A stretch of DNA of 64,000 bases from Atribacter laminatus (GTDB lineage: Bacteria; Atribacterota; Atribacteria; Atribacterales; Atribacteraceae): positions 992,001 through 1,056,000 of the forward strand of contig NZ_CP065383.1 in NCBI RefSeq assembly GCF_015775515.1. Direction: 5' to 3'. Shown here piece after piece: positions 1-64,000 of this stretch. A program made the position numbers and the translations under genes. How positions within the stretch are numbered: position 1 is the stretch's first letter; the number at the start of each line of letters is the position of its first letter. The notes below the pieces were generated by a model. That model ran no database searches, was not told where the DNA came from, and saw only the letters and a list, made by a program, of their open reading frames with translations.

Positions 1-654
1 TTTATCTACGGGTCAAGGACGACACTACTAGTTGGATTGTTAACCGGGGCTTTTGCGGTATCAATTGGGGTATTGGTAGGTCTTTTTGCCGGTTATCACG
101 GAGGAGTCATTGATGAATTACTGATGGGTATTACTGATGTTGTCTTAATGATCCCAAGGATACCCTTAATAATCGTTCTTTCGGCTTTTTTACGTCCCAG
201 TGTAGGATTGATGATCCTGGTGATGAGTGTTTTGTGGTGGACCTCAACCGCTCGGGTAATCCGCTCTCGGACAATGCAGATCCGTACAATGGGTTTTGTT
301 GAAAGTGCTCGTTGTTTGGGATTTTCAAATTGGCATATTCTTTTTTATGAAATCTTGCCGAACATTGTTATGATCATCATTCCAGAATTTCTTATCACGG
401 TAGCTTCTGCCATGATATCAGAAGCCTCATTGTCTTTTTTAGGTTTGGGAGATCCTACGCTAAAAAGTTGGGGAATGATGATTCATCATGCTTTTCAGAG
501 AGGTGGATTCCTGAATGGAATGTGGTGGTGGTACATTCCACCAGGTATGGGTATTACATTATTTGTTTTATCAATGGTATTTTTAAGTTTTGCCTTTGAA
601 GAAACAGAAATTGGAATGGGAGAGGAAGTCGCCATTGTCCCTTTTAACCGTTGA
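1..654 (+). CDS. Peptide ABC transporter permease, DppC/OppC type (5' end outside window)
   Basis: The frame is open from base 1, so the gene starts upstream of the window and only about 217 C-terminal residues are visible. The protein is one of the two inner-membrane permeases of an oligopeptide/dipeptide importer. Several hydrophobic helices are visible, and the conserved cytoplasmic loop that docks on the ATPase is present, including SFLGLGDPTLKSWG, typical of the DppC branch. The stop overlaps the start of the next gene by about 20 bases, so this permease and the two ATPases behind it form one operon. The first permease and the binding protein are presumably further upstream. The substrate cannot be read from the sequence; peptide is the family default. 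Confidence 0.9.
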   Translation, partial: FIYGSRTTLLVGLLTGAFAVSIGVLVGLFAGYHGGVIDELLMGITDVVLMIPRIPLIIVLSAFLRPSVGLMILVMSVLWWTSTARVIRSRTMQIRTMGFVESARCLGFSNWHILFYEILPNIVMIIIPEFLITVASAMISEASLSFLGLGDPTLKSWGMMIHHAFQRGGFLNGMWWWYIPPGMGITLFVLSMVFLSFAFEETEIGMGEEVAIVPFNR

Positions 655-1573
655 AAGACTCAATGTTGTTTTTACCACTCACCAAGGGAAAGTTAAAGCA
701 GTAAAAAATGTATCGATGACGATTCCCCACCAGGAAACGCTGGCTTTAATCGGTGAAACCGGTTGCGGTAAGTCGGTGATAGCTCAATCGATTTTAAGGC
801 TTCTTCCCAGCAATGCTCAAATCAATGGAAGAATACTTTTCCAAGGTCGTGATTTGCTTCTGGTTGACGAAAAAACTATGGCTTCGATTCGCGGGAAAGA
901 GATTGCGATAATTTTTCAGAATCCATCTTTGGCTTTAAATCCAGTTTATTCTATTGGATGGCAGGTTGGAGAACCCTTTCGAATCCACCAAAGCGCTAAC
1001 CGAAACCAGTCAATTCAGGAGTCGGTTCGTCTTCTCTCCTACATGAAGCTTGATAAACCAGAGTCGGCGGTAAAAATGTATCCTTTTGAGTTTTCAGGAG
1101 GCATGAACCAAAGAGCACTAATCGCTTCTGCTCTGGCTCTTCATCCCAATCTCATCATTGCTGACGAGCCAACTCAAGGGTTGGATAGAACATTGATTAA
1201 ACAAATAATTGAACAGCTTGATCGAGCTCGAAAAATTCATTCATCATCGATGTTGCTTATTACCCATGATTTAACGGTAGCTCGGTCAATATCAGATTGG
1301 ATTATGGTTATGTATGCTGGAGAAATAGTTGAGCAAGTCCCCACTTTGGACTTTTTTCAATCACCGATGCACCCCTATTCTCAAGGTCTGCTTCAAAGTC
1401 TTCCAGAGAATGGATTTCATCCCATACCTGGGCAGTCTCCTTCGATGATTGAAAATCTTTCAGGATGCCAGTTCCATCCCCGTTGTCAGTGGGCAAGAGA
1501 ACAATGCCGTTGGGAAAGGCCTGGACTATTGCCTATCAATGGGCGGATGGTAAGGTGTTTTTTATATGATTGA
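635..1573 (+). CDS. Peptide ABC transporter ATP-binding protein, OppD/DppD type
   Basis: This is the first of the two ATPases that energise the peptide importer. Walker A (GETGCGKS) lies near residue 40, followed by the signature FSGGMNQR and Walker B (LIIADEPTQGLD). The C-terminal oligopeptide-transporter extension is present with a CxFHPRCxxAxxxC pattern, which in this family binds an Fe-S cluster or forms a conserved cysteine motif. I place the start at TTG 635 because AGAGGAAG lies at a normal distance before it; an earlier in-frame TTG at 590 has no such site. The gene overlaps the permease before it and the next ATPase by 8 bases (1566-1573). Confidence 0.9.
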   Translation: MSLLTVERLNVVFTTHQGKVKAVKNVSMTIPHQETLALIGETGCGKSVIAQSILRLLPSNAQINGRILFQGRDLLLVDEKTMASIRGKEIAIIFQNPSLALNPVYSIGWQVGEPFRIHQSANRNQSIQESVRLLSYMKLDKPESAVKMYPFEFSGGMNQRALIASALALHPNLIIADEPTQGLDRTLIKQIIEQLDRARKIHSSSMLLITHDLTVARSISDWIMVMYAGEIVEQVPTLDFFQSPMHPYSQGLLQSLPENGFHPIPGQSPSMIENLSGCQFHPRCQWAREQCRWERPGLLPINGRMVRCFLYD

Positions 1574-2261
1574 ACTTCAAAATGTTTCTTATGAATATTC
1601 CAAAGGCTGGCCAAGAAAACAACACCAAATCGTTCTGAGCGATATTTCGGTTAAACTCTGTATGGGAAAAACCTTTGGGCTTATGGGACATTCTGGAACC
1701 GGTAAAACAACTTTAGGTAAAATTGTTGTCGGTTTAATGAAATCCTATTCGGGAAAGATTTCCTTTCACGGAAAGGATATATCACAACTGAAATCCCCAG
1801 ATTGGCTCTTTTTTCGTCGCAAGGTTCAAATGCTTTTTCAAGACCCTCAAGGATCGTTAAATCCTAAAAAAAGGATAGACGCTTCCTTGCGTGATGTCCT
1901 CAAAATTACCAAAATTCCTTTTAATCAGCAGAAACAAGCCATTGAAGATGTTCTAAAAACCGTTGGTCTTTCAACCGACTTTTTATTGCGCTATCCAGCT
2001 CAACTTTCTGGAGGTCAGAATCAACGAATTTCTTTAGCTCGGATTTTGTTGTTGAAACCCGAGTTTATCGTTTTAGATGAACCGACTTCAGCATTAGATA
2101 TATCGGTTCAAGCTCAAATACTTTTTCTTCTTGGTGAGCTTCAAAAGAATCATGGTTTGGGATTTCTTTTTATTTCTCATGATCCTGAAGTCATTCAATT
2201 TATGTCCCACTCAATAGGAATACTTAAAGATGGAAGCTTGGATATCATTCAAGAGGGATAA
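1566..2261 (+). CDS. Peptide ABC transporter ATP-binding protein, OppF/DppF type, short form
   Basis: Second ATPase of the peptide importer. Walker A (GHSGTGKT, near residue 41), signature LSGGQNQR and Walker B (FIVLDEPTSALD) are intact. At 231 residues it is clearly shorter than usual OppF proteins (about 310-330) because it stops soon after the nucleotide-binding core and lacks the C-terminal oligopeptide-transporter extension that its partner keeps. The translational overlap with the preceding gene argues for coupled expression. The short form looks natural, since the end is followed at once by a well-formed downstream gene, rather than being a frameshift remnant. Confidence 0.87.
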   Translation: MIELQNVSYEYSKGWPRKQHQIVLSDISVKLCMGKTFGLMGHSGTGKTTLGKIVVGLMKSYSGKISFHGKDISQLKSPDWLFFRRKVQMLFQDPQGSLNPKKRIDASLRDVLKITKIPFNQQKQAIEDVLKTVGLSTDFLLRYPAQLSGGQNQRISLARILLLKPEFIVLDEPTSALDISVQAQILFLLGELQKNHGLGFLFISHDPEVIQFMSHSIGILKDGSLDIIQEG

Positions 2262-2265
2262 ATAA

Positions 2266-2886
2266 ATGAAATATACTGAATATATATGGGATTTTGACGG
2301 TACCCTGTTTGATACCTATCCGGTTATGGTAAAAGCCTTCCAAAGAGCTTTGAGAGAACTAGGAATAGAAGAAAAACCTGATACTTTACTTCTCTTTATG
2401 AAAAAATCAATAGCTGAGACGATTGATTATTACCAAAGTCGTTACCAACTGGAAGAGTTGTTCTTCAAAAGGTATTTAGAAATTCGTCGTTCCTATTCTC
2501 TGGATGAACAACCACCTTACTCTGGAGCAATGAAGGTTTGTTGCCAGATTGTCCAACAGGGAGGAAGGAACTTTATCGTCAGCCATCGGGAATCTTCTTC
2601 TCTCTATGCCCTTCTTGATCATTATGGAATGAGGCAACTTTTTACTGAAATTATAACCGGCGATGATGGATTTGAAAGAAAACCAAGCCCGGAAGCCTTT
2701 CTTTATCTGATTAAAAAAAATCAGTTAAAAAAGGAATCGACCTTGGCAATTGGGGATCGAATCCTCGACATACAGGCCGGTCGAGAAGCTGGAATTAAAA
2801 CGGTTTTCATTAATTTGAATGATGATTTAGATTGCGATTTGGCTGATTTTAAGATTCATTCTCTCGAAGAAGCATTGAGCTTGTAG
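2266..2886 (+). CDS. HAD-superfamily hydrolase, phosphoglycolate-phosphatase-like
   Basis: A 206-residue phosphatase of the haloacid dehalogenase superfamily. Motif I is DFDGTLFD at residues 9-16, with the nucleophilic and acid-base aspartates. Motif II is the Ser in IVSHRE near residue 106, and motif III/IV are the lysine in ERKPSPEAF and the aspartates of IGDRILDIQAG. The helical cap between motifs I and II identifies subfamily I, which includes Gph and PGMB-like enzymes; the substrate cannot be told. The gene begins 4 bases after the OppF-like stop, so it is co-transcribed with the transporter, although a direct role in peptide uptake is not implied. Confidence 0.85.
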   Translation: MKYTEYIWDFDGTLFDTYPVMVKAFQRALRELGIEEKPDTLLLFMKKSIAETIDYYQSRYQLEELFFKRYLEIRRSYSLDEQPPYSGAMKVCCQIVQQGGRNFIVSHRESSSLYALLDHYGMRQLFTEIITGDDGFERKPSPEAFLYLIKKNQLKKESTLAIGDRILDIQAGREAGIKTVFINLNDDLDCDLADFKIHSLEEALSL

Positions 2887-2889
2887 GAT

Positions 2890-3040
2890 AGACCTTCTTG
2901 ATACCTATCAGCATCAGATGAGAATGAAAACCAAGATTCGACATGCCATGGCAGGTCGCTACATTAATTACTGAATGGGCACAATGTATTGTGCCCATTC
3001 ATTTTTATATTCTTTGGTAGAGGCTTAATGTTATCAAAAA
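2890..3040. repeat. Dispersed composite repeat (palindrome type)
   Basis: Shortened copy of a composite repeat also seen at about 22880-23035, 35260-35475 and (reverse) 54340-54500. It contains the AGGATAGACCTTC module, then the near-perfect 18-bp palindrome GACATGCCATGG with its other half at 2940-2957 (one mismatch), then a module with inverted ends at 2973-3000. Confidence 0.7.
2973..3000 (+). terminator. Hairpin, probable terminator after the peptide-transporter operon
   Basis: A perfect 13-bp stem (GAATGGGCACAAT and its complement) with a 2-base spacer is followed by a T-rich run (ATTTTTATATTC). It lies within the dispersed repeat, so the terminator role may be incidental. Confidence 0.5.
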
Positions 3041-3054
3041 TCGGCCAGTGATAT

Positions 3055-3810
3055 TTAAAATAAATCATCATTTAAGAATTTCATAGCAATTTGGCGAAAT
3101 TCCTTGTTGCGGCTTATGAGGAAGGGATGATATCCATTGGGAAAAAGGAGAACCAATGACTTTTTTATCTGAAGAGCTAATTTTGAAACCTTTTCTTCAA
3201 TGTGCGAAATAGCTTCATCCCTTAAGCTTCCAGTAAAAAGAACTGGTCCAGAAATTTTAGACAAATCCCCATTCAGAAGAGGGAGATTGTTTTCAGCGAC
3301 CCGTTCTAACATCGCAGTATCGAGATCGATCACTCTTTCCCAATCTGCTCCATGGATATTCTTCCAATAATCAGCCATCGGCGTTTTTTTGGAATGCTCT
3401 CTTCCAGCTTTAATTGCCGATACTTCATTTTGAATCAGGCAATTTCCAGGAGAACTATCAGCGATAATGTGATCAACCAGGTCAGGTTTCTGCATGGTTA
3501 AATTTAAAGCCACCGTTGATCCACCGCTGGTCCCAATGATATCAATTTGGGAAAGTTTTAAAGCTTGGCATAAGAATAAGGCTACTTGCGAATTATAGTA
3601 CCAGAAGTCGTCCCTTAAGGAAGACAATCGATCAGACTTTCCAAATCCTGGAGAATCAATGGCAATAACCAGGCGATTTTTGGAAAAAAAGGTGATATCT
3701 TGGCTAAACATCTCTGAGGAAACGGTATTTCCATGGAGAAGCAAAAGTGGTTTTCCTGAACCTTCAATCCGATAAAAGACTTTCAAACCATCATACTCAA
3801 AAAAAGGCAT
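3055..3810 (-). CDS. Alpha/beta-fold hydrolase
   Basis: A 251-residue hydrolase of the alpha/beta superfamily. The oxyanion HG motif is in LLLHGNTVS. The nucleophile elbow is GTSGGS (Ser in G-x-S-x-G), an acid follows in SLRDEA, and the catalytic His is in GYHPFL near the C-terminus. The substrate cannot be named; esters, lactones and C-C bonds are all possible in the family. The start is ATG at 3810 because AGGAGG lies directly upstream at good spacing. The longer frame adds 13 residues without a ribosome-binding site. The gene stands alone, separated from the symporter gene before it by a strong hairpin. Confidence 0.85.
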   Translation of the reverse strand: MPFFEYDGLKVFYRIEGSGKPLLLLHGNTVSSEMFSQDITFFSKNRLVIAIDSPGFGKSDRLSSLRDDFWYYNSQVALFLCQALKLSQIDIIGTSGGSTVALNLTMQKPDLVDHIIADSSPGNCLIQNEVSAIKAGREHSKKTPMADYWKNIHGADWERVIDLDTAMLERVAENNLPLLNGDLSKISGPVLFTGSLRDEAISHIEEKVSKLALQIKKSLVLLFPNGYHPFLISRNKEFRQIAMKFLNDDLF

Positions 3811-3866
3811 GGAATTCCTCCTGATTTGAAAATGTTTCAGTTTCTTCAAGTAATGGGTTCAATTAA

Positions 3867-3919
3867 AAATATCGGGCAACATTACAATAAAGAACAATGT
3901 AAATCATCGCCCGATATTT
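3867..3919 (-). terminator. Hairpin terminator of the symporter gene
   Basis: Inverted arms of 11 bases (AAATATCGGGC at 3867-3877 and its complement at 3909-3919) lie just beyond the stop of the minus-strand symporter gene. On the minus strand the second arm is followed by a T-rich stretch. Confidence 0.6.
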
Positions 3920-3953
3920 AAATAATATCATATTTTAAGCTGATTGAAGATAT

Positions 3954-5561
3954 TTATTTCTCTTTCTTTATAACTCCATTAAAACAGAGTTGGTGATGAG
4001 ATTCGTCAATTTTTTTGGTAAAAAGACTAATAAGAATAGTCACCACAGCTGAAATAGGTAGTGCGATAACGATGGGATCTACTACATTCCAGGGATGACC
4101 CCAGAGCGCTGGTTTTCCAAAAAGTGCAGCAACCAATCCAATCACCTTTGATTCACTTTCATGAACGAATAGGAACCAAAAGATGCTAATGAAAAACCCA
4201 CTCAACATTCCGGCGATAGCTCCAGCTTTAGTTATTTTGCGAGAGTAGAGTCCACCTACATACATCGGGAGGAGGGCAGAGGCACATAAACCCATGAAGA
4301 GCGATGTTCCTCGAGCAATGATTGCAGTTCCGGCTTCAAAGAAACGTGGGAGTGCCCAGGCAAGGAAAGTGCTGATTAATATTCCAATTGAGGTTCCCAA
4401 TCGACTCAAGCTCATGGAGGTTTTTCTCTTCAGTAGCGTTTCAACAATATCCCGACTTAAAGAGGTCCCCATGGTATGATATTGACCACTCAGGGTTGAC
4501 ATGGCAGCCGAAAAGAGAGTAACCAGGAAAATAATTCCAAACCAACCTGGCATGACTTTTTGAATAAAAAGAGGAATAATCGCATCCACGTTTTTGTTGG
4601 CGGATAAAAAGGAGATTTGCTGCTGAGATTGGAAGAAGTAAACATTTGAGAGAGCGCCAACAACGAAAGCGACACCAGTCATAAAAAGAATGAAGATTCC
4701 ACCAATTAATGTTGCCCGATTTAACTCGCGGGTGCTTTTTACTGTCATAAAACGGACTACCAGCTGAGGTTGGGCAAGTACACCAATGCCGACTCCTAAA
4801 ACAATAGTGGAAACAACCGTCCACCAGAGATTGCTTCCCAGGGCAGGCATGGAAGTGAAACCGAGATGCCCTCGAGCACCAAAAATTTCAGTAATTTGTG
4901 GATTTAATGAGGCTAATGATTCATGGGCATTCACAATCCCTCCCAACCGGGAATAGGTCACGCCAATCAAAATAATCATTGCCAGGAGCATAATTGATCC
5001 TTGAAAAGCGTTGGTATACATGACACCTTTCAAGCCACCCATGATGACGTAAATAGCTACGATTGCAGAAAAAACAAAAAGACCGACGTCATAATTAATG
5101 TTAAAATTAACCACCAGAATTTGGACGGCTCCCATGAGAACAGCGGCGATGTAAATCGGCAAAAACACGAATATCATAATACCACTAAAAATTTCGATGA
5201 ATCGCGATTGATATCTTTTTCCTAAAAATTCTGGGAAGGTATGGCAATCCAAATTAACACCCATAGCGCGAGTTCGATGACCAAAAAACACAAAGGCGAT
5301 AAAAATTCCTACAAAAATATTGAGAAAAGTAAGCCAGAGCATGCTCAATCCATAAAGGGCAGCTGCTCCGCCAAAACCTACAATTGCTGATGTACTAATG
5401 AAGGTAGCGCCATAAGACATTGCCATTAAATATGGGTGGGCGCTTCTTCCTGCTAGCAAATAATCTGTTGCATTTTGAGTTCGGCGATATCCAAGATATC
5501 CTAAATAACCAGTCAATAGCATATAAACTAATACTGATAGAATTAAAACGATTTGATTCAT
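3954..5561 (-). CDS. Sodium:solute symporter family (SSF) transporter
   Basis: A 535-residue polytopic membrane protein with about 13 hydrophobic segments. It shows the SSF arrangement: an N-terminal GYLGYRRTQNATDYLLAGR stretch after helix 1, glycine-rich SYGATFISTSAIVGFGG in helix 2, and the conserved SAAMSTLSGQYHTMGTSLSRD region near residue 360 that forms part of the sodium site in this family. Such carriers move proline, pantothenate, sugars, acetate or other solutes with sodium. The substrate cannot be decided here. The small gene 30 bases upstream encodes the accessory protein often paired with this SSF subgroup, which supports a two-gene operon. Confidence 0.9.
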   Translation of the reverse strand: MNQIVLILSVLVYMLLTGYLGYLGYRRTQNATDYLLAGRSAHPYLMAMSYGATFISTSAIVGFGGAAALYGLSMLWLTFLNIFVGIFIAFVFFGHRTRAMGVNLDCHTFPEFLGKRYQSRFIEIFSGIMIFVFLPIYIAAVLMGAVQILVVNFNINYDVGLFVFSAIVAIYVIMGGLKGVMYTNAFQGSIMLLAMIILIGVTYSRLGGIVNAHESLASLNPQITEIFGARGHLGFTSMPALGSNLWWTVVSTIVLGVGIGVLAQPQLVVRFMTVKSTRELNRATLIGGIFILFMTGVAFVVGALSNVYFFQSQQQISFLSANKNVDAIIPLFIQKVMPGWFGIIFLVTLFSAAMSTLSGQYHTMGTSLSRDIVETLLKRKTSMSLSRLGTSIGILISTFLAWALPRFFEAGTAIIARGTSLFMGLCASALLPMYVGGLYSRKITKAGAIAGMLSGFFISIFWFLFVHESESKVIGLVAALFGKPALWGHPWNVVDPIVIALPISAVVTILISLFTKKIDESHHQLCFNGVIKKEK

Positions 5562-5591
5562 CTTAGTTCTTCCCCTTCCTGAATTTTCAAG

Positions 5592-5768
5592 TTACAGCTC
5601 TTCTTCCAACTCCTTTTCTTCTTTCTGCCACTCAACCAATTTGACCGGTTCGATCGGTTTTTCACCGCCTTGATTCCAGTATAAAATGCCATAAATTACA
5701 CATAGTAAGGAACTAGCAATGCAGAGAATATAGAGGAGAGCAATGGTAAAGTCATGTAAACCCAGCAT
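5592..5768 (-). CDS. Symporter small accessory protein
   Basis: A 58-residue protein with a short N-terminus (MLGLHDFTIAL), one strong membrane helix (LLYILCIASSLLCVIYGIL) and a charged Glu/Lys tail. The composition and the position right before an SSF symporter match the small accessory proteins that accompany these carriers in many bacteria and archaea. I choose ATG 5768 because AAGGAG lies 8 bases before it; the GTG three codons earlier touches that site. The role is likely to stabilise or assemble the carrier in the membrane, which is inferred from the pairing. Confidence 0.75.
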   Translation of the reverse strand: MLGLHDFTIALLYILCIASSLLCVIYGILYWNQGGEKPIEPVKLVEWQKEEKELEEEL

Positions 5769-5884
5769 ATTTCCCACTCCTTCGGTTAAAATTTAAATTG
5801 TGACAATTGTAGCAAAAGAAGGTGAAAAAACAATAGAAAATTTAAAAAAAAGAGATAATTTTTAGTTATGATAAATAGCTTACA

Positions 5885-6130
5885 TTACGAGGATGGTTCA
5901 GGGTCGGTATCTTGTTGTTCATTCTCTTCTTTTTCAATTTCACTTAATAATTTATCAAGCTCTTCTTGAGTTTTTCTCAATTTGCTCTTACAAATTTGGC
6001 TCAAGACTGTCGCACGTTTTACCTTTTCGGCTAAAAGATCAACATCAATTTCTCCATTTTCAATTTCATCGACTATTTTCTCTAATTCCTCAAGAGCTTG
6101 TTTATAGCTTATATGATCCTTTTTATTCAT
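5885..6130 (-). CDS. xseB: Exodeoxyribonuclease VII small subunit
   Basis: An 81-residue, all-helical, highly charged protein with the XseB core: YKQALEELEKIVDEIENGE, then a second helix ending in KCKL-like residues (CKSKLRKTQEELDKLL). Several copies assemble with one XseA to form exonuclease VII, which degrades single-stranded DNA from both ends into acid-soluble oligonucleotides. Its start overlaps the end of xseA by 4 bases, the usual arrangement. The Glu/Asp-rich tail after residue 66 is not conserved in the family. Confidence 0.93.
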   Translation of the reverse strand: MNKKDHISYKQALEELEKIVDEIENGEIDVDLLAEKVKRATVLSQICKSKLRKTQEELDKLLSEIEKEENEQQDTDPEPSS

Positions 6131-7446
6131 GATTTATCCTCCACTTTGCTCAATATTAATCCATCGAGAAGCTGTGTTGTAATAATTTGGCCTGATTTCG
6201 CTTGTTTAACACTGGTAAGAAGGTTTCCATTCATTCGGGCAATACTAAACCCTCGTTTCATGAGATTTATTGGATTAAAATGATACATAAATTGTTCAAG
6301 GAGCAAATGTTTGTTCTTGGCTTCTTGGAATTTTTGCCGAAAAACCGCATTCACTTTTTGTAAGATTAGAGACAAGCGATTTTGATGGTCAGAAAAATAT
6401 TTACGACTTGCCAGGCAAAAACGAATTGCTAAAAGTTGATATGTTGAAAAAGTATGTGACAAAATATTTTTCAAAGCGTGGTTCAAATTGTTGAGATTTT
6501 CTTGGAGTGAAAAGCGTGAATTTTCTAATAATCGGTCAGAGTAACGAATTATACTGTTTTGTAATTCTTCAATCTGAGTTTCAAAAAGACGAATTCCAGA
6601 GATTAAAAAATCAGCAACTGCAGTTGGGGTTTTTTTCTTGGTATGAGCAACCATGTCAACCACGGTGTCATCGCGCTCATGTCCGATGCCAGTCACTACT
6701 GGTAAGGGAAAGCGAGCAATTTCTGCAGAAAGTTCATAATCATCAAAACAACTTAGGTCAATTTGAGAGCCACCACCTCGAATAATCACCACCAAATCGA
6801 ATAAATCAATTTGTTTTTTAATTTTTTGAAGGGCAGCTATTATCGAGAATGATGCCTCTTCTCCCTGCATTAAGGCTTGGAATAAACTGAGAGAGAACTG
6901 ATATCCATAAGAATTTTCCTGGAGGTGGGTCATAAAATCGCCATAACCAGCAGCTGTCGGGGAGGATATAATGGCAATGCGCTGGGGAACTAAAGGAAGG
7001 AGAAGAGATTTATTCAATTCTAATAGGTTTTCTCGTAAAAGGCGTTCCACCGTCTCTCTTTTTTTTCGGGCCATCTCTCCGGTCGAATAGGTAGGATCAA
7101 TATCTTTAATATTGAGACTCAATCCATATACTTCATGGTATTGAACCTGAGCACTAAAGAGGATTTTCATGCCTCTTTTAAGGGTTTCTCCAGTTGCTTT
7201 TTCAAATTTATAGGAAAGAGATCGGTAATTATAAGCCCAGATCGTAGCTCTGGCTTGAGCGATGACCTTCTCCTCATTTTTATCGACTAATTCTAAATAA
7301 CAATGACCATTTTGATTTTCTTTAATGTTGGCGATTTCTGCTACAATCCATATATATTCCGGAAAGTTATCCCCAACAACTTTCCGGATGAGAACGCATA
7401 AATCATATAGACTGATAAATTGTGAAGCAATCATTTGATTAACCAT
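6127..7446 (-). CDS. xseA: Exodeoxyribonuclease VII large subunit
   Basis: A 439-residue catalytic subunit of exonuclease VII. The N-terminal OB-fold occupies roughly residues 10-110 (WIVAEIANIKENQNGHCYLELVD). The catalytic core follows with IAIISSPTAAGYGDF, the glycine-rich VVIIRGGGSQIDL and VTGIGHERDDTVVD. A long coiled-coil arm (about 280-390) binds XseB copies, and the C-terminal segment INLMKRGFSIAR is typical. Length matches the family. No strong ribosome-binding site precedes the first ATG; the internal ATG four codons later is an alternative start. xseB follows with a 4-base overlap. Confidence 0.93.
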   Translation of the reverse strand: MVNQMIASQFISLYDLCVLIRKVVGDNFPEYIWIVAEIANIKENQNGHCYLELVDKNEEKVIAQARATIWAYNYRSLSYKFEKATGETLKRGMKILFSAQVQYHEVYGLSLNIKDIDPTYSTGEMARKKRETVERLLRENLLELNKSLLLPLVPQRIAIISSPTAAGYGDFMTHLQENSYGYQFSLSLFQALMQGEEASFSIIAALQKIKKQIDLFDLVVIIRGGGSQIDLSCFDDYELSAEIARFPLPVVTGIGHERDDTVVDMVAHTKKKTPTAVADFLISGIRLFETQIEELQNSIIRYSDRLLENSRFSLQENLNNLNHALKNILSHTFSTYQLLAIRFCLASRKYFSDHQNRLSLILQKVNAVFRQKFQEAKNKHLLLEQFMYHFNPINLMKRGFSIARMNGNLLTSVKQAKSGQIITTQLLDGLILSKVEDKS

Positions 7447-7510
7447 TAATTTTTTCCGATTCTAAAATATGTAATCGCTTGGTTGAATAGATCAATAAAA
7501 ATTGACTCAA

Positions 7511-9412
7511 CTACTCTATAATTCCTTTCTTTTTAAAAGTTTCTTCCATATCTTTGACTAAATCTCCAAATTTTTTGAGAAGATGATCAACTGGTTGGGT
7601 TGAAATCATATCTACCCCAGCTGCCTTGAGTATTTCCACGGGATAATCAGAGCTTCCTGCTTTTAGAAAACTCAGATATTTATCAATAGCATCTGGTTGA
7701 TCAGTAAGGATATTATTGAGAAGTTCATTGGATGCGGCAAGAGAGGTTGCATATTTAAAGACATAAAAATTCATATAAAAATGGGGAATACGAGACCAGC
7801 CGCGACTGGCTAATTCTTCAACGATAAAATCCGGACCGTAGTATTTTCCCAATAGCTCTTTCCAAGCATCACTGAGATATTTATAAGAAAGCGCTTCGCC
7901 TTTTTCTATTCTTTCATGGATTATTTGCTCAAATTCTGAATACATAACCTGGGTATAGACCGTGCCCCGAATGTTTTCGATCAGTTTGTCTAAAAAATAT
8001 AATTTTTCATCATCATTTTTTGCGTTTTTGATGAGGTATTCTAACATGAGGTTTTCATTCATGGTTGAAGCGACTTCAGCAGTGAAAATTGGTGTTTGAG
8101 AATTTACATATTTTTGACTGCTATTGGTGTAATGAGAATTCAGAGCATGACCCATTTCGTGAGCAAGGGTTAGCATGGAATCGGCAGTATTGTCATAATT
8201 CATTAAAATATAAGGATGAGTATCATACGCGCCCCAGCTGTAACCACCGGTTGCTTTGTTTTCGGTTTCATACACATCAATCCATCGGTTCTCAAACCCT
8301 TTTTTTAACATATCCAAATATTCTGGTCCCAAAGGTTTTAGTCCTTCTAAAAGCTTTTGTTGGGCTTTTTCATAAGAGACCGTAAGTGTATAATCTGCCA
8401 CCAGGGGGACATACATATCAAAAATTTGAACCTGGTCCAGTTGAAAGACCTTTTTTCGCAATTGAACATATTGATGGAGATAAGAAAGATTATTATTCAC
8501 CGCTTGAATGAGGTTATCGTAAACTTCTCTTGGAATATTTTCGCTAAAAAGTGAAGCTTCAAGCGAAGAATCATATTTTCGAGCCTGGGAATAAAACCAG
8601 TTCTTTTTAACTTCTGAATTTAAAGTAGCAGCTAAAGTATTTTTGGATTTATCATAGGAATTTAGAATTCCTTCATAAACCCGCTTGCGGAATTCTCGGT
8701 CAGGGCTTTGTAAGTATCGATAAAAAACTCCCTCGGAGAGTTGAACTTCTTTACCTTTATCATCCAGAACCTTTGGGAAAATCATATCCGCCTCAGTTAC
8801 TTTATCGAATATTACTGAAGGAGCACTTGCCATATCTGATGCTTTGGCTAACAATTCTTCTTCAGGTTTAGAAAGAGTGTGAGGTTTTAATTTTAACAAG
8901 GCATCTAAAGTATGACGATAATCGCTAAAAGCTGGATCCTCCATATATCCTTTGAGAACTGATTCTGGTTGGCTTAATAATTCTGGCCTTATAAAAGATA
9001 CCGTTGCTGCAGCTTGGGAATAAAGAGTTTCAGCTCGAGAACTCATTTCTGAAGCAACGCTATCATCCTGGTTTTCATCGGCTTTCATATAGGCATAAAC
9101 GTATAATTTTTCTATTAATCGGAAGAGTTCGTCGTTGAATTGTAAACAGGCGAGAACGTTTTCAGCCTGGCTTAATTTATCACGGAATTCCTCCATCTTG
9201 GGAAGGTATTCATTTTGAATCTTGGCAAAATCTATTTCCCATTCTTTTTGGTTGGAATAAATATCACCCAAGTTCCATTGGTATTTTTCTTCAATCTGTC
9301 CTCTTGACACAGGTCCCTCCGCTGCTAATGCATTAAAATGTATTGTACCGAGAATAAGAAATGAACCAATAAGGCAATAGATAAGGGAAAGTAATTTTTT
9401 ATTCATATTCAA
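7511..9412 (-). CDS. Secreted oligoendopeptidase F-like M3 metallopeptidase
   Basis: A 633-residue protein. After a signal-peptide-like N-terminus (KKLLSLIYCLIGSFLILG, cleavage probably after NALAA), it follows the PepF pattern: the N-terminal helical oligopeptidase F domain around residues 120-190, then the M3 zinc domain with HEMGHALNSHY near residue 418. The HExxH histidines and the downstream Glu bind zinc. The family cleaves short peptides, normally in the cytosol, so the export signal is the odd point; the enzyme would act in the periplasm. The start could be TTG 9412 or ATG 9406. It is a single gene with no obvious operon partner. Confidence 0.88.
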   Translation of the reverse strand: MNMNKKLLSLIYCLIGSFLILGTIHFNALAAEGPVSRGQIEEKYQWNLGDIYSNQKEWEIDFAKIQNEYLPKMEEFRDKLSQAENVLACLQFNDELFRLIEKLYVYAYMKADENQDDSVASEMSSRAETLYSQAAATVSFIRPELLSQPESVLKGYMEDPAFSDYRHTLDALLKLKPHTLSKPEEELLAKASDMASAPSVIFDKVTEADMIFPKVLDDKGKEVQLSEGVFYRYLQSPDREFRKRVYEGILNSYDKSKNTLAATLNSEVKKNWFYSQARKYDSSLEASLFSENIPREVYDNLIQAVNNNLSYLHQYVQLRKKVFQLDQVQIFDMYVPLVADYTLTVSYEKAQQKLLEGLKPLGPEYLDMLKKGFENRWIDVYETENKATGGYSWGAYDTHPYILMNYDNTADSMLTLAHEMGHALNSHYTNSSQKYVNSQTPIFTAEVASTMNENLMLEYLIKNAKNDDEKLYFLDKLIENIRGTVYTQVMYSEFEQIIHERIEKGEALSYKYLSDAWKELLGKYYGPDFIVEELASRGWSRIPHFYMNFYVFKYATSLAASNELLNNILTDQPDAIDKYLSFLKAGSSDYPVEILKAAGVDMISTQPVDHLLKKFGDLVKDMEETFKKKGIIE

Positions 9413-9834
9413 TTGGCTCTTCGCCTCCGCCTCCTTTTTTAAGGAACTAATTTATGCTAATTTATTTTAAACAATTAATCAATGCTGAAAATGGGGTAGC
9501 TGAATAATCCTGGATCTTATAATTTTAAAAATATCTCCAAGCATGACTATTTTAGACAAATCTCCAATAGAGCTTAAAAATATGTTTTAAGATTGCTTAA
9601 GGTACTGTTATGTAGTAAATTGAATTTAATTAAGCAAATCAAAAAAGGAATTATTTTAAAAATTGGTACAAAAGGCTATTGATAAAAGAGAATTGTTTTC
9701 GTAACCTATTAGAGTGTTAATTATCTTAAAATTCTTTGCAGGTCTAATGATACATCAATAGAAAGATATTTATAATTATTTTATGAGTTTAACCGATATA
9801 ATATAAATAGTAATTATATTTAGGAGGTGATTTA
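9413..9834. other. Gene-free AT-rich spacer
   Basis: About 420 bases between divergent genes with no convincing reading frame, no copy of the window's dispersed repeats and no strong hairpin. A TATAAT hexamer at about 9798-9803 may be the -10 box of the lipoprotein gene, but I see no good -35 partner. Confidence 0.5.
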
Positions 9835-10239
9835 ATGTTACAAAAAAGTCGTATTATTTTTCTTATCGTTAGTTTAGTAGCAATTTTTACATTATTGCTG
9901 GGGTGTACTCCACCCTCACCAACACCAACACCGACACCGCCTGATGATATTGACAGGGCTCGGGACCTGGCTATTGCGAAAGCAAATGATGCCGGGAATG
10001 AGGTTCCAACCAATATTACTAACTGGACCAGGCAAACCATACCAGCAACAATGCCTGGAGGGACTATGTTGGTGAAATACTCTGGAGTTTCAAATGGAAA
10101 CTGGTATATTGATATTTCCTATACCTCGGGATTGTCATTGGAAAATACTGATTATTCTGTAACGATTCAGTTTGATGGTATGCCAGCTATTTGGACTGGG
10201 ACAATAACCTATGAAGAGTTGTATCCAATAGTATATTAA
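9835..10239 (+). CDS. Small lipoprotein with Pro-Thr linker
   Basis: A 134-residue protein of unknown function. The N-terminus has positive residues, a hydrophobic stretch and the lipobox LLLGC near residue 24, so it should be lipidated and membrane anchored. A short Pro-Thr linker (PSPTPTPTPP) follows. The remaining 95 residues look like one small beta-rich domain with several Trp and Tyr residues (NWTRQTIPATMPGG, WYIDISYT). I recognise no family. TAGGAGGTGAT precedes the ATG at good spacing. It ends at a bidirectional terminator shared with the gene from the opposite side. Confidence 0.75.
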   Translation: MLQKSRIIFLIVSLVAIFTLLLGCTPPSPTPTPTPPDDIDRARDLAIAKANDAGNEVPTNITNWTRQTIPATMPGGTMLVKYSGVSNGNWYIDISYTSGLSLENTDYSVTIQFDGMPAIWTGTITYEELYPIVY

Positions 10240-10303
10240 TAAAAGAGTCTTTCATTTTTTCCTTTTCAATGAATAGACATTTTATTCTATTGAATGCATA
10301 GAA

Positions 10304-10345
10304 AATTAATAAAGCCCGGATTGTTTCACCCGGGCTTTATTAATT
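10304..10345. terminator. Bidirectional terminator
   Basis: A perfect 16-bp stem (arms 10304-10319 and 10330-10345, core AAAGCCCGG) with a 10-base loop sits between two convergent genes. It gives T-rich ends on both strands. Confidence 0.9.
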
Positions 10346-10364
10346 AAGGTTGTACGCAAATAGA

Positions 10365-11219
10365 TTAGTGCTTTTTTAGATACTGATACACAGCACAGTT
10401 ATTAAGCTGCCCCTCAACTTTTTGACGAATCTCTTCTTTATCTTTTAGCAGATAATTTTGATCAAAAAATGACCAAGCGTTTTCTTCTTGATTTACGTAA
10501 ATATATGGAATAACAACCTGCAGAACGCTCGATAGATATTCTCCAGTGCTATCGTCATAAGAATCTGGGTTGGCTTTTACTTTGGATGTATATTCTTGGC
10601 AATATTGAATATTCTCTTCAATATCCTTTAATAGATAATCGGCAAAACGGGTATTGGCAGGAACGAATTGATTTGAAGATTCGTCAAAAGCAAAAACTAC
10701 TGCTGGTAAAGGTGAATAGGCATGGGGCATGCGATCAAAATAATCGAAGGTTAACAAGGTTTGAATAAACTCAGAATTCCCATCCTTATTAATATCTTCT
10801 ATCACTATTCCATATCCAACCGGATATTTTTGACTATCGTAAAGAATGGTTATTGGAGAAGATAGCTCAATAATCCAATCACTCCAACAGCAATGGGCGC
10901 CACCAGAAAACTGCTCGATAACCAATTGTTTATCCCGGTTAACAATGAATGGGTAAAGACCGAAAATGGTCATATCTTCAAGGTAACCGTTTTCAAAGCG
11001 CATAATCACTTCATTGTTTCTTTTCAGGACCGCACTCCATTGTTCATCTTGGGGTCCAGGGATTTTTTCAATGGAATAATCATTAATGGAAAGCGATTTT
11101 GTATTATGAAATATCTTATCGAGAGTATTTATCTCCTGTCCAAAAACGATTTCTCCCAAGAACCCCATGGAAACATAAAGGAATAAAACAGAAATCAATA
11201 TTAATAGATTTTTTTTCAT
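10365..11219 (-). CDS. Secreted protein of unknown function
   Basis: A 284-residue protein with a clear signal peptide (LLILISVLFLYVSMGFLG, cleavage near VFGQ). The mature part has a region like those of proteins that read out repeat-type propeller or VCBS domains: VIEDINKDGNSEFIQ near residue 145 is a DxNxDG loop that often binds calcium. GGAHCCWSDW holds the only adjacent cysteine pair. I cannot name a family. It lies 15 bases after the stop of the TPR protein gene on the same strand and has a good ribosome-binding site (AAGGAG), so the two are probably co-transcribed. Confidence 0.7.
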   Translation of the reverse strand: MKKNLLILISVLFLYVSMGFLGEIVFGQEINTLDKIFHNTKSLSINDYSIEKIPGPQDEQWSAVLKRNNEVIMRFENGYLEDMTIFGLYPFIVNRDKQLVIEQFSGGAHCCWSDWIIELSSPITILYDSQKYPVGYGIVIEDINKDGNSEFIQTLLTFDYFDRMPHAYSPLPAVVFAFDESSNQFVPANTRFADYLLKDIEENIQYCQEYTSKVKANPDSYDDSTGEYLSSVLQVVIPYIYVNQEENAWSFFDQNYLLKDKEEIRQKVEGQLNNCAVYQYLKKH

Positions 11220-11233
11220 CTATGTTCTCCTTG

Positions 11234-11875
11234 TTACTTCTTGCCTTTTTTAGCCTGATTAAGCCAATATTGAGCATTTTTATCTTGGGGTTGCAAGGTC
11301 AGATATTTTTCCAAACTTTTCACCGCTGCAGCATAATCCTCATTTTTCAATTGGCTTATTCCAAGCCAATAATAAGCGACCTCTAAATTGGGATTTTCTC
11401 TAATTGCAGCCTCAAAAAGTTGAATGGCTGGTATATATTGATTTTGAAGATAGGCATTTTGGGCTTGTTCATATATGTCCCAGGCTTCTTTCCCGTATAA
11501 TCTCCAATTTTGCATTTTGTTGAGGAAGTACTGAGCTTGAGTATTGCTTGGATCAAGCTGAATTACCTTTTTCCAAGCCCAAATGGCTTCATCAACCATG
11601 TTATTCTCCTGATAGGTTCGAGCTAACCAATACCATGCCTTAGTAAAATTTGGCTTAGCTGAAGTTGCATCAATAAAAAATTGAATAGCATCACCATAGC
11701 GACCAGCTTGGTACAGATTATATCCTTGATCAAACATGGTTTGAGCATAACCATCAACAGTATTCTGATCTCCATAATCTATTTCAACCGTATCAAGAGC
11801 ATAAACCGACCCGGAGAAAATAAAAAACAACAAGAATAGACTTAACAGAAAGCACGTACTCATATTTTTATTCAT
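11234..11875 (-). CDS. Secreted tetratricopeptide-repeat protein
   Basis: A 213-residue protein with a signal peptide (CFLLSLFLLFFIFSGSVYA) followed by about four TPR motifs. Recognisable units include GRYGDAIQFFIDATSAKPNF, AWYWLARTYQENNMVDEAIW and YYWLGISQLKNEDYAAAVKS, with the usual Trp/Leu/Gly/Tyr/Ala pattern at 34-residue spacing. TPR arrays bind other proteins and act as scaffolds, here in the periplasm or on the outer surface. The start is ATG 11875, 9 bases after AAAGGAGG, in preference to the TTG at 11884. Its partner is likely the secreted protein encoded directly downstream. Confidence 0.83.
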   Translation of the reverse strand: MNKNMSTCFLLSLFLLFFIFSGSVYALDTVEIDYGDQNTVDGYAQTMFDQGYNLYQAGRYGDAIQFFIDATSAKPNFTKAWYWLARTYQENNMVDEAIWAWKKVIQLDPSNTQAQYFLNKMQNWRLYGKEAWDIYEQAQNAYLQNQYIPAIQLFEAAIRENPNLEVAYYWLGISQLKNEDYAAAVKSLEKYLTLQPQDKNAQYWLNQAKKGKK

Positions 11876-11884
11876 GATATTCAA

Positions 11885-12192
11885 CCTCCTTTCAAAGGAT
11901 ATATTGGAATATTAACATATTTTATAGTTTTGAAACAAAAAAATACATTTTTGTGTATTTATTTCTAAGATTAAGATTGTTTTTACCTTCTGATTTTTTA
12001 TTAACCATTTTCTTTTAACTTTGTTCCTGAGAGATTGTTTTAGATCAATTCTAATTTTTATATAACCAAAGAAAAGATAATAGAAAAAAAATTTAACTTG
12101 ACTTTAAAAGAAAATTAAATATGATTTGAATTTGAATGTTCCTATAAAAATGTTATTATTAAAGTGGTTTAATAAAATAGGAGGTCGTTTGA
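11885..12192. other. Gene-free AT-rich spacer
   Basis: About 300 very AT-rich bases between divergent genes. They probably carry both promoters. I see no repeat copy and no stable hairpin. Confidence 0.45.
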
Positions 12193-12588
12193 ATGAAAAG
12201 AACTTATTGGATTGTTATGGTCATTTCAGTTTTATTACTTACTCTTACTATGTCTGGTTGCTTATGGAAGGCTCTCAGCAGTGGCTCAGGTAGCGCAACC
12301 CCGACTCCGTCCCCCACTCCAACACCAACGCCAACTCCAACACCAACCCCAACCCCGACTCCAACTCCAAACTCTGGCCTAACCTGTACAACCTGTGATA
12401 CCTGTGCTACATGTACTCCAACTCCAAGTCCAACCTGTACAACCTGTGATACCTGTAATACTTGCCCAACACCAACACCAACCTGTAATCCTTGCACAAC
12501 CTGTAATCCTTGCCCAACCCCAACCTGTGATCCTTGCCAGACCTGTGATCCTTGCCAGACCTGTGATCCGTGTTGTAATCCTTGTTAA
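12193..12588 (+). CDS. Lipoprotein with Pro-Thr linker and CxxC repeat tail
   Basis: A 131-residue predicted lipoprotein. The signal sequence ends in LTMSGC, a lipobox-like site near residue 23. A low-complexity Pro-Thr stretch follows (about residues 36-58). The last 70 residues are a repeat of Cys-x-x-Cys units separated by short PTPTP spacers, with 20 cysteines and the recurring triplets CTTC, CDTC, CNPC and CDPC. No known domain fits. Such spacing could bind metals or Fe-S clusters or form a cross-linked surface stalk; this is inference. AGGAGGT lies upstream of the ATG. The DNA of the tail is itself a tandem repeat, so length may vary between strains. Confidence 0.75.
   Translation: MKRTYWIVMVISVLLLTLTMSGCLWKALSSGSGSATPTPSPTPTPTPTPTPTPTPTPTPNSGLTCTTCDTCATCTPTPSPTCTTCDTCNTCPTPTPTCNPCTTCNPCPTPTCDPCQTCDPCQTCDPCCNPC
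12301..12576 (+). repeat. Tandem repeats inside the Cys-rich lipoprotein gene
   Basis: First an ACNCC-type hexamer array coding Pro-Thr (12301-12370), then 15-18-base units coding the CxxC triplets. The last two full units near 12521-12560 are identical 18-mers (ACCTGTGATCCTTGCCAG), which suggests recent slippage or unequal exchange. Confidence 0.8.
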
Positions 12589-12655
12589 AACTGTAGCCTG
12601 TAATAATTGTATTTTGGACTAGAAAAAACTAAATAACTAGTTAATAAATAAATAG

Positions 12656-12716
12656 GATAGGCTACCCTAATGCATAGTTATAGTGACTACAAAAATTATG
12701 GTGACCTATCTTTTTT
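12656..12716 (+). terminator. Probable terminator after the Cys-rich lipoprotein gene
   Basis: Arms GATAGGCTACC (12656-12666) and GGTGACCTATC (12700-12710) pair with one internal mismatch and are followed directly by six T. The loop is long (33 bases), so this could be a more complex structured 3' end. Confidence 0.5.
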
Positions 12717-12814
12717 ATTTAAAATGTTCTCAATATTTATGCTGAATGTTATTCTTTGACAATTTTTTATGAGTTGACCTTGTTAATAGATTTCGGTATT
12801 CAGTGATAATGAAA

Positions 12815-12870
12815 ATGGTTGCCCCCTCACCCTAACTCTCTCCCACCAAGGGGCGAGGGGAAAATTCCTT
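12815..12870. repeat. Dispersed repeat fragment (CCCCTCACCC type)
   Basis: A copy of the CCCCTCACCCTAACTCTCTC / GGGGCGAGGGG module, which also occurs at about 35478-35520, 43850-43890 and (reverse) 62722-62762. Confidence 0.7.
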
Positions 12871-12973
12871 ACTTCAACCGTTCTCCATTCTTAATTTTTA
12901 TCTTACTCACGATTCGCTATTCACAGTTTTTAGGATTGAGATTCCCATTTTATTTTGCTCCTCACAAAGATAT

Positions 12974-13384
12974 TCAACCAATACCATTAGCTCCTTTTTT
13001 TGCTAATTCATCAGCACGCTGGTTCCATAGATTACCAGAGTGACTTTTTACTTTTTGCCAATGAATTTGAATTGGAGAATGGTTAATAAAATCAGTGTAA
13101 TTTTTTGTCAAGCTTATATTGGTTTTCCAATCTCCAGTAACCCATTTCTGAATGCCCCAATAATCAAAATATATAGTAATTTTTGTTATGTTTTCTTTTT
13201 GGCACCATTTGACCACTTGGATGACAGCAAAAAGTTCTCCTCCTACTTGGCGGGAATGACTAAATTCTTCAGGTACCGAACCAAACAATTCGCTTTTAAC
13301 CTTATTTTTATGAATAATAACTGCTCCGTATCCAACCTTATGGTTATAATACGACCCATCGACGTAAGCTTCCCATTCATTCAT
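12974..13384 (-). CDS. Ribonuclease H-like protein
   Basis: A 136-residue RNase HI-fold protein that cleaves the RNA strand of RNA/DNA hybrids. The metal-binding carboxylates appear in order: Asp in AYVDGSYYN near residue 8, Glu in VGGELFAVIQ near 49, Asp in IYFDYWGIQKW near 74, and the C-terminal NQRADELAKKG near 127. The variant belongs to the short RNase H branch often fused to viroplasmin-type domains in Firmicutes, here without that domain. I choose ATG 13384, preceded by GAGGA, over the start 11 codons upstream. It follows the YhaN-like gene on the opposite side of a short spacer and may be transcribed separately. Confidence 0.83.
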   Translation of the reverse strand: MNEWEAYVDGSYYNHKVGYGAVIIHKNKVKSELFGSVPEEFSHSRQVGGELFAVIQVVKWCQKENITKITIYFDYWGIQKWVTGDWKTNISLTKNYTDFINHSPIQIHWQKVKSHSGNLWNQRADELAKKGANGIG

Positions 13385-13446
13385 TGAAAAATTCCTCACT
13401 CTTTTAAATTTGTTCATTTATCAATGTTCTATTTCCTTGAATATCT

Positions 13447-16400
13447 TTAAATTAAATCAGGTGTAATTATTCCATCTTTAATATGATAAAAAGTAACCGG
13501 TATGGATTCTAAATTAAATAAAGACTTTGCTTTTTGGATGATATTAACGGTTTCAGGATGACAAGAGAAAAGAAATATTTGATTTTCTTCAGAAAATTGA
13601 AGAATAATTTTTGTAGTATTAACTTGTCTGGATGGGTCATAATTTACCAAAATATCATCTAAGAGAATGGGGAGTGGTTCGTTCTTTTGACCAAAATCCA
13701 ATGCCAGACCGAAACGGATAGATAAATAAACTTGATCAGCCAAACCGCTACTCCATTCTTTTTCTTTTTTTCTCCGATGGTTCTGCTCTTCCAAGTAGAT
13801 TGTTTGGTTATCAACTGAGCTGAATAGATGGTAACGATGATTGGTTATCTGTTGAATAAAATGCTGAGCTTCTTGGATAACACGTGGTTGTCGACTTTGT
13901 TCATAAATATTTTGGGTTTGTTTTAAGAAATGGCGAGCCAAAACTAAGGTTGTCCATCGCTTTAGATAATTGTTCAGCTTTTCACGGTGAAGACGCTCTT
14001 CGAAAAGAAGTTCTCCCTGAGTTTGGTTGTTTTCCAAATAGGTCATTCTTTCAATAATAGCTCCTTTTTCCTGCTCATCTTGACCAATCTTTTGAATGAG
14101 GTTATTGAGTTCCTGCTCGAGGGATCTTTTTTCTTCATGAAGTTGGAGAACATCGGTTTTCTGTAGCTCTTTGATCAATGAATTGAGCTTTTCTGGTTTT
14201 TCAGCAATGAGCAGAAGACTTTCCTTTGTTTCAATCATTTCTTTTTGAGCAGCGAGCCATTTTTCGTGAGCAGCGGCAAAAAGTAGAAAATTTACTTCAT
14301 CATTAACCTTTATCAAATTATAAAGATCTGAAATTTCCTTTCTCTTCGATAAAAGTTGTTCTTCAATTATTTTCTCTTCCAGTTTTTTTTGCTCGATTTG
14401 CTCTCTTAGTAAAAGATATTTTCTTTTTCTTTCTATAGCTTCAGCATAATAGGAATGAAGACGATCAAAGCTGGAAATATCCACTTCGTTTTTGGTGGGT
14501 AAATCTTCGCATAATTGAAGAAGACTTAATAGTGAAGACCGAGCTTTTTCTAAATAATTAGAGTTCTGAATTTCTCGCTCTTCTTCGCTGAGCAGATGGA
14601 GTTCTTGTTTTTGAGCGTTTTCAATTAATTGCTGGAAAGCCTGGAAATCATCCGGTTGGATAACGGTTGGGAATCCGTTGTCAAATAACCAAGCTAACCA
14701 ATTCTCCCTCATTTGTTTTTTTTCTTTTTCAGCTTCAGCAAGGCTTTGCCATAAATCATTTATCATTTGCTGGGTTTCTTGTTGTTTTAAAATTAGGCTA
14801 TCCTGTTCTTTTTTGAGCTCTTGACGTTTCAAGAAGTCCTCTAATTCTTTTTCAAATTGGATTTCGAAGCTTTCCAATTCGTTATAGCTGAAAAATTTCT
14901 TGGAAAAATACTTTTGACTCACTTCATCAATTTGACGGTTAATTTGCCTAGATTGCTTATGAAGCCTGATAATTTCTTCATGAATTTGATCTATTTCATC
15001 CTCATATTTATTTAAATTGGATAATAAACGTTTTCTCAAATAGTGTTGTTTATTATGATAATTATAGAAAGTGATAAAAATCATTATTGAACCGCTTAAA
15101 CTGAGAAGCAGTAGCCATTCTTTAGGTATTTGTTGGTTGATTGAGGGAGAAATAAAGTAAATTAGCATTAATGGTAAAAATGAAATGGCTACCTTTAACC
15201 AAAGAGAAAAAGGTTTTGATATCTCTTGAGATTTACCCAGTATTTCTTCATAATGATTTTTGTGCTCTTTATCTTTTATTTTCAATTGAGTCATAAGAAA
15301 TTGATTTTTATCTAACTCTCGGAAAAGGGAATGAAGTTTTTTTAAAGCTTGTTTTTTAATTTGAAGATCATCTGAGTTTATAAAAAGGGGAATCGTCGGT
15401 CGAAATATCCTTTTATTAATTAAATTAATATGATGAAAGAAGTTTTTCTTTAGTTCTGTTTTTGTATTCAATTCGTTTTGAAGGTACTGAATTTTTTCAT
15501 TTATTTTTAAAAAAGATTTTTTGTAAAGTTCAACGGTTTTTTGAGTTTCAGGAGTGATTATGGTTTTTTTGAGTTTATCACGATTCCATTCGAGACCAAG
15601 GCTTGATAGTTTTTGCACAAGGTCGTTTTTTAAAAGCAGGTTTTGTTTTTTTAAGCGAGCATGTTCTTCAAGGAAGGAGAGGTACTTTTCTTTTTCTCCA
15701 ATACAAAGCTCTATTTCATTTTGGTGTTGGATAATTTTTTCAAAACCAAGTGATTTTTCTATTTCAATTTTAATATTTTCTATAGCTTGATTCACATTTC
15801 TCTTTTTTAATTCCAACCCTTCAATATCGCTTTTAATCTTTTCTAACTTTTTCAAACCTTGATCTGGGAAAAATTGAGCGAATCTAAATTTTTCTTCATT
15901 TTGTTCGGCTTTTTTGAATCGAATCCAAAAATTTCTGGTTTGTTCTAAATTATTAATAAGCAACAAACGTTCTCGAATAGACTGTTCTTCCTGGCGGTTT
16001 CCCTTAATTGTTGCTTCGATGATTTCCAATTTTTTTTGATTTTCAACATATTGAGATGTTTGTTCGCGTAAGGATTTAATCTTGTAGTTAATTTCATTCA
16101 GATTTTGCAATGTTTGGTTAATAATGGGGATTCGTCCTTTTTTGGTAAGGAGATTGTCGAGTTCTCGATCAATTTTTTTTAAAAGTACAGGAAAAGAGGT
16201 TGCTCCCAACCCGGTACCTGCAGAAAAAAGACGGCTTTTAATATTTTCTTCTGACAAAATATCAAGACCTTGTAAGTCTTTTAAACCAATTGCAAAGATG
16301 CGTTCATAGGTTTGACGATCGATATTTCCCAATGAATTTTTAAAGATACTGGAATCAATAGTATTCTCGTGTTTATCTTTTATTGTCCATTTTGAACGAT

Positions 16401-16662
16401 TCCATCCAATATAAAACTCACGACCATCTTTCATTACAACAATCAAACGACCACCATGCGTACCGTTTCCAACAGGCAAATATTCTTTCCGTTGTTGCTT
16501 ATGGGAAGAAAAACCAAAGAGGCTCGTGCGAAGAAATTCCATAAGGGTGGTTTTTCCACTTTCATTATTCCCAATTATTACAATTAGACCCTTGAGCAGG
16601 TTATCCATCCCTTGCTGGTTTATTATGCCAAAACCGTCACAATATATACTTCGAATTTTCAT
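13447..16662 (-). CDS. yhaN: YhaN-like SMC/Rad50-type ATPase
   Basis: A 1071-residue ATPase of the SbcC/Rad50 type. The N-terminal half-site has the P-loop GNNESGKT near residue 32. Very long coiled coils occupy about 180-480 and 540-900. The C-terminal half-site has the signature WSSGLADQVYLSIRFG and the Walker B-like LPILLDDILVNYD near residue 1010. Two hydrophobic segments lie at the middle of the coiled coil (about 490-530) where Rad50 would have a zinc hook; this is also a feature of YhaN-type proteins. With the upstream YhaO-like nuclease it should form a Mre11-Rad50-type complex. It starts 27 bases after that gene and lacks a strong ribosome-binding site. Confidence 0.88.
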   Translation of the reverse strand: MKIRSIYCDGFGIINQQGMDNLLKGLIVIIGNNESGKTTLMEFLRTSLFGFSSHKQQRKEYLPVGNGTHGGRLIVVMKDGREFYIGWNRSKWTIKDKHENTIDSSIFKNSLGNIDRQTYERIFAIGLKDLQGLDILSEENIKSRLFSAGTGLGATSFPVLLKKIDRELDNLLTKKGRIPIINQTLQNLNEINYKIKSLREQTSQYVENQKKLEIIEATIKGNRQEEQSIRERLLLINNLEQTRNFWIRFKKAEQNEEKFRFAQFFPDQGLKKLEKIKSDIEGLELKKRNVNQAIENIKIEIEKSLGFEKIIQHQNEIELCIGEKEKYLSFLEEHARLKKQNLLLKNDLVQKLSSLGLEWNRDKLKKTIITPETQKTVELYKKSFLKINEKIQYLQNELNTKTELKKNFFHHINLINKRIFRPTIPLFINSDDLQIKKQALKKLHSLFRELDKNQFLMTQLKIKDKEHKNHYEEILGKSQEISKPFSLWLKVAISFLPLMLIYFISPSINQQIPKEWLLLLSLSGSIMIFITFYNYHNKQHYLRKRLLSNLNKYEDEIDQIHEEIIRLHKQSRQINRQIDEVSQKYFSKKFFSYNELESFEIQFEKELEDFLKRQELKKEQDSLILKQQETQQMINDLWQSLAEAEKEKKQMRENWLAWLFDNGFPTVIQPDDFQAFQQLIENAQKQELHLLSEEEREIQNSNYLEKARSSLLSLLQLCEDLPTKNEVDISSFDRLHSYYAEAIERKRKYLLLREQIEQKKLEEKIIEEQLLSKRKEISDLYNLIKVNDEVNFLLFAAAHEKWLAAQKEMIETKESLLLIAEKPEKLNSLIKELQKTDVLQLHEEKRSLEQELNNLIQKIGQDEQEKGAIIERMTYLENNQTQGELLFEERLHREKLNNYLKRWTTLVLARHFLKQTQNIYEQSRQPRVIQEAQHFIQQITNHRYHLFSSVDNQTIYLEEQNHRRKKEKEWSSGLADQVYLSIRFGLALDFGQKNEPLPILLDDILVNYDPSRQVNTTKIILQFSEENQIFLFSCHPETVNIIQKAKSLFNLESIPVTFYHIKDGIITPDLI

Positions 16663-16689
16663 ATTGTTTTCACAAAATTTTCCATTAGT

Positions 16690-17970
16690 TTAGTATTTTT
16701 CATTACGCAGTAATTCTTCCAAGCCGAATAATTCGGCTTCTTTAAGAAGATCGAGACTATTATTATTTAAAATAGCCTCCATTTCATGACGAATAGTATT
16801 CCATTCTGGTCTGTGGGCAAGTATTGTTTTTAAAGTTTTTTTAAGGTCAGGTTCTTTCCTGGTCTTATCAATGGTCCGCAAGAAGTCACCAATAAAATCA
16901 TCAATCAAGCGTCTTTGTTCGATATTGATCGGGGGTTGAGTTTGAATGAGGACAGATTCTATCCAAACGAACGAATTTTTTTCATTTTCTCCTTCACGAA
17001 GATGGGCAGTTAAATCTTTATCGGTATCAATTTTTTGCCGCAGAATCAGATCGAGTTCTCCCATCCCTTTTAGTGCTAAACGGAGTATGGCATGCCGACC
17101 ATCAGCCTGTCGGCGGGTGTCTTCACGCTGTTCAATCAATAGAGTCAACAAATCATCCAGATGATTTAGATTAGAAATATCGATTTCTTTTTGAAACCAG
17201 CGAACAATATCGGTTGGATAAAAATCGTATTCAACATCTTGGTTTTCATAAACTTGAACCAGATAACAGCCTCTCGGGCCGTTTTCATTTATATTACGCC
17301 CCTGAGTATTTCCAGGATAAAGAATAACCGGATGATGTTTTCGTATAATCGTAGGTGTATGGATATGTCCTAATGCCCAATAATCAAGTCTGGTATTGAC
17401 CAGGTCGTCAATTGAACAGGGGGCATAGTTATCATGGTTGGGCATCCCTCCGACGTTACAATGAAGAATACCAATCGAGAATACTTGATTGGATGACTTT
17501 TGATACAATTTTGCCAGGTTGTTCATATTGGCTTTTTCTTGAAAACTAATTCCGTAAAGGTGGGCAATTTCTCGATGGTTTTTGATAAAAGGAATTAAAC
17601 TGACTTTATCCCCAGGGAAACGGTAAATTCCTTGGGGTAAGGTAATTTCTGGTTCCCAACCCGAAAGTGGGTCATGGTTTCCATGAACTAAGTAGCACTT
17701 TATTTGAGCTTTATTAAGTTGCTTCAACATTTCTCGAAATCGAAGTTTGGCATAGAGGCTGCGATCGACACTGTCGTATATGTCTCCTGAAATGATGACA
17801 AAATCACACTTTTTTTGAATTGCAGTATTAACAACCCCTTGGAAAGCTTCAAAGGTCGCTTTACGAAGAATATCAGCTACCCAAGGTTCAACTGAGTGAA
17901 TTCCTTCAAATGGACTGTCTAAATGCAAATCGGAACAATGTATAAAACGAAAGAGTGGTTGTCTTCCCAT
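16690..17970 (-). CDS. yhaO: YhaO-like metallophosphoesterase (Mre11/SbcD type)
   Basis: A 426-residue nuclease of the calcineurin-like phosphoesterase superfamily. The metal-binding motifs appear in order: DLHLDSPF near residue 13, ISGDIYD near 60, VHGNHDP near 96, then the His of GILHCN and LGHIHTP. The C-terminal third is a capping region. This is the usual nuclease partner of YhaN and would process DNA ends or hairpins under control of the ATPase. GAGGC lies 6 bases before the ATG. Gene order YhaO then YhaN matches other bacteria. Confidence 0.9.
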   Translation of the reverse strand: MGRQPLFRFIHCSDLHLDSPFEGIHSVEPWVADILRKATFEAFQGVVNTAIQKKCDFVIISGDIYDSVDRSLYAKLRFREMLKQLNKAQIKCYLVHGNHDPLSGWEPEITLPQGIYRFPGDKVSLIPFIKNHREIAHLYGISFQEKANMNNLAKLYQKSSNQVFSIGILHCNVGGMPNHDNYAPCSIDDLVNTRLDYWALGHIHTPTIIRKHHPVILYPGNTQGRNINENGPRGCYLVQVYENQDVEYDFYPTDIVRWFQKEIDISNLNHLDDLLTLLIEQREDTRRQADGRHAILRLALKGMGELDLILRQKIDTDKDLTAHLREGENEKNSFVWIESVLIQTQPPINIEQRRLIDDFIGDFLRTIDKTRKEPDLKKTLKTILAHRPEWNTIRHEMEAILNNNSLDLLKEAELFGLEELLRNEKY

Positions 17971-18129
17971 TTCCAGCCTCTTTTCTAAACATGACTTTCT
18001 CTAATGGTAAAATATTAATACAAATGGTATTCATTCAACTCGCCGGTTATCAATTTACTTTGGAATTGTTATGAAGTCAAATGACTCACTTTTTGTTAAT
18101 TAATATCGTTGCTTGCGTTGTTTTACAAT

Positions 18130-18550
18130 ACTGGATGATGATGGAAAAGTTAGGGGGATTTGAGTTTTTTCCCTCTCCGTCATTCAGGCTGTGGCACAAT
18201 CCCGTTCATACACTAAGAATAGCTTAAAAGTAGAGGATACAGTACATTTATCTTCAGTTTTTGGTAATCTATTTCCAATATTACTGTAAAATATCAACAT
18301 AAGTGGGGGTAAATAATTTATAAAATAATTATGACACAGTCTGATTGCGAGGAGCGCAGCGACGTGGCAATCTCATCCACCTGCTCCGTCATTGCGAGGA
18401 GCGCAGCGACGTGGCAATCTCATTTAGTAATTTTTTTTAAAAAATGAAAAGATGAGATCCTCACGCCCTCGAAAAGCGAGGGCTCAGGATGACACCGGCG
18501 GGGTCAGATGAGATCTTCAAGGCTTCGAAAAACGAAGCCTCGGGATGAGA
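18130..18550. repeat. Repeat island 1 (long block plus four hairpin repeats)
   Basis: From about 18140 to 18340 runs a block that recurs, diverged, at about 23080-23270 (TTAGGGGGATTTG, then ATTACTGTAAAATAT and AATAATTATGACACAG are shared landmarks). It is followed by hairpin repeats at 18343-18376, 18388-18423, 18454-18493 and 18510-18549. No gene is visible. Confidence 0.8.
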
Positions 18551-18596
18551 GCGTTAAGATGTTTATGGTAAATTTGTATTAACAGGATTGAAACAA

Positions 18597-19625
18597 ATGG
18601 TATACAGGAAATTTACAATTTTTTTATTTATTTTCATAATAATCAATCAATTATCTCTAACTGCTTTTTCGGTTGAAAAAGCAGTTCGATTTTCAGCGGT
18701 GGGGGATATTCTTCTTGACCGTGGGATACGAATGATTATTGAAAAAAAGGGGCAAGATTATCCTTTAAAAGGAATAGACTTATATTTATTAAACCGAGAT
18801 TTGGTGCTTGGCAACCTGGAAGGCCCTCTTTCTGAGCGGGGTGAAGCATTAAAGAAAAAGTTTATATTTCGAGGTAACCCTTCTTATGTTGCTGTGCTTG
18901 AAAAAGCAGGCATAAACCTCGTTTCTTTAGCTAACAACCATATAATGGATTATGGTAATCTTGCTTTAATAGATACTATTGATAATCTTAAAAATGCCGG
19001 ATTGTATCCTTTCGGTGCTGGAGAGAATCAAGAAGAAGCCCTAAAACCGGTTATAATTTATAAAAATGGATTAACTTTATCTTTCTTTGCATTCCTTGGT
19101 TATCCTCTTCAAATCGAGAAAGTTGATCCGAAGTCTTCAGGCCCATGTCAAGTTGGATTGGATGAATTTATTTCTGCCCTTCAAGACATCCGCGATCAGG
19201 TGGACTTTATCATCGTCTCTCTCCACTGGGGGTTGGAGTATGAATCTCTCCCCCACCCCCATCAAGTCGAAATTGCTCATCAGCTTATTGATAACGGTGT
19301 TGATCTGATTATTGGACATCATCCCCATGTTATTCAAGGAATCGAAAAATATCGAGGGAAGTATATTTTATATAGCTTGGGAAATTTTCTTTTTGATCAG
19401 CATGGAGATCGAGAGAAAGAAAGCTTTATTTTTAATTGTGATTTCAAAGAAGAAGGCGTGCTATTTCCTTATATTATAATGTTTGAAATTAGCAAATGTC
19501 AGACAAAACCAGCTTCTGAAGAAAAAGCCGAAAAAATTATTGCCAAAATCCATCTGGTTTCAGACCAGGGAATAATGTTTTTTCAGGAAAATGACGATAA
19601 ATATTATATTAAAGAAATAGAATAA
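18597..19625 (+). CDS. CapA-family secreted metallophosphatase-like protein
   Basis: A 342-residue protein with an N-terminal membrane or signal segment (FTIFLFIFIIINQLSLTAF). The CapA/PgsA fold motifs are present: SAVGDILLDRG near residue 36, GNLEGPLS near 73, LANNHIMDYG near 107, SLHWGLEYE near 205, IGHHPHVIQG near 235 and YSLGNFLFDQ near 258. These metal-binding motifs define the family named after poly-gamma-glutamate capsule synthesis, but no CapB or CapC is nearby, so a capsule role is not supported. The start is ATG 18597, 9 bases after AGGA; the TTG three codons upstream overlaps that site. Confidence 0.88.
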   Translation: MVYRKFTIFLFIFIIINQLSLTAFSVEKAVRFSAVGDILLDRGIRMIIEKKGQDYPLKGIDLYLLNRDLVLGNLEGPLSERGEALKKKFIFRGNPSYVAVLEKAGINLVSLANNHIMDYGNLALIDTIDNLKNAGLYPFGAGENQEEALKPVIIYKNGLTLSFFAFLGYPLQIEKVDPKSSGPCQVGLDEFISALQDIRDQVDFIIVSLHWGLEYESLPHPHQVEIAHQLIDNGVDLIIGHHPHVIQGIEKYRGKYILYSLGNFLFDQHGDREKESFIFNCDFKEEGVLFPYIIMFEISKCQTKPASEEKAEKIIAKIHLVSDQGIMFFQENDDKYYIKEIE

Positions 19626-19648
19626 CTCCCATATTATAACTTCCTTTT

Positions 19649-20101
19649 TTAATAATTTGCCTTGCCAGAGATAGTTTCGATACGTATATCAATAATAGCA
19701 ACCTTCTGAATATCATCAGAATCCATGGGAGCTAAATTGTCATCATGGTTGTATTTTTTGATGAAGAGCCTCAGAGCTGCTATTTTTAAATTTAAGTCAT
19801 CAAGGATGCTTGCCTGACCAAAAACCAAAACACTCCAGTAATGAACTCCAAATTGACAGGGTTTTTTCCCGGGGAGAAGCTGGATGGGGTGACTAACCTC
19901 GAAACAAACTCGAGAGTTTGCCCGAATATTTTCGAGTTTTTGTCCTTGAAGTGCGGAATGGATATAGAGATGATTTTGATGAAAAACATAATTAACTGGG
20001 ACCAGATAAGGCCGATTATTACTCACGGTCGCAAGATGACCATAAAAAGCTTCATTGAGGTATTTGATTGAATCATCTCGGGTAAGCCATTTCTTAGCCA
20101 T
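19649..20101 (-). CDS. Pyridoxamine 5'-phosphate oxidase-fold flavoprotein (NimA-like)
   Basis: A 150-residue split-barrel protein. The FMN-binding family pattern is visible: GHLATVSNNRPYLVPVNYVF near residues 21-40, then IHSALQGQKLENIRANSRVCFEV. This matches the small flavin-dependent oxidoreductases grouped with nitroimidazole-reductase NimA and related proteins. The physiological substrate is unknown. AAAGGAG precedes the ATG. The gene stands alone. Confidence 0.83.
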   Translation of the reverse strand: MAKKWLTRDDSIKYLNEAFYGHLATVSNNRPYLVPVNYVFHQNHLYIHSALQGQKLENIRANSRVCFEVSHPIQLLPGKKPCQFGVHYWSVLVFGQASILDDLNLKIAALRLFIKKYNHDDNLAPMDSDDIQKVAIIDIRIETISGKANY

Positions 20102-20204
20102 AATCTATTTTCTCCTTTAAGTATTATTGGTGGGTAATTCATCTCAAAATTGTCGGCACAATACCAATTAATCTTGACTTTTTATGAAATTTGATATTTA
20201 ATAT

Positions 20205-20300
20205 TGTTACCGCAGGTTCCGAGAAATTGGAAAGCTTTAAGAACTGAGGGTTAAAGCCTGATGTTCCTACGGGGAATTGGAGAGCTCGAATTCCCTGAAG
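20205..20300. other. Tandem small hairpins in a spacer
   Basis: Two perfect stems occur in the 246-base spacer: GCTTTAA/TTAAAGC (20234-20240 with 20251-20257) and GGGAATT/AATTCCC (20272-20278 with 20289-20295). They are downstream of the CpXC gene and upstream of the flavoprotein gene on the minus strand. They could be a terminator, a leader or a repeat remnant; no known RNA class fits well. Confidence 0.35.
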
Positions 20301-20347
20301 AAAAAATTAAAGTTGGAAGGTTTGTTGGAATCTGTGGTTTTTTATTT

Positions 20348-20770
20348 TCACCTATTTTTACCAGCCTGCAGAACTTTTTCCAAAAAAATGATGTATCGAA
20401 TCATTTCATTCATATTAAAAGTAATTTGGAAATTCTGAAGGTAAGCTGGAAGATTTAAAATATCCTTTTGAAGGTCAAAAACCACATTTCCATCTTGGAA
20501 GCGAAAACGTTGGATGAATTTATCGTCAAGTACCCATTCAAAAGGAAAAAACTGAACGCAAAATTGATTGCCAACATCGTGGTAAAGCAAATCCACTGGA
20601 AGGCTTCCTTCGAAGTCACACTCAAGACAGTGAAAAACGTTAACTCTTCCCTCAAAAAGTTCTTTTTTCAATTCAGGGTTTTCTTGAGTATTAATTGATC
20701 TCCAGATCTCAACTGTTTGCGATGAGTTGCAACTGGGGCATTGAAATTCAATATGCTCACAAACCGACAT
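20348..20770 (-). CDS. CpXC-domain protein
   Basis: A 140-residue protein with the CpXC architecture: an N-terminal cysteine pair in FQCPSCNSSQ and a second in FHCLECDFEG, which together form a probable zinc site. Between them lies the typical linker (WRSINTQENPELKKELFEG). The C-terminal half is helical and acidic. The biochemical role of the family is unknown. GAAGGAG precedes the ATG. It is 36 bases downstream of the DNA polymerase gene on the same strand, so the two may share a transcript. Confidence 0.82.
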   Translation of the reverse strand: MSVCEHIEFQCPSCNSSQTVEIWRSINTQENPELKKELFEGRVNVFHCLECDFEGSLPVDLLYHDVGNQFCVQFFPFEWVLDDKFIQRFRFQDGNVVFDLQKDILNLPAYLQNFQITFNMNEMIRYIIFLEKVLQAGKNR

Positions 20771-20806
20771 TTTCTTTCTCCTTCTTCTTAAAAATTCTTC
20801 TTAGAA

Positions 20807-22570
20807 TTACTTTTCAGACCAATTTTTTGCGATAACAATGTCTACCTCTATGGGGACTTGTTGAATATATATTTTTCCAGCCTTTATCATTGTTTCTTTC
20901 AAGAAATGGAAGATTTCTTGGGCTTTTTCTTGAGGTGATTCAAGGATAATTTCATCGTGGACAGTTCCAATGAGATGAATATCATTGCTATTTAAATAAG
21001 GAAAAGATAGAGCCAAGGCTTTTTTAATTATATCGGCAGCTGTTCCTTGTATTGGAGTATTAAAGAGTTCTGTAATCCGGGGTTTATCCTCCCACAGTCT
21101 TAATCGTCCGTTAAGGGTTCGAATTTCCTTAAGACGACTGTTACTGAGTTCTTTTTGCCAGGAAGCTATCCCTTGATATACTTCAAAAAAACGCTTACGG
21201 AAATCAATTGCCTGTTGGTCGGTCATCTCGACCCCATAAGAATTTTGAGCATAGAGCTTTAAGCCTCGAGCTCCCATGGCATATAAAAGGCCAAAATTAA
21301 CTGCTTTTGCGGCTTGCCTTTCTTCTTTGGTAACTTTATCGAAATCTTTTCCAATTAAAAGGGAGGCAGTCAAGCAATGGATATCTTGGTTTTGCTGAAA
21401 AGCATCGGTCATTCTTTGATCATGGCTGATTTCTGCTGCAACACGAAGTTCGATTTGAGAGTAATCGCCGATTATAAGGAGATTACCTTCTGATGGAATA
21501 AAACATTCTCGAAAAATCTGATCTCGAGGGATTTGTTGCAGGTTGGGATTTCGACAGGAAAAACGCCCAGTAGCAGTTCCAATTTGCCAGTAATCAGGAT
21601 GAATTCGATTGGTTACCGGATGGATATATTTAGGGAGAGCACTGGCAAAAGATTGAAGCACTTTGGTTACTTTGCGATAATCGATTAGAGCTTGAATAAC
21701 TGGAAATTGACGGCTTAATTGAGACAGTTCTTCGTGAGAGGTGGTTTTTAAGGGAATACCCAACTGCTGTAAGGCTTCCAACATTTGTTTAGGGCTATCT
21801 AAGTTAAGAGGCGGCCGCTCAGTGGTTTGATCCTCCATAAATGGGAGTCGTTGAATTCTCTTAAATCCTTCACTAAGTTTTTGACGAAGAGTCGCCGCTA
21901 AATCGTTTTGGTTTTTTTCCAGTTCTTTGGTTAATGTTTCCCATTTTTCGGTGTGAAGCAGCATGCCACTGAGTTCCATTTCTACGACAGCTGGGAGACA
22001 CTCAAATTCTAATTTTGAAGTTGAAAATAAGTTTGATTTTTCCAGTTTTGAAAGAAGACAAGGGTAAATTTCCAGCAATACTTGAGCATCACGAGCCGCG
22101 TAATTTAATTGTTCATTACTTAATTCATTACTCCAATCACTGTTTTGTAACTCCTTAGGAAGGTCAATATTTAATTCCTCACGAGCCAAGTCTGATAACT
22201 TAAAACCATGGCTTTTTTGGCCGGCTGACAAAATCTGCGCGGCTAACATGGTGTCAAAATAAGGGCCACAAACAATGAATCCAGATTTTATTAAGAACTT
22301 GAGATCAAACTTGGCATTGTGAAAAATTTTTAGAGTTGGTGAAGCAAAAATTTTATTCAAAGAGGCAATAATATCATGAGATGCTTTCCAAAAATCTATT
22401 AAGAATACTGGTTGATTAATGGATGCAATTTGGATCAACCGAACTCGGTTTTGAAAAGGATCAAGCCCGGTCGTTTCGGTATCAATTGCAATGATTGAGT
22501 TTTCATTCAAAGATGATAAAAGTGGGTGAATATCATTAATTGTTTTTATTAAGCGATACTCGGTGTGCAT
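20807..22570 (-). CDS. polA: DNA polymerase I, Klenow-like form
   Basis: A 587-residue family A polymerase that has the 3'-5' exonuclease and polymerase domains but no 5'-3' nuclease domain. Exo I (AIDTETTGLDP), Exo II (NAKFDLKF) and Exo III (YAARDAQVLLE) keep their carboxylates, so proofreading should be active. Polymerase motif A (IIGDYSQIELR), the O-helix (RQAAKAVNFGLLYAMG) and motif C (GTVHDEIILE) are intact. The removal of RNA primers must then depend on a separate flap nuclease or RNase H; one RNase H lies at 13 kb. The probable start is ATG 22570, adjacent to an in-frame TTG. Confidence 0.92.
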   Translation of the reverse strand: MHTEYRLIKTINDIHPLLSSLNENSIIAIDTETTGLDPFQNRVRLIQIASINQPVFLIDFWKASHDIIASLNKIFASPTLKIFHNAKFDLKFLIKSGFIVCGPYFDTMLAAQILSAGQKSHGFKLSDLAREELNIDLPKELQNSDWSNELSNEQLNYAARDAQVLLEIYPCLLSKLEKSNLFSTSKLEFECLPAVVEMELSGMLLHTEKWETLTKELEKNQNDLAATLRQKLSEGFKRIQRLPFMEDQTTERPPLNLDSPKQMLEALQQLGIPLKTTSHEELSQLSRQFPVIQALIDYRKVTKVLQSFASALPKYIHPVTNRIHPDYWQIGTATGRFSCRNPNLQQIPRDQIFRECFIPSEGNLLIIGDYSQIELRVAAEISHDQRMTDAFQQNQDIHCLTASLLIGKDFDKVTKEERQAAKAVNFGLLYAMGARGLKLYAQNSYGVEMTDQQAIDFRKRFFEVYQGIASWQKELSNSRLKEIRTLNGRLRLWEDKPRITELFNTPIQGTAADIIKKALALSFPYLNSNDIHLIGTVHDEIILESPQEKAQEIFHFLKETMIKAGKIYIQQVPIEVDIVIAKNWSEK

Positions 22571-22734
22571 CAAGACTATATTTATCCTTTCTTCTTTTCG
22601 GTTTAATTTGGACCTATGGATATTGTATCTTTTTTTTGGCTTTTATGAAAATGCAAAATATTGATACACTCTATCCTATAGGAGCACGAAGTAACAATGA
22701 AATTACTAATATACTTTTTAAATAATCGAATCTC

Positions 22735-23375
22735 AAACCTTCTCCCTTTATCCAAAGGGAGAGGAATAAAAAAGATTGAGCTCATGAGATCGCCACGTCA
22801 CTCCGTTCCTCGCAATGACGATTCAGAGTTCTTTCTCCCTTGATGGGAGTGTGCGAAAGGGGATGAGGGTGAAAGTCCAGGATTCGACATGCCATGGCAT
22901 GTCGCTACTTTAATCGGGAGCAATAAATTGTCGCCCCTACAATTTTAAATCTTTTGTAGGGGCTTGATTTATCATGCCCGTGTTTTTTCAGGATAGACCC
23001 TCATGCTCCTTTGCAACACCAGATGAGGATGAAAATATATACTCATGAACCAATCTCCCCCTTTAGCAAAGGGGGTTAGGGGGATTTGGATTTTTTCCTG
23101 CTCCGTCATTCAGACTGTGTCACAATCCCTTTCATACACCAAGAAGAGCTTGAAAGTGGAGGATACATTCTATTTATCTTCAGTTTTTTGGTTATCTATT
23201 CCCAATATTACTGTAAAATATTAACATAAGAGGTGGTAAAAAATTTACAGAATAATTATGACACAGCCTGATTGCGAGGAGCGTCCTATGCGACGTGGTA
23301 ATCTCATTTAGTATTTTTTATAATGATGAAAAGATGAGATCCTCACGCGGGAAAGCACCGCTCAGGATGACGGTA
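22735..23375. repeat. Repeat island 2
   Basis: Gene-free mosaic. It holds a hairpin repeat at 22786-22819, the CTCCCTTGATGGGAG module near 22835-22880, the composite palindrome repeat at about 22880-23035 (palindrome at 22886-22903), the long block shared with island 1 at about 23075-23270, and hairpin repeats at 23271-23305 and 23336-23371. Confidence 0.8.
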
Positions 23376-23476
23376 ACGTAAAACGATGTTATATTTACAT
23401 GATTGATAATTCGTTTCCATAATATGATATATAATTCATTGAATACTTTTTGATTATTAAAGGAGCTAATACCCAA

Positions 23477-24586
23477 TTGAAATCTAAAATTAAAGTAGGA
23501 ATATTATTTGGTGGTCAGTCGGTTGAGCATGAAATATCAATTTTATCAGCACAGAGCATATATGAATCTATTGATAAGGAAAAATACGATGTTGTACTGA
23601 TTGGTATTGACAAACAAGGTGGATGGCACTTCAGTGATGAACAAATCTTTCTTGAATATAATGCAAGCCGTCGATTGAAATCTCTTACCAATAAGATCGA
23701 TCAACAACTCGCGTTGATACCTGGCCGAAAGGTCGATTTTTTATACCAACTATCAACCCAGGAAAAAACAAAACCTGTTGATGTCGTATTTCCGGTATTA
23801 CATGGTACCAACGGTGAGGATGGTTCAATTCAAGGTTTTTTAAAGTTATCCGGAATTCCCTTTGTTGGTGCCGGAATACTGGGATCAGCCATTGGTATGG
23901 ATAAAGAGGTAACCAAACGCCTGCTTCGTGATGCTGATATTCCTATCCCTCATTATCAAGTTGTTCGTCAGGTAGATAGCAATAGAATTGATCCACTTCA
24001 AATCCAAGCCGAGTTCGGTCTTCCTCTTTTTATAAAACCAGCTAATCTGGGATCTTCAGTGGGAATTAGCAAAGTGAAAGTTGTTGATGAAATTAAGCCA
24101 GCCATCGATATAGCCTTTCTTTATGATCAAAAAATATTAATAGAAGAATGTATACTGGGCAGAGAAATCGAATGTTCAGTACTAGGAAACGAACATCCGG
24201 AAGCGTCCCTTCCGGGTGAAATTAAACCCAACCACGAATTTTATTCTTACCAAGCAAAATATCTGGATGAGAATGGTGCAAATCTTGAGGTTCCAGCCAA
24301 GTTGCCTGATAATTTAATAAAAAAAATTCAAGAAGCGGCGTTAAAAGTCTTCCAAGTACTAGAAATCGAAGGAATGGCACGTGTTGACTTTTTCTTGCAG
24401 GAGGATGGAAAACTCTTGGTAAATGAGGTGAACACTATTCCAGGGTTTACCCAGATCAGTATGTATCCCAAGCTTTGGGAAGCAAGTGGTTTATCTTATA
24501 AAGACTTAATAACTCGTCTCATCGAGTTAGCTATTGAGCGGGCAGAACGGGATCAAAAATTAAAAACCACCTATGAAGAGTATTAA
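23477..24586 (+). CDS. ddl: D-alanine--D-alanine ligase
   Basis: A 369-residue ATP-grasp ligase that joins two D-alanines for peptidoglycan precursors. Family landmarks are GILFGGQSVEHEISILSAQS at the N-terminus, VFPVLHGTNGEDGSIQG near residue 105, PLFIKPANLGSSVGISK near 190 and the metal site in LLVNEVNTIPGFT near 325. The start is TTG 23477, 11 bases after AAAGGAG; the upstream TTG at 23450 lies before that site. It sits alone between a repeat island and the convergent two-component genes, away from the mur cluster. Confidence 0.92.
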   Translation: MKSKIKVGILFGGQSVEHEISILSAQSIYESIDKEKYDVVLIGIDKQGGWHFSDEQIFLEYNASRRLKSLTNKIDQQLALIPGRKVDFLYQLSTQEKTKPVDVVFPVLHGTNGEDGSIQGFLKLSGIPFVGAGILGSAIGMDKEVTKRLLRDADIPIPHYQVVRQVDSNRIDPLQIQAEFGLPLFIKPANLGSSVGISKVKVVDEIKPAIDIAFLYDQKILIEECILGREIECSVLGNEHPEASLPGEIKPNHEFYSYQAKYLDENGANLEVPAKLPDNLIKKIQEAALKVFQVLEIEGMARVDFFLQEDGKLLVNEVNTIPGFTQISMYPKLWEASGLSYKDLITRLIELAIERAERDQKLKTTYEEY

Positions 24587-24596
24587 AATTCACTCG

Positions 24597-25955
24597 TCAT
24601 GATTTTTGAGCTGGAATTAAAATAGAGAAGGCAACACCCTTTTCCTGATTAGCAACCGATATGGTACCACCATGGAGTTTAATGATCCTTGCAGTTATAG
24701 ATAGACCGAGTCCAAACTCGCCTTTCATGCCAGGATGGAATTTCTCAAAAAGTGTTTTCATAGTCTTTTCTTCGATTGGAGGTCCATCATTTCCAACCTG
24801 GATGAGAATTTGGGAGTTGGGCTGAGCCTTGAGTGAAATTGATATGGTATTATGAGCATATCGGACTTGATTATCCAATAAATTTTCCAGGGCCACAGTC
24901 CACTGTTCATAATCACCGGAATAGTTCGTATCCTCAAGATCAGTAATCCACTTGATATCCTTTCTTCTTACTTGGAAACGGTTCATGACATCTATGATCA
25001 GTTCATCAAGTCGATACTGGTCTTGAGATTGATTAATAGTGTTAAGGACGTCAAGTTTAGTTAGATATAAAAGATCCCGATTTCTTTTTTGTAAACGCTC
25101 AGCTTCTTGGTCGATTACTAAAACCGAAGCCTCCAGATTTCCTTTAGGAAAGATTCCATCAAGAATTGACTGAGCGTAGCTCCTTATGACCATTACCGGA
25201 GTTTTGAGGGCGTGGGAAATGTTTTGCAAGGAATTTTGTTGTATCTCATTTTGTCTAATTAAACGATTTCTTAAAACATCGATTGACTTCGCCAGGCGAC
25301 CAATTTCATCCTCTCGTTGAATGACGACTGGCTCTTCCCAGTTTTGTTTGGCTATTTGACTGACATGTTTTTCCAAAAAAACCAAAGGTTTAGTGAGATA
25401 TTGGGCTAATATAATGGCCGGAATCCAGCTTAGAACAAATACCATCCCCATCACCCAAGAAAGCTGACGGAACAGGGTACGGACCAAGTTTTGGCGATAA
25501 CTATCCCACATATAGGAAAGTAAATAAAAATTACCCGTTGGTGAGGAAATTCGGCGTATTACGTAAAACATGCGGTTTCCTCTTATGACTTCTTGATATC
25601 GTTGTAAATCCATTTCTTGTGATTGAGCTATTTTTATAAAGTTTTCTAATACCGATCTTGGTAGTGGATTGGGCGGGAATATTTGTTTATCGTTGTTAAA
25701 CAAAAGGTGTCGTACCGTTCGAATGTTTTGGTCGGCTTCATCATTTACAATAGGAGGTAAATTTCTGGGAAATTGCCAAATTTCTCCTGATTGAAAAGTA
25801 TCCTGACCGTTCTCAATGTTGGCATAAATTTCATTAATAAAAAAACGATCCAATGAAAAAGGAATAATTAAAAGCAAAGCTACTGTTACAACAATGATTA
25901 AAAGGGCAAAAATCAACCAAATTTGAATGGCGAGTGGCAGGTTTTTCATCATCAT
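24597..25955 (-). CDS. Sensor histidine kinase
   Basis: A 452-residue membrane kinase. Two transmembrane helices (about 10-32 and 165-187) flank an extracytoplasmic sensor domain of about 130 residues. A HAMP linker follows. The dimerisation domain has the phospho-accepting His in NISHALKTPVMV near residue 249. The ATP-binding domain shows N box ENLLDNQVRYA, G1 GNDGPPIEEK and G2 GEFGLGLSIT. It overlaps the response-regulator gene by 4 bases and is its cognate partner. Its position right after the efflux operon suggests control of envelope or efflux genes, which is inference. Confidence 0.92.
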   Translation of the reverse strand: MMMKNLPLAIQIWLIFALLIIVVTVALLLIIPFSLDRFFINEIYANIENGQDTFQSGEIWQFPRNLPPIVNDEADQNIRTVRHLLFNNDKQIFPPNPLPRSVLENFIKIAQSQEMDLQRYQEVIRGNRMFYVIRRISSPTGNFYLLSYMWDSYRQNLVRTLFRQLSWVMGMVFVLSWIPAIILAQYLTKPLVFLEKHVSQIAKQNWEEPVVIQREDEIGRLAKSIDVLRNRLIRQNEIQQNSLQNISHALKTPVMVIRSYAQSILDGIFPKGNLEASVLVIDQEAERLQKRNRDLLYLTKLDVLNTINQSQDQYRLDELIIDVMNRFQVRRKDIKWITDLEDTNYSGDYEQWTVALENLLDNQVRYAHNTISISLKAQPNSQILIQVGNDGPPIEEKTMKTLFEKFHPGMKGEFGLGLSITARIIKLHGGTISVANQEKGVAFSILIPAQKS

Positions 25956-26641
25956 GATGATACCAATCGATAACCGAATCCGTATATTGTTTCAATTCGG
26001 ATTTCAGGGGTTTTTTTGCGAAGGCGCCGCAGTAAGTCATCAACAACTCGATCGGTTCCGTAATAATCAATCCCCCAAACCTGCTCAATGATTTGCTCAC
26101 GAGTAAAAGCCTTTCCAGGATTTTCGGCAAAAATACACAGGAGATCAAATTCCTTCGAAGTCAACTCGATGAGTTGTTTTTCTTTATGAACGCTTCTGGT
26201 GTCAGTATTAATGGTATAAGGAGGGAGATGGATATAGTTTTCTGATGTTGCATTGAGGCTTTTTTCATAAGTTCTTTCTAAAATTTTTCGACATCGAATC
26301 ACCAATTCCCGAGGAAGAAAAGGCTTGGGAAGGTAATCATCGCTCCCCATTTCTAACCCAACTATTCGGTCAAGATCGGCATCGCGAGCAGAAATGAAAA
26401 TAACCGGTATATCCGGGGAAAAAGCTTTGATTTCTCGAATAATTTGATAGCCGTCGATATCAGGTAACATAATATCCAGTATCCACAGGTGAGGTTTTTT
26501 GGTGATATTATTATGGGCTTCGCTTCCGTTAAGAAATGAATAGACTTCCCATCCCTCTTTTTTTAGGTAGGAAGTTAAAAGTTGGTTCAGATTTTCTTCA
26601 TCTTCGACTAAATAAATAATATACTTCATGTTGACATCCAT
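25952..26641 (-). CDS. OmpR-family response regulator
   Basis: A 229-residue two-domain regulator. The receiver domain has the acidic pair (VEDEENL), the phospho-acceptor Asp in LWILDIMLPDIDG near residue 55 and the switch Lys in LPKPFLPREL. The C-terminal winged helix shows SKEFDLLCIFAENPGKAFTR and the final DDLLRRLRKK / YGFGYRL. Start choice is uncertain, since ATG 26641 and ATG 26629 are both in frame and neither has ideal spacing to AAGGA. The TolC-B stop lies 68 bases upstream on the same strand, so it may be read as the end of the efflux operon. Confidence 0.92.
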   Translation of the reverse strand: MDVNMKYIIYLVEDEENLNQLLTSYLKKEGWEVYSFLNGSEAHNNITKKPHLWILDIMLPDIDGYQIIREIKAFSPDIPVIFISARDADLDRIVGLEMGSDDYLPKPFLPRELVIRCRKILERTYEKSLNATSENYIHLPPYTINTDTRSVHKEKQLIELTSKEFDLLCIFAENPGKAFTREQIIEQVWGIDYYGTDRVVDDLLRRLRKKTPEIRIETIYGFGYRLVSS

Positions 26642-26708
26642 TTCCTTTTTGGTTTTAAATCCTTAAAGTTCTAACTGATAATTCTTGCTGATTAAATTAT
26701 GGCATTCC

Positions 26709-27857
26709 TTATTCTGTTGGTTGTTCCTGAGAAGCTGGTTTTGATCCGTCATAAGGGAATGCCTTCATCCGTTCTTCAAGAGACATTCCTAAAGAATTAT
26801 AAAATTTCGACATGGCTACATTGTAATCAAAAACCGCTTGTAAATAGGCATTTTCGGCTTCATAGGCATCATTTCGAGCATCGATGAGTTCGATGCTGGT
26901 AATGGCTCCGGCATCGAAACGAGCTTCAGCGATTTTAAGATATTCGTTAGCTTTGGTTAAATTCTTTTCTTGCAAAGGAACATTGCGTTCGGTAGTTTTT
27001 AACGATTCGTAATTTTGCTGTAATTCGATAAGTATGTTATTTTGAATGCTTTTTAGGCTTACTTTCGAAATTTCTAAATCAACTTGTGATTTCTTTTGGT
27101 TAAGAAGAGGAGTATAGTCATTGGTATTAACTTGGACTTCCTTGGTTTTTAAAGCAACTTCATCTTCGGCTTTTTTTATCTCTAAACGGTGGGTTAGGGC
27201 GTAGTCTGTGCTTTGTTTCAAATCAACGACTGAGGGATTAAATGTCAACTCACTGGTTAATTCAACCGGAATGTTTAAATCTCTTCCTAAAAGCTGGTTA
27301 AAATTCATTTTGGCAATTTGTAAATTACTTTCTGCATTCAAGCGATCGGATTGAGCTTTTGACAATTCATATTCCGCCGAGATGACATCAATTTGGGCAA
27401 CCATTCCTAATGAATATTTAGCTCTTACATTTTCTAATTGTTTTTGAGAACGGTTAATGTTTTCTTGAGCTAAGGCAACCAACCTTTGGAGTTTGAGGAT
27501 ATTGTAATAAGCTTCTTCTACGACTTGTACCTGACTGGAACGAGTGATTTCATAGTTGCGTTGAGCAACCAAAAGTGCGGTTTGATTGGATAGCTCGCTT
27601 AAAATAGATGGATTTAGAAGTAAATCTGCTTTGGTTTGTTGATAGGTCAATTCACTCTTTTTTAGCTCAAATAGAGCTTTTTTCATATCATTTCCATTCT
27701 CTAAGGCAATTTTAACTGCTTCTGAAAGAGTCAGAGGGGTTTTTTTAGTTTCATTGGCAAAGGTTATTAAAGTCATAAGCAAAATGAAAGACAAGATTAC
27801 CATTCCAAACATGAAAGGGCGATACGGTTTTTTCTTATTCTTATTTTTTGAAGACAT
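26709..27857 (-). CDS. TolC-family outer-membrane efflux protein, form B
   Basis: A 382-residue outer-membrane channel protein with an N-terminal signal anchor (FMFGMVILSFILLMTLITFA). It shows the repeated helical pattern of the family: LTLSEAVKIALENG at the mature N-terminus, then QRNYEITRSSQVQVVEEAYYNI, KYSLGMVAQIDVISAEYELSKAQSD, and a second half with EARFDAGAITSIELIDARNDAYEAEN. It is short for TolC. The paralogue at 59998-61170 is very similar along its length. It is the last efflux gene of the operon, after TolC form A. Confidence 0.88.
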   Translation of the reverse strand: MSSKNKNKKKPYRPFMFGMVILSFILLMTLITFANETKKTPLTLSEAVKIALENGNDMKKALFELKKSELTYQQTKADLLLNPSILSELSNQTALLVAQRNYEITRSSQVQVVEEAYYNILKLQRLVALAQENINRSQKQLENVRAKYSLGMVAQIDVISAEYELSKAQSDRLNAESNLQIAKMNFNQLLGRDLNIPVELTSELTFNPSVVDLKQSTDYALTHRLEIKKAEDEVALKTKEVQVNTNDYTPLLNQKKSQVDLEISKVSLKSIQNNILIELQQNYESLKTTERNVPLQEKNLTKANEYLKIAEARFDAGAITSIELIDARNDAYEAENAYLQAVFDYNVAMSKFYNSLGMSLEERMKAFPYDGSKPASQEQPTE

Positions 27858-28044
27858 ATTCCTAACCTCCAGTTTTATTCTTTTTTAAATATCCTATCAG
27901 GTATCATTGTGAAGAAAAATCTTTTTTGTATAAAACAAAATACGGTCCTATTATTTCTTCTTCATTTTTTATGAAAAATCTTTCTTTGAAAATGAAAGTA
28001 AGCAATTTTAATTGATAGAGAATCATTTATCAACTCCCAAACTC

Positions 28045-29517
28045 TCTTTATCTATATCTACAACTCTTCAACCACAATCTCCCTCCCAGCCACCTTGAAG
28101 AGCTGCGCCTTCGAGAGGATAAACCCATAGACCGCCTTCTGGTAATTGAGTTTGGCATTCTCCAGAGCCAATTCACTCTCCTTGAGGGTTCGGTCGGTGA
28201 TAAAACCAGCCTGATACTGCTGGGATTGGAGTCGGTAGGTTTCTTCAGCGATTTGCATTTCTAACTGAGCGGTGAGAGTGTCCTGATCGGATTGGATGAA
28301 GAGCTGGTAGGCATCCAATACCTCAAGGGTGATGGAATCAGGCAGAGCCTGCAGCTTTCTCTCGATTTGGGCCAGGATGATTTCCTGTTGTAGTTTTCGT
28401 TCTCGGGAGATCCCCCCATCAAAGGGAATCCAGGTTACTTCTAACCCCAGTCCCCAGCCGGATGCCGAAGGAGTAAAAGGGTCTTGATTGATGGCGCTGG
28501 TTGAGAAGGTATCCTCCCCTTCTGAGAGCTGACCGGTGACCTTCCAATCCAGGACCCAATCGGGGCTTTGTAGGTCAAACCGGACCGCATAGTTTTCTTC
28601 AACATAGGATCCAATGAGATGAACTTTGGCTTGACGGTTCCGTTCAATCTGCTTCAAGGTGATGGTCTCGATTTCTTTTTGCCAGAGCAAGTCCTTGAGG
28701 TCAGTATGGTCAGATTGAGCGTGGGTGGTTAACTGATCCAATTCTTCATCCAGTGGCTGGTAGGGAAAATCCTTCTCGAGAGTGATTGGGGTGTCGAGAG
28801 GGTACCCGATCATTTGATTGAGCTGCTGTTTCTTGAAAAGCAAACTTTGGTTGGATTGCTCGAGGTTGATCCGGGCCCTTTCTCCGGTTTGTTTGGCCTT
28901 GAGCAGATCCACCGATGAGGCCATTCCTAATTGGTACTGGTTTTCTATATCAGCCTGGAGAGTGTGAGCTTGTTCAAGGGTTCGCTGGGCCATCTCGGCG
29001 GTCCATTCAGCTTTGAGAACTTCCAGGTAAGCGGTGATGGCTTTCAGTTTGGTATTCTCTTCGGCATTCTTGAGAGCATTCTGGGCTTGGCTGAGGGCAA
29101 GGTCAGCTTGCTCCAATTGGTTGGCAAGATCACTGGAGGTCTCATTCAAGGCAATCGAATCACTGATTGAAACCTGAGCATTTGATTCTGCCTCTCCAAC
29201 CAAGGCTACATCTCCAGTGACTTGAACGGTGGGGTTGAACCCTTTTTCCTTTTGAGCAAGACGGCGATTCGACTGGGCAATTTTATAGTTATCCTGGGCA
29301 TCCAGGATCTGGCTATCAGTAGCAAGGGCGAATTCGACTACCTGGGATAGGGTCAAGCTGATTTCCTTTTCTCCAGTATCACTGGCATTGGCATCAAAAG
29401 GAGAAAAGACCAGAAAATATCCGATGAAAACCAAAAGAGCAATGAAGCTATTCCTCTTTTTGCTGAGTCCTCGGTATGTCATGATTGATCATCACCTCAT
29501 TGGGGGAAACAAGTTCT
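28045..29517 (-). repeat. Inverted gene-sized duplication, left copy (TolC-A)
   Basis: This 1473-base segment is repeated in inverted orientation at 57208-58680. The copies have equal length and about a dozen differences by eye. Identity begins at AGAACTTGTTTCCCCC, 35 bases before the start codon, and ends at AGATATAGATAAAGA, 13 bases after the stop. Outside these points the sequences are unrelated. Confidence 0.95.
28058..29482 (-). CDS. TolC-family outer-membrane efflux protein, form A (copy 1)
   Basis: A 474-residue TolC-like channel with a signal peptide (FIALLVFIGYFLVFSPFDA, cleavage near NASD). The first repeat half starts LTLSQVVEFALATDSQILDA and continues with a long helix pair; the second half has QYQAGFITDRTLKESELALENAKLNYQ cut by short loops. 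The protein differs from the copy at 57243-58667 at four positions. Base composition is near 50 percent GC, compared with about 35 percent in flanking genes, which suggests acquisition from elsewhere. It is placed between the MacB-like permease and TolC-B, so this operon would make two channel proteins for one pump. Confidence 0.9.
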   Translation of the reverse strand: MTYRGLSKKRNSFIALLVFIGYFLVFSPFDANASDTGEKEISLTLSQVVEFALATDSQILDAQDNYKIAQSNRRLAQKEKGFNPTVQVTGDVALVGEAESNAQVSISDSIALNETSSDLANQLEQADLALSQAQNALKNAEENTKLKAITAYLEVLKAEWTAEMAQRTLEQAHTLQADIENQYQLGMASSVDLLKAKQTGERARINLEQSNQSLLFKKQQLNQMIGYPLDTPITLEKDFPYQPLDEELDQLTTHAQSDHTDLKDLLWQKEIETITLKQIERNRQAKVHLIGSYVEENYAVRFDLQSPDWVLDWKVTGQLSEGEDTFSTSAINQDPFTPSASGWGLGLEVTWIPFDGGISRERKLQQEIILAQIERKLQALPDSITLEVLDAYQLFIQSDQDTLTAQLEMQIAEETYRLQSQQYQAGFITDRTLKESELALENAKLNYQKAVYGFILSKAQLFKVAGREIVVEEL

Positions 29518-29598
29518 ATGTCGATAAATAATCACGAATCATTAATGAATGCTTCTTCTAAAAACTGGTAGTTCTCCATGAATATAATCTAAAATGAT

Positions 29599-30816
29599 TT
29601 ATTCAAAACGTAAAGCGGTAATTGGATTGAGTTGACTGGCACGGCGTGCCGGATATATTCCGAAAAATAGCCCGACGGCAACGGAAATGCCAAGAGCATA
29701 TATTATCGAAGCCCAGGAAATGGTGGTACTCCAGCTGGATACTTTGGATACAATGAAAGAACTCAGTATTCCTAAAATTATTCCAATTAATCCACCGGTA
29801 AGACTCAAGACTGAAGCTTCAATCATAAACTGGGAGAGGATATCAGTGGTCTTCGCTCCGATGGCTTTTCGCAATCCTATCTCCCGAGTCCGCTCGGTTA
29901 CCGAAACCAACATGATATTCATGATACCGATGCCACCAACTAAGAGAGATATTCCCGAAATAATAACTAAAAAAAGGGTAATGCTACCGGTCACGTTAGT
30001 AACGGTATCTAAAATATCTTGTGAGTTCATAATATCAAATTTATCCGGATCGTTATCGAATTTTCGTAGAAAATAGGCTTCCAAATAATCACTTACACTA
30101 TCCATATCTTCTATAGTGTTCGTTTCTACGGTTATGGTTTGTAGGTATTTACTTCCCGTAATTCTTTTTTGGGCTGTTGTAATAGGAATAAACACCTGAT
30201 CACCACGATCCATGCCCATGCTGGTTTTTTTCTCCATTATTCCAATAACTGTAAAGCTAACATTTCCAATTTTTACTTTTTTGCCAATATTGGAACTGTC
30301 ATCATTGCCAAAAAGGTCTTCAGCAACCGTTTGACCCAATACAACGACTCTGGTCATATGATCCAGGTCATATTGGCTAAAAAAACGCCCCTTAGCTGGT
30401 TTAAAATTTTCAAGCACAGGATAATTTGGAGTAGTTCCTATAATGCTGGTTCTGGTGCTTTCCTTCCCAAAGGTAACAACCTTGTTGGTTGACGCTTGGG
30501 CCCCAATATTTTTTATTCCTCTAACTGGGGAATTTCCTAATCCTAAATAGTGGTCGTAAGTGAGGATATTCATGCCTCCTCTTTGCATGACTCCCATTCC
30601 AGGGGGTACCCTTTGGAAACCAGGTCTTACTGTTAAACGATTAGACCCCAGACTTTGAATTTGGGAAGTAATATTGGTTCTCATTCCTTGACCGACCGAA
30701 ACCATGGTGATAACTGCTGCGACTCCGATAATAATGCCCAACATGGTAAGAAAAGAACGAAGTTTGTTGGATAAAACATTCGAAATAGCACTTTGAAGTT
30801 TTTCAAATATGTTCAT
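29599..30816 (-). CDS. MacB-like ABC transporter permease
   Basis: A 405-residue permease of the MacB/FtsX type. One helix near residues 20-42 (SFLTMLGIIIGVAAVITMV) is followed by a large periplasmic domain (about 45-270), then three C-terminal helices around 280-390 with the ERTREIGLRKAIGAKTTDIL loop. MacB-type pumps use ATP to drive export from the periplasm through an adaptor and TolC without moving substrate across the inner membrane. Here the ATPase is a separate gene 5 bases upstream. The 116-base spacer to TolC-A contains the junction of the duplicated segment. Confidence 0.9.
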   Translation of the reverse strand: MNIFEKLQSAISNVLSNKLRSFLTMLGIIIGVAAVITMVSVGQGMRTNITSQIQSLGSNRLTVRPGFQRVPPGMGVMQRGGMNILTYDHYLGLGNSPVRGIKNIGAQASTNKVVTFGKESTRTSIIGTTPNYPVLENFKPAKGRFFSQYDLDHMTRVVVLGQTVAEDLFGNDDSSNIGKKVKIGNVSFTVIGIMEKKTSMGMDRGDQVFIPITTAQKRITGSKYLQTITVETNTIEDMDSVSDYLEAYFLRKFDNDPDKFDIMNSQDILDTVTNVTGSITLFLVIISGISLLVGGIGIMNIMLVSVTERTREIGLRKAIGAKTTDILSQFMIEASVLSLTGGLIGIILGILSSFIVSKVSSWSTTISWASIIYALGISVAVGLFFGIYPARRASQLNPITALRFE

Positions 30817-30821
30817 AACGA

Positions 30822-31580
30822 TTATATTGCCTCCAAGTTTTCTTTTGCCATCTGGAGAACTTCTTCTGCTTGAGTCGGATCATCAACGGATTCTTCCTTT
30901 TCTAGTTGCCCATCACAAAATCGGAGTATCCGTTTGGAATGAAAAGCAACATCCGGTTCGTGAGTGACTAATATAATGGTCTTTCCTTGTTCATTTAAAT
31001 TTTGAAAAACTTCCAAAACTTCTTCCCCGGATCGAGTATCCAAGTTACCGGTTGGTTCATCGGCAAGGACGATTGATGGATTATTAGCCAGAGCACGAGC
31101 GATTGCAACTCGTTGAATTTGGCCTCCAGAAAGTTGATTCGGACGATGAAATTTTCTTTGGCTAAGCCCCACCTTTTCCAAGAGAGGATTCACTATTTCG
31201 CATCTTTTGGTTTTAGGGATGCCGGCATAAAGGAGTGGAAGTTCAACATTTTGAAAAGCGTTTAATTTTGGCAAAAGATTGAAACTCTGAAAAACAAAAC
31301 CGATTTTACGATTACGAATCATTGCCAACTGGTTTTCTTCAAGGTGGGATACCTCTTCCTGATCAAGAAAATATTGGCCACTGGTGGGTGTATCTAGACA
31401 TCCTAAAATATTCATCAGGGTTGATTTTCCTGAACCAGAAGGTCCCATTATTGAGATAAAATCACCCGGATAAATCTGGAATGTAACATTGGTTAAGCCA
31501 TTGACTTGAATTGATTCCAAAAAGTAGATTTTCCCTAATTTCCTAACGTCAATAACTGGTGAATTGGTTTTTTCGTTCAT
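30822..31580 (-). CDS. MacB/LolD-like ABC transporter ATP-binding protein
   Basis: A 252-residue ATPase that powers the MacB-like permease. Walker [10 protein letters not shown] near residue 42, Q-loop [18 protein letters not shown], signature LSGGQIQR and Walker [14 protein letters not shown] are intact, followed by the H-loop VTHEPDVA. The sequence from NIP-type Q-loop to D-loop is typical of the MacB/LolD/FtsE branch. A short acidic tail follows the core. The paralogue at 58739-59533 is clearly related along the whole length but not near-identical, unlike TolC-A. Confidence 0.92.
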   Translation of the reverse strand: MNEKTNSPVIDVRKLGKIYFLESIQVNGLTNVTFQIYPGDFISIMGPSGSGKSTLMNILGCLDTPTSGQYFLDQEEVSHLEENQLAMIRNRKIGFVFQSFNLLPKLNAFQNVELPLLYAGIPKTKRCEIVNPLLEKVGLSQRKFHRPNQLSGGQIQRVAIARALANNPSIVLADEPTGNLDTRSGEEVLEVFQNLNEQGKTIILVTHEPDVAFHSKRILRFCDGQLEKEESVDDPTQAEEVLQMAKENLEAI

Positions 31581-31610
31581 GAAATTTCTCCTAATAGCTG
31601 TTATTTGCTT

Positions 31611-32891
31611 TTACATTCCAGTGGGGGGTGGACCACCCATACCCATCAGTCCTCGATTGGGTAAAGAATTTTGAATATTTACAGAAGGAATCATTACTTC
31701 CTGATCTTTTTTAAGACCTTCTAATATCTCAAAAAATTCATCATTTCTTAAACCAACTTTTATAAAGATTTTGCCAGGTTCTTTCTGTGATCCTGGAATA
31801 AGAACAAAGGTTTTTCCTTCTTCCTCTATCAGTACTTCTAAGGGGAGCAATAAGGTGTTTTCACTTTGATTTACAATGATAGTTGCATCGACAGTCATTC
31901 CTGGATAGAGCCTTCTATCTGAATTGGGGATTATAATTTCTCCTTCATAGGTTACGATATTATCAATAACTTGTGACTTCAAGGAAATGAAAGACACCTC
32001 TCCCTTGATTATTTCACCAGGAAAAGCATCGAGAGTAATTTCTGCTTTTGCACCGGTTTTTATTTTGGGAATATCAATTTCATTGAATGCTACCAGTGCT
32101 TTCATTTGATCTAAATTTCCAATCGTAATTAGGGTCTTAGCTTGGGTAACAACATCCTCTTTCTCTACTGAAACATCTATGGCAACACCGTCAATCGGCG
32201 AGGTAATGGTTCCATATTCAATCTTTTTTTGGGCATCAACAACGTTAGCTTCTGCTTGGGCTAACTGAGCTCGGGCAACTTTAATATCGTCTTGATCTGA
32301 ACCATCTAAAAGATTATCAAGTTGTTTTTGAGCAGATATAACGTTTTGTTTATAAATTTCCATTTGGTTTTGACTTTCGTTAAGCTCTCGTTGTGAAACG
32401 GCGCCACTCTCGAAAAGTTTTTGGTTTCTTTCGAATTGGATTTGAGCATTTTCATGATTTAATTGAGCTTGTTCAAGAGTCGTTTTTGCCTGGGTGATTT
32501 CTAATTCGGTAGCTCCCTCTATAAGTTTTTTGAGTTTAGTCTGAGCTGATAAGAGCTCGGCCTCGGCTCTTTTTAGATTGGCTTCATAATCGCTAACATC
32601 AAGCTTTACTAGCTCTTGTCCTTTAGTGACCGAATCTCCTTCTCCAATCAAGACAACTTCAACCTTGTAACCATCCTCTTTTGATTTTACATTTACTGTT
32701 TCAGAGGGAGCCAAACTACCCTCGGCTTCAATGGTTTCTCGTATTGTTCCTTCGATTACCTGAATGGTGGGGATGCTTATGTCTTGGGCCTGAGTAGAAT
32801 GAGACTTATTGAAAATGAAAAGGGAAATAATTAATGTGAGTATAAAAATAAGTACAATGGAAACCAGAACCATTTTTTTACTTTTATTCAT
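31611..32891 (-). CDS. MacA/HlyD-type periplasmic adaptor
   Basis: A 426-residue membrane-fusion protein. An N-terminal membrane anchor (VLVSIVLIFILTLIISLFIF) is followed by a lipoyl half-motif, a long coiled-coil hairpin (about residues 105-210; LERTQLNHENAQIQFERNQ-type heptads) and the second lipoyl half GTITSPIDGVAIDVSVEKEDVV. Beta-barrel and membrane-proximal domains complete it, ending in a Gly/Pro/Met tail. It links the inner-membrane MacB pump to a TolC channel. It is encoded 30 bases before the ATPase. The substrates of such pumps include macrolides, peptides, lipopeptides and heme precursors; the sequence does not decide. Confidence 0.9.
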   Translation of the reverse strand: MNKSKKMVLVSIVLIFILTLIISLFIFNKSHSTQAQDISIPTIQVIEGTIRETIEAEGSLAPSETVNVKSKEDGYKVEVVLIGEGDSVTKGQELVKLDVSDYEANLKRAEAELLSAQTKLKKLIEGATELEITQAKTTLEQAQLNHENAQIQFERNQKLFESGAVSQRELNESQNQMEIYKQNVISAQKQLDNLLDGSDQDDIKVARAQLAQAEANVVDAQKKIEYGTITSPIDGVAIDVSVEKEDVVTQAKTLITIGNLDQMKALVAFNEIDIPKIKTGAKAEITLDAFPGEIIKGEVSFISLKSQVIDNIVTYEGEIIIPNSDRRLYPGMTVDATIIVNQSENTLLLPLEVLIEEEGKTFVLIPGSQKEPGKIFIKVGLRNDEFFEILEGLKKDQEVMIPSVNIQNSLPNRGLMGMGGPPPTGM

Positions 32892-33073
32892 TTTTCCACG
32901 TTCCTTTTTCCTGATTATTAAAAAGATGATTTCTAGATAAAAAGGAAGAGGATCCTTCGAAAAAAATACATTTTAATCCGGAAGGTCCCCTTCCTTTTAT
33001 TAAGTAATCTCCTCCTTTCGAACTAAATTAGCCAAGGAGGGGTAACAGAAAGGAGGAGAAATGAGAGTAAGTT

Positions 33074-33703
33074 CTATTCCTCATTCCTATTTTTTAAAAT
33101 TTCAAGATGTTCTTCCAATTGTTGGTTACTCTCTTGGAGTTGTTGAAAAAGCAAGGGAAGTATGGATTTAATTTGAACTTCATCACCAATTTCAACGGCT
33201 TCAGTGAATTTCTTAAATAGTTCTCGGTTTTTTTCCATCGCAACTCCTTGGTTTTTAAAGAATAATTGGTTTTTCTGGTCTAAAAATCTTTGTTGGGGAA
33301 ACCTCGGTCCTTTTCTAAAATTAGGTTTTTCCTTTTCAAGATGCATTTTTTCTTCATCCATTTCAGGTCCGACTGGCGTTTTTCTTTTATCAATTTTTTC
33401 TTCTAAAATTTTGAGTCGGTTTTTAATTTCTTCCAAATTTTCAAGGATTCGATTTATTGGTTCTTTATTTTTGTGGAGTTGGATAATTTCTCCCCTAAGG
33501 GCATCACGTCGATTCAATTCAGTTTCCCAATCACTGGTCAATTCTGGGGTAAATTTTTCTGAAAGAAGAAGCATGTACATTTTTTGATGGATTCTCATTT
33601 CATTGATAAATACTGGACCATTTCTTCCTTCGGCAAAAGAAACTCCAGTTAAGGTGATGAACAAAATCACCAGGACACTTCCAATAGCTATGAATTTTTT
33701 CAT
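33074..33703 (-). CDS. Secreted helical protein, possibly Spy/CpxP-like
   Basis: A 209-residue protein with a signal peptide (FIAIGSVLVILFITLTGVSFA). The mature part is rich in Lys, Glu, Gln and Leu with heptad-like spacing and an internal low-complexity Lys/Pro/Arg stretch (near KPNFRKGPRFPQQR). It resembles small periplasmic stress or metal-sensing proteins of the Spy/CpxP type in size and helix pattern, but the diagnostic LTxxQ motif is absent, so the assignment is weak. The start is ATG 33703, preceded by AAAGGAA. It is the first gene of the MacAB-TolC-type operon and may report envelope stress to the downstream two-component system. Confidence 0.65.
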   Translation of the reverse strand: MKKFIAIGSVLVILFITLTGVSFAEGRNGPVFINEMRIHQKMYMLLLSEKFTPELTSDWETELNRRDALRGEIIQLHKNKEPINRILENLEEIKNRLKILEEKIDKRKTPVGPEMDEEKMHLEKEKPNFRKGPRFPQQRFLDQKNQLFFKNQGVAMEKNRELFKKFTEAVEIGDEVQIKSILPLLFQQLQESNQQLEEHLEILKNRNEE

Positions 33704-33854
33704 TAATTTACCATTCCTTTCAGTGGAGGAATTTTTAATGGATTGTACCTTACAATGTAAATGAAGTATAAACTCCGATTTTGGAGGAATTATCAAAAAA
33801 ATATGGGAAATTATGGGAAGGAGTTTAAATTGAATTGGTAAAAAGTAATTGTTG

Positions 33855-33887
33855 CCGGGTTGCCATCTTTTTATTATGGCAACCCGG
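33855..33887 (-). terminator. Hairpin terminator
   Basis: A perfect 11-bp stem CCGGGTTGCCA / TGGCAACCCGG with an 11-base loop lies 80 bases beyond the stop of the minus-strand gene 33967-34773, before the efflux operon. A T-rich region follows on the minus strand. Confidence 0.75.
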
Positions 33888-33966
33888 AGAGGTTTTTGCG
33901 AATTCGTTATGAGTTCATAGTTAGTTCAGAAGCAAGTAGATAAGTAATTTTTAAAATTTACTACAA

Positions 33967-34773
33967 TTAAGGTTTTCTGGTTGGCCACGGTGTCGGGGTT
34001 GGTGTTGGATAAATATCAGACTTTTCACAGCGGATGGTAGCTAGGAAACAGGCAGATTTTGCTGAATAGGTATAGGTTCCTCCTAAGCCAGACGGATCAA
34101 AACGCCAACGTCCAGCAAGTGGGGTGAAGTTGGCTGATCCATCATCACTGGTGATATTAAAATAGATTGGTTTGGAGCCATCCCAATTGGATTTCTTACA
34201 GCCCCAATTTTCCCAATATTCTGAGACGCCGGCACACTGAGCTGACCGTATTGCCGCTACAATTAAATTCTTGGATACGCTTTTGGGGTTGATGTCACAG
34301 AAAAATCCAATATCGATATTGCCATTAGCCACAATGGTATAAGGTTCTTCGCCTTTGATAACACGAACGTTAATTGATTTATTAAAAGTACAACCGCCTC
34401 CAGTAAATTGGACATTCCAGTCTCCCGAGGTTCGAGGTGTAACAGTAGCATGCCCTTCGGAAATGGGGAAATCAAAACTTTCCCCACCCGGACCAGTGAT
34501 GTGGACATTACTGGTTAATGAAGCATCAGCTTTCCAGTAGAGTTCAATCTGGTCCCCATCACAGATGGTTAATGAAGTTGGACAATCTTCCAGAGCGGGT
34601 TGTACTGCAGAAGGTGCCAGTTCTTTAATAATTGCGCAAAACTTGGTATTATCAGTACAAGATGTACCGATTGTACCCTCACAACAAGTCATAATTGCTA
34701 TTAATATACTAATTGACAATCCTGAAACGATACAGAGAACAACTTGGTTTTGAAGTTTTTTCTTTCCCCACAT
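33967..34773 (-). CDS. Exported Cys-containing protein with Pro-Thr tail
   Basis: A 268-residue protein of unknown function. A hydrophobic segment (VVLCIVSGLSISILIAIM) is followed by CCEGTIGTSC; this may be a signal peptide or an atypical lipobox (Thr at -1 is unusual). The middle has an Ig-like beta pattern (ELYWKADASLTSNVHITGP, SGDWNVQFTGGGCTF) with conserved cysteines that could form disulfides. The C-terminus ends in a PTPTPTPWP linker-like tail. AGGAGGG precedes the ATG. Pro-Thr stretches also occur in the two lipoproteins at 9.8 and 12.2 kb, so this organism uses such linkers on exported proteins. Confidence 0.7.
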   Translation of the reverse strand: MWGKKKLQNQVVLCIVSGLSISILIAIMTCCEGTIGTSCTDNTKFCAIIKELAPSAVQPALEDCPTSLTICDGDQIELYWKADASLTSNVHITGPGGESFDFPISEGHATVTPRTSGDWNVQFTGGGCTFNKSINVRVIKGEEPYTIVANGNIDIGFFCDINPKSVSKNLIVAAIRSAQCAGVSEYWENWGCKKSNWDGSKPIYFNITSDDGSANFTPLAGRWRFDPSGLGGTYTYSAKSACFLATIRCEKSDIYPTPTPTPWPTRKP

Positions 34774-34924
34774 CGGTTTTCCCTCCTAAAGAAAAAAATT
34801 AAAAAATCAACCGCAGTTTTTTGGAAAGAATGAGCGTAATATGAGGTGTTAGTTTGCTGGGATAGTTAATTGTTGTTTGTTATTATACTCTTTTCTATAA
34901 CAAAAATTTTAAAAGTTTGCTGAT

Positions 34925-35562
34925 TTAATAACGTTACTTTCTTCCATTAAGGGGTGAGGGGAAACTCTCCCCTTTAGAAAAAGGAGATGAAGGGGATTTG
35001 AATTTTTCACTGCTCCGTCATTCCAAGGAACGCAGTGACGTGGCAATCTCATCCATCTGCTCCGTCATTGCGAGGAGCGCAGTGACGTGGCAATCTCATT
35101 TAGTAATTTTTTTAAAATAATGTAAAGATGAGATCCTCACGCCCTCGAAAAGCGAGGGCTCAGGATGACACCGGCAGTGTCAGATGAGATCCTCACGCGG
35201 GAAAGCACCAATCCGGATGACCGATTAAAGAATTCATTTGAAAGTATTTACAGGTTAAACCCGTATGCTGCTTTCGCAGCACCAGATGATGATTAAAAAA
35301 CCCAAGATTCGACATGCCATGGCATGTCGCTACATTAATTAAAGAATGGGCATAATACATTGTGCCCTTGGAATTTTAAATTCTTTTGTAGGGGCTTGAT
35401 TTATCATGCCCACATATAGATTTTCAGGATAGACCTTCATGCTGCTTTCGCAGCACCAGATGAATATGAAAATAAGTTGCCCCCTCACCCTGACCCTCTC
35501 CCACCGAGGGGCGAGGGAAAAAAGAACAAAAGAATTCAGAGTTCCTTCTCCCTTGATGGGAG
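34925..35562. repeat. Repeat island 3, target of an IS element
   Basis: Gene-free mosaic. It holds hairpin repeats at 35017-35050, 35064-35097, 35130-35169 and 35186-35221, the AGGATAGACC/GCTGCTTTCGCAGCACC module twice (about 35265-35290 and 35427-35462), the palindrome repeat at 35311-35328, the CCCCTCACCC module at about 35478-35520 and the CTCCCTTGATGGGAG module into which the IS element inserted. Confidence 0.8.
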
Positions 35563-36868
35563 TGTACGAACGGGGACATAGGTTACACTTTAGTCTAAGG
35601 ACATAGGTAACACTTTTTAATCATCTTGAATCTCCGTTGATTCAAAAGTAAGGGTCTTTTTATCAATTATACCAATATCATAGGTAGAGAAACTAACTAA
35701 CCAGGAATGAGTATAGTCTTTGAATCCGAGAAGTTCACCAGCAAAGACTTTACTGATTCTGATCAGACGGTTGCCATAAAGAGAAATCCGTCCTGAGGAA
35801 TCGACTTTACGAGTGAGCGTATGATGAGGATATTCACAATCACTTAAGGTTTTTGGATAGGGCCGGTCACTTTTGTGGTACCAGGAAGCTGGGGTTTCTT
35901 GGTTGATTGCTTCATGGGGTCGTACGGTGTTATAGATGGTTTTAAAGGTTTCAAAGCGGTCTTGTTGGGTGAAAAGATTGGTGGCTGGTTTTTGACAGGC
36001 CTCTTCTTTTAAGGTGCGGTGCATCCGTTCATGACGGCTATTTTGTTCTGGATGTCCCGGATCAATGCGCTCTAAGATGATGCCGAGTTTCACTAACCAC
36101 ACCGAGAGTTGAGTGAGTCCAAAGGGAGAGTGAAGAGAAGCAAAGGGACTCCCGTTATCACTGCGGATCACCTGGGGAAGACCATATGTGGAAAAGCACT
36201 CTTTGAAGACCGGAAGGGATTCTTGAATGCTGGGAGAGGAAAGAGCTTCACAGGCAAGGAGATACCGGCTATAGTGATCGGTGATGGTTAAAGGATAACA
36301 GTATTTCCGATCTTGGGTTCGAAATTGTCCTTTAAAGTCGACACACCAGATCTCATTGGGTTCATGGCTGGTTCGAAGTTGACTGGTTGGCACACTTCTT
36401 CTCAATCGACGAGGGTGTGATCTCACCAGTCCATGGCGAGATAAGATGGCACTGATGGTACTGATTGCTGGAAAGACAATATCGGGATACTGTCTTTCCA
36501 AGGCGGGCTTGAGCTTTTTAGCTCCCCAACTGGGATGCTTGAATTTGGTATCCAGAATCATTTGCTCGGTCAGGGCATCAGTTTGACCCGCCAGGTGATG
36601 AGGACGTCGGGATTGATCTTTAAGTCCATCCAAACCAAAGGCTTGAAAACGATGAATAAACTTATAGGCGGTTTTTCGAGAGATTCCATATTCTCGACAC
36701 AAATCTGTCACCTTTTCCTTGTTGAGATAACGATAAATCAATTCTTGTCTGAGATCCACTTTGTGTACCTCCGTCCATGGCATAAGGCATTCCTCCTTAT
36801 GCCAGTAGTATACAAAGTGTTACCTATGTGTCAGGAACTTTCTGTTACCTATGTGTCCGGATCATACC
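35563..36868 (-). mobile_element. IS481-family insertion sequence, complete copy
   Basis: An element of about 1306 bases with one transposase gene. The left end reads TGTACGAACGGGGACATAGG. The right end, read inward, is GGTATGATCCGGACACATAGG; both ends also carry a second ACATAGGTAACAC unit about 30 bases inside. A 3-base direct repeat GAG (35560-35562 and 36869-36871) fits target duplication. The insertion splits the repeat module CCTTGATGGGAG-AAGGTGAGG. A second copy in the same orientation starts at 63236. Confidence 0.88.
35617..36783 (-). CDS. IS481-family transposase (copy 1)
   Basis: A 388-residue transposase. An N-terminal helix-turn-helix (VTDLCREYGISRKTAYKFIHRF, cut here by the usual linker) recognises the element ends. 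The integrase core has the DDE residues in EIWCVDFKGQF, VIRSDNGSPF and the Glu of PEQNSRHERMHRTLKEE, about 35 residues apart as expected. The C-terminal region with RPHEAINQETPASWY is typical of the IS481 family. AAGGAGGA lies before the ATG. The frame is intact, so the element may be active. The visible part of the second copy encodes an identical protein. Confidence 0.95.
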   Translation of the reverse strand: MPWTEVHKVDLRQELIYRYLNKEKVTDLCREYGISRKTAYKFIHRFQAFGLDGLKDQSRRPHHLAGQTDALTEQMILDTKFKHPSWGAKKLKPALERQYPDIVFPAISTISAILSRHGLVRSHPRRLRRSVPTSQLRTSHEPNEIWCVDFKGQFRTQDRKYCYPLTITDHYSRYLLACEALSSPSIQESLPVFKECFSTYGLPQVIRSDNGSPFASLHSPFGLTQLSVWLVKLGIILERIDPGHPEQNSRHERMHRTLKEEACQKPATNLFTQQDRFETFKTIYNTVRPHEAINQETPASWYHKSDRPYPKTLSDCEYPHHTLTRKVDSSGRISLYGNRLIRISKVFAGELLGFKDYTHSWLVSFSTYDIGIIDKKTLTFESTEIQDD

Positions 36869-36970
36869 GAGAAGGTGAGGATGAGGGTGAAAGCCCAGAA
36901 CAGAGTGAAATCCTGGTGAGTTGCTCTAAAAGAATTACCTTAAAAAACGTTCTGGTATTTTCAGGATAGG
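36869..36970. repeat. Dispersed repeat upstream of cobQ
   Basis: Right half of the split CTCCCTTGATGGGAG-AAGGTGAGGATGAGGG module, then about 80 bases (GTGAAAGCCC through TTTTCAGGATAGG) that recur before radC (about 43945-44032) and before the TolC-B paralogue (about 59865-59960). Confidence 0.7.
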
Positions 36971-37027
36971 CTGAAATTCTCTTCCCTATGATAAAATTTG
37001 AAACAGTATATTTTCGAGGAGTGGTTT

Positions 37028-38521
37028 ATGGCACGCTATATTATGTTTCAAGGAACTGGATCTGGAGTTGGAAAAAGCCTAATTACAGCAGGTTTTTGTC
37101 GAATGTTTGCGCGAAAAGGCATAAGAGTTGCTCCGTTTAAAGCGCAAAATATGTCTTTAAACTCGGGGGTGACACCATTTGGTGAGGAGATAGGCAGAGC
37201 ACAGATGCTGCAAGCTCGAGCAGCTCTGATTGATCCTGATTCTCGAATGAATCCAATTTTACTGAAACCCCAGGGAGACTGCATGAGCCAGGTGATCGTT
37301 CGTGGAAAAATCTGGGAGACTCATGAAGCCTATGAGTATTATCAGTATAAAAAATTTCTCTGGGAAAAGGTCGTCGAAAGTATGAATTCACTTGCTGAAG
37401 AATATGACCTCATCTGCATTGAAGGAGCTGGTAGTCCAGCAGAGATAAATTTACGAGAACAGGACATAGTTAACATGTCAGTAGCTCGATATGCACAGGT
37501 ACCAGTATTTCTCATTGGTGATATTGAAAAAGGTGGAGTTTTTGCACAACTTTATGGAACCTGGGCACTTATGATTCAAGAGGAAAGAGAATTGCTGAGG
37601 GGCTTTATTATCAATAAATTCAGAGGGAATTATGCTATTTTAGAACCAGGATTGAAAGAAATTGAAAAATTAACTCAAATTCCAGTTGTGGGTGTTGTTC
37701 CTTATTCTCGCTTTCAGCTGGAAGATGAAGATAGTATGACGGAAAAAATTGAAAACTCGTATAAGTTACCCAAAACCGCTGATATTCAAGTCGGTATTAT
37801 TCGTCTTCCCCATATTTCAAATTTCACCGATTTTGATCCATTAACGAATGAGCCTGATGTGGAAATCCAATACATTTTTCCCGATGAAAATCTTAGCAAG
37901 TTTGATGTAATAATGCTTCCCGGAAGTAAAAATACTACTCGAGACCTTCAATGGCTGCAAAAATTTAATTTTCAAGAGCGTTTGGAAAGTTATATCAACA
38001 ATGGTGGCGTGCTGTTAGGAGTATGTGGTGGTTATCAGATGCTGGGAGAATCTATAATAGATATCGATGGGAATGAAGACTACCAAGGTGAAATGGATGG
38101 ATTGAGAATTATTCCAATGAAAACCTTTTTTGAGAAAGAAAAGACCCTTAAAACCTTGCAAGGATGTTTGGCGAAAGCTGAACACATTTCTGTGAAAGGA
38201 TATGAAATTCATCAGGGGAAAGGCTTTATCCAACAAGCCTACGAACCGCTTTTTAATCTCAATTTGGGGAACAGAATCGAACCTGAAGGTATAGTAATCA
38301 ATAATCAGATATTCGGAACCTACCTTCATGGTTTGTTTGATGATGGATCGTTTAGAAGATATTTTGTCAATTTGCTTCGCAAAAGAAAAGGGTTAGGAAC
38401 CATTTCCGCGGTTTCCCCATCCTGGCAGGAAATGGTAGAAGAAGAGCTTGACCGTTTGGCAGACTTTCTTGAAACCTGCCTCGATATTGAAAGGATAGAA
38501 AGCTTGATGGAGAATTTTTAA
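37028..38521 (+). CDS. cobQ: Cobyric acid synthase
   Basis: A 497-residue glutamine amidotransferase that amidates four side chains of adenosylcobyrinate a,c-diamide in cobalamin synthesis or salvage. The N-terminal dethiobiotin-synthetase-like ATP domain starts with MFQGTGSGVGKS and has LKAQNMSLN-type residues near 35. The C-terminal glutaminase domain has the Cys nucleophile in GVCGGYQMLGE near residue 330 and the His in FGTYLHGLFDD near 430. The start is ATG 37028, 7 bases after CGAGGA. No other cob genes are adjacent and I see no cobalamin riboswitch in the short leader. The corrinoid link to the MttB-family gene at 51-52 kb is only suggestive. Confidence 0.92.
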   Translation: MARYIMFQGTGSGVGKSLITAGFCRMFARKGIRVAPFKAQNMSLNSGVTPFGEEIGRAQMLQARAALIDPDSRMNPILLKPQGDCMSQVIVRGKIWETHEAYEYYQYKKFLWEKVVESMNSLAEEYDLICIEGAGSPAEINLREQDIVNMSVARYAQVPVFLIGDIEKGGVFAQLYGTWALMIQEERELLRGFIINKFRGNYAILEPGLKEIEKLTQIPVVGVVPYSRFQLEDEDSMTEKIENSYKLPKTADIQVGIIRLPHISNFTDFDPLTNEPDVEIQYIFPDENLSKFDVIMLPGSKNTTRDLQWLQKFNFQERLESYINNGGVLLGVCGGYQMLGESIIDIDGNEDYQGEMDGLRIIPMKTFFEKEKTLKTLQGCLAKAEHISVKGYEIHQGKGFIQQAYEPLFNLNLGNRIEPEGIVINNQIFGTYLHGLFDDGSFRRYFVNLLRKRKGLGTISAVSPSWQEMVEEELDRLADFLETCLDIERIESLMENF

Positions 38522-38540
38522 ATACAACAGGAGGATCTTT

Positions 38541-38900
38541 ATGCTACTCCGAAGACTGGAAGACTGTGATGAATTCATAGCTGGTGATTTAACCAGACTT
38601 CGTGAAATACTCCATCCGGATAAATTAGGAATTGATATCCATTATAGCCTTGCCCATGCTACTCTTCCGCCCGGGCGCGCATCTCAGCCTCATTACCTCT
38701 ATTCATCTGAGGTATATTATATTTTATCTGGTAAAGGGATTATGCACATAAATAGTCAAAACGAGCAGGTGGAGGAGGGTTCGACCATTTTCATTCCGCC
38801 AAAATCCATACAGTACATTGAAAACACCGGGAGCCAAGACTTGGTATTTCTTTGTATTGTTGATCCAGCCTGGAAAAAAGAAGATGAAATTGTTCTTTGA
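38541..38900 (+). CDS. Cupin-domain protein
   Basis: A 119-residue single-cupin protein. The cupin core is visible: LPPGRASQPHYLYSSEVYYIL contains the metal-binding His and Glu of motif 1 in slightly altered form (only one His), and IFIPPKSIQYIENTG is motif 2. It could bind a metal or a small ligand, and enzymatic or regulatory roles are both possible. It lies 19 bases after cobQ with a strong AGGAGG, so it is co-transcribed. A role in corrinoid metabolism is not established. Confidence 0.8.
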   Translation: MLLRRLEDCDEFIAGDLTRLREILHPDKLGIDIHYSLAHATLPPGRASQPHYLYSSEVYYILSGKGIMHINSQNEQVEEGSTIFIPPKSIQYIENTGSQDLVFLCIVDPAWKKEDEIVL

Positions 38901-38920
38901 TTACGAGAGATAAGTTCGAG

Positions 38921-39832
38921 TTAAGATTTATACTCTAACATACGCTGAATGCTTCGTTCGGCTCGCTGGCGAATCGTCTCGGGTAGGTTAATCTCCCCGT
39001 AACCAATACGGAGAGAATAAAGGACCTTTTCCAGAGTTATTTTTTTCATGTCGGGACAAATGGCCTGTGCTGAAGCTGGATAAAAGTTTTTCTCAGGATT
39101 TTCTTTACGAAGACGATAGAGTATGCCAGCCTCAGTCCCAATGATAAATTCGCTTTTTTTGGATTGACCAATAAATCGCGACATTCCTTCAGTTGATTGA
39201 ACCTCATCAGCTAAATCAATCACTTCAGGAAGACATTCAGGGTGAACAACAACCAACGCATCGGGATGGAGTTTTTTTTGAAAATGGACATGTTCAGGAA
39301 GAATATGAGCGTGAATTGGACAATCGCCATCCCAGAGTATAAATTGACGCCCAGTTTTTCTCGAAACATAATTGGCTAAATTTTTATCAGGAATAAAAAT
39401 AATTTCTTTGGCATCTTTTAATCCATCAGTAACGATCTTTAGGGCGTTGGCCGATGTACAGCAAATGTCACATTCAGCCTTAACATCTGCAGTTGTATTC
39501 ACATAGGCAAGCACCGTTGCTTTGGGATGTTCTGATTTAAGCTTTTTAACTTCTTGAACGGTAATGGTATCTGCCATTGGGCAACCAGCATTTTTCTCGG
39601 GAAGGAGCACAACTTTATTCGGAGAAAGAATTTTGGCGGTTTCTGCCATAAAACGAACACCACAAAAAACGATGATATCAGCATCAGTTTGGCTGGCTTC
39701 GATGCTCAAACCCAAAGAATCCCCTAAAAAATCCGCAATATCCTGTATGTCTGGGGGTTGATAGTTGTGAACTAAAATAATTGCATTTTTCATTTTTTTT
39801 AATTCTTGAATTTGTTGGATGATCGCATTCAT
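38921..39832 (-). CDS. nadA: Quinolinate synthase A
   Basis: A 303-residue [4Fe-4S] enzyme that condenses iminoaspartate with dihydroxyacetone phosphate to quinolinate in NAD synthesis. The three internally repeated domains are recognisable. The cluster cysteines are in VFCGVRFMAETAKIL near residue 81, in CDICCTSANA near 125 and in AQAICPDMKKIT near 263. The signature HPECLPEVIDLADEVQSTEGM is present. It overlaps mnmA by 4 bases. Neither NadB nor NadC is in the window, so the rest of the pathway is elsewhere. Confidence 0.94.
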   Translation of the reverse strand: MNAIIQQIQELKKMKNAIILVHNYQPPDIQDIADFLGDSLGLSIEASQTDADIIVFCGVRFMAETAKILSPNKVVLLPEKNAGCPMADTITVQEVKKLKSEHPKATVLAYVNTTADVKAECDICCTSANALKIVTDGLKDAKEIIFIPDKNLANYVSRKTGRQFILWDGDCPIHAHILPEHVHFQKKLHPDALVVVHPECLPEVIDLADEVQSTEGMSRFIGQSKKSEFIIGTEAGILYRLRKENPEKNFYPASAQAICPDMKKITLEKVLYSLRIGYGEINLPETIRQRAERSIQRMLEYKS

Positions 39833-40890
39833 CGCAAAACCTCCTTAATGATTCCTCCTCCGATTGCGATTCCTTCACGAGTGTACCATACAACTGATTG
39901 GCCAGGGGTTATATTTTCCAATTTATCATAAAAAATGACCTTTATTTCATGGTTTATTTTTTCTAACATGCACTGATGTTCTTTCTGGGAATAACGCGTA
40001 ACAGCAAAAATTTCCTGGTCAGGGATTCCATCGACTAAATAATTCACCTGAGTAGCGATCAGAGCCATGGCTTGTAAATCTTTTTTTTCACCAACTATTA
40101 CGGCATTTCGAGAAAGATCGATATCGACAACATAAAGAGGATGCGAATTACTGAGTCCTAATCCTTTTCTTTGGCCGATAGTATATAGATATATTCCATC
40201 GTGGTGTCCAAGCACTTTTCCTTGGAGATTAACGATTGGACCTGATAAATCCAGATGAGAACGGTTTTTAAGGAAATCACCATAACCACCCTGAGGAAGA
40301 AAACAAATATCCTGGCTCTCGGATTTTTCATCCATTTGTAAATCAAGTTGATCAGAAAGAGATTTAACCTCTTCTTTGGTGAGATGAGCTAATGGGAAAA
40401 GAATTCTATCAAGGGTTTCCCGAGGGATGCCGTATAAAAAATAAGTTTGATCTTTTGAACGGTCCCGGGGTTTCCGTAAAAAAAATTGATTGTTGATAAA
40501 ATCAATTTGAGCATAGTGTCCGGTGGCAAAATAGTCAAAACCGTTTTTCATGGCATAATTAAACAGAAAACCAAATTTTATCAACCGATTACAGATTACA
40601 CACGGGTTGGGAGTTCTTCCTGATAAATATTCTTTTATAAAAGGCTTTACGACTTCCTTTTCAAATTCGGTGCTTATTTCAAGGGTTTGATGAGGAATCT
40701 CAAGAATTTCACATATCCTTTTCGCATCAATTAACCCCGAACCAGAACGTGGATCGTTAGACGAGCCGTGAATAACTTTAAAAGACATGGTCATCCCATG
40801 AACCTGATATCCTTGTTTTTTTAAGAGGAAAGCAGCAACCGAAGAATCGACTCCCCCACTCATAGCAATTAATATTTTTTTTGTTTTCAC
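39829..40890 (-). CDS. mnmA: tRNA-specific 2-thiouridylase
   Basis: A 353-residue PP-loop ATPase that thiolates U34 of tRNAs for Lys, Glu and Gln. The PP-loop AMSGGVDSSVAAFLL is at residue 9. The conserved cysteines are in TPNPCVICNRLIKFG near residue 100 and SESQDICFLPQGGYGDF near 192. The C-terminal beta-barrel (YTIGQRKGLGL and beyond) is present. It starts with GTG and overlaps larE by 4 bases and nadA by 4 bases, so translation of the three is coupled. Confidence 0.94.
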   Translation of the reverse strand: MKTKKILIAMSGGVDSSVAAFLLKKQGYQVHGMTMSFKVIHGSSNDPRSGSGLIDAKRICEILEIPHQTLEISTEFEKEVVKPFIKEYLSGRTPNPCVICNRLIKFGFLFNYAMKNGFDYFATGHYAQIDFINNQFFLRKPRDRSKDQTYFLYGIPRETLDRILFPLAHLTKEEVKSLSDQLDLQMDEKSESQDICFLPQGGYGDFLKNRSHLDLSGPIVNLQGKVLGHHDGIYLYTIGQRKGLGLSNSHPLYVVDIDLSRNAVIVGEKKDLQAMALIATQVNYLVDGIPDQEIFAVTRYSQKEHQCMLEKINHEIKVIFYDKLENITPGQSVVWYTREGIAIGGGIIKEVLR

Positions 40891-41714
40891 GTTAACTCCC
40901 TGATTTTAGGTTCTTCATTCATACTGCCAGAACGATATCCCTCAAGGTCTAAGGTAACCCATTGATATCCTAAGGATTTCAATCTTTCGACGATTTGGCG
41001 ACGATAGTCACAAATTCGAGCAAAATTTTTATTGGACAAGAGTATTTCAATTCGAGCAATTGGATAATGATCCCTTACCCGGAATTGGGAAAAACCCAGT
41101 TGGTTAAGGAATAATTCTGCTTTTTCGATTCGACTCAAATGTTCAGAAGTTATATCTGTTCCATAAGGAATGCGGGTAGCTAGACAAGAAAACGAGGATT
41201 TATCCCAGGTTGGTAAGTTCTTTTCTTTCGATATTTGACGAATTTCTTCCTTGGTAAAACCAGCATCCACCAAGGGGCTTTTAATTCCCATTTCTTGAAT
41301 AGCTTTTATTCCCGGACGAAAATCATTTAGGTCGTCGGTGTTTGAGCCTTCGATGATGAGTTGAAAATTTTTCTGATTGGCCACTTCTTGAATAGTTTCA
41401 AAGAGTATTTTTTTACAAAAATAACAACGGTTTGGTTGATTTCGAATAATTGAAGAATATTGAAGAAGGTTTATCTCTTGAACTATTAAGGGAAGATTCA
41501 GTTGGCTGGCGGTCTTGAGAGCGCAGCTTTTTTCGCTTTTTGGCAAAAAGGGGGTATCGATAAGAATTCCACTGGTTTTGTCTCCCAACACTTCATAACT
41601 AGCAAAGAGCAAAAAAGCACTATCAACACCACCGGAATAGGCAACCAAACAATTCTCGAGGTCATTTAAAATTTGTAGTAAATTATCGTATTTAGTTTTA
41701 ATAATATTATCCAT
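40887..41714 (-). CDS. larE: LarE-like sulfur transferase (PP-loop)
   Basis: A 275-residue PP-loop protein. The nucleotide motif AYSGGVDSAFLLFAS is near residue 25. Three cysteines stand in family positions: two in NRCYFCKKILFE near residue 95 and one in SSFSCLATRIPYG near 170. In LarE the third position supplies or coordinates the sulfur used to build the nickel-pincer cofactor, and forms with all three cysteines are known to bind a [4Fe-4S] cluster instead of being consumed. No LarB, LarC or lactate racemase is next to it, so the acceptor may differ. The start is ATG 41714 rather than TTG 41729, which would overlap cysK. Confidence 0.87.
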   Translation of the reverse strand: MDNIIKTKYDNLLQILNDLENCLVAYSGGVDSAFLLFASYEVLGDKTSGILIDTPFLPKSEKSCALKTASQLNLPLIVQEINLLQYSSIIRNQPNRCYFCKKILFETIQEVANQKNFQLIIEGSNTDDLNDFRPGIKAIQEMGIKSPLVDAGFTKEEIRQISKEKNLPTWDKSSFSCLATRIPYGTDITSEHLSRIEKAELFLNQLGFSQFRVRDHYPIARIEILLSNKNFARICDYRRQIVERLKSLGYQWVTLDLEGYRSGSMNEEPKIRELT

Positions 41715-41722
41715 GAATCTCT

Positions 41723-42634
41723 TTACCAAACTGATAAATATCGTTCTCCAGTGTCAGGAAAAATAGCCACAATCAACTTCCCTTGATTTCCCTTTCGTTT
41801 TGCCAATTGAAGTGCTGCCCAACCGGCAGCCCCGCTTGAAATGCCAACATGGATACCTTCGACTTGAGCAATGCTTTTTGCCGTTGAAAAGGCGTCTTCA
41901 TCTTCAACGGGAATAATTTCATCGATTAATTCTCGGCGTAGCACTTCAGGGATGAAGCCGGCTCCAATACCCTGGATTCGATGAGAAGCTGGGGCTCCTC
42001 CTGATAATACTGCTGATTTTTTTGGTTCAACAGCAACTACCCTGAGGGACGGCTTTCGATTTTTTAAAACTTCAGCGGTTCCCGTGAGGGTTCCTCCGGT
42101 TCCTACTCCGCAAACCAAGATATCAATAAGCCCATCGGTATCAGTCCAGATTTCTTCAGCAGTTGTTTCCCGATGAATTTTTGGATTGGCAGGATTTTTA
42201 AATTGCATTGGCAAAAAAGAATTAGCATTCCCTTTTGCCAATTCTTCAGCTTTTTTGATCGATCCTTGCATTCCTTCTTCTGAGGGAGTGAGAACGAGTT
42301 TAGCACCGAACCAGGAAAGAATTTTTCTTCTTTCGACGGATACGCTTTCAGGCATGGTGAGTATTAATTTATATCCTCGTTGAGCACAGACAAAAGCCAA
42401 GGCGATACCAGTATTCCCGCTAGTTGGTTCGACTATCAAGGTATCTTTACTTATAGAACCATTTTTTTCAGCTTCGTTTATCATTGATACTCCAATACGA
42501 TCTTTCACGCTTCCACATGGGTTAAAGTATTCGAGTTTGGCAACTACCTCCCCGGGGAGATAGGCGCCCAATTTAGAAAGACGAACTAAAGGAGTATTTC
42601 CTATGAGCTGAGTAATATTTTGGGCAATTTTCAT
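41723..42634 (-). CDS. cysK: Cysteine synthase A
   Basis: A 303-residue PLP enzyme that makes cysteine from O-acetylserine and sulfide. The active-site Lys is in [15 protein letters not shown] near residue 42. The substrate loop [12 protein letters not shown] near 68 and the phosphate-binding [16 protein letters not shown] near 175 are typical, and [10 protein letters not shown] near 265 closes the site. The start is ATG 42634. It is placed between two PP-loop thiolation genes, so it presumably supplies cysteine as the sulfur source for them. No serine acetyltransferase is adjacent. Confidence 0.92.
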
Positions 42635-42706
42635 ACAACTCTTCCTTTCCATCAAGTGGATAATCTACCATAATGGTATCACTCTGAACTAAGATTGGTG
42701 AACAAG

Positions 42707-43756
42707 CTATTTTTGAGGAGTTTTTTGAGTATTTTGGCGAATAAGTTTAATAGGAAAATTTTCAATCCGGTATTTTTCTATTTGATTTAGTGATAAGGTT
42801 ATGGGTTGAACCATTTTTGGCGATGAATAGTTTTGATGCTGTATTTTAATATTAAGTGGTTCGATAAGAGAAGAAGAATAATAAGCGATAATGCCTGAAG
42901 CAAGTTGTTCAGTATAGAAGTCGATTATTCCCTTTCCCAGGCCAGTTGGTCCTTTAGTATGGGAAGGAGTAAAAACATAGTCTTCTGGTTTAGCTTGGCT
43001 AAGTAAAGCCAAATTATCTTTTTCATTCCGGCCAACTAAAAGCTTGAATTGGTTACTCAGTCGAAAATATCTCCCTAATTTTAAAAGTTCTATATTTTCC
43101 ATCGTCAGTTCATCATGGATAAGCAGGTCATAAACTCTTCGAGCAAAAATCGGATCGGTGAGAAGACATCCACCGGCTGGGGCTGGATAATCATTAATTC
43201 CCAATTTTTGAGCTAAGGCAAATTGAGGTCCACGAATGCGGCCGGAAAAGTTATATAGCTTATCCCGATCAACCCACCCTTTTTGTTCGGGAATGGTTTC
43301 TTGTAATAATTTCGCTGAAAGGGGCCTTAAAATTAAGCCTTTTAAATGAGAATCTCGGTCGATGATACTCAACCCCCATAAGAATTGAGATTTTGGTCTC
43401 TGAGAGAGGACCTCGCCAGTTACAATAAATGAAGCCCTTTTTTCCTTCATGACTTCATGAGCTTGGGTAATCATTAAAATTTTACAATCGATACATGGAT
43501 TCAAATTTTTACCAAAATCATATTTTGGGTTTCGAAGAAGGTCTAAAAAGTTTTCTTTCAGTTCTATTTCCACCAATTCAATGCCCATTTTTTGAGACAT
43601 GGTACGGGCATAGTATTGTTTTTCTTTCATTTTTTTATTATTGGCAAAGGGATTAATGAAGTTAACAGCAATGACTTCGATGCCTTGATCCATAATGATT
43701 TGAGTTGCAAGTAAGCTATCAAGGCCTCCTGAAAATAACGAAACCGCTTTAGTCAT
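42707..43756 (-). CDS. PP-loop tRNA thiolation-like protein
   Basis: A 349-residue protein with the PP-loop SLFSGGLDSLLATQII at residue 7. Further conserved positions are the CxxC in LNPCIDCKILMITQAH near residue 77, VTGEVLSQRPKSQ near 105 and GGCLLTDPIFARR near 180. The family is related to ThiI and NcsA/TtuA-type thiolases and is often annotated only as a tRNA-modification protein; the three cysteines would suit an Fe-S cluster. The exact tRNA position is unknown. The start is ATG 43756 after GAGGTG. It is the first gene of the five-gene thiolation group, 72 bases before cysK. Confidence 0.8.
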   Translation of the reverse strand: MTKAVSLFSGGLDSLLATQIIMDQGIEVIAVNFINPFANNKKMKEKQYYARTMSQKMGIELVEIELKENFLDLLRNPKYDFGKNLNPCIDCKILMITQAHEVMKEKRASFIVTGEVLSQRPKSQFLWGLSIIDRDSHLKGLILRPLSAKLLQETIPEQKGWVDRDKLYNFSGRIRGPQFALAQKLGINDYPAPAGGCLLTDPIFARRVYDLLIHDELTMENIELLKLGRYFRLSNQFKLLVGRNEKDNLALLSQAKPEDYVFTPSHTKGPTGLGKGIIDFYTEQLASGIIAYYSSSLIEPLNIKIQHQNYSSPKMVQPITLSLNQIEKYRIENFPIKLIRQNTQKTPQK

Positions 43757-43839
43757 AAAATAACACCTCAAAAGAATGGAATGTTTAATTCGAATTGATA
43801 AAATACTCGTTGATTCAAAAATATTCGGATGCATAAGAC

Positions 43840-44035
43840 AAATAAAAGTTGCCCCCTCACCCTGACCCTCTCCCACGGAGGGGCGAGGAAAAAAGAATAA
43901 AAGAATTCATAGTTCCTTCTCCCTTGATGGGAGAAGGTGAGGATGAGGGTGAAAGCCCAGAATAAGATCCTGGTTAGTTGTTCTAAATGAGTTATTTATA
44001 AAAAATCGTTCATGAATTTTTAGGATAGATGTTAC
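43840..44035. repeat. Repeat island before radC
   Basis: CCCCTCACCC module (about 43853-43890), CTCCCTTGATGGGAG-AAGGTGAGG module (about 43917-43950, intact here and without IS), then the 80-base stretch shared with the regions before cobQ and the TolC-B paralogue. Confidence 0.75.
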
Positions 44036-44093
44036 TAATATTATAAAAACACTAATATTATAGGTTTTATACTAAGGTTGTCAAGAAAGACGG

Positions 44094-44122
44094 TTGGGAA
44101 ACGGGTGAATATTGTCTATAAT
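44094..44122 (+). promoter_or_regulatory. Probable sigma-70-type promoter of radC
   Basis: TTGGGA (44094-44099) and TATAAT (44117-44122) are separated by 17 bases and lie about 40 bases before the radC start. Confidence 0.5.
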
Positions 44123-44159
44123 ATGATTAAAAAAATGAGTAAATGGAGCAGATCATGAC

Positions 44160-44831
44160 ATGAAAATTAAAGAACTTCCTGATTTTGATCGACCTCGTGA
44201 AAAATTAGAAAAATTAGGACCCAAGGCTTTATCAAATCTTGAACTCATTGCCGTACTTCTTGGGAAAGGAACTCGGGCGAAAGATGTGTATCAGCTTTCT
44301 AAAGAAGTTCTTGAGTGTGTGGAAAATGATTTTGAAAAATTAAACTTTACGACACTGATGAGAATAAATGGGTTAGGAAAAACTCATGCTTGCCAAATTC
44401 TCGCTGCATTTGAGCTCTCTCAAAGATATTTATTTCAAGATGGCATAAAAATACAAAATGCGAGTGATGTTTATAAATTGGCAAGCGATTTAAAAGAGAA
44501 AAAGCAAGAGTATTTTGTTACGCTTACTTTAGACGGAGCCGCTCGACTTATCCAAAAAAGAGTGGTTTTCATTGGAACATTGAACCAAAGCTTGGTTCAT
44601 CCTCGGGAAGTATTTGCCGATGCCATTGCAGATCGTGCTGCTGGGGTTATTTGTGTTCATAATCATCCATCCGGTAATATTCAACCCAGCCGTGAAGATA
44701 TAGCTGTTACCAAAAAACTTGTTGAAGCGGGAAAAATTATCGGTATTCGGATAATGGATCATGTTATTATTGGAAAAACAACTTATTTTAGTTTCCAAGC
44801 CGGCGGTCTATTAAATAATGGAGAGCATTAA
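44160..44831 (+). CDS. radC: RadC-family JAB-domain protein
   Basis: A 223-residue protein with an N-terminal helix-hairpin-helix segment (ALSNLELIAVLLGKG, LMRINGLGKTHACQILAAFEL) and a C-terminal JAB/MPN metalloprotease-like domain. The zinc motif is Glu (RPREV-like HPREVFADAI), then HNHPSGNIQPSREDI near residue 160. Despite the name, a DNA-repair role is not established for the family. It is read rightward behind a recognisable promoter and followed 48 bases later by the RseC-like gene. Confidence 0.92.
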   Translation: MKIKELPDFDRPREKLEKLGPKALSNLELIAVLLGKGTRAKDVYQLSKEVLECVENDFEKLNFTTLMRINGLGKTHACQILAAFELSQRYLFQDGIKIQNASDVYKLASDLKEKKQEYFVTLTLDGAARLIQKRVVFIGTLNQSLVHPREVFADAIADRAAGVICVHNHPSGNIQPSREDIAVTKKLVEAGKIIGIRIMDHVIIGKTTYFSFQAGGLLNNGEH

Positions 44832-44879
44832 AGCTAAAAAATAGAGAAATTTTTAATTTGCCCATTTTGGAGGAACAGT

Positions 44880-45359
44880 ATGTTAAAACCAGGTAAAGTT
44901 GAAGAGATTGAAGGAGAAAAAGCTTGGGTTCGAATGCAAAAAGGAACGAGCTGTGGAGAACATCATTGTCCTTTGAGTTCAACGTTATTGAATGACTCAG
45001 GAACTGATTTTTATAAGGTATTAGCAAAAAACGAAATATCGGCTTCGATAGGTTCCAGTGTCATGGTCGAGGTAAAGGACGCCCTTGCCTTAAAAATATC
45101 TTTTCTGATTTATCTCATGCCAATTCTTCTGGTTTTAGGTACGTATCTTATAGCCAAAGCTTTAACCTCTCAAGTTATGTTGATCGGGGCTGTTACCATA
45201 ATAGCCATATTTATCTCAATCATAATATTGAAAAAGGCTGATAAACTTATTCAACCAGAGTATTCAATAACCGGTTATCTTCGAGATGATGATTGTTCCC
45301 AATGCCCATTTAAGAGCAAAAGAACCAAAGAAGAGGAAAAAGATACGCAAGGTCAGTAA
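44880..45359 (+). CDS. SoxR-reducing-system/RseC-like membrane protein
   Basis: A 159-residue inner-membrane protein of the RseC/MucC family. The N-terminal part begins GKVEEIEGEKAWVRMQKGTSCGEHHCPLSS with a cysteine pair, followed by two transmembrane helices (ISFLIYLMPILLVLGTYLIA and VMLIGAVTIIAIFISIIIL). An unusual C-terminal tail has a second cysteine pair (DDDCSQCPFK). In other bacteria the family works with Rnf-type electron transfer and SoxR or with RseA; no rnf genes are in the window. TTTGGAGGA precedes the ATG. Confidence 0.82.
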   Translation: MLKPGKVEEIEGEKAWVRMQKGTSCGEHHCPLSSTLLNDSGTDFYKVLAKNEISASIGSSVMVEVKDALALKISFLIYLMPILLVLGTYLIAKALTSQVMLIGAVTIIAIFISIIILKKADKLIQPEYSITGYLRDDDCSQCPFKSKRTKEEEKDTQGQ

Positions 45360-45365
45360 ATCTGA

Positions 45366-46181
45366 TTAGCGAATAACGACGGTTTCCTCACTACTTCCTG
45401 TATATTTTGCCATGAGAACAATTAACAGGATGGACAAACCGAGTACAACAGTCGAAATCGCATAAACTTCAGGAGAAAGACCAAAACGAAGCATGCCATA
45501 AAGATAGATGGGAAGAGTATTGAAGGTACTGGTAAGGAAATAAGTTATGATGATTTCATCAAAAGACATAGTAAAAGCCAGTAGTGCCCCCCCAATCACT
45601 GCTCTTTTGATCATGGGAAAGGTGACATATATAAAAGCTTGAAATGGATTGGCGCCTAAATCCATGGCAGCATTTTCTAAATTCCTGGAAAGACGCGCTA
45701 AACGAGCTAAAACCTGAAACATAACAACTGGGGTGGTAAAACTCATATGCCCAAGGATGACCGTCCACATTGACAGCTGAAGCTTCAAATTGAGAAAAAA
45801 TATCAATAAAGAAAGCCCAACAATTATTCCAGGGAGGATGATAGGAAGCATAGCCAGAGTGCGGAAAAAGTCTTTTCCCTTAAATTCAATTCGGTTGAGA
45901 AAAAGCGCCCCAGATGTTCCCACGATTACTGCAAAAAGAACTGCCAACCCTGAAACTTGAAGAGAGTGAAAAAGCGAGTTTAATAGATCTTTGTTTTGGA
46001 AGAGTCTCATATACCAATCAAAAGTTACTCCTTCAAACTTCATGGTTGATCGAGAGGAGTTGAGTGAATAAACAAAAACCACCAACAAAGGAAAATAGAG
46101 ATAAAAATACACAAAAGCTCCGTAAATACCCAAAAAGGGAAAAGGTTTACCTTTTCTTTTTAAAGTCGATGTTTTGTTCAT
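45366..46181 (-). CDS. potC: Polyamine-type ABC transporter permease, PotC type
   Basis: A 271-residue inner-membrane permease with six hydrophobic helices. The ATPase-docking EAA loop reads LENAAMDLGANPFQAFIYVTFP near residue 180. Sequence features match PotC rather than PotB. It shares one base with the PotB stop (TAATG), so the two are translationally coupled. It is the last gene of the operon that begins with the MttB-family gene. The family also carries iron, thiamine and other organic cations, so polyamine is the likely but not the only substrate. Confidence 0.87.
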   Translation of the reverse strand: MNKTSTLKRKGKPFPFLGIYGAFVYFYLYFPLLVVFVYSLNSSRSTMKFEGVTFDWYMRLFQNKDLLNSLFHSLQVSGLAVLFAVIVGTSGALFLNRIEFKGKDFFRTLAMLPIILPGIIVGLSLLIFFLNLKLQLSMWTVILGHMSFTTPVVMFQVLARLARLSRNLENAAMDLGANPFQAFIYVTFPMIKRAVIGGALLAFTMSFDEIIITYFLTSTFNTLPIYLYGMLRFGLSPEVYAISTVVLGLSILLIVLMAKYTGSSEETVVIR

Positions 46182-47074
46182 TATTCTAAGAATCCTTCTG
46201 ATGAGCCGAATTTTTGTGAAACCAGCAGGATAAACACTGCAACTGTAAACATGATAAAGCCCAATGCTGCTCCTAAAGGCCAGTTATAAGCATAACCAAA
46301 CTGAGTGACAATGAGATTACCGAACATCATTCCATTCAATCCACCAAGTTGTTGGGGAATAATATAATCACCAAGTGCAATAACAAAAGCAAGAGTAAAA
46401 CCACTGATTACTCCAGGCATAGAAAGTGGGAGAATGACATGAAGAAAGGTATGAAAACTATTAGCGCCCAGGTCGGCAGAAGCATCTAAAAGATTTTTGG
46501 GGATTTTTTCCAAAGAATTAAAAATTGAAATAAATACATAGGGTAAGGCAATATAAATGAGAGCGACATAGACAGCAAAGGGACTGTAGATAAAAATGGA
46601 GAGTGGTTCATCGATAATTTTTAATGAAAGGAGGATAGTATTGAGGACACCCACTCGTCCTAATATTGTTCTCCAGGCAACGATCCGTACCAGATAACTT
46701 ACCCATAAAGGGACAATGACCAACATATAGAGTTGGTTTCGAAAGTGTTTTACTTTTCTTGAAACCAAATAAGCCAAAGGGTATCCCAATAAAATTGAAG
46801 TAAGAGACACTAAAAGCGCTAAGAGGAGGGTTCGAAAGAAGATAGGAAGGTAGATTGGATTTATAAAAAATTCTAAATAGTTTGCCAGACTAATTTTTTT
46901 AACCACCACAGAGCCTTCTTTGATATAGAAACTGGTAATCAACATGATACAGATTGGAATGATGATTAATAAAAACAGCCAGGTGGTTATAGGGACACCT
47001 ATCCAGATTTTGGAAAAAAAGGAAGATTGCCATCTTGTTTTTGCATTCGATTTAGTTGTCAAGGTTGGTTTCAT
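46181..47074 (-). CDS. potB: Polyamine-type ABC transporter permease, PotB type
   Basis: A 297-residue permease with six transmembrane helices. The first (ITTWLFLLIIIPICIMLITS) follows a cytoplasmic basic stretch. The EAA loop LLDASADLGANSFHTFLHVILP is near residue 205. It pairs with the PotC-type permease downstream. Its start overlaps the end of the PotA-type gene by about 20 bases; ATG 47080 is an alternative start two codons earlier. Confidence 0.87.
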   Translation of the reverse strand: MKPTLTTKSNAKTRWQSSFFSKIWIGVPITTWLFLLIIIPICIMLITSFYIKEGSVVVKKISLANYLEFFINPIYLPIFFRTLLLALLVSLTSILLGYPLAYLVSRKVKHFRNQLYMLVIVPLWVSYLVRIVAWRTILGRVGVLNTILLSLKIIDEPLSIFIYSPFAVYVALIYIALPYVFISIFNSLEKIPKNLLDASADLGANSFHTFLHVILPLSMPGVISGFTLAFVIALGDYIIPQQLGGLNGMMFGNLIVTQFGYAYNWPLGAALGFIMFTVAVFILLVSQKFGSSEGFLE

Positions 47075-48188
47075 AATCACATACCTTTTTACATTCCTTT
47101 AAATAAGTAATCACATCATCTTTCTGAAAACCAATAAAAAGCTGATCACCTATTTTTTTATTATTAAATTCCGAAGCGCTTTCTATCAAGCGAATTTCAG
47201 ACTGTCCAAATTTGAGGGTGATTTCATAATCAGTTCCCCGGAAAACAATTCTATGGATTGAAGCTTGGAAATGATTTTCGAATTTATTCTGAAACTCACT
47301 ATCGCACACTTTATCTAAGCATATTTTTTCCGGCCGAATGCAGGCAACAACTGAATCCCCTTTTGAAAAAGTTCCCTCAAAACGTGTACTGAGAATCGGC
47401 TTGCCATCTACATCGATAGTGACTGAATTTTCTCCTTTTTGGACCACTTGACCTTCAAGAAAGTTCATATCACCAATAAAACTGGCAACAAAAGTGGATG
47501 CAGGAGAATTGTAAATTTCATCAGGAGTACCAATTTGGTGGATTAATCCGTCTTTCATGACACAGATTCGATCCGACATGGTGATTGCTTCAGTTTGATC
47601 GTGAGTTACATAAATAAAGGTGATATCCACATTTTTTTGTATATCTTTTAGGACTTTTTGCATAGCAATTCGAAGTTTAAAATCTAAGGCCCCCAAAGGT
47701 TCGTCGAGTAAAAGTGCGCGAGGACGATTAACCAAAGACCGTGCCAAGGCGATACGCTGACGTTGTCCCCCAGAAAGTTGTTGAGGATAACGCTTGCCAA
47801 ACCCGGTCATATTTACCAAAGAAAGAGCTTCTTCAATCATTGCTTGAGCGCTGGAATATTTCACCTTTTTCATTTTCAATGGGAAGTAGATATTTTCTTC
47901 AACGGTCATATGAGGAAAAAGAGCATAATCCTGGAAGACCGTGTTCACATTGCGCAAATGAGCAGGTTTATAAGTAACATCTTCTCCGGCTAAGCAAATT
48001 TGTCCTTCAGTGGGTTCTTCTAGCCCGGCGATCATACGTAATGTGGTGGTTTTCCCACAACCAGATGGTCCAAGCAAGGAAAAAAACTCTCCATGATGGA
48101 TCTCTAAATTAACATTTTGAACAGCAGCAAAATTACCAAATTTCTTGGTAATCTGAATAAGTTGTATCTCTGTCTCTTGGTTGTTCAT
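47052..48188 (-). CDS. potA: Polyamine-type ABC transporter ATP-binding protein, PotA type
   Basis: A 378-residue ATPase. Walker A GPSGCGKTT near residue 41, signature LSGGQRQR, Walker B ALLLDEPLGALD and the H-loop VTHDQTEA are intact. The C-terminal regulatory TOBE domain starts near residue 240 with SFIGDMNFLEGQVVQ. The start is ATG 48188, 7 bases after CGAGGT; the longer frame has 29 extra residues without support. It lies 217 bases after the PotD-type gene, with a hairpin in between, so the downstream part may be expressed at lower level. Confidence 0.88.
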   Translation of the reverse strand: MNNQETEIQLIQITKKFGNFAAVQNVNLEIHHGEFFSLLGPSGCGKTTTLRMIAGLEEPTEGQICLAGEDVTYKPAHLRNVNTVFQDYALFPHMTVEENIYFPLKMKKVKYSSAQAMIEEALSLVNMTGFGKRYPQQLSGGQRQRIALARSLVNRPRALLLDEPLGALDFKLRIAMQKVLKDIQKNVDITFIYVTHDQTEAITMSDRICVMKDGLIHQIGTPDEIYNSPASTFVASFIGDMNFLEGQVVQKGENSVTIDVDGKPILSTRFEGTFSKGDSVVACIRPEKICLDKVCDSEFQNKFENHFQASIHRIVFRGTDYEITLKFGQSEIRLIESASEFNNKKIGDQLFIGFQKDDVITYLKECKKVCDYETNLDN

Positions 48189-48351
48189 TCTAAACCTCGA
48201 TTGAGAAAATGTTTGGTTTATCTGTTTATTGAGTTTACTTTTTACGCAATCCAGGAATTGACCAGAAAATTTCAATTTACTAAATAAATCTATTTTTTTA
48301 ATTTATCAATTCGAAAAAGCAATGAAATTTTTGCTTAAAAGGCCGAAAGAA

Positions 48352-48391
48352 GGGAACAGTGAATATTTTCTGATTTCTTTCCACTGTTCCC
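48352..48391 (-). terminator. Hairpin between potD and potA
   Basis: A perfect 10-bp stem GGGAACAGTG / CACTGTTCCC lies 15 bases beyond the potD stop and is followed on the minus strand by TTCTTTC. It is likely an attenuating terminator or transcript-stabilising hairpin that favours the binding-protein gene. Confidence 0.65.
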
Positions 48392-48405
48392 TTGCCCCTA
48401 ATTGT

Positions 48406-49473
48406 TTACTGGGTAGCCTTGACTTCATTCCAGAGGTTTACCCGAGCTTCAAAATCCTCTGGGCTTTTCATTAAAAAGACCGGAACTGGAACGTTATCGA
48501 TATCATCATAGTTACACATTTTAACGATATCAGGGTCGATAACTTCTTTGGCTGCAGAAGTAACCGCTCCAAATCCCATATACTTAGCTAGTTCTTTTTG
48601 AGCGAAGTCTGATAACATGAAGTCAATCCACTTATGTGCTAAATCTGGATTTTTTGAATCTTTTAAGATAACCCAGCCATCAGCCCAAACATAAATGCCT
48701 TCTTTTGGGGTAAGACGACCTACGTTCATTTTTAGCTCATCTCGAAGGTAAAGGACAAGACCGGAATCATATCCCGATACGCTCAGGTTGGTTTCACCAG
48801 AACCAAGAACACTTTTCTCTGAATCAAATCCAACGGTTAATGTACGCAAGTTTCTTTTAATTTCTATTAGTTTTTCTTTAACTTGCTTAAATTGATCTTC
48901 GGTAAGGTTGTAAGGATCGGGGAAACCAAGAGCTATAGCTGCAACGACAACATTGTTATTCGCTTCATCGGTGATTGAAACTTGACCTTTGTATTTGGGG
49001 TCCCATAAGACTGACCAAGTACTGGGCAATTCACCCACAGCATCTTTATTATAAACAACGTTATTCGAACCCCAAACGAACGAAACATGATATGGTTTTC
49101 CATCGAATACAATGAAGTCGATATCTTTGAATTTTTGACTTACCTTATCCCAATTAGAAATTTTGCTCAAATCGATTGGTTGAAGAAGATTATTTTCGTA
49201 ATATCTTTGAACTGAACCACAATCAATGGAGACTAAGTCATACTGCCCACCACCAGCCGCAGCTTTGGTGAACATTTCTTCAACCATGCCAGAATAGGTA
49301 GCGTTTACTTTAGCGCCAGTTTGTCTTTCAAATTCCTTGACCCAAGCATCTTCGGTGTAACCTTGGAAACAAAGAATGTTCAAAGTTTCCTGGGCTTGGA
49401 CTAAGTTGAATAGTAGGCTGACTGCGAGAAAAACCGTGATTAAAAAAAGAGTAAAAAACTTTTGTTTAAACAT
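48406..49473 (-). CDS. potD: Polyamine-type ABC transporter substrate-binding protein, PotD type
   Basis: A 355-residue periplasmic binding protein with a signal peptide (FFTLFLITVFLAVSLLFNLV, cleavage after QAQ). The mature part starts ETLNILCFQGYTEDAWVKEFE and has the two-lobe pattern with DLVSIDCGSVQRYYENNLLQPID and VWGSNNVVYNKDAVGELP. These are typical of the PotD/PotF cluster. Acidic residues for polyamine binding cannot be assigned with confidence by eye, and a quaternary amine is an alternative given the upstream MttB-family gene. The start is ATG 49473 after AGGAGGG. Confidence 0.87.
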   Translation of the reverse strand: MFKQKFFTLFLITVFLAVSLLFNLVQAQETLNILCFQGYTEDAWVKEFERQTGAKVNATYSGMVEEMFTKAAAGGGQYDLVSIDCGSVQRYYENNLLQPIDLSKISNWDKVSQKFKDIDFIVFDGKPYHVSFVWGSNNVVYNKDAVGELPSTWSVLWDPKYKGQVSITDEANNNVVVAAIALGFPDPYNLTEDQFKQVKEKLIEIKRNLRTLTVGFDSEKSVLGSGETNLSVSGYDSGLVLYLRDELKMNVGRLTPKEGIYVWADGWVILKDSKNPDLAHKWIDFMLSDFAQKELAKYMGFGAVTSAAKEVIDPDIVKMCNYDDIDNVPVPVFLMKSPEDFEARVNLWNEVKATQ

Positions 49474-49555
49474 TAAATTTCCCTCCTGTTTAGAAAATAT
49501 TTTAAACATATTAAACACCTAATAAATTTTAAAAGATACCCACTCCCTCATTTTA

Positions 49556-50857
49556 CTACATTGAATAATATTGAATCTTATTCAATGAACAGAAATATTC
49601 AAGCTCCTTACGAACATCACCATAGCCGGCCATCCAATGATGTCCGATCCCTTGAGATGCAATTTCTTCATTCAAATCTTCTAAAGAACGTTGAAAGCGC
49701 ACTTTAAGAGGATTTCCAGGAAATTCCATCCCACACTCTATTGCCTCTCCGGTTAGCGCTGACATTCGAAAAGTTCCCCTCCTCCCTACTAAATTAACCA
49801 GAGTGACAACACCTACCCGAGCTGGAAATAAAGCACACACTCCCTGATTGAGCAAGCGAACTGGTGAAAGCTGTATTTGAGAAGGATCATTTGCAATGCT
49901 AAAACCTCCTGAACCACAATGAGAAAATAAAATTGTTTGAGAAATTGGATCTGGATATAGGAAATCAGTATTGTGAACCGGTTTTCCGGTTAAGTTAAAA
50001 AGGATTTTCATAGTTACAGTGTTATTGACGTCTCCTTCACAACCGCCAACTATTCCCTCTTCGGCAAGGAGCGAATAGGCCAGGCAAATTTTTCCCATAT
50101 ATCGTGGGTAGCATTTTATACATATACCTTCTAAACCATATTCATCAATTAATTTTTTTAAGCCGAGATAATAACTGAGAGCCTCAATACCAGCTTGATT
50201 ATGAACCGTTATTTTCCCGACTTTTTCCCCAATTGCCGTCCAAAGTTTAGAAGCGGTAAGTTGGTCGGTATTTTTAACTGATTCAATAAGCTCATCTTCA
50301 TCTAAGTTCACGATACGAACACCAGTTCGAGCCTTAATTTCTAGCTCATCGTAAGCAATTTCGGTCATTCCCTTTACCCGTCCGCCAATGACTCCAATAC
50401 GAGAATGTCGAAGATGATTTCTCAGGGTTACCGCCATTCCAATTTCTCGAATTTTTTGATGGACTTTGACGTCCTCTGGCTCTCCGTAAACGAAAAAATA
50501 GGGTTTTTCTAATTCTTTTAAAACACAACAAATTTGCTGAACGCCACATAATGAACCAGTCTCAACAGCCGGTAAAGCCCAAAGAACCACTGGTCGATTA
50601 TAATATTCCAAAAAATCAAGCAGATGATGATCTTCGCTCCAAGTTCCTACTCCTACGCAGAGGAGATCGAAATCATGATTGGCGAAAAACTCAACAGCAT
50701 TTTGAACGGTATGGAGGTCATAGAGAATATCCAGATTGGTTATAACAGGAGCAATAGTTTCCAGTTGGTTTTTCATTCTTTGCAGAATCGATGGAGTTTC
50801 TGAAAAACCAACTTCTAAGGGTCCTGCTATTCCAATTAATCCAATCCGGGGCGTCAT
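49556..50857 (-). CDS. Fucose/arabinose isomerase-like protein
   Basis: A 433-residue protein resembling the L-fucose/L-arabinose isomerase superfamily. N-terminal Rossmann-like segments (IGLIGIAGPLEVG, DLLCVGVGTWSEDHHLLDFL) and VIGGRVKGMTEIAYDELE near residue 160 are compatible. The second half has CLAYSLLAEEGIVGGCEGDVNNTVTM-type residues, where the superfamily binds its metal through Glu/Asp and His (His in LYPDPI-flanking HNTDFLY). Substrate is unknown; this group is often found in operons that do not process fucose. It lies between the MttB-family and PotD-type genes, 46 bases after the former. Confidence 0.72.
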   Translation of the reverse strand: MTPRIGLIGIAGPLEVGFSETPSILQRMKNQLETIAPVITNLDILYDLHTVQNAVEFFANHDFDLLCVGVGTWSEDHHLLDFLEYYNRPVVLWALPAVETGSLCGVQQICCVLKELEKPYFFVYGEPEDVKVHQKIREIGMAVTLRNHLRHSRIGVIGGRVKGMTEIAYDELEIKARTGVRIVNLDEDELIESVKNTDQLTASKLWTAIGEKVGKITVHNQAGIEALSYYLGLKKLIDEYGLEGICIKCYPRYMGKICLAYSLLAEEGIVGGCEGDVNNTVTMKILFNLTGKPVHNTDFLYPDPISQTILFSHCGSGGFSIANDPSQIQLSPVRLLNQGVCALFPARVGVVTLVNLVGRRGTFRMSALTGEAIECGMEFPGNPLKVRFQRSLEDLNEEIASQGIGHHWMAGYGDVRKELEYFCSLNKIQYYSM

Positions 50858-50903
50858 AGTTTTCTCTCCTTTTTTATTTAATAATGAAATTAAACAATGC
50901 TAA

Positions 50904-52343
50904 CTACTGGAGGCCTAATTTTTTTTCATACTGGTTGATAATAGATTGAATTGCTTTTTGTTTATCTTGAGGCAGTGGATTTTGACAGCCACCGAGAAGG
51001 ATGGAAGATACCAAATCAGAGGCTTTTTCAGTTGAATTTTTTGATCCTTTTTGCTTCCAAACTTCATAATTTGCTCCATTTGAGACATCTAGAGGGACAT
51101 GTTCCCCACTTCGTAGATGATGAAGGGTGTGCTCCGAAGTGAGATATTCACCTCGTGGTCCGACTTGAAGAATAGTGTCAAGAGCAAGCGTATCTTTACT
51201 TATTTCGATTCCTTGACGGAAACGTTTGGCAATTCGACACATCTCATTGTCCATAACCAGCTGCTCCAGGCTGATAGACATTCCTGTTCCAAACATTCCT
51301 AAATTGACAATCATGTCGTTAGCGCCGATGATACCGGCAAGGGTTGAAAGCATTTTTTCCCACGCAGCCTGTTCGTCATGTAAATTGGCATCGTTGTCCG
51401 GTGCGGTTGTATGACTGGGAATGTTGTAATAGTGTGCCATTTGGGCACCAGCAATCCTAAGCAGAGAGGACTCGGGCCGCCCAATGAGGACGTTGGCTTG
51501 CTTCATTTCATAAGTTGTCCACGCTGCACCATAAATAACTGGGGTTCCAGGATGAATCAATTGCGATATTACTACTCCAGAAAGGACCTCGGTATTATGA
51601 ATTGTTAACAACCCAGCTAAAGTGTAAGGAGCTGTTACCCCCGCAATAGGTTGAGGAAGAAGGTCGAGGGGAACTCCCTCCTGAGCAACGATGTAAAGAG
51701 CTTCCACTGCTCCCTTTTCCCAATAAAGAGGACTGGTGGTTGAGAGTTGGCTAATCATTGGAGAACAACCCTTCAAATTCGTTTTGCCGGTTATAACTTT
51801 ACCCATTTCGATAACTGCCTGATTGATTATTTCGCTTTCAGAAGAAAAAAAGATCGGTTTTTTGGAATTTTCAAGAATTGCTTGAATGGCATAAAGGAGG
51901 GTGGTTTGTGGGGTTACATCTTGAGGCATAACCGGCACTCCCACCATATCAACTTCGGAAAGTTTATCAGAAAGGATGGCAAAACTCTCAACGTCTTTAA
52001 CGGTTGAATTACGACGTTCTCCGGTTTCGTTTACCAGGACGAAAACTGCGTTATGACCACTAACGCAATACTGTTTTCCATCCCCTAAAATAAAAGCAAG
52101 ATCACCATCTCGCTGGAAAATGGGGATTTGGTTAGGGAGGGCTGATAAACACTTCTCGATTAAAGAAGAAGGGAATTTTACTCGTTCATGTTCAAAGTCA
52201 ACCAGACAACCTTTTTTTTGCAATAAGTCAAGAATTTTTTTACTTTCGACACGAAGACCAACCGATTCAAGAATAGCCAAGGAATTTTCATGAATTGCCA
52301 AAATTTCATTTTCAGAAAGAACCTTTAAATCGGTTAATTGCAT
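50904..52343 (-). CDS. MttB-superfamily (trimethylamine methyltransferase-like) protein, without pyrrolysine
   Basis: A 479-residue TIM-barrel methyltransferase of the MttB/MtgB superfamily. Recognisable stretches are ESVGLRVESKKILDLL near the N-terminus, YCVSGHNAVFVL near residue 90 and the barrel strands around LLPQPIAGVTAPYTLAG and TPVIYGAAWTTYEM. The frame is open throughout, with no in-frame TAG, so it belongs to the non-pyrrolysine branch. Members of that branch demethylate glycine betaine, carnitine or proline betaine and pass the methyl group to a corrinoid protein. No corrinoid protein or methyl acceptor is adjacent. AAAGGAG precedes the ATG. It heads the operon with the isomerase-like gene and PotDABC. 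Confidence 0.85.
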   Translation of the reverse strand: MQLTDLKVLSENEILAIHENSLAILESVGLRVESKKILDLLQKKGCLVDFEHERVKFPSSLIEKCLSALPNQIPIFQRDGDLAFILGDGKQYCVSGHNAVFVLVNETGERRNSTVKDVESFAILSDKLSEVDMVGVPVMPQDVTPQTTLLYAIQAILENSKKPIFFSSESEIINQAVIEMGKVITGKTNLKGCSPMISQLSTTSPLYWEKGAVEALYIVAQEGVPLDLLPQPIAGVTAPYTLAGLLTIHNTEVLSGVVISQLIHPGTPVIYGAAWTTYEMKQANVLIGRPESSLLRIAGAQMAHYYNIPSHTTAPDNDANLHDEQAAWEKMLSTLAGIIGANDMIVNLGMFGTGMSISLEQLVMDNEMCRIAKRFRQGIEISKDTLALDTILQVGPRGEYLTSEHTLHHLRSGEHVPLDVSNGANYEVWKQKGSKNSTEKASDLVSSILLGGCQNPLPQDKQKAIQSIINQYEKKLGLQ

Positions 52344-52547
52344 AAATTCTCCTTTGAATTAATTTTTTTAGAAAAATATCTGACCTTTCTGCTCACGGGT
52401 TTTACCGCTTATTGATAAATGGTTAAATTATTATGTCGCAATTCCCCTCCTTCCAAACATGGAAAAGTTTATCGACAAATTTTCTTTATTAATCTTTTTG
52501 ACAAGAAAAAAAACTGTTTATTTTTAAAGTTGGTTTTAAAACTATCA

Positions 52548-53816
52548 TCAAGGAAAAATTCCCCTCATTTTTTTAGCTTTTACTACTCGATTAAGAGCCA
52601 ACATATAAGCTGCCATTCGTAAAGAACTATGGTATTTCATATGGAGACTCCAAACCTCATTAAAAGCTTTATTCATAATTTTTAGGAGAAGATCATTCAC
52701 TTCATTTTCATCCCACATCAAAGATTGGATATTTTGAACCCATTCAAAGTAAGATACGACAACTCCTCCTGCATTGGCCAAGATATCTGGAACAACAATG
52801 ATATTTCTTTCATTTAAAATGGTATCAGCGTTGAAAGTTGTTGGTCCATTCGCAGCTTCAACGATGGCCTTGGCTTGAATCTTTCCTGCATTTTCAGAAG
52901 TAATTTGATTTTCTTTTGCTGCTGGAATGAGAAAATCGACTTTGAGACTTAAAAGGTCTTGGTTGTTTATAGTAGTTATTCCAGGGGCTTGGTAACCTTC
53001 AAGAAGATGATGGGGATGATGGTTGGTATATTCAATCATGTCTTGAATATTTAGGCCTTCTTCTCTATAAAAAGAGCCACTTATATCACTAATCGCCACA
53101 ATTCGACAGCCTTCTTTATTTAAAAGGTAGGCTGCAGCTTGGCCTACATTCCCAAACCCTTGAATTGCTGCTGATGATTGGGTTAAATCAATATTCATTT
53201 TTTTGGCGATTTCATTTGTAACGAAAGCCACGCCACTTCCGGTTGCTTCCCTTCTTCCTAATGAACCACCAATTTCAATGGGTTTACCGGTTACAACCCC
53301 AGGTACACAGAAACCCTTGAACATGCTATAGGTGTCCATGATCCACCCCATAACATCGGCGTTGGTGTTGAGGTCAGGGGCTGGAATATCTTTTTCTGGA
53401 CCAATTAAAGGAAGAATCATAGCGGTATAACGACGGGTTATTTGCATAAGTTCTTTTTTTGTTAACTTTGAAGGGTCACACCGAACAGCTCCCTTTGCTC
53501 CGCCATAAGGAATATTAACAACAGCACACTTCCAAGTCATCCAGGCAGCCAAAGCCTTCACTTCATCAATCGTTACATCGGGTGCATATCGAAGCCCTCC
53601 TTTGCAGGGACCTCTGCTGCTGGAATGTTGAACTCGATAACCAGTAAACATTTCGATATGACCATCATCCATTTCAACTGGGAATGAAACGGTAAGTTCT
53701 CTTTCGGGAGAACGAAGGGAGATATAATCATCAGGGCTCAAACCAAGTTGGTCAGCAGCAGAATCGAGTAATTGTAACATGTTTTCGTATGGATTGTAGC
53801 TTTGACTCGTTGTCAT
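52548..53816 (-). CDS. gdhA: Glutamate dehydrogenase
   Basis: A 422-residue Glu/Leu/Phe/Val dehydrogenase that interconverts glutamate and 2-oxoglutarate plus ammonia. The substrate region GPCKGGLRYAP and the catalytic Lys in TWKCAVVNIPYGGAKGAV (near residues 92-110) are intact. The dinucleotide fold starts VAIQGFGNVGQAAAYLL-like near residue 215 (AAIQGFGNVGQ). The length fits the small hexameric class. It is transcribed alone, 205 bases before the MttB-family gene, with TTTGGAGG before the ATG. Confidence 0.94.
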   Translation of the reverse strand: MTTSQSYNPYENMLQLLDSAADQLGLSPDDYISLRSPERELTVSFPVEMDDGHIEMFTGYRVQHSSSRGPCKGGLRYAPDVTIDEVKALAAWMTWKCAVVNIPYGGAKGAVRCDPSKLTKKELMQITRRYTAMILPLIGPEKDIPAPDLNTNADVMGWIMDTYSMFKGFCVPGVVTGKPIEIGGSLGRREATGSGVAFVTNEIAKKMNIDLTQSSAAIQGFGNVGQAAAYLLNKEGCRIVAISDISGSFYREEGLNIQDMIEYTNHHPHHLLEGYQAPGITTINNQDLLSLKVDFLIPAAKENQITSENAGKIQAKAIVEAANGPTTFNADTILNERNIIVVPDILANAGGVVVSYFEWVQNIQSLMWDENEVNDLLLKIMNKAFNEVWSLHMKYHSSLRMAAYMLALNRVVKAKKMRGIFP

Positions 53817-54059
53817 GAATAACCTCCAAATACTGTATTATAATTGCAGCTAAAACATAATATATAATAGCAAAAAATGATACTAAATTTCATCATTTAT
53901 TTATTAATTTCAGTTGGTGTTTTACTTTAATGATAATCAGGTTTTTTCCAGAATATATAAAAAAGCACTTTACCAATCTCTCTTTTCCAGCTTAATCAAG
54001 GGGAATTGATGTATTTGATGTGTCTATCTTGAAAATTCCGGAATAAGTAAAAAGGAATT

Positions 54060-54520
54060 AAAAAAAAATAAAGGCACACCCCCCTGAATCCCCCCTCAAT
54101 GGGGGAATGAATTCAATAATTATAAGGGATGAGATTCTCATGTCGTATAATAGGTTCCTCAGAATGAAAGAATGGCTAAATGAGATTGCCACGTCGCTGC
54201 GCTCCTCGCAATGACGGAACAGGTGGATGAGATTGCCACGTCGCTGCGCTCCTCGCAATGACGGAGCAGTAAAAATCAAATCCCCTCTTCCCCACCTTCT
54301 AAAGGAGGGCGGAGTTCAACTTCTGAGTATATATTTTCATCCTCATCTGGTGCCACCAAAGTGGCATGAAGGTCTATTTTAAAAACCTACGGGCAAGATA
54401 AATTAAGCCCCTACCAAGGATTATTTTAAAATTGCAGAGCCACAATTTATTGTACCTGATTAATGTAGCGACATGCCATGGCATGTCGAATCCTGGACTT
54501 TCACCCCATCCTGATGTAAC
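54060..54520. repeat. Repeat island 4
   Basis: Gene-free mosaic downstream of gdhA promoter and of the aldo/keto reductase gene. Hairpin repeats lie at 54130-54168, 54182-54215 and 54229-54262. The composite palindrome repeat is present in reverse at about 54340-54500 (palindrome at 54470-54487). The GGGGGAATG module starts the island. Confidence 0.8.
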
Positions 54521-54698
54521 CAATCAGTGAAAGTGTTTATCCAAAAAACTCGATTTATTAAATGTTTTTTTAAAATAATTTTAGAGAACTCTTCTTTAAT
54601 ATAAAAGTTGTTGCAATTTTCCTAGCGTTTCTCCCAGTTTTATTGATAGGACTTGTTTGTGATCAGCCATACTGAATTCTTCAAATTGGAACCGACGA

Positions 54699-55496
54699 TT
54701 ATCCTTTCACCAACCTTTGGTTTCGGTTTAACTGAAAAATGGTGCTCATTTCATCGGAAGAAAGTTGAAAATCAAAAATATCAAAATTTAACCTCTGATG
54801 ATCTGCGCTTTTTGCTTTAGGGATGGCGACTACGTTTTTTTGCTGGATTAACCAGCGAAGCATAACTTGGGGAACAGTTTTCTTATGTTTGCTGGCAATT
54901 TTTTCCAAGGTCGGATTATTAAGTTCACGACCTCGGGCCAGGGGACAGTATGCAGTTAATGAAATATTATTTTTTTGGCAGTAACTCAAAATGTCTTTTT
55001 GGTCAAGAAAGGGGTGGTATTCAACCTGGACATTCAGAATAGGCAAAGAAGACATTTGTTGGGCTTTCATAAGAAGATCTTTATTAAAATTGCTAACTCC
55101 AATGAATTTTAACATCTCCATATTTTTTAGGTAGCTCATCGCTCTCAAGGTATCGGATAAGGGGATATTTAGGTTCGGCCAATGGATGAGTAATAAGTCA
55201 ACATAGTCGGTTTTCAGTTTTTTTAGACTGGTTTCTAAAGAACGGATTACCTCTTGGTATTGAAGATGAGTTGACCAAACTTTGGTAGTTAGAAATATTT
55301 CATCACGTGGAACCAAAGATTGAGTTATGGCTTCCCCAATCTCACTTTCATTTTCATACATTTCAGCAGTGTCGATATGTCGGTATCCAATCTCAAGGGC
55401 AGAAAGGGTTGCTTCAAAGCATTCCTTCCCTCTTAAATTCCAAGTTCCAAGACCAATCACTGGCATTTTCATTTCTAAAATTTCAATAAATTCCAT
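54699..55496 (-). CDS. Aldo/keto reductase
   Basis: A 265-residue NADPH-type oxidoreductase with the AKR barrel. Catalytic tetrad positions are visible: Asp and Tyr in RHIDTAEMYENE near residues 42-47, Lys in FLTTKVW near 72 and His in LLIHWPNL near 105. The cofactor region AIPKAKSADHQRLNFDIFDF near the C-terminus is typical. The physiological carbonyl substrate is not known. AGGAGG precedes the ATG. It is separated by 82 bases from the CopZ-like gene on the same strand. Confidence 0.9.
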   Translation of the reverse strand: MEFIEILEMKMPVIGLGTWNLRGKECFEATLSALEIGYRHIDTAEMYENESEIGEAITQSLVPRDEIFLTTKVWSTHLQYQEVIRSLETSLKKLKTDYVDLLLIHWPNLNIPLSDTLRAMSYLKNMEMLKFIGVSNFNKDLLMKAQQMSSLPILNVQVEYHPFLDQKDILSYCQKNNISLTAYCPLARGRELNNPTLEKIASKHKKTVPQVMLRWLIQQKNVVAIPKAKSADHQRLNFDIFDFQLSSDEMSTIFQLNRNQRLVKG

Positions 55497-55578
55497 ACTA
55501 TTTCCTCCTATTTACTCAATTTTTTCTGGCATGGTCTTGCCAAGAAAGGTGATGGTCTATCAATTTTTTACTGTGGCT

Positions 55579-55779
55579 TTATAAAACTTTGGATTCATAA
55601 CCGGCATTTTTAATTGCTGCTATTAATGCTTGAGTGAAAACTCCCTCTTTGATAGTTACGTCGGCTTCTCCTTTATTCAAATCAACACGAACAGCCAAAA
55701 CGCCAGGAACTTCTTGAAGCGCTTTCTGCACTCTCATGACACAATGTTGGCAACTCATACCTTCGACTTTTAATTTCAT
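55579..55779 (-). CDS. CopZ-like heavy-metal-associated protein
   Basis: A 66-residue single HMA domain. The metal-binding motif GMSCQHC is at residues 7-13, and the ferredoxin-like fold pattern follows (VQKALQEVPGVLAVRVDLNKGEADV, split by loops). It resembles copper chaperones such as CopZ that hand Cu(I) to a P-type ATPase; none is in the window. The start is ATG 55779 after GAGGTG; an upstream GTG would overlap that site. Confidence 0.88.
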   Translation of the reverse strand: MKLKVEGMSCQHCVMRVQKALQEVPGVLAVRVDLNKGEADVTIKEGVFTQALIAAIKNAGYESKVL

Positions 55780-55832
55780 TATTAACACCTCAGAGTTTTA
55801 ATATAAGAGATTTTGGATAAAATGAAAAATTG

Positions 55833-56984
55833 TTAAAAATTTCCATTCAATCGAAATCGATCCATTATTTGTTGAAAAATTGGTTGATAAGCCTGGTACC
55901 TATCAGATTCTGCAGTGAAGGTTAAAATATAACCAGTATTTTCTTGAACGAAAAATACTTGTGAAAAAGTCAGATTTATTCCACCTTGAGAACGGCTATA
56001 AATTAGTATTTTACTAGGAACACCCGAAACAAAACCATCATAATTCCCTAAAAATTGGATGTCGGGAAAAGATTTTAATTGATTGATATTCCATTGATAG
56101 TAATCATTTAATAAAATTGGAGATTGATAGGTTTCAACTATAACATTAAGATTCTCACGGAAATGATCATTTTGACTGTCAATTGGTGCAAGAAAGCCCT
56201 TAATGACCTGGTTTTGATAATTCTGAGTTACCAGTTCCCATTGAGAAGGATAGCTTACTGAAAATTTATGCGAAGAATCCTCAAAAATTTTAAAATCCTC
56301 GATTGATAATTGAGCTAAAGTAACCGGGTTAGATCTTTTATTGTTGATGATATCTATCACTCTTTGGCTTGGAATAGCAAAATTCAAATTTTCCCCATGA
56401 AAATAGACATAAAAAGCAACGGCGATTACTTCACCCTGCATATTCATTACTGGACTCCCACTGGAACCAGGAGAAACCGGAGCGGTTATTTGTATGACTT
56501 CTCCATTCGAGTATTCGGGAATCATCCTTATTGCAGCAATAATTCCATCAGATACGCTAAACTCAAGGGCCAAAGGATTTCCCATAACCAATACCCTTTC
56601 ACCAATTTCAGGGATTGAATGAGAAATTGGAAGGCCTTGCACTGAATCATTTCGGGAATCTATTGAAAGCAAAGCCAAGTCACTTTCTTTGCTTCCTCCT
56701 AGAACCTCTTTTACTAAATAGGAATTCCCTTCAAAGGTCTTTACCACAGCGCTATGAGCATTTTCAATAACATGCCAATTGGTGATAACGTCTCCTTGAT
56801 TATTTATAAAGAAACCACTTCCTTGCATTAAGCTTTGACCCTGATTATTAAAGGTATAGATAGCTACAATAGTGGGTTTTACTTTTTTTACCAAAGAAAC
56901 CAGATCCACTTGGGAAAAGGATATATTTGAAAAAATGAACAGGGTAATTACAATGAATATTATTTGAAATAAATATTTTTTCAC
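55833..56984 (-). CDS. Secreted trypsin-like serine protease with a C-terminal PsbP-like domain
   Basis: A 383-residue exported protein with signal peptide (YLFQIIFIVITLFIFSNISF). The protease domain (about 30-215) is of the HtrA/S1C type with the triad His in VITNWHVIENAH, Asp in ESDLALLSID and Ser in SPGSSGSPVMN. There is no PDZ domain. Instead, residues from about 240 to the end form a different domain, starting FKIFEDSSHKFSVSYPSQWE; the FSVSYPxxW motif is typical of PsbP-related or DcrB-like proteins, which bind ligands or act in envelope functions. It starts with GTG after a G-rich site. Confidence 0.82.
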   Translation of the reverse strand: MKKYLFQIIFIVITLFIFSNISFSQVDLVSLVKKVKPTIVAIYTFNNQGQSLMQGSGFFINNQGDVITNWHVIENAHSAVVKTFEGNSYLVKEVLGGSKESDLALLSIDSRNDSVQGLPISHSIPEIGERVLVMGNPLALEFSVSDGIIAAIRMIPEYSNGEVIQITAPVSPGSSGSPVMNMQGEVIAVAFYVYFHGENLNFAIPSQRVIDIINNKRSNPVTLAQLSIEDFKIFEDSSHKFSVSYPSQWELVTQNYQNQVIKGFLAPIDSQNDHFRENLNVIVETYQSPILLNDYYQWNINQLKSFPDIQFLGNYDGFVSGVPSKILIYSRSQGGINLTFSQVFFVQENTGYILTFTAESDRYQAYQPIFQQIMDRFRLNGNF

Positions 56985-57207
56985 GATTTCACCCCCCTGT
57001 ATTCCATGACTGAATACTTATAATTGTATTATAGAGGATTGATTTGTAGATTGCTTATTTGTAATACATGTTTTCATGTGATATTCTCATGTGTTATCAA
57101 ATTATAAATTTTATCTTAGGAGTCGTTGGAAAATAAAGAAGATTTGGAATTTCTTTTTAAGAACTGAGATAAATAAATTAGTTTGTCCTTAAATAACGTT
57201 CCAATTC

Positions 57208-58680
57208 AGAACTTGTTTCCCCCAATGAGGTGATGATCAATCATGACATACCGAGGACTCAGCAAAAAGAGGAATAGCTTCATTGCTCTTTTGGTTTTCA
57301 TCGGATATTTTCTGGTCTTTTCTCCTTTTGATGCCAATGCCAGTGATACTGGAGAAAAGGAAATCAGCTTGACCCTATCCCAGGTAGTCGAATTCGCCCT
57401 TGCTACTGATAGCCAGATCCTGGATGCCCAGGATAACTATAAAATTGCCCAGTCGAATCGCCGTCTTGCTCAAAAGGAAAAAGGGTTCAACCCCACCGTT
57501 CAAGTCACTGGAGATGTAGCCTTGGTTGGGGAGGCAGAATCAAATGCTCAGGTTTCAATCAGTGATTCGATTGCCTTGAATGAGACCTCCAGTGATCTTG
57601 CCAACCAATTGGAGCAAGCTGACCTTGCCCTCAGCCAAGCCCAGAATGCTCTCAAGAATGCCGAAGAGAATACCAAACTGAAAGCCATCACCGCTTACCT
57701 GGAAGTTCTCAAAGCTGAATGGACCGCCGAGATGGCCCAGCGAACCCTTGAACAAGCTCACACTCTCCAGGCTGATATAGAAAACCAGTACCAATTAGGA
57801 ATGGCCTCATCGGTGGATCTGCTCAAGGCCAAACAAACCGGAGAAAGGGCCCGGATCAACCTCGAGCAATCCAACCAAAGTTTGCTTTTCAAGAAACAGC
57901 AGCTCAATCAAATGATCGGGTACCCTCTCGACACCCCAATCACTCTCGAGAAGGATTTTCCCTACCAGCCACTGGGGGAGGAATTGGATCAGTTAACCAG
58001 CCACGCTCAATCTGACCATACTGACCTCAAGGACTTGCTCTGGCAAAAAGAAATCGAGACCATCACCTTGAAGCAGATTGAACGGAACCGTCAGGCCAAA
58101 GTTCATCTCATTGGATCCTATGTTGAAGAAAACTATGCGGTCCGGTTTGATCTGCAAAGCCCTAATTGGGTCTTAGATTGGAAGGTCACCGGTCAGCTCT
58201 CAGAAGGGGAGGATACCTTCTCAACCAGCGCCATCAATCAAGACCCTTTTACTCCTTCGGCATCCGGCTGGGGACTGGGATTAGAAGTAACCTGGATTCC
58301 CTTTGATGGGGGGATCTCCCGAGAACGAAAACTACAACAGGAAATCATCCTGGCCCAAATCGAGAGAAAGCTGCAGGCTCTGCCTGATTCCATCACCCTT
58401 GAGGTATTGGATGCCTACCAGCTCTTCATCCAATCCGATCAGGACACTCTCACCGCTCAGTTAGAAATGCAAATCGCTGAAGAAACCTACCGACTCCAAT
58501 CCCAGCAGTATCAGGCTGGTTTTATCACCGACCGAACCCTCAAGGAGAGTGAATTGGCTCTGGAGAATGCCAAACTCAATTACCAGAAGGCGGTCTATGG
58601 GTTTATCCTCTCGAAGGCGCAGCTCTTCAGGGTGGCTGGGAGGGAGATTGTGGTTGAAGAGTTGTAGATATAGATAAAGA
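57208..58680 (+). repeat. Inverted gene-sized duplication, right copy (TolC-A)
   Basis: The partner of 28045-29517 in inverted orientation. Length is exactly the same (1473 bases), with no insertion or deletion seen and about a dozen substitutions clustered around 57968-58010 and 58163-58180. Confidence 0.95.
57243..58667 (+). CDS. TolC-family outer-membrane efflux protein, form A (copy 2)
   Basis: A 474-residue TolC-like protein. Compared with copy 1 I see four residue changes: Asp to Gly and Thr to Ser near residue 245-255, Asp to Asn near 310, and Lys to Arg close to the C-terminus. Domain structure is the same: signal peptide, two repeat halves with long helices, C-terminal equatorial segment. 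GC is again near 50 percent, in contrast with the ATPase behind it. AATGAGGTGATG is the ribosome-binding region and belongs to the duplicated segment. It stands first in the incomplete second efflux cluster; no adaptor or permease gene precedes it. Confidence 0.9.
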   Translation: MTYRGLSKKRNSFIALLVFIGYFLVFSPFDANASDTGEKEISLTLSQVVEFALATDSQILDAQDNYKIAQSNRRLAQKEKGFNPTVQVTGDVALVGEAESNAQVSISDSIALNETSSDLANQLEQADLALSQAQNALKNAEENTKLKAITAYLEVLKAEWTAEMAQRTLEQAHTLQADIENQYQLGMASSVDLLKAKQTGERARINLEQSNQSLLFKKQQLNQMIGYPLDTPITLEKDFPYQPLGEELDQLTSHAQSDHTDLKDLLWQKEIETITLKQIERNRQAKVHLIGSYVEENYAVRFDLQSPNWVLDWKVTGQLSEGEDTFSTSAINQDPFTPSASGWGLGLEVTWIPFDGGISRERKLQQEIILAQIERKLQALPDSITLEVLDAYQLFIQSDQDTLTAQLEMQIAEETYRLQSQQYQAGFITDRTLKESELALENAKLNYQKAVYGFILSKAQLFRVAGREIVVEEL

Positions 58681-58738
58681 AAAGTTATTAAGTCATTGAA
58701 AATGATCAAAATCAATTTTTTTACATTGAGGTTTAAAG

Positions 58739-59533
58739 ATGTTGAATAGCGAAATGAATAAACCGATTATTGTAGTTGAAGAACTAACTAAGATTTATAA
58801 GATGGAAACCTTTGAGTTGAAAGCCCTTCAGAATGTTACTTTTAAAATTTATCCTGGAGAGTTTGTATCGGTTATGGGTCCTTCTGGTTCGGGAAAATCA
58901 ACCTTGATGAATCTTTTAGGATGCCTTGATACCCCAACCAGTGGTCGTTACTTCCTTGACCAACAAGATGTGTCAATGTTGAAAGATAACACTCTGGCAA
59001 CCTTTCGAAATAAAAAAATAGGTTTTGTTTTTCAAAGTTTTAATTTACTGCCAAGATTAGATGCTTTTCAAAATGTGGAATTACCATTGATTTATGCTGG
59101 CGTTTCGAGGGTTGAAAGAAATGAGATGGTTAAAAAATTCTTAGCAAAGGTGGGATTAGAAGATCGAATGCACCATCGGCCTAACCAGCTCTCTGGTGGG
59201 CAAACCCAGCGGGTTGCTATTGCGCGGGCTTTGGTTAACGATCCGTCTATCATCCTTGCCGATGAGCCAACCGGGAATCTTGACACTCGATCTGGTGAAG
59301 AGATCATGCACATTTTTCAAACCCTTAATGATGAAGGAAAAACCATTATTTTGGTCACTCATGAGCATGATATATCACTTCATACCAAAAGAATCCTCCT
59401 TTTTCGTGATGGTCAATTAGTAGGAGATGAAAAAGTAGAAAATCCGGTTCGAGCCGAAGATACTCTCAAGGATGATGAAAACCAAAAGGAAAACCATGAA
59501 TCTGAAAAAAGTCAACTGTCTGCCAAAAATTAA
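58739..59533 (+). CDS. MacB/LolD-like ABC transporter ATP-binding protein, second copy
   Basis: A 264-residue ATPase paralogous to 30822-31580. Walker [11 protein letters not shown]-loop [18 protein letters not shown], signature LSGGQTQR, Walker [14 protein letters not shown] and H-loop VTHEHDIS are intact, so it should hydrolyse ATP. The C-terminal tail is long and charged. Unlike its paralogue it has no permease gene behind it; the next 460 bases are repeats. It could serve the permease at 29.6-30.8 kb, an unlinked permease, or be a leftover. Its start follows TolC-A copy 2 by 71 bases. Confidence 0.9.
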
Positions 59534-59599
59534 AGCAGAATAGTGTTCTTGTGTTTTAAGAATAGAACATCGTGTCAATTTAGTGACACTGGTTAAAAT

Positions 59600-59965
59600 T
59601 AAAATACCTATTTAAAACCGCCGCTGCGAAGAGTCCAACCGTTCTTGGTTGGACGACGTGGTAAGCTCATTCTCATTGAGCCATTCTTTCATTCTGAGCA
59701 GGGCTGCGTTTTTACCGGACATGATAAGCGTCTCATTTATTCCAATTCCACAATATCACAAAAAATAAAAGATGACTCAAGAGATTGCCACGACCTCAAA
59801 AAATGAGGTCTCGCAATGACGATTCAAAGTTCCTTCTCCCTTGATGGGAGAAGGTGAGGATGAGGGTGAAAGCCCAGGATGAGACTCCAGGAAGAGATCC
59901 TGGTTCGTTACTTAGTATGATTTACCAAGTAAAATCATTCCGGTATTTTCAGTATAGGATAAAAT
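59600..59965. repeat. Repeat island 5
   Basis: Gene-free mosaic where a permease gene would be expected. It contains a degenerate hairpin repeat around GTCCAACC/GGTTGGAC (about 59620-59670), a degenerate partner around 59690-59735, a perfect hairpin repeat at 59781-59820 (inner stem GACCTCA/TGAGGTC), the CTCCCTTGATGGGAG module (about 59835-59862) and the 80-base stretch shared with cobQ and radC leaders. Confidence 0.75.
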
Positions 59966-59997
59966 ATTAATGAGCTACTATTAGGAGGTGTGAAAAA

Positions 59998-61170
59998 ATG
60001 TTTGATGGTCACCAATCAAGGAAGCAATTTAAACAATTATTTTTAGGAAGTGTACTTTTTTTAGGGCTGGTAATTTTGTTTACATTTGGAGTTTTTGCTG
60101 AAGAAACAAATAATCCACCACTTACCCTTTCTGAAGCAGTCAATATTGCATTAGAAAACGGAAACGAAATGAAAAAAGCACAATTTGATTTACAACAGAA
60201 CGAATTAAATTATAAAAAAACGAAAGCGGATTTGCTTCTAGCTCCTTCTATTTTGAGTGAACTTTCTAATGAAACTGCATTATTAGTTGCCCAACGGAAT
60301 TATGAAATTACTCGTTCCAATCAAATCCAGGTGGTCGAAGAAGCTTATTACAATATTCTCAAACTCCAACGGTCAGTAGTTTTAGCTCAAGAAAATATTA
60401 GTCGTTCTCAAAAACAATTAGAAAATGTAAAAGCTAAATATTCATTAGGAATGGTTGCCCAGATTGATGTGATCTCGGCAGAATATGAATTATCAAAAGC
60501 CCAATCAGACCTTTTAAATGCGGAAAGCAATTTACAAGTAGCCAAAATGAATTTGAATCAACTTTTGGGAAAAGATTTAAACGCTCCTGTAGAATTAGCG
60601 AGCGAATTGGTTTTTAATCCCTCAAAAATCGATTTGGAAAAAAGCATTGAATATGCCTTGGAGCATCGTCTTGAAATTAAAAAAGCCGAGGACGAAGTGA
60701 TCCTAAAAACCAAAGAGGTTCAGGTTAATACCAATGATTACACGCCAGTTATCAACCAGCAGTTATCTCAAGTTGGATTACAGATTTCATTGGTTAATCT
60801 TGAAAATATTAAAAATAATATCCAAATTGAACTGAAACAAATCTTTGAGGCATTCAATACTGCTGAACGGGCTGTCCCGCTCCAGGAAAAAAGCTTAATC
60901 CGCGCTAATGAGTACCTGAAAATTGCTGAAGCGCGATATGATGCAGGGGTTATTACCAGTATTGAACTTATCGATGCTCGAAATGAAGCATATCAAACAG
61001 AAAACGCCTATTTACAAGCGGTATTTGATTATAATGTTGCAAAATCAAAGTTTTATAATTCTTTAGGAATGTCATTAGAAGAGCGGGTGAAGGTATTTTC
61101 TGATGAGGGATCAGGAACAGTTCGTGAAAAACAAGACACTGAAGAAGAGGGAGAAACGCCCACTAATTAA
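59998..61170 (+). CDS. TolC-family outer-membrane efflux protein, form B paralogue
   Basis: A 390-residue outer-membrane channel protein, paralogous to 26709-27857 over the full length. Shared stretches include QRNYEITRSNQIQVVEEAYYN, KYSLGMVAQIDVISAEYEL and EARYDAGVITSIELIDARN. N-terminal signal anchor FLGSVLFLGLVILFTFGVFA is present. Divergence from the paralogue is moderate, much larger than between the TolC-A copies. The C-terminal tail is acidic. AGGAGGTG precedes the ATG. It is followed 24 bases later by the asparagine-synthetase-like gene, so the two form a transcription unit. Confidence 0.88.
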   Translation: MFDGHQSRKQFKQLFLGSVLFLGLVILFTFGVFAEETNNPPLTLSEAVNIALENGNEMKKAQFDLQQNELNYKKTKADLLLAPSILSELSNETALLVAQRNYEITRSNQIQVVEEAYYNILKLQRSVVLAQENISRSQKQLENVKAKYSLGMVAQIDVISAEYELSKAQSDLLNAESNLQVAKMNLNQLLGKDLNAPVELASELVFNPSKIDLEKSIEYALEHRLEIKKAEDEVILKTKEVQVNTNDYTPVINQQLSQVGLQISLVNLENIKNNIQIELKQIFEAFNTAERAVPLQEKSLIRANEYLKIAEARYDAGVITSIELIDARNEAYQTENAYLQAVFDYNVAKSKFYNSLGMSLEERVKVFSDEGSGTVREKQDTEEEGETPTN

Positions 61171-61194
61171 AAATTAAGAGAATGGAGGAAAAAT

Positions 61195-62538
61195 ATGGCA
61201 GGTATTGTCGGAATATATCAAGGAAATCAAATCTCTCTGATTGAAAAACTTTTACCAGAAATTGCTTATCGAGGTCAATCAGGGAAGACACTTTTCCAAG
61301 ATGATCATTGTTCTCTCGGAATGGTATGGACTGATGCCCAGGCACCTCCCTTGCGATCGGAGAAAAATAAAATAATTTATGAAGACCAGGGTGGCGATGG
61401 TCGTTTAGCGAAAATAATCCTAAGCAAGGAAAATATCTTTCTAACTCGTGACTTCCTTGGAATTGCACCACTCTACTATGGTTGGAAAGATAATGAGGTT
61501 TTAATGTTCGCTTCAGAGGTAAAGCCTTTGTTAAAAATTGTACCGGAAATCAATGAGCTTTTGCCTGGATATGTATTTAATGGAAAAGACTTGGTTTACC
61601 AAGTGAAATTACCACAACAATCAGCCTTAAAAGACGACCCCAACCAGATTGCCCATAAGCTTTATAAAATATTATCGGAAGCGGTTCAAAACTGCATATC
61701 TACTCAGGAAATTGGATCTTTGTTATCGGGTGGTTTAGATTCCAGTGCCATATCAGCTATTGCCCGCCATGATATAAAAACATTTCATACTTTTGCCGCA
61801 GGGATAGCTACAGCTCCAGACCTTTTGTATGCTCGTGAGGTTGCGGAACATATCGGTTCCATTCACCACGAAATGGTTGTTACCCAACAAGATTTAATAG
61901 CAATATTACCAGAGGTTATCTATCATTTGGAATCCTTTGATCCGTTATTGGTTCGATCAAGTGCAACCAATTATTTAGTTGCCCGCTTAGCGGCTGAATA
62001 TGTCCCTGCGGTTTTTTCCGGTGAAGGTGGGGATGAATTGTTTGCCGGTTATGATTATTTAAAATCAATTCCCACTGAAAAGTTGCCCGATGAATTAAGG
62101 GATATCATGCTTCGTCTTCACAATACAGCTTTGCAGAGGGTAGATCGTTGTGCTTCTGCCTTTGGTATTGTAGCCTATGTACCCTTTCTTCACCCCGATG
62201 TTGTCAGTTTCGCTTTAAGCATCCCTCCTCAGTATAAAATAAAGAATCAAGAAGAGAAGTGGATTTTGCGATGCGCATTGGAAAATGAACTCCCAAATCG
62301 AGTTCTTCATAGAAAGAAAGCCAAATTTTGGGAGGGAGCTGGAGTCAATGAAATTTTAGCTTCCTATGCGGAAGAGAAAATTGCAGCATCAGAATATGAA
62401 AAAGAGCGTATTCTCCCGAATGGATGGAAACTGCATTCTCGGGAAGAATATCTTTATTATAAAATTTTTAAAGATTGTTTTGGCAAAGTAAATCGTCTTG
62501 ACTGGATGGGCCGGACGAAAACCTATTCAGAAAATTAA
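61195..62538 (+). CDS. Asparagine-synthetase-like protein without glutaminase cysteine
   Basis: A 447-residue protein of the AsnB superfamily. The N-terminal Ntn-type domain is recognisable (GIVGIYQGN, RGQSGKTLF, DFLGIAPLYYGW) but short, about 120 residues, and the catalytic Cys at position 2 is Ala (MAGIVG), so it cannot release ammonia from glutamine in the usual way. The synthetase domain has the PP-loop LLSGGLDSSAIS near residue 180 and FSGEGGDELFAGYDY near 278, so ATP chemistry is probably kept. It may use free ammonia or another amine acceptor, as in beta-lactam and lasso-peptide-type relatives. It is co-transcribed with the TolC-B paralogue. Confidence 0.83.
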   Translation: MAGIVGIYQGNQISLIEKLLPEIAYRGQSGKTLFQDDHCSLGMVWTDAQAPPLRSEKNKIIYEDQGGDGRLAKIILSKENIFLTRDFLGIAPLYYGWKDNEVLMFASEVKPLLKIVPEINELLPGYVFNGKDLVYQVKLPQQSALKDDPNQIAHKLYKILSEAVQNCISTQEIGSLLSGGLDSSAISAIARHDIKTFHTFAAGIATAPDLLYAREVAEHIGSIHHEMVVTQQDLIAILPEVIYHLESFDPLLVRSSATNYLVARLAAEYVPAVFSGEGGDELFAGYDYLKSIPTEKLPDELRDIMLRLHNTALQRVDRCASAFGIVAYVPFLHPDVVSFALSIPPQYKIKNQEEKWILRCALENELPNRVLHRKKAKFWEGAGVNEILASYAEEKIAASEYEKERILPNGWKLHSREEYLYYKIFKDCFGKVNRLDWMGRTKTYSEN

Positions 62539-62599
62539 CTGTTTTTAAGAATAATGTTTTCCCAATTAAGATGTAGTAAATTTCTTCAAGGAGAACAAT

Positions 62600-63235
62600 T
62601 AAAGCTACCATTCTATCCTGAAAATACCGTGAACCGTGAAGCGTGAATTGTGAGCAGTTTAAAAATCCACCCTCATCCTCACCTTCTCCCATCAAGGGAG
62701 AAGGAATGATATAATTTTTTTCCCTCGCCCCTTCGTGGGAGAGGGTCAGGGTGAGGGGGATACCTATTTTCATCCTTACCTAGTTCTTCTAGACATCATG
62801 AGGGTCTATCCAGAAAATACCATCTTATAAATTCCCCCATTGAGGGGGGATAAAGGGGGGTGTGCCTTTAATCGGTCATCCTGAGCCCTCGCTTTTCGAG
62901 GGCGTGAGGATCTCATCTTTTAAGTTTTTTCTTCATAAATACTTTAAATGATGAGATTCTTACGTCGTCCGGCAAAAACACCGGACTCCTCAGAATGACT
63001 AAGTGGATGGTAGAGATTGCCACGTCGCACAAGACGCTCCTCGCAATGACCGAGCAGGAAAAAAACTCAAATCCCCCTTACCCCCTTTGCTAAAGGGGGA
63101 AACGATTCCTGGGAAGGCATTTTCATCCTCATGTGGTGCTGCATAAGCAGCATGAGGGTCTATCCTGAAAATATCGTGAATCGTGAAGCGTGAACTGTGA
63201 GCAGTTTAAAAATCCACCCTCATCCTCACCTTCTC
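62600..63235. repeat. Repeat island 6, target of second IS copy
   Basis: Gene-free mosaic. Two direct copies of one 70-base run (TCCTGAAAATA through CTCATCCTCACCTTCTC, about 62612-62695 and 63168-63235) frame it. It also has the CCCCTCACCC module in reverse (about 62722-62762), hairpin repeats at 62875-62914, 62953-62999 and 63013-63050, and the AGCATGAGGGTCTATCC module. Confidence 0.8.
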
Positions 63236-64000
63236 TGTACGAACGGGGACATAGGTTACACTTTAGTCTAAGGACATAGGTAACACTTTTTAATCATCTT
63301 GAATCTCCGTTGATTCAAAAGTAAGGGTCTTTTTATCAATTATACCAATATCATAGGTAGAGAAACTAACTAACCAGGAATGAGTATAGTCTTTGAATCC
63401 GAGAAGTTCACCAGCAAAGACTTTACTGATTCTGATCAGACGGTTGCCATAAAGAGAAATCCGTCCTGAGGAATCGACTTTACGAGTGAGCGTATGATGA
63501 GGATATTCACAATCACTTAAGGTTTTTGGATAGGGCCGGTCACTTTTGTGGTACCAGGAAGCTGGGGTTTCTTGGTTGATTGCTTCATGGGGTCGTACGG
63601 TGTTATAGATGGTTTTAAAGGTTTCAAAGCGGTCTTGTTGGGTGAAAAGATTGGTGGCTGGTTTTTGACAGGCCTCTTCTTTTAAGGTGCGGTGCATCCG
63701 TTCATGACGGCTATTTTGTTCTGGATGTCCCGGATCAATGCGCTCTAAGATGATGCCGAGTTTCACTAACCACACCGAGAGTTGAGTGAGTCCAAAGGGA
63801 GAGTGAAGAGAAGCAAAGGGACTCCCGTTATCACTGCGGATCACCTGGGGAAGACCATATGTGGAAAAGCACTCTTTGAAGACCGGAAGGGATTCTTGAA
63901 TGCTGGGAGAGGAAAGAGCTTCACAGGCAAGGAGATACCGGCTATAGTGATCGGTGATGGTTAAAGGATAACAGTATTTCCGATCTTGGGTTCGAAATTG
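63236..64000 (-). mobile_element. IS481-family insertion sequence, second copy (cut by window edge)
   Basis: The first 765 bases are the same as in the copy at 35563-36868 wherever I compared them. The left flank ends CTCACCTTCTC, which is the reverse of the flank at copy 1, so the element sits at the same base of the same repeat but in the opposite relative orientation. Confidence 0.9.
63290..64000 (-). CDS. IS481-family transposase (copy 2, N-terminal part outside window)
   Basis: The C-terminal 236 residues of the transposase are visible, and the frame is open to the right edge. The DDE residues VIRSDNGSPF and PEQNSRHERMHRTLKEE are present, as is the C-terminal RPHEAINQETPASWY segment. 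The visible part is the same as in copy 1. Confidence 0.93.
   Translation of the reverse strand, partial: QFRTQDRKYCYPLTITDHYSRYLLACEALSSPSIQESLPVFKECFSTYGLPQVIRSDNGSPFASLHSPFGLTQLSVWLVKLGIILERIDPGHPEQNSRHERMHRTLKEEACQKPATNLFTQQDRFETFKTIYNTVRPHEAINQETPASWYHKSDRPYPKTLSDCEYPHHTLTRKVDSSGRISLYGNRLIRISKVFAGELLGFKDYTHSWLVSFSTYDIGIIDKKTLTFESTEIQDD

Follow-up and report, generated by a model that had tools for sequence, protein, structure and literature searches.

Why would an anaerobic bacterium export a protein tail of which nearly a third is cysteine, and what would keep the thiols of such a tail useful? The question is raised by a short gene of Atribacter laminatus, an anaerobe of the deep subsurface, in the stretch of 64,000 nucleotides analysed here (the window), which corresponds to bases 992001-1056000 of the 3.10-Mb single-contig genome. 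According to PMC12453122, obligate anaerobes tend to keep Cys out of exported proteins, and a conserved tail with 30% Cys, exported in a phylum (Atribacterota) in which neither DsbB nor VKOR was found in the genomes searched, therefore stands against expectation.

Architecture of the gene and its product

The gene (12193..12588, forward strand, as are all window features with two-dot coordinates below) encodes 131 amino acids followed by a TAA stop, a reading supported by the sequence, the relatives and dN/dS. The protein starts with a Lys-Arg segment and a hydrophobic core, which lead to the lipobox TMSG-C and LWKALSSGSGSA; a Pro-Thr linker and then a Cys tail follow. It contains 21 Cys in total, i.e. 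the lipobox Cys23 and 20 within the last 67 residues. Residues 1-22 (12193..12258) read as a type II signal peptide that aligns with those of the relatives, and an AF2 model places a helix over this region at residues 2-29. In lipoproteins the lipid goes on the lipobox Cys, and Cys23 (SGC; 12259..12261) is the predicted attachment site; it is kept in 6/6 relatives with an N-terminus, and the lipobox in the window and these six is [MLV]SGC or LPGC, with PGC in genome G013. Directly after the lipid Cys lies the family motif LW[KR]xL(S/A) (12262..12285), likewise present in all six. The Pro-Thr linker (12298..12369), recognized from translation, repeat scan and alignment, ends at residue 59, and a composition count delimits a 67-residue tail from residue 65 (12385..12585) with 20 Cys, mostly as CxxC. 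By its n-region, hydrophobic core and invariant lipobox Cys the predicted product is a lipoprotein; what the sequence gives as to location is a signal for lipid attachment, and exposure at the cell surface is putative.

Translation would start from the RBS AGGAGGT (12179..12185), seven bases 5' of the ATG, and AGGAGGTC occurs at this site in 4/4 aligned members of the genus, the window counted. A sigma-70-like promoter candidate, TTGACT-16-TATGAT (12098..12125; 10/12 matches), is weak: the motif scan returned 4 sites vs 3.6 expected from shuffles, i.e. no excess, and among the congeners both hexamers are kept in G005, TATGAT alone in G003 and neither in G001. Downstream, a long hairpin with a T-rich run behind it (12645..12721) folds as a possible, equally weak terminator; the interval 12601-12735 folds at -28.3 kcal/mol, a figure that stands without a shuffle control, and a terminator scan found none downstream of the gene. 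A strong hairpin is also present about 90 bases past the stops in G005 and G003.

The initial annotation described a lipoprotein with a Pro-Thr linker, a 20-Cys tail made almost only of CxxC triplets and two identical 18-mers in its DNA. The lipobox, linker, Cys count and 18-mers are borne out, whereas the description of the tail is slightly overstated: 15 of the 19 Cys-Cys gaps are two residues long, and the others are one gap of 0 (CC) and three Pro-Thr spacers of 7, 6 and 4 residues. In composition the tail has 20 each of Cys and Thr, 14 Pro and 13 other residues. As background, the highest density in any 67 residues, far below that of the tail, was 10 Cys among 251 proteins encoded in 276 kb of the genome, a sample from a crude gene caller that missed the Cys-tailed gene itself. 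The two 18-mers stand in tandem (12523..12558; 12523-12540 is identical to 12541-12558), and Tandem Repeats Finder reports period 18, 2.6 copies and 100% match over 12523-12569. In the AF2 model the mean pLDDT is 53.9, with values below 50 over residues 58-131, and no fold is predicted for the tail; built on an alignment of two sequences, the model is weak evidence of disorder.

Relatives, constraint and descent

Relatives of the gene are present in 8 of 50 Atribacterota genomes, the window's counted, with 8/25 in the order of the window and 0/25 outside it: the window, G001, G003 and G005 in one genus, G008 in another genus of the same family, and G013, G015 and G020 in another family of the order. 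Their common features are GCLW[KR]xL(S/A) at the lipobox, a C-terminal Cx(2-3)Cx[LIF] and Cys pairs with Pro-Thr linkers between them. Of 61 genomes searched with the protein, 31 matched at E<=1, mostly via the signal peptide and Pro-Thr linker alone. A profile search matched 14 of the 50 phylum genomes at E<=0.01, of which eight were kept and six dropped: G018, G019, G023 and G024 had no linker frame with at least 3 Cys in 30 residues at the loci examined, G026 has short Cys-containing ends without the GCLW motif, and G002 carries a larger class of lipoprotein considered below. The DNA pattern CxxCPTxTPT..CxxC was found in 7/50 phylum genomes, G015 being missed because it has CxC, and in 0/291 genomes of one other phylum, with a reversed-pattern control giving 0 in both sets; the pattern was built from the family itself, and 0/291 speaks for specificity of the layout, not for absence of all Cys tails. 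Among the genomes searched, the family is thus seen in a single order of Atribacterota. In G026, outside the order, contig C296 (L033) has small lipoprotein frames in tandem, whose long Pro-Thr linkers are followed by the ends CTGCGCGL and CGCGCGV, the second frame being cut by the contig end.

The search for further tail-bearing proteins, proposed in the initial annotation, was successful, and frame decay, named there together with lack of homologues as the mark of a low-complexity artefact, is not what these relatives display. Reading frames are complete and open in G001, G005, G013 and G015, and open up to the contig limits in G008, where the tail runs off the contig, and G020, where the contig start cuts the N-terminus; the G003 tail is broken by an assembly gap with two N. 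The relatives keep the N-terminus, the tail composition and the C-terminus, and we reject the artefact. In the six pairs of four congeners, dN/dS for codons 1 to 41 ranges from 0.04 to 0.16, at dS values of 0.44 to 1.48, some near saturation; by this measure the N-terminal part is under purifying selection in the genus. The tails do not align and lie outside the dN/dS estimate.

Repeat number was suggested to be changeable, and between species it does vary: the six complete tails span 41 to 76 residues and 10 to 20 Cys (20, 18, 19, 10, 13 and 14), with an odd Cys count in 2/6. Spacing shifts between CxxC and CxC across relatives with the paired Cys retained, and in the G015 tail five of the six Cys clusters are CxC and one is CxxC. 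None of the seven tails contains His, Lys, Arg, Glu, Trp or Tyr, and beyond Cys, Pro and Thr the complete ones have only a few residues, which are small, polar or aliphatic except for a terminal Phe in G013. The relatives differ in the codons used for Cys, Pro and Thr (GC3 0.17 to 0.53), while the residues themselves remain; paired Cys recur across four genera and two families with differing codons and lengths. With no His in any of the seven tails, the haem motif CxxCH is absent, and we therefore reject a haem protein or c-type cytochrome; electron transfer through haem, one form of the surface electron transfer that had been proposed, is not supported.

The C-terminal Cx(2-3)Cx[LIF] is found in 6/6 relatives with their end present, as CxxCx[LIF] in five (CGPCQL in G005 and G003, CSQCPL in G015, CIQCSF in G013, CTQCQL in G020) and as CxxxCxI in G001 (CTSGCSI). 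The window protein ends CNPC before a TAA; in frame behind this stop come N C S L and another TAA (12586..12603). The TAA at 12586 removes these last four family codons, including the conserved last Cys. Aligned by eye, the DNA from TGT at 12592 and the G005 gene end share the order TGT, two codons, TAA, one codon, xTG TAy TTT. Since the family C-terminus continues in frame past the first TAA and this alignment supports it, either the window strain has an early stop or the sequence record is in error there. In G005 and G003, in-frame repeat DNA coding for PTPTC or LTPTC lies 3' of the stop (L028, 8818-8850; L030, reverse strand), perhaps as a relic of a longer tail.

The gene is divergent to a TPR gene in all four genus genomes that have both (window, G005, G001, G003). 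G002 and G004, two of the five other genus members, have no relative of the gene and the TPR neighbour is missing too; in G006, G007 and G009 a TPR relative (44 to 51% identity) is present with no such Cys tail in its 1.5-kb flanks, and in G008 the TPR relative and the Cys gene are on different contigs. In G013, G015 and G020 the Cys gene adjoins a gene for a 278- or 279-aa protein (G013/G015 53%, G013/G020 81% identical), and on its other side in G013 and G015 stands an isocitrate/isopropylmalate dehydrogenase gene (assigned by Pfam on G013; the G015 copy is 93% identical), followed by the gene for the exonuclease VII large subunit. The latter also lies 4.7 kb from the Cys gene in the window and in G005, and this arrangement suits vertical descent within a single neighbourhood. 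No gene with an evident role in metal handling stands beside the Cys gene, the Pfam neighbours being a TPR protein, RNase H and a Metallophos protein. The window also encodes a second small lipoprotein (9835-10239, +) with a Pro-Thr linker and no mature Cys, which is kept in G005.

Redox setting and possible functions of the tail

Known families give little guidance. Pfam returned only Blr (0.31) at E<=1 and no family model; NCBIfam gave four weak matches, all far below cut-off, and GltJ on the Pro-Thr/Cys region reached E 0.0009 but 18 bits vs a cut-off of 450. The tail alone had no sequence match in the PDB. An origin from a phage or plasmid is rejected, there being no PHROGs match at E<=0.1, no confirmed case among 92 IMG/VR stretches that matched the peptide pattern and no plasmid match to the tail alone; an RNA element is rejected as well, since Rfam at its gathering scores matched nothing in the window. 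Family models often miss proteins that are short and rich in Cys. We found no paper on the family for Atribacter Cys-rich lipoproteins, the wider literature being judged by titles and the starts of abstracts. By its sequence the protein is a Cys-rich lipoprotein with a metallothionein-like tail and without a Pfam, NCBIfam or PHROGs model.

The state of thiols outside the membrane is central to what such a tail might do. In profile searches DsbB and VKOR were each found in 0/50 Atribacterota genomes, the same VKOR and DsbB searches matching 3 and 6 of 14 control genomes, and the thiol-carrier domain DsbD_TM was found in 44/50. Thioredoxin_4, which has the fold of DsbA, is present in 17/50 at E<=0.001 (15 above cut-off); in the genome under study the match lies at 28.7 kb, in a protein of 551 aa that also has a DsbD_TM-like part scoring under the DsbD_TM cut-off. 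A cluster of this genome (G000:C1:26000-36000, L101), ~970 kb from the Cys-tailed gene, encodes a DsbD_TM protein, a fusion of thioredoxin and DsbD_TM-like parts, and two proteins with thioredoxin domains which, judged by eye, appear to be exported; an AhpC/TSA-type lipoprotein of the cluster has a short Pro-Thr linker. The cluster also includes an SBF-family transporter, which we take to resemble arsenite exporters of the ACR3 type, together with an ArsR-like gene. In the 276-kb sample, which excludes the Cys-tailed gene and applies simple rules for export, exported non-lipoproteins (37 proteins) contain 0.60% Cys vs 1.24% in proteins without membrane spans (124 proteins), and lipoproteins 2.51% (seven proteins, mostly through one). 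Together, the lack of DsbB and VKOR matches, the frequency of DsbD_TM and the Cys-poor exported proteins suggest a reduced state for thiols outside the membrane. Other oxidants are possible, as PMC12453122 reports an oxidase of the AhpC/TSA family and DsbA-like proteins that lack a DsbB partner.

Combining these data, we tentatively favor, with slightly less than even confidence, the reading that the tail is a reduced, disordered, metallothionein-like trap for soft metals tethered to the envelope, because Cys spacing shifts between CxxC and CxC, Cys numbers are odd in two complete tails, His is absent, DsbB and VKOR were not found and DsbD_TM is common. In this model, (i) Sec export and lipidation would hold the protein to the envelope, probably at the outer membrane, (ii) the Pro-Thr stretch would serve as a stiff spacer, (iii) the tail would stay reduced owing to the anoxic envelope, DsbD/CcdA-type carriers and thioredoxin-like proteins, (iv) paired thiolates (CxxC, CxC, CC) would chelate Zn, Cd, Cu(I), Pb, Hg or Fe, the tail acting like a metallothionein fixed outside the membrane, and (v) slippage would add or remove binding pairs with the frame intact, since the length of each repeat unit is divisible by three. 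In PMC8028610, metallothioneins are described as intracellular proteins with >30% Cys in CXC and CXXC motifs; peptides with these two motifs form the most stable complexes among the spacings compared, and short peptides with such spacings bind Zn, Cd, Pb and Ni. The Atribacterota tails resemble metallothioneins in ~30% Cys, in CxC, CxxC and CC motifs, in the lack of His and in having no predicted fold (in the two-sequence model), and differ from them in being exported and lipid-anchored, in the Pro-Thr linkers between Cys pairs and in matching no metallothionein model of Pfam or NCBIfam. Against metal binding stand the lack of a neighbouring metal gene, the intracellular location described for metallothioneins, the lack of a match to a metallothionein model or, for the tail, in the PDB, the occurrence of Thioredoxin_4 in a third of the genomes, the AhpC/TSA lipoprotein, which could be an oxidant, and the loss of the conserved last Cys in the window strain.

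A broader proposal, which we regard as less likely than not, is that the order carries a lipid-anchored, metallothionein-like brush in which reduced external thiolate tails would bind soft metals or seed metal sulfide, as members of a broader group of lipoproteins rich in Cys and with length and capacity tuned by in-frame slippage. Should the tail bind metal, Atribacterota, with their unusual envelope and very small number of cultured members, would have a counterpart of metallothionein that is extracellular and tethered to the membrane. A cultured member of the phylum has three membrane-like layers. The cultured Atribacter described in PMC7736352 is probably of the same species, which makes the system testable.

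The main rival to metal binding is a disulfide-linked net, in which the tails would cross-link with one another and with larger Cys-rich lipoproteins into a covalent outer layer; it is possible but less likely than metal binding, and we consider it unlikely overall, because neither DsbB nor VKOR was found and DsbD_TM is frequent. The Cys-poor exported proteins and the odd Cys numbers in two complete tails point in the same direction. A random net needs no fixed Cys spacing, oxidants beyond DsbB and VKOR are possible given the Thioredoxin_4 matches, and 42 kb away the genome encodes another lipoprotein, of 283 aa, with 26 Cys in its mature part. Many CxxC in an attached protein are also found in the variant surface proteins of Giardia, which are eukaryotic, large and held by a transmembrane anchor, and the likeness is an analogy only. 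Pfam, which presumably contains an OmcA model, sets the protein apart from Chlamydia OmcA and OmcB, Blr being its sole match; to our knowledge OmcA has no Pro-Thr repeats, and the lack of DsbB and VKOR in the 50 genomes is a further difference from OmcA. PMC2811131 presents OmcA, the 9 kDa outer membrane lipoprotein, as small and Cys-rich, features that the protein studied here shares, and the Chlamydia Cys-rich outer membrane complex as thought to form a covalent disulfide layer. One of the readings in PMC7736352 sees a peptidoglycan layer, so that a substitute wall would be unneeded.

Alternatively, the tail could act as a thiol buffer or relay in redox chemistry outside the membrane, removing oxidants or handing on electrons, with its CxxC pairs reduced by exported thioredoxins and by carriers of the DsbD/CcdA type. 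Thioredoxin has the same CxxC motif, the host is anaerobic, and DsbD_TM and thioredoxin-like proteins are encoded in the same genome; however, the G015 tail with its single CxxC, the lack of a haem motif and of a predicted fold that could set a redox potential, and the distance to the thioredoxin cluster make this function quite improbable. Still less probable is a mainly passive role, as a Pro-Thr stalk or as a mucin-like carrier of glycans, in which the Cys pairs would only add stiffness or the repeat would be a by-product of slippage. The tandem repeats at the DNA level and the Pro-Thr linkers in other lipoproteins of the genome fit this idea, but the neighbouring lipoprotein at 9835-10239 has its linker and no Cys in the mature part, paired Cys recur across genera and families despite differing codons and lengths, and the C-terminal motif is kept in every relative with its end present. 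A lanthipeptide-like precursor, considered for the Thr/Cys content, was discounted in view of the Sec lipoprotein signal.

Larger Cys-rich lipoproteins and a dispersed repeat

The 283-aa lipoprotein with 26 mature Cys (G000:C1:961511-962362, reverse strand, L081) has the tail CCGFSGSDCCVEPICETCEPCPIGSSACL and no Pfam match, and look-alikes, grouped by eye, are present in G002, G007, G008, G009 and G015. A second Cys-rich lipoprotein of 180 aa with 9 mature Cys adjoins it. This class resembles the Cys-tailed protein in its lipoprotein-like start, linker and Cys-rich C-terminus and differs in a longer domain between linker and tail and in lacking the GCLW motif; its tail is CCxEPxCxxCxxCPxG or close to it in the genome's own copy, G002, G008 and G015.

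In PMC7736352, RT761_00907 is a top-ten expressed lipoprotein of strain RT761. The FtsZ genes (109 and 2377 kb) and fasciclin genes (781 and 1815-1839 kb) of the genome analysed here lie in agreement with the tags 00112, 02154, 00748 and 01694 listed there for RT761 of Atribacter laminatus, so that the genome is probably that of RT761 or of a very close strain. Taking the fasciclin gene at 781 kb as 00748, a rough gene count, which includes doubtful short calls and misses the Cys-tailed gene, places tag 907 near 955-962 kb, close to the 283-aa lipoprotein, and the Cys-tailed gene near tag 950; by this placing the Cys-tailed gene is probably not RT761_00907.

Elsewhere in the window, 47-bp tandem repeats at 35010-35099 and 54156-54269 share GATTGCCACGTC-type sequence in opposite orientation and probably belong to one dispersed repeat family.

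Follow-up and report, generated by a model that had tools for sequence, protein, structure and literature searches.

What reaction is left to an enzyme of the asparagine synthetase family whose glutaminase nucleophile has gone? The question is raised by a gene at 61195–62538 (forward strand) of the window, by which we mean the whole 64,000-nucleotide stretch of Atribacter laminatus DNA analysed here; from its open reading frame and its Pfam and NCBIfam scores, it encodes a Cys-less AsnB-type ligase of 447 amino acids. The sequence-only reading of this DNA had seen a protein that starts with MAGIVG, Ala taking the place of the nucleophilic Cys, and had put forward two options, a new amide-bond chemistry like that of beta-lactam synthetase or lasso-peptide cyclase, or the use of ammonia; a TolC gene close upstream had raised the possibility of a small modified product for export. 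The host genome is a single contig of 3,101,225 bases, and the G+C content of the window (38.2%) may be set beside the 38.69 mol% reported for A. laminatus RT761 (PMC7736352).

Glutaminase and synthetase halves of the protein

The MAGIVG start holds in the 447-residue frame, which stands behind a GGAGGA ribosome-binding site (61184–61189, forward strand, 5 nt before the ATG). An alternative start cannot supply the missing Cys, because only eight sense codons (KLREWRKN), none of them Cys, lie between the preceding in-frame stop and the ATG. A sequencing slip is likewise ruled out, as none of the 13 Atribacterota homologues whose N-terminus can be read has Cys (G000–G005, G011, G012, G014, G016, G023, G027 and G041; those of G006 and G019 are unreadable). 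What remains of the Ntn glutaminase domain spans residues ~1–135 (61195–61599, forward strand, the domain end being approximate) and is decayed. Its Pfam GATase_7 match (33 bits) is to the tail of the domain only, covering positions 76–122 of a 123-position profile, so the domain is truncated, in keeping with the shortness first noted; the whole protein counts 447 residues against the 554 of E. coli AsnB.

The extent of the loss was followed in an alignment of 39 rows of our own selection, 16 Cys-less and 23 with Cys, using E. coli AsnB numbering. Among the Cys-less rows position 1 is Ala (10) or Ser (6), and Arg-49, Asn-74 and Asp-98 are kept in none of the 16, Glu-76 in one and Gly-75 in 11; the Cys-bearing rows keep Arg-49 in 22 of 23 cases and Asn-74, Gly-75, Glu-76 and Asp-98 in every case. 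Glu-398 is found in 1/16 Cys-less rows, as opposed to 23/23 Cys-bearing rows, and is Val in the window protein; its human counterpart, Glu-414, is described as absolutely conserved and near the glutamine pocket (PMC6748925), and the residue as a partner of the tunnel gate (PMC11615228). In the window protein the stretch that would carry Arg-49, Asn-74, Gly-75, Glu-76 and Asp-98 is deleted, and with it the glutamine pocket of a glutamine-dependent AsnB; throughout the genus the entire NGE-containing stretch is gone. Elsewhere the counterpart of NGE reads DGQ (G027), DGE (G232) or DGG (G415), which, as aligned, is a graded picture of decay. With the pocket stretch deleted and Glu-398 absent, the glutaminase loss is supported and runs deeper than Cys-1 alone, and use of glutamine by the window protein appears very unlikely. 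E. coli AsnB with the C1A change is reported still to fold and to bind AMP and glutamine (PMC11615228).

The synthetase half scores 222 bits against Pfam Asn_synthase in two stretches (PF00733, cut-off 21), as expected of an AsnB-type synthetase domain, and the two motifs picked out at first sight are both present in the translation: GEGGDELFAGY and the ATP pyrophosphate loop SGGLDSS (61726–61746, forward strand, residues 178–184). Gly-347, Glu-348, Asp-351, Arg-387 and Lys-449 are retained in 16/16 Cys-less rows and Arg-324 in 13/16. In human ASNS the aligned residues are Glu-364 (E348), Asp-367 (D351), Arg-403 (R387) and Lys-466 (K449); human Glu-364 and Asp-367 variants are inactive or weak (PMC6748925), Lys-466 touches phosphate in a model and Arg-403 touches the substrate carboxylate in simulations (PMC6748925; PMC11615228). 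Judged by these alignments, there is a real, conserved Cys-less branch of AsnB that has lost its glutaminase residues and kept those for ATP and catalysis.

The aspartate-pocket residues of class I AsnB (T321, T322 and D384) read L, L and A in the window protein. Thr-321 and Thr-322 (human T336 and T337) belong to a TTxR motif that is replaced by LLVR (61945–61956, forward strand, residues 251–254), with the Arg kept and both Thr lost, and Ala-312 (62128–62130, forward strand) aligns with E. coli Asp-384 and human Asp-400, a position that is Ala in 15 and Gly in one of the 16 Cys-less rows. In human ASNS, the T336I change leaves almost no glutamine-dependent activity, and a computed model has Asp-400 helping to shape the pocket for the amino group (PMC6748925). 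The LVR...QRVDR motif of the window protein is, however, common to relatives that keep their glutaminase: nine Cys-bearing ‘LVR’ proteins have Leu-322 (9/9), Val-323, Asn-384 (9/9) and Arg-324 (7/9), and L134, the only one scored, lies above the NCBI cut-off for asparagine synthase B (584 vs 499 bits). Most of the pocket changes are thus seen beside a working glutaminase too, and do not by themselves imply a new substrate. An AlphaFold2 model of the window protein with L048 and L050 had a pLDDT of 37.8 and was set aside.

Placement and distribution of the Cys-less branch

A profile of nine homologues compared with solved structures matched E. coli AsnB best (288 bits), ahead of human ASNS (~240), CarA (107), a hydroxyamidotransferase (99) and beta-lactam synthetase (88). 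The window protein itself scores 333.8 bits with NF006949 (cut-off 499) and 227.2 bits with TIGR01536 (cut-off 267.1), in both cases below the cut-off, as it also is with the lasso-peptide cyclase model NF033535 (105.9 vs 525 bits) and the albusnodin cyclase model (53.9 vs 300 bits). The cyclase score, together with the preference of the profile for AsnB over beta-lactam synthetase and CarA, speaks against the new amide chemistry once proposed.

The trees were built from AsnB-type rows, CarA, beta-lactam synthetase and lasso cyclase being outside their scope. In the full-length tree (midpoint root) a single clade (93/92) takes in all 16 Cys-less rows and lies among class I and Cys-bearing LVR sequences, and class II stands apart from all of these (98/99); placing the protein in an AsnB tree had been the proposed check, and it groups with the AsnB-type enzymes. 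In the tree of the synthetase domain only, the Cys-less rows need two changes and are united in 4% of bootstrap trees. A single origin of the Cys loss is therefore not firm, while both trees recover an 11-row core, the window protein included, as a clade (100/99 and 100/100). A search of contigs with the single protein had given four loci, of which L049 (stop) and L051 (distant class II) were kept out of the AlphaFold2 model, and the wider relatives came from genome searches. Trees and counts exclude G001, which runs into a contig end, the decayed G006, G019 for want of an N-terminus, G014 as a close copy of G012, G004 with its in-frame stop, G041 with a stop and the frameshifted G023 and G150, as well as class I L096, L097, L100 and L101, class II proteins beyond the nine used and the synthetase-only L103–L106; L118 and L128 were kept in trees and counts despite their shortness.

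Compared with class I AsnB (E. coli AsnB and human ASNS; NF006949), the window protein shares SGGLDSS, D319, R324, E348, D351, R387 and K449, but lacks Cys-1 and the glutamine pocket and carries LL for TT, Ala for D384 and Val for E398. With Cys-bearing LVR AsnB (L134 and L120 of G437) it shares LVR...QRVDR and its side of the class II branch, whereas those relatives have an intact Cys, NGEIYN, Glu-398 and, where the window protein has Ala, Asn-384. Crenarchaeal PurF' is likewise an Ntn amidotransferase relative whose N-terminal Cys has become Ala or Val, and ammonia use is proposed for it; it differs in its phosphoribosyl transferase partner domain and in serving the purine pathway (PMC3261824). 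Ammonia use is presumably common to AsnA and the window protein, although the two families are unrelated. Titles and abstract openings of the papers searched named no Cys-less AsnB of Atribacterota, which is not proof of absence, and two papers never use the word ‘asparagine’ in their main text (PMC7736352; PMC11227167).

The family is present in 15 of the 50 Atribacterota genomes searched (G000–G006, G011, G012, G014, G016, G019, G023, G027 and G041), in one of them as a remnant; no member was found in the other 35, in a set with many incomplete drafts. Core members also occur in five of 100 genomes of a second phylum, which we suspect to be Bipolaricaulota. Four of these (G389, G391, G394 and G397) nest among Atribacterota in both trees, which suggests horizontal transfer; the fifth, in G150, is frameshifted. 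Within the genus of the window, dN/dS is 0.14–0.22 in six pairs of four genomes, a range that marks purifying selection on the Cys-less gene. Lesions were found as well: an in-frame stop in G004, frameshifts in G023 and in G150, whose genome is one contig, and in G006 a decayed, strongly changed copy accompanied by an intact class II protein. Decay or interruption in these four genomes fits a dispensable function, but G004 (~630 contigs) and G023 (~310 contigs) are draft assemblies, so their lesions may be errors.

Other reduced AsnB forms came to light in these searches. Three loci (L122, L124 and L125) hold a second Cys-less form, with MSAIAG or MSALAG at the start and DGG or DGD, from which the substrate Arg has gone too, CVSG or CISG replacing LVRS. 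In the second phylum, three other genomes (G413–G415) have a Cys-less form set apart from the core, also without Arg-324. Four genomes carry synthetase-only relatives (L103:1198–2208, L104:1399–2373, L105:1483–2433 and L106:221–1207), open frames of 317–337 amino acids with a CxxC zinc-ribbon-like tail and no glutaminase domain.

The exporter neighbourhood

The TolC-type gene seen upstream is confirmed: TolC2, an outer-membrane channel of the TolC family (59998–61170, forward strand; PF02321, 121.6 bits), ends at 61170, 24 nt before the AsnB-like gene, and from this spacing we infer that the two are co-transcribed. Promoter-like matches in the region were no more than expected by chance (8 found, 8.8 expected). 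Further upstream lie a MacB/LolD-type ABC ATPase (58739–59533, forward strand, by profile matches) and a second TolC-family channel, TolC1 (57243–58667, forward strand), which has 99% DNA identity to 28058–29482. This exporter copy has no HlyD and no permease beside the AsnB gene. A complete paralogous exporter without an AsnB gene, named by reading translations, is encoded on the reverse strand at 26709–32891 and comprises HlyD-like, ABC ATPase, MacB-like permease, TolC1 and TolC2 genes.

Where contigs reach, the gene order in the genus is TolC1, ABC ATPase, TolC2, AsnB-like and CorA-like, with a TolC2–AsnB gap of 24 nt in the window and 23–29 nt in five congeners; in the window the AsnB-like and CorA-like genes are separated by an insertion-sequence transposase and repeats. 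An exporter adjoins the family gene in nine of the 15 Atribacterota carriers (G000–G006, G012 and G014), on the 5' side in the window's genus and G006 and on the 3' side in G012 and G014. The order is HlyD, ABC, permease, TolC2 and AsnB remnant in G006; AsnB-like, HlyD, ABC, permease, TolC1 and TolC2 in G012; and AsnB-like followed by HlyD at the contig end in G014. No exporter was seen in the six remaining carriers, where both flanks are visible only in G011 and G016, the contigs of G019, G023, G027 and G041 ending beside the 5' side of the gene. These neighbours in relatives were named mostly by reading ORF translations, apart from two Pfam/NCBIfam scans and a BLAST of G012. The window or the DNA just beyond it holds counterparts of the G012 exporter and AsnB-like gene, and likewise of two aldo-keto reductases and an RseC-like gene of that genome; part of the exporter linkage is therefore inherited synteny. 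The suspected link to export is thus real in the genus and two further genera, but it is in part old synteny and is absent from G011 and G016; an exporter-linked modified product is possible, and TolC2 probably just lies next to the gene and takes no part in the reaction.

A short precursor peptide upstream, which a modified product might have called for, did not emerge: no conserved one was present among 103 short ORFs of the gaps compared across genomes, where matches ran to 8–35 residues, the longest linking G012 with its close relative G014. The best candidate within the genus, a 30-residue ORF at 62554–62646, was rejected; apart from the window, it stays open in the sister genome G003 alone, G002 and G005 keep neither its frame nor its start, and a dispersed repeat makes up its second half. 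Inspection, mostly by eye, recognised no RiPP, NRPS or leader-peptidase gene beside the AsnB gene.

The locus is rich in repeats. A 39-nt repeat (59830–59868) and its inverted partner (62668–62706) bracket the TolC2–AsnB pair, and dispersed repeats occupy intergenic gaps (59832–59854, 62682–62745 and 63159–63235: CCTTCTCCC...GGGAGAAGG and longer elements), some of them being inverted partners around that pair. One transposase (388 aa) is present in two copies that read alike, at 35617–36783 and 63290–64000, the latter running past the window end just downstream of the AsnB-like gene. The two TolC1 copies (57243–58667 and 28058–29482) lie in a block that is 99.05% identical over 1473 bp, with operon neighbours of only 65–73% protein identity, and third-position G+C is 0.56 in the 57243 copy versus 0.27–0.35 in eleven other genes; by these sequence measures, either gene conversion took place here recently or a foreign gene was duplicated.

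A separate observation concerns a gene pair, an opine-dehydrogenase homologue (PF02317) and a 545-aa B12-binding protein weakly like methylaspartate mutase E, found at L134:4301–8571, L112:11532–14298, L153:3352–6144 and L152:11252–15001 (own genome C1:452251–456000). The B12-binding protein was matched, in some cases partly, in 41 of 386 genomes; in the own genome it lies at C1:454375–455994, 0.6 Mb from the window gene. At the Atribacterota loci read (own genome and G012) the pair follows an ORF that by eye reads like an ATP-grasp ligase, and elsewhere it adjoins AsnB, CBS or Na/H-exchanger genes, with AsnB relatives beside it in G437 and G232. The pair may represent an undescribed amino-acid pathway. 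As evidence on the window gene the link was dropped, the B12 protein being present also in genomes with no AsnB-like gene, for instance G010 and G013.

Asparagine supply and the likely reaction

AsnA (PF03590) was found in none of 61 genomes, the own genome included, and no second AsnB was found in the own genome. The only other PF00733 match there (39829–40890, 23.3 bits, cut-off 21) reads by eye like a tRNA thiouridylase and was rejected. A true AsnRS is encoded (551 bits, cut-off 414), so free asparagine is usable. The genome also has GlnRS (730 bits), GatB and an AspRS reading RRRDHGG, and His in RDHGG marks a non-discriminating AspRS. Of 14 Atribacterota AspRS regions examined, ten gave the motif, all with His (RDHGG in L113, L160, L163, L165–L169, L171 and L172); the motif was missing in G011, G012, G015 and G027, in the last probably because another synthetase had been taken. 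No tRNA genes lie within the 64-kb window. Together, AsnRS, GlnRS, GatB and the His-type AspRS suggest tRNA-dependent asparagine synthesis, and a similar gene set is reported to make asparagine on tRNA in Bdellovibrio (PMC4206432). Protein asparagine may thus be made without the window enzyme, which makes it less likely that the enzyme is an essential asparagine synthetase and leaves room for another substrate. The sequence-only reading had set against its modified product an ordinary ammonia-dependent asparagine synthetase in a cell with no other AsnA or AsnB; the AsnB grouping and the lack of both enzymes bear half of this out, but the cell apparently has the tRNA-dependent route.

With somewhat better than even confidence, we favour an AsnB-type ligase that depends on free ammonia, has asparagine as its most likely product and works beside the tRNA-dependent route. 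In the retained synthetase site, ATP would adenylate a carboxylate, for which the beta-carboxylate of aspartate is the likeliest candidate; attack on the adenylate by free ammonia, taken from solution, would then yield an amide, most likely asparagine, in what would be a role supplementary to synthesis on tRNA. Of the two options first offered, ammonia use is the better supported, and the branch most probably uses it. A. laminatus medium is described as holding 10 mM NH4Cl (PMC7736352), and human ASNS has been assayed with ammonium chloride as nitrogen source (PMC6748925). Aspartate appears the likeliest substrate, though asparagine as the product is weakened by the altered pocket (human T336/T337 and D400) and by the tRNA-route genes.

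The same features could point to an ammonia-dependent ligase that amidates another carboxylate, its product perhaps leaving through the MacB–TolC type exporter, which we regard as possible but doubtful. T321/T322 and D384 are not only changed but conserved in their changed state, a second asparagine route seems present, and related AsnB-like enzymes amidate mDAP (PMC8554201) or, according to a preprint, amidate peptide C-termini and make nitriles (PMC13060819); one may add the same-class relatives of G437 and G232 with their opine-dehydrogenase and B12-binding neighbours. LVR, however, also occurs in relatives that keep Cys, although with Asn-384 and not Ala, and one of them scores above the cut-off of the AsnB model. 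The exporter adjoining the gene in 9/15 carriers argues for export, but none is present in G011 and G016 with both flanks in view, none is seen in G019, G023, G027 and G041 up to a contig end at the 5' side, and the G012 gene set has window counterparts, so adjacency can be inherited; moreover, the complete exporter at 26709–32891 does without AsnB and the copy beside the gene lacks HlyD and permease. A fuller version, in which the branch would be a distinct family of ammonia-fed acid-amide ligases with a non-aspartate substrate, derived from Cys-bearing LVR AsnB and moved between Atribacterota and the second phylum, with a MacB–TolC exporter releasing the amide product in Atribacteraceae and the G012 family and protein asparagine made on tRNA, strikes us as unlikely.

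Two further readings carry less weight. Beta-lactam synthetase, CarA and lasso cyclase also have no working glutaminase, the former two with an AsnB fold, and the change of D384 to Ala should open the pocket, so a cyclase or condensing enzyme in which the amine of the substrate itself attacks the adenylate comes to mind; yet the cyclase models (105.9 vs 525 and 53.9 vs 300 bits) and the weaker profile matches to CarA and beta-lactam synthetase (107 and 88 vs 288 bits for AsnB), a locus with no recognised antibiotic gene cluster, RiPP, NRPS or leader-peptidase gene, and the 103 short gap ORFs with no conserved precursor make it very improbable. That the protein is catalytically weak or vestigial and heading for loss would agree with the stop in G004, the remnant in G006, the frameshifts in G023 and G150 and the 35/50 Atribacterota genomes with no member found. 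It sits poorly with the dN/dS of 0.14–0.22 and with E348, D351, R387 and K449 in 16/16 Cys-less rows, and two of the lesions are in the drafts of ~630 and ~310 contigs, so that we hold it to be improbable.

If the favoured reading, a ligase fed by free ammonia, is true, the enzyme would be nature's version of the C1A mutant made of AsnB in the laboratory, in a lineage that has given up glutamine and the ammonia tunnel, and loss of the glutaminase might suit cells in ammonia-rich anoxic places. The branch offers a ready set for asking which AsnB residues serve the glutaminase only, human Glu-414 tracking the Cys closely, and should its substrate prove new, it would be one more AsnB relative wrongly named asparagine synthetase. 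It also lets one ask why a cell with tRNA-made asparagine would keep such an enzyme, whether for asparagine or for another product.
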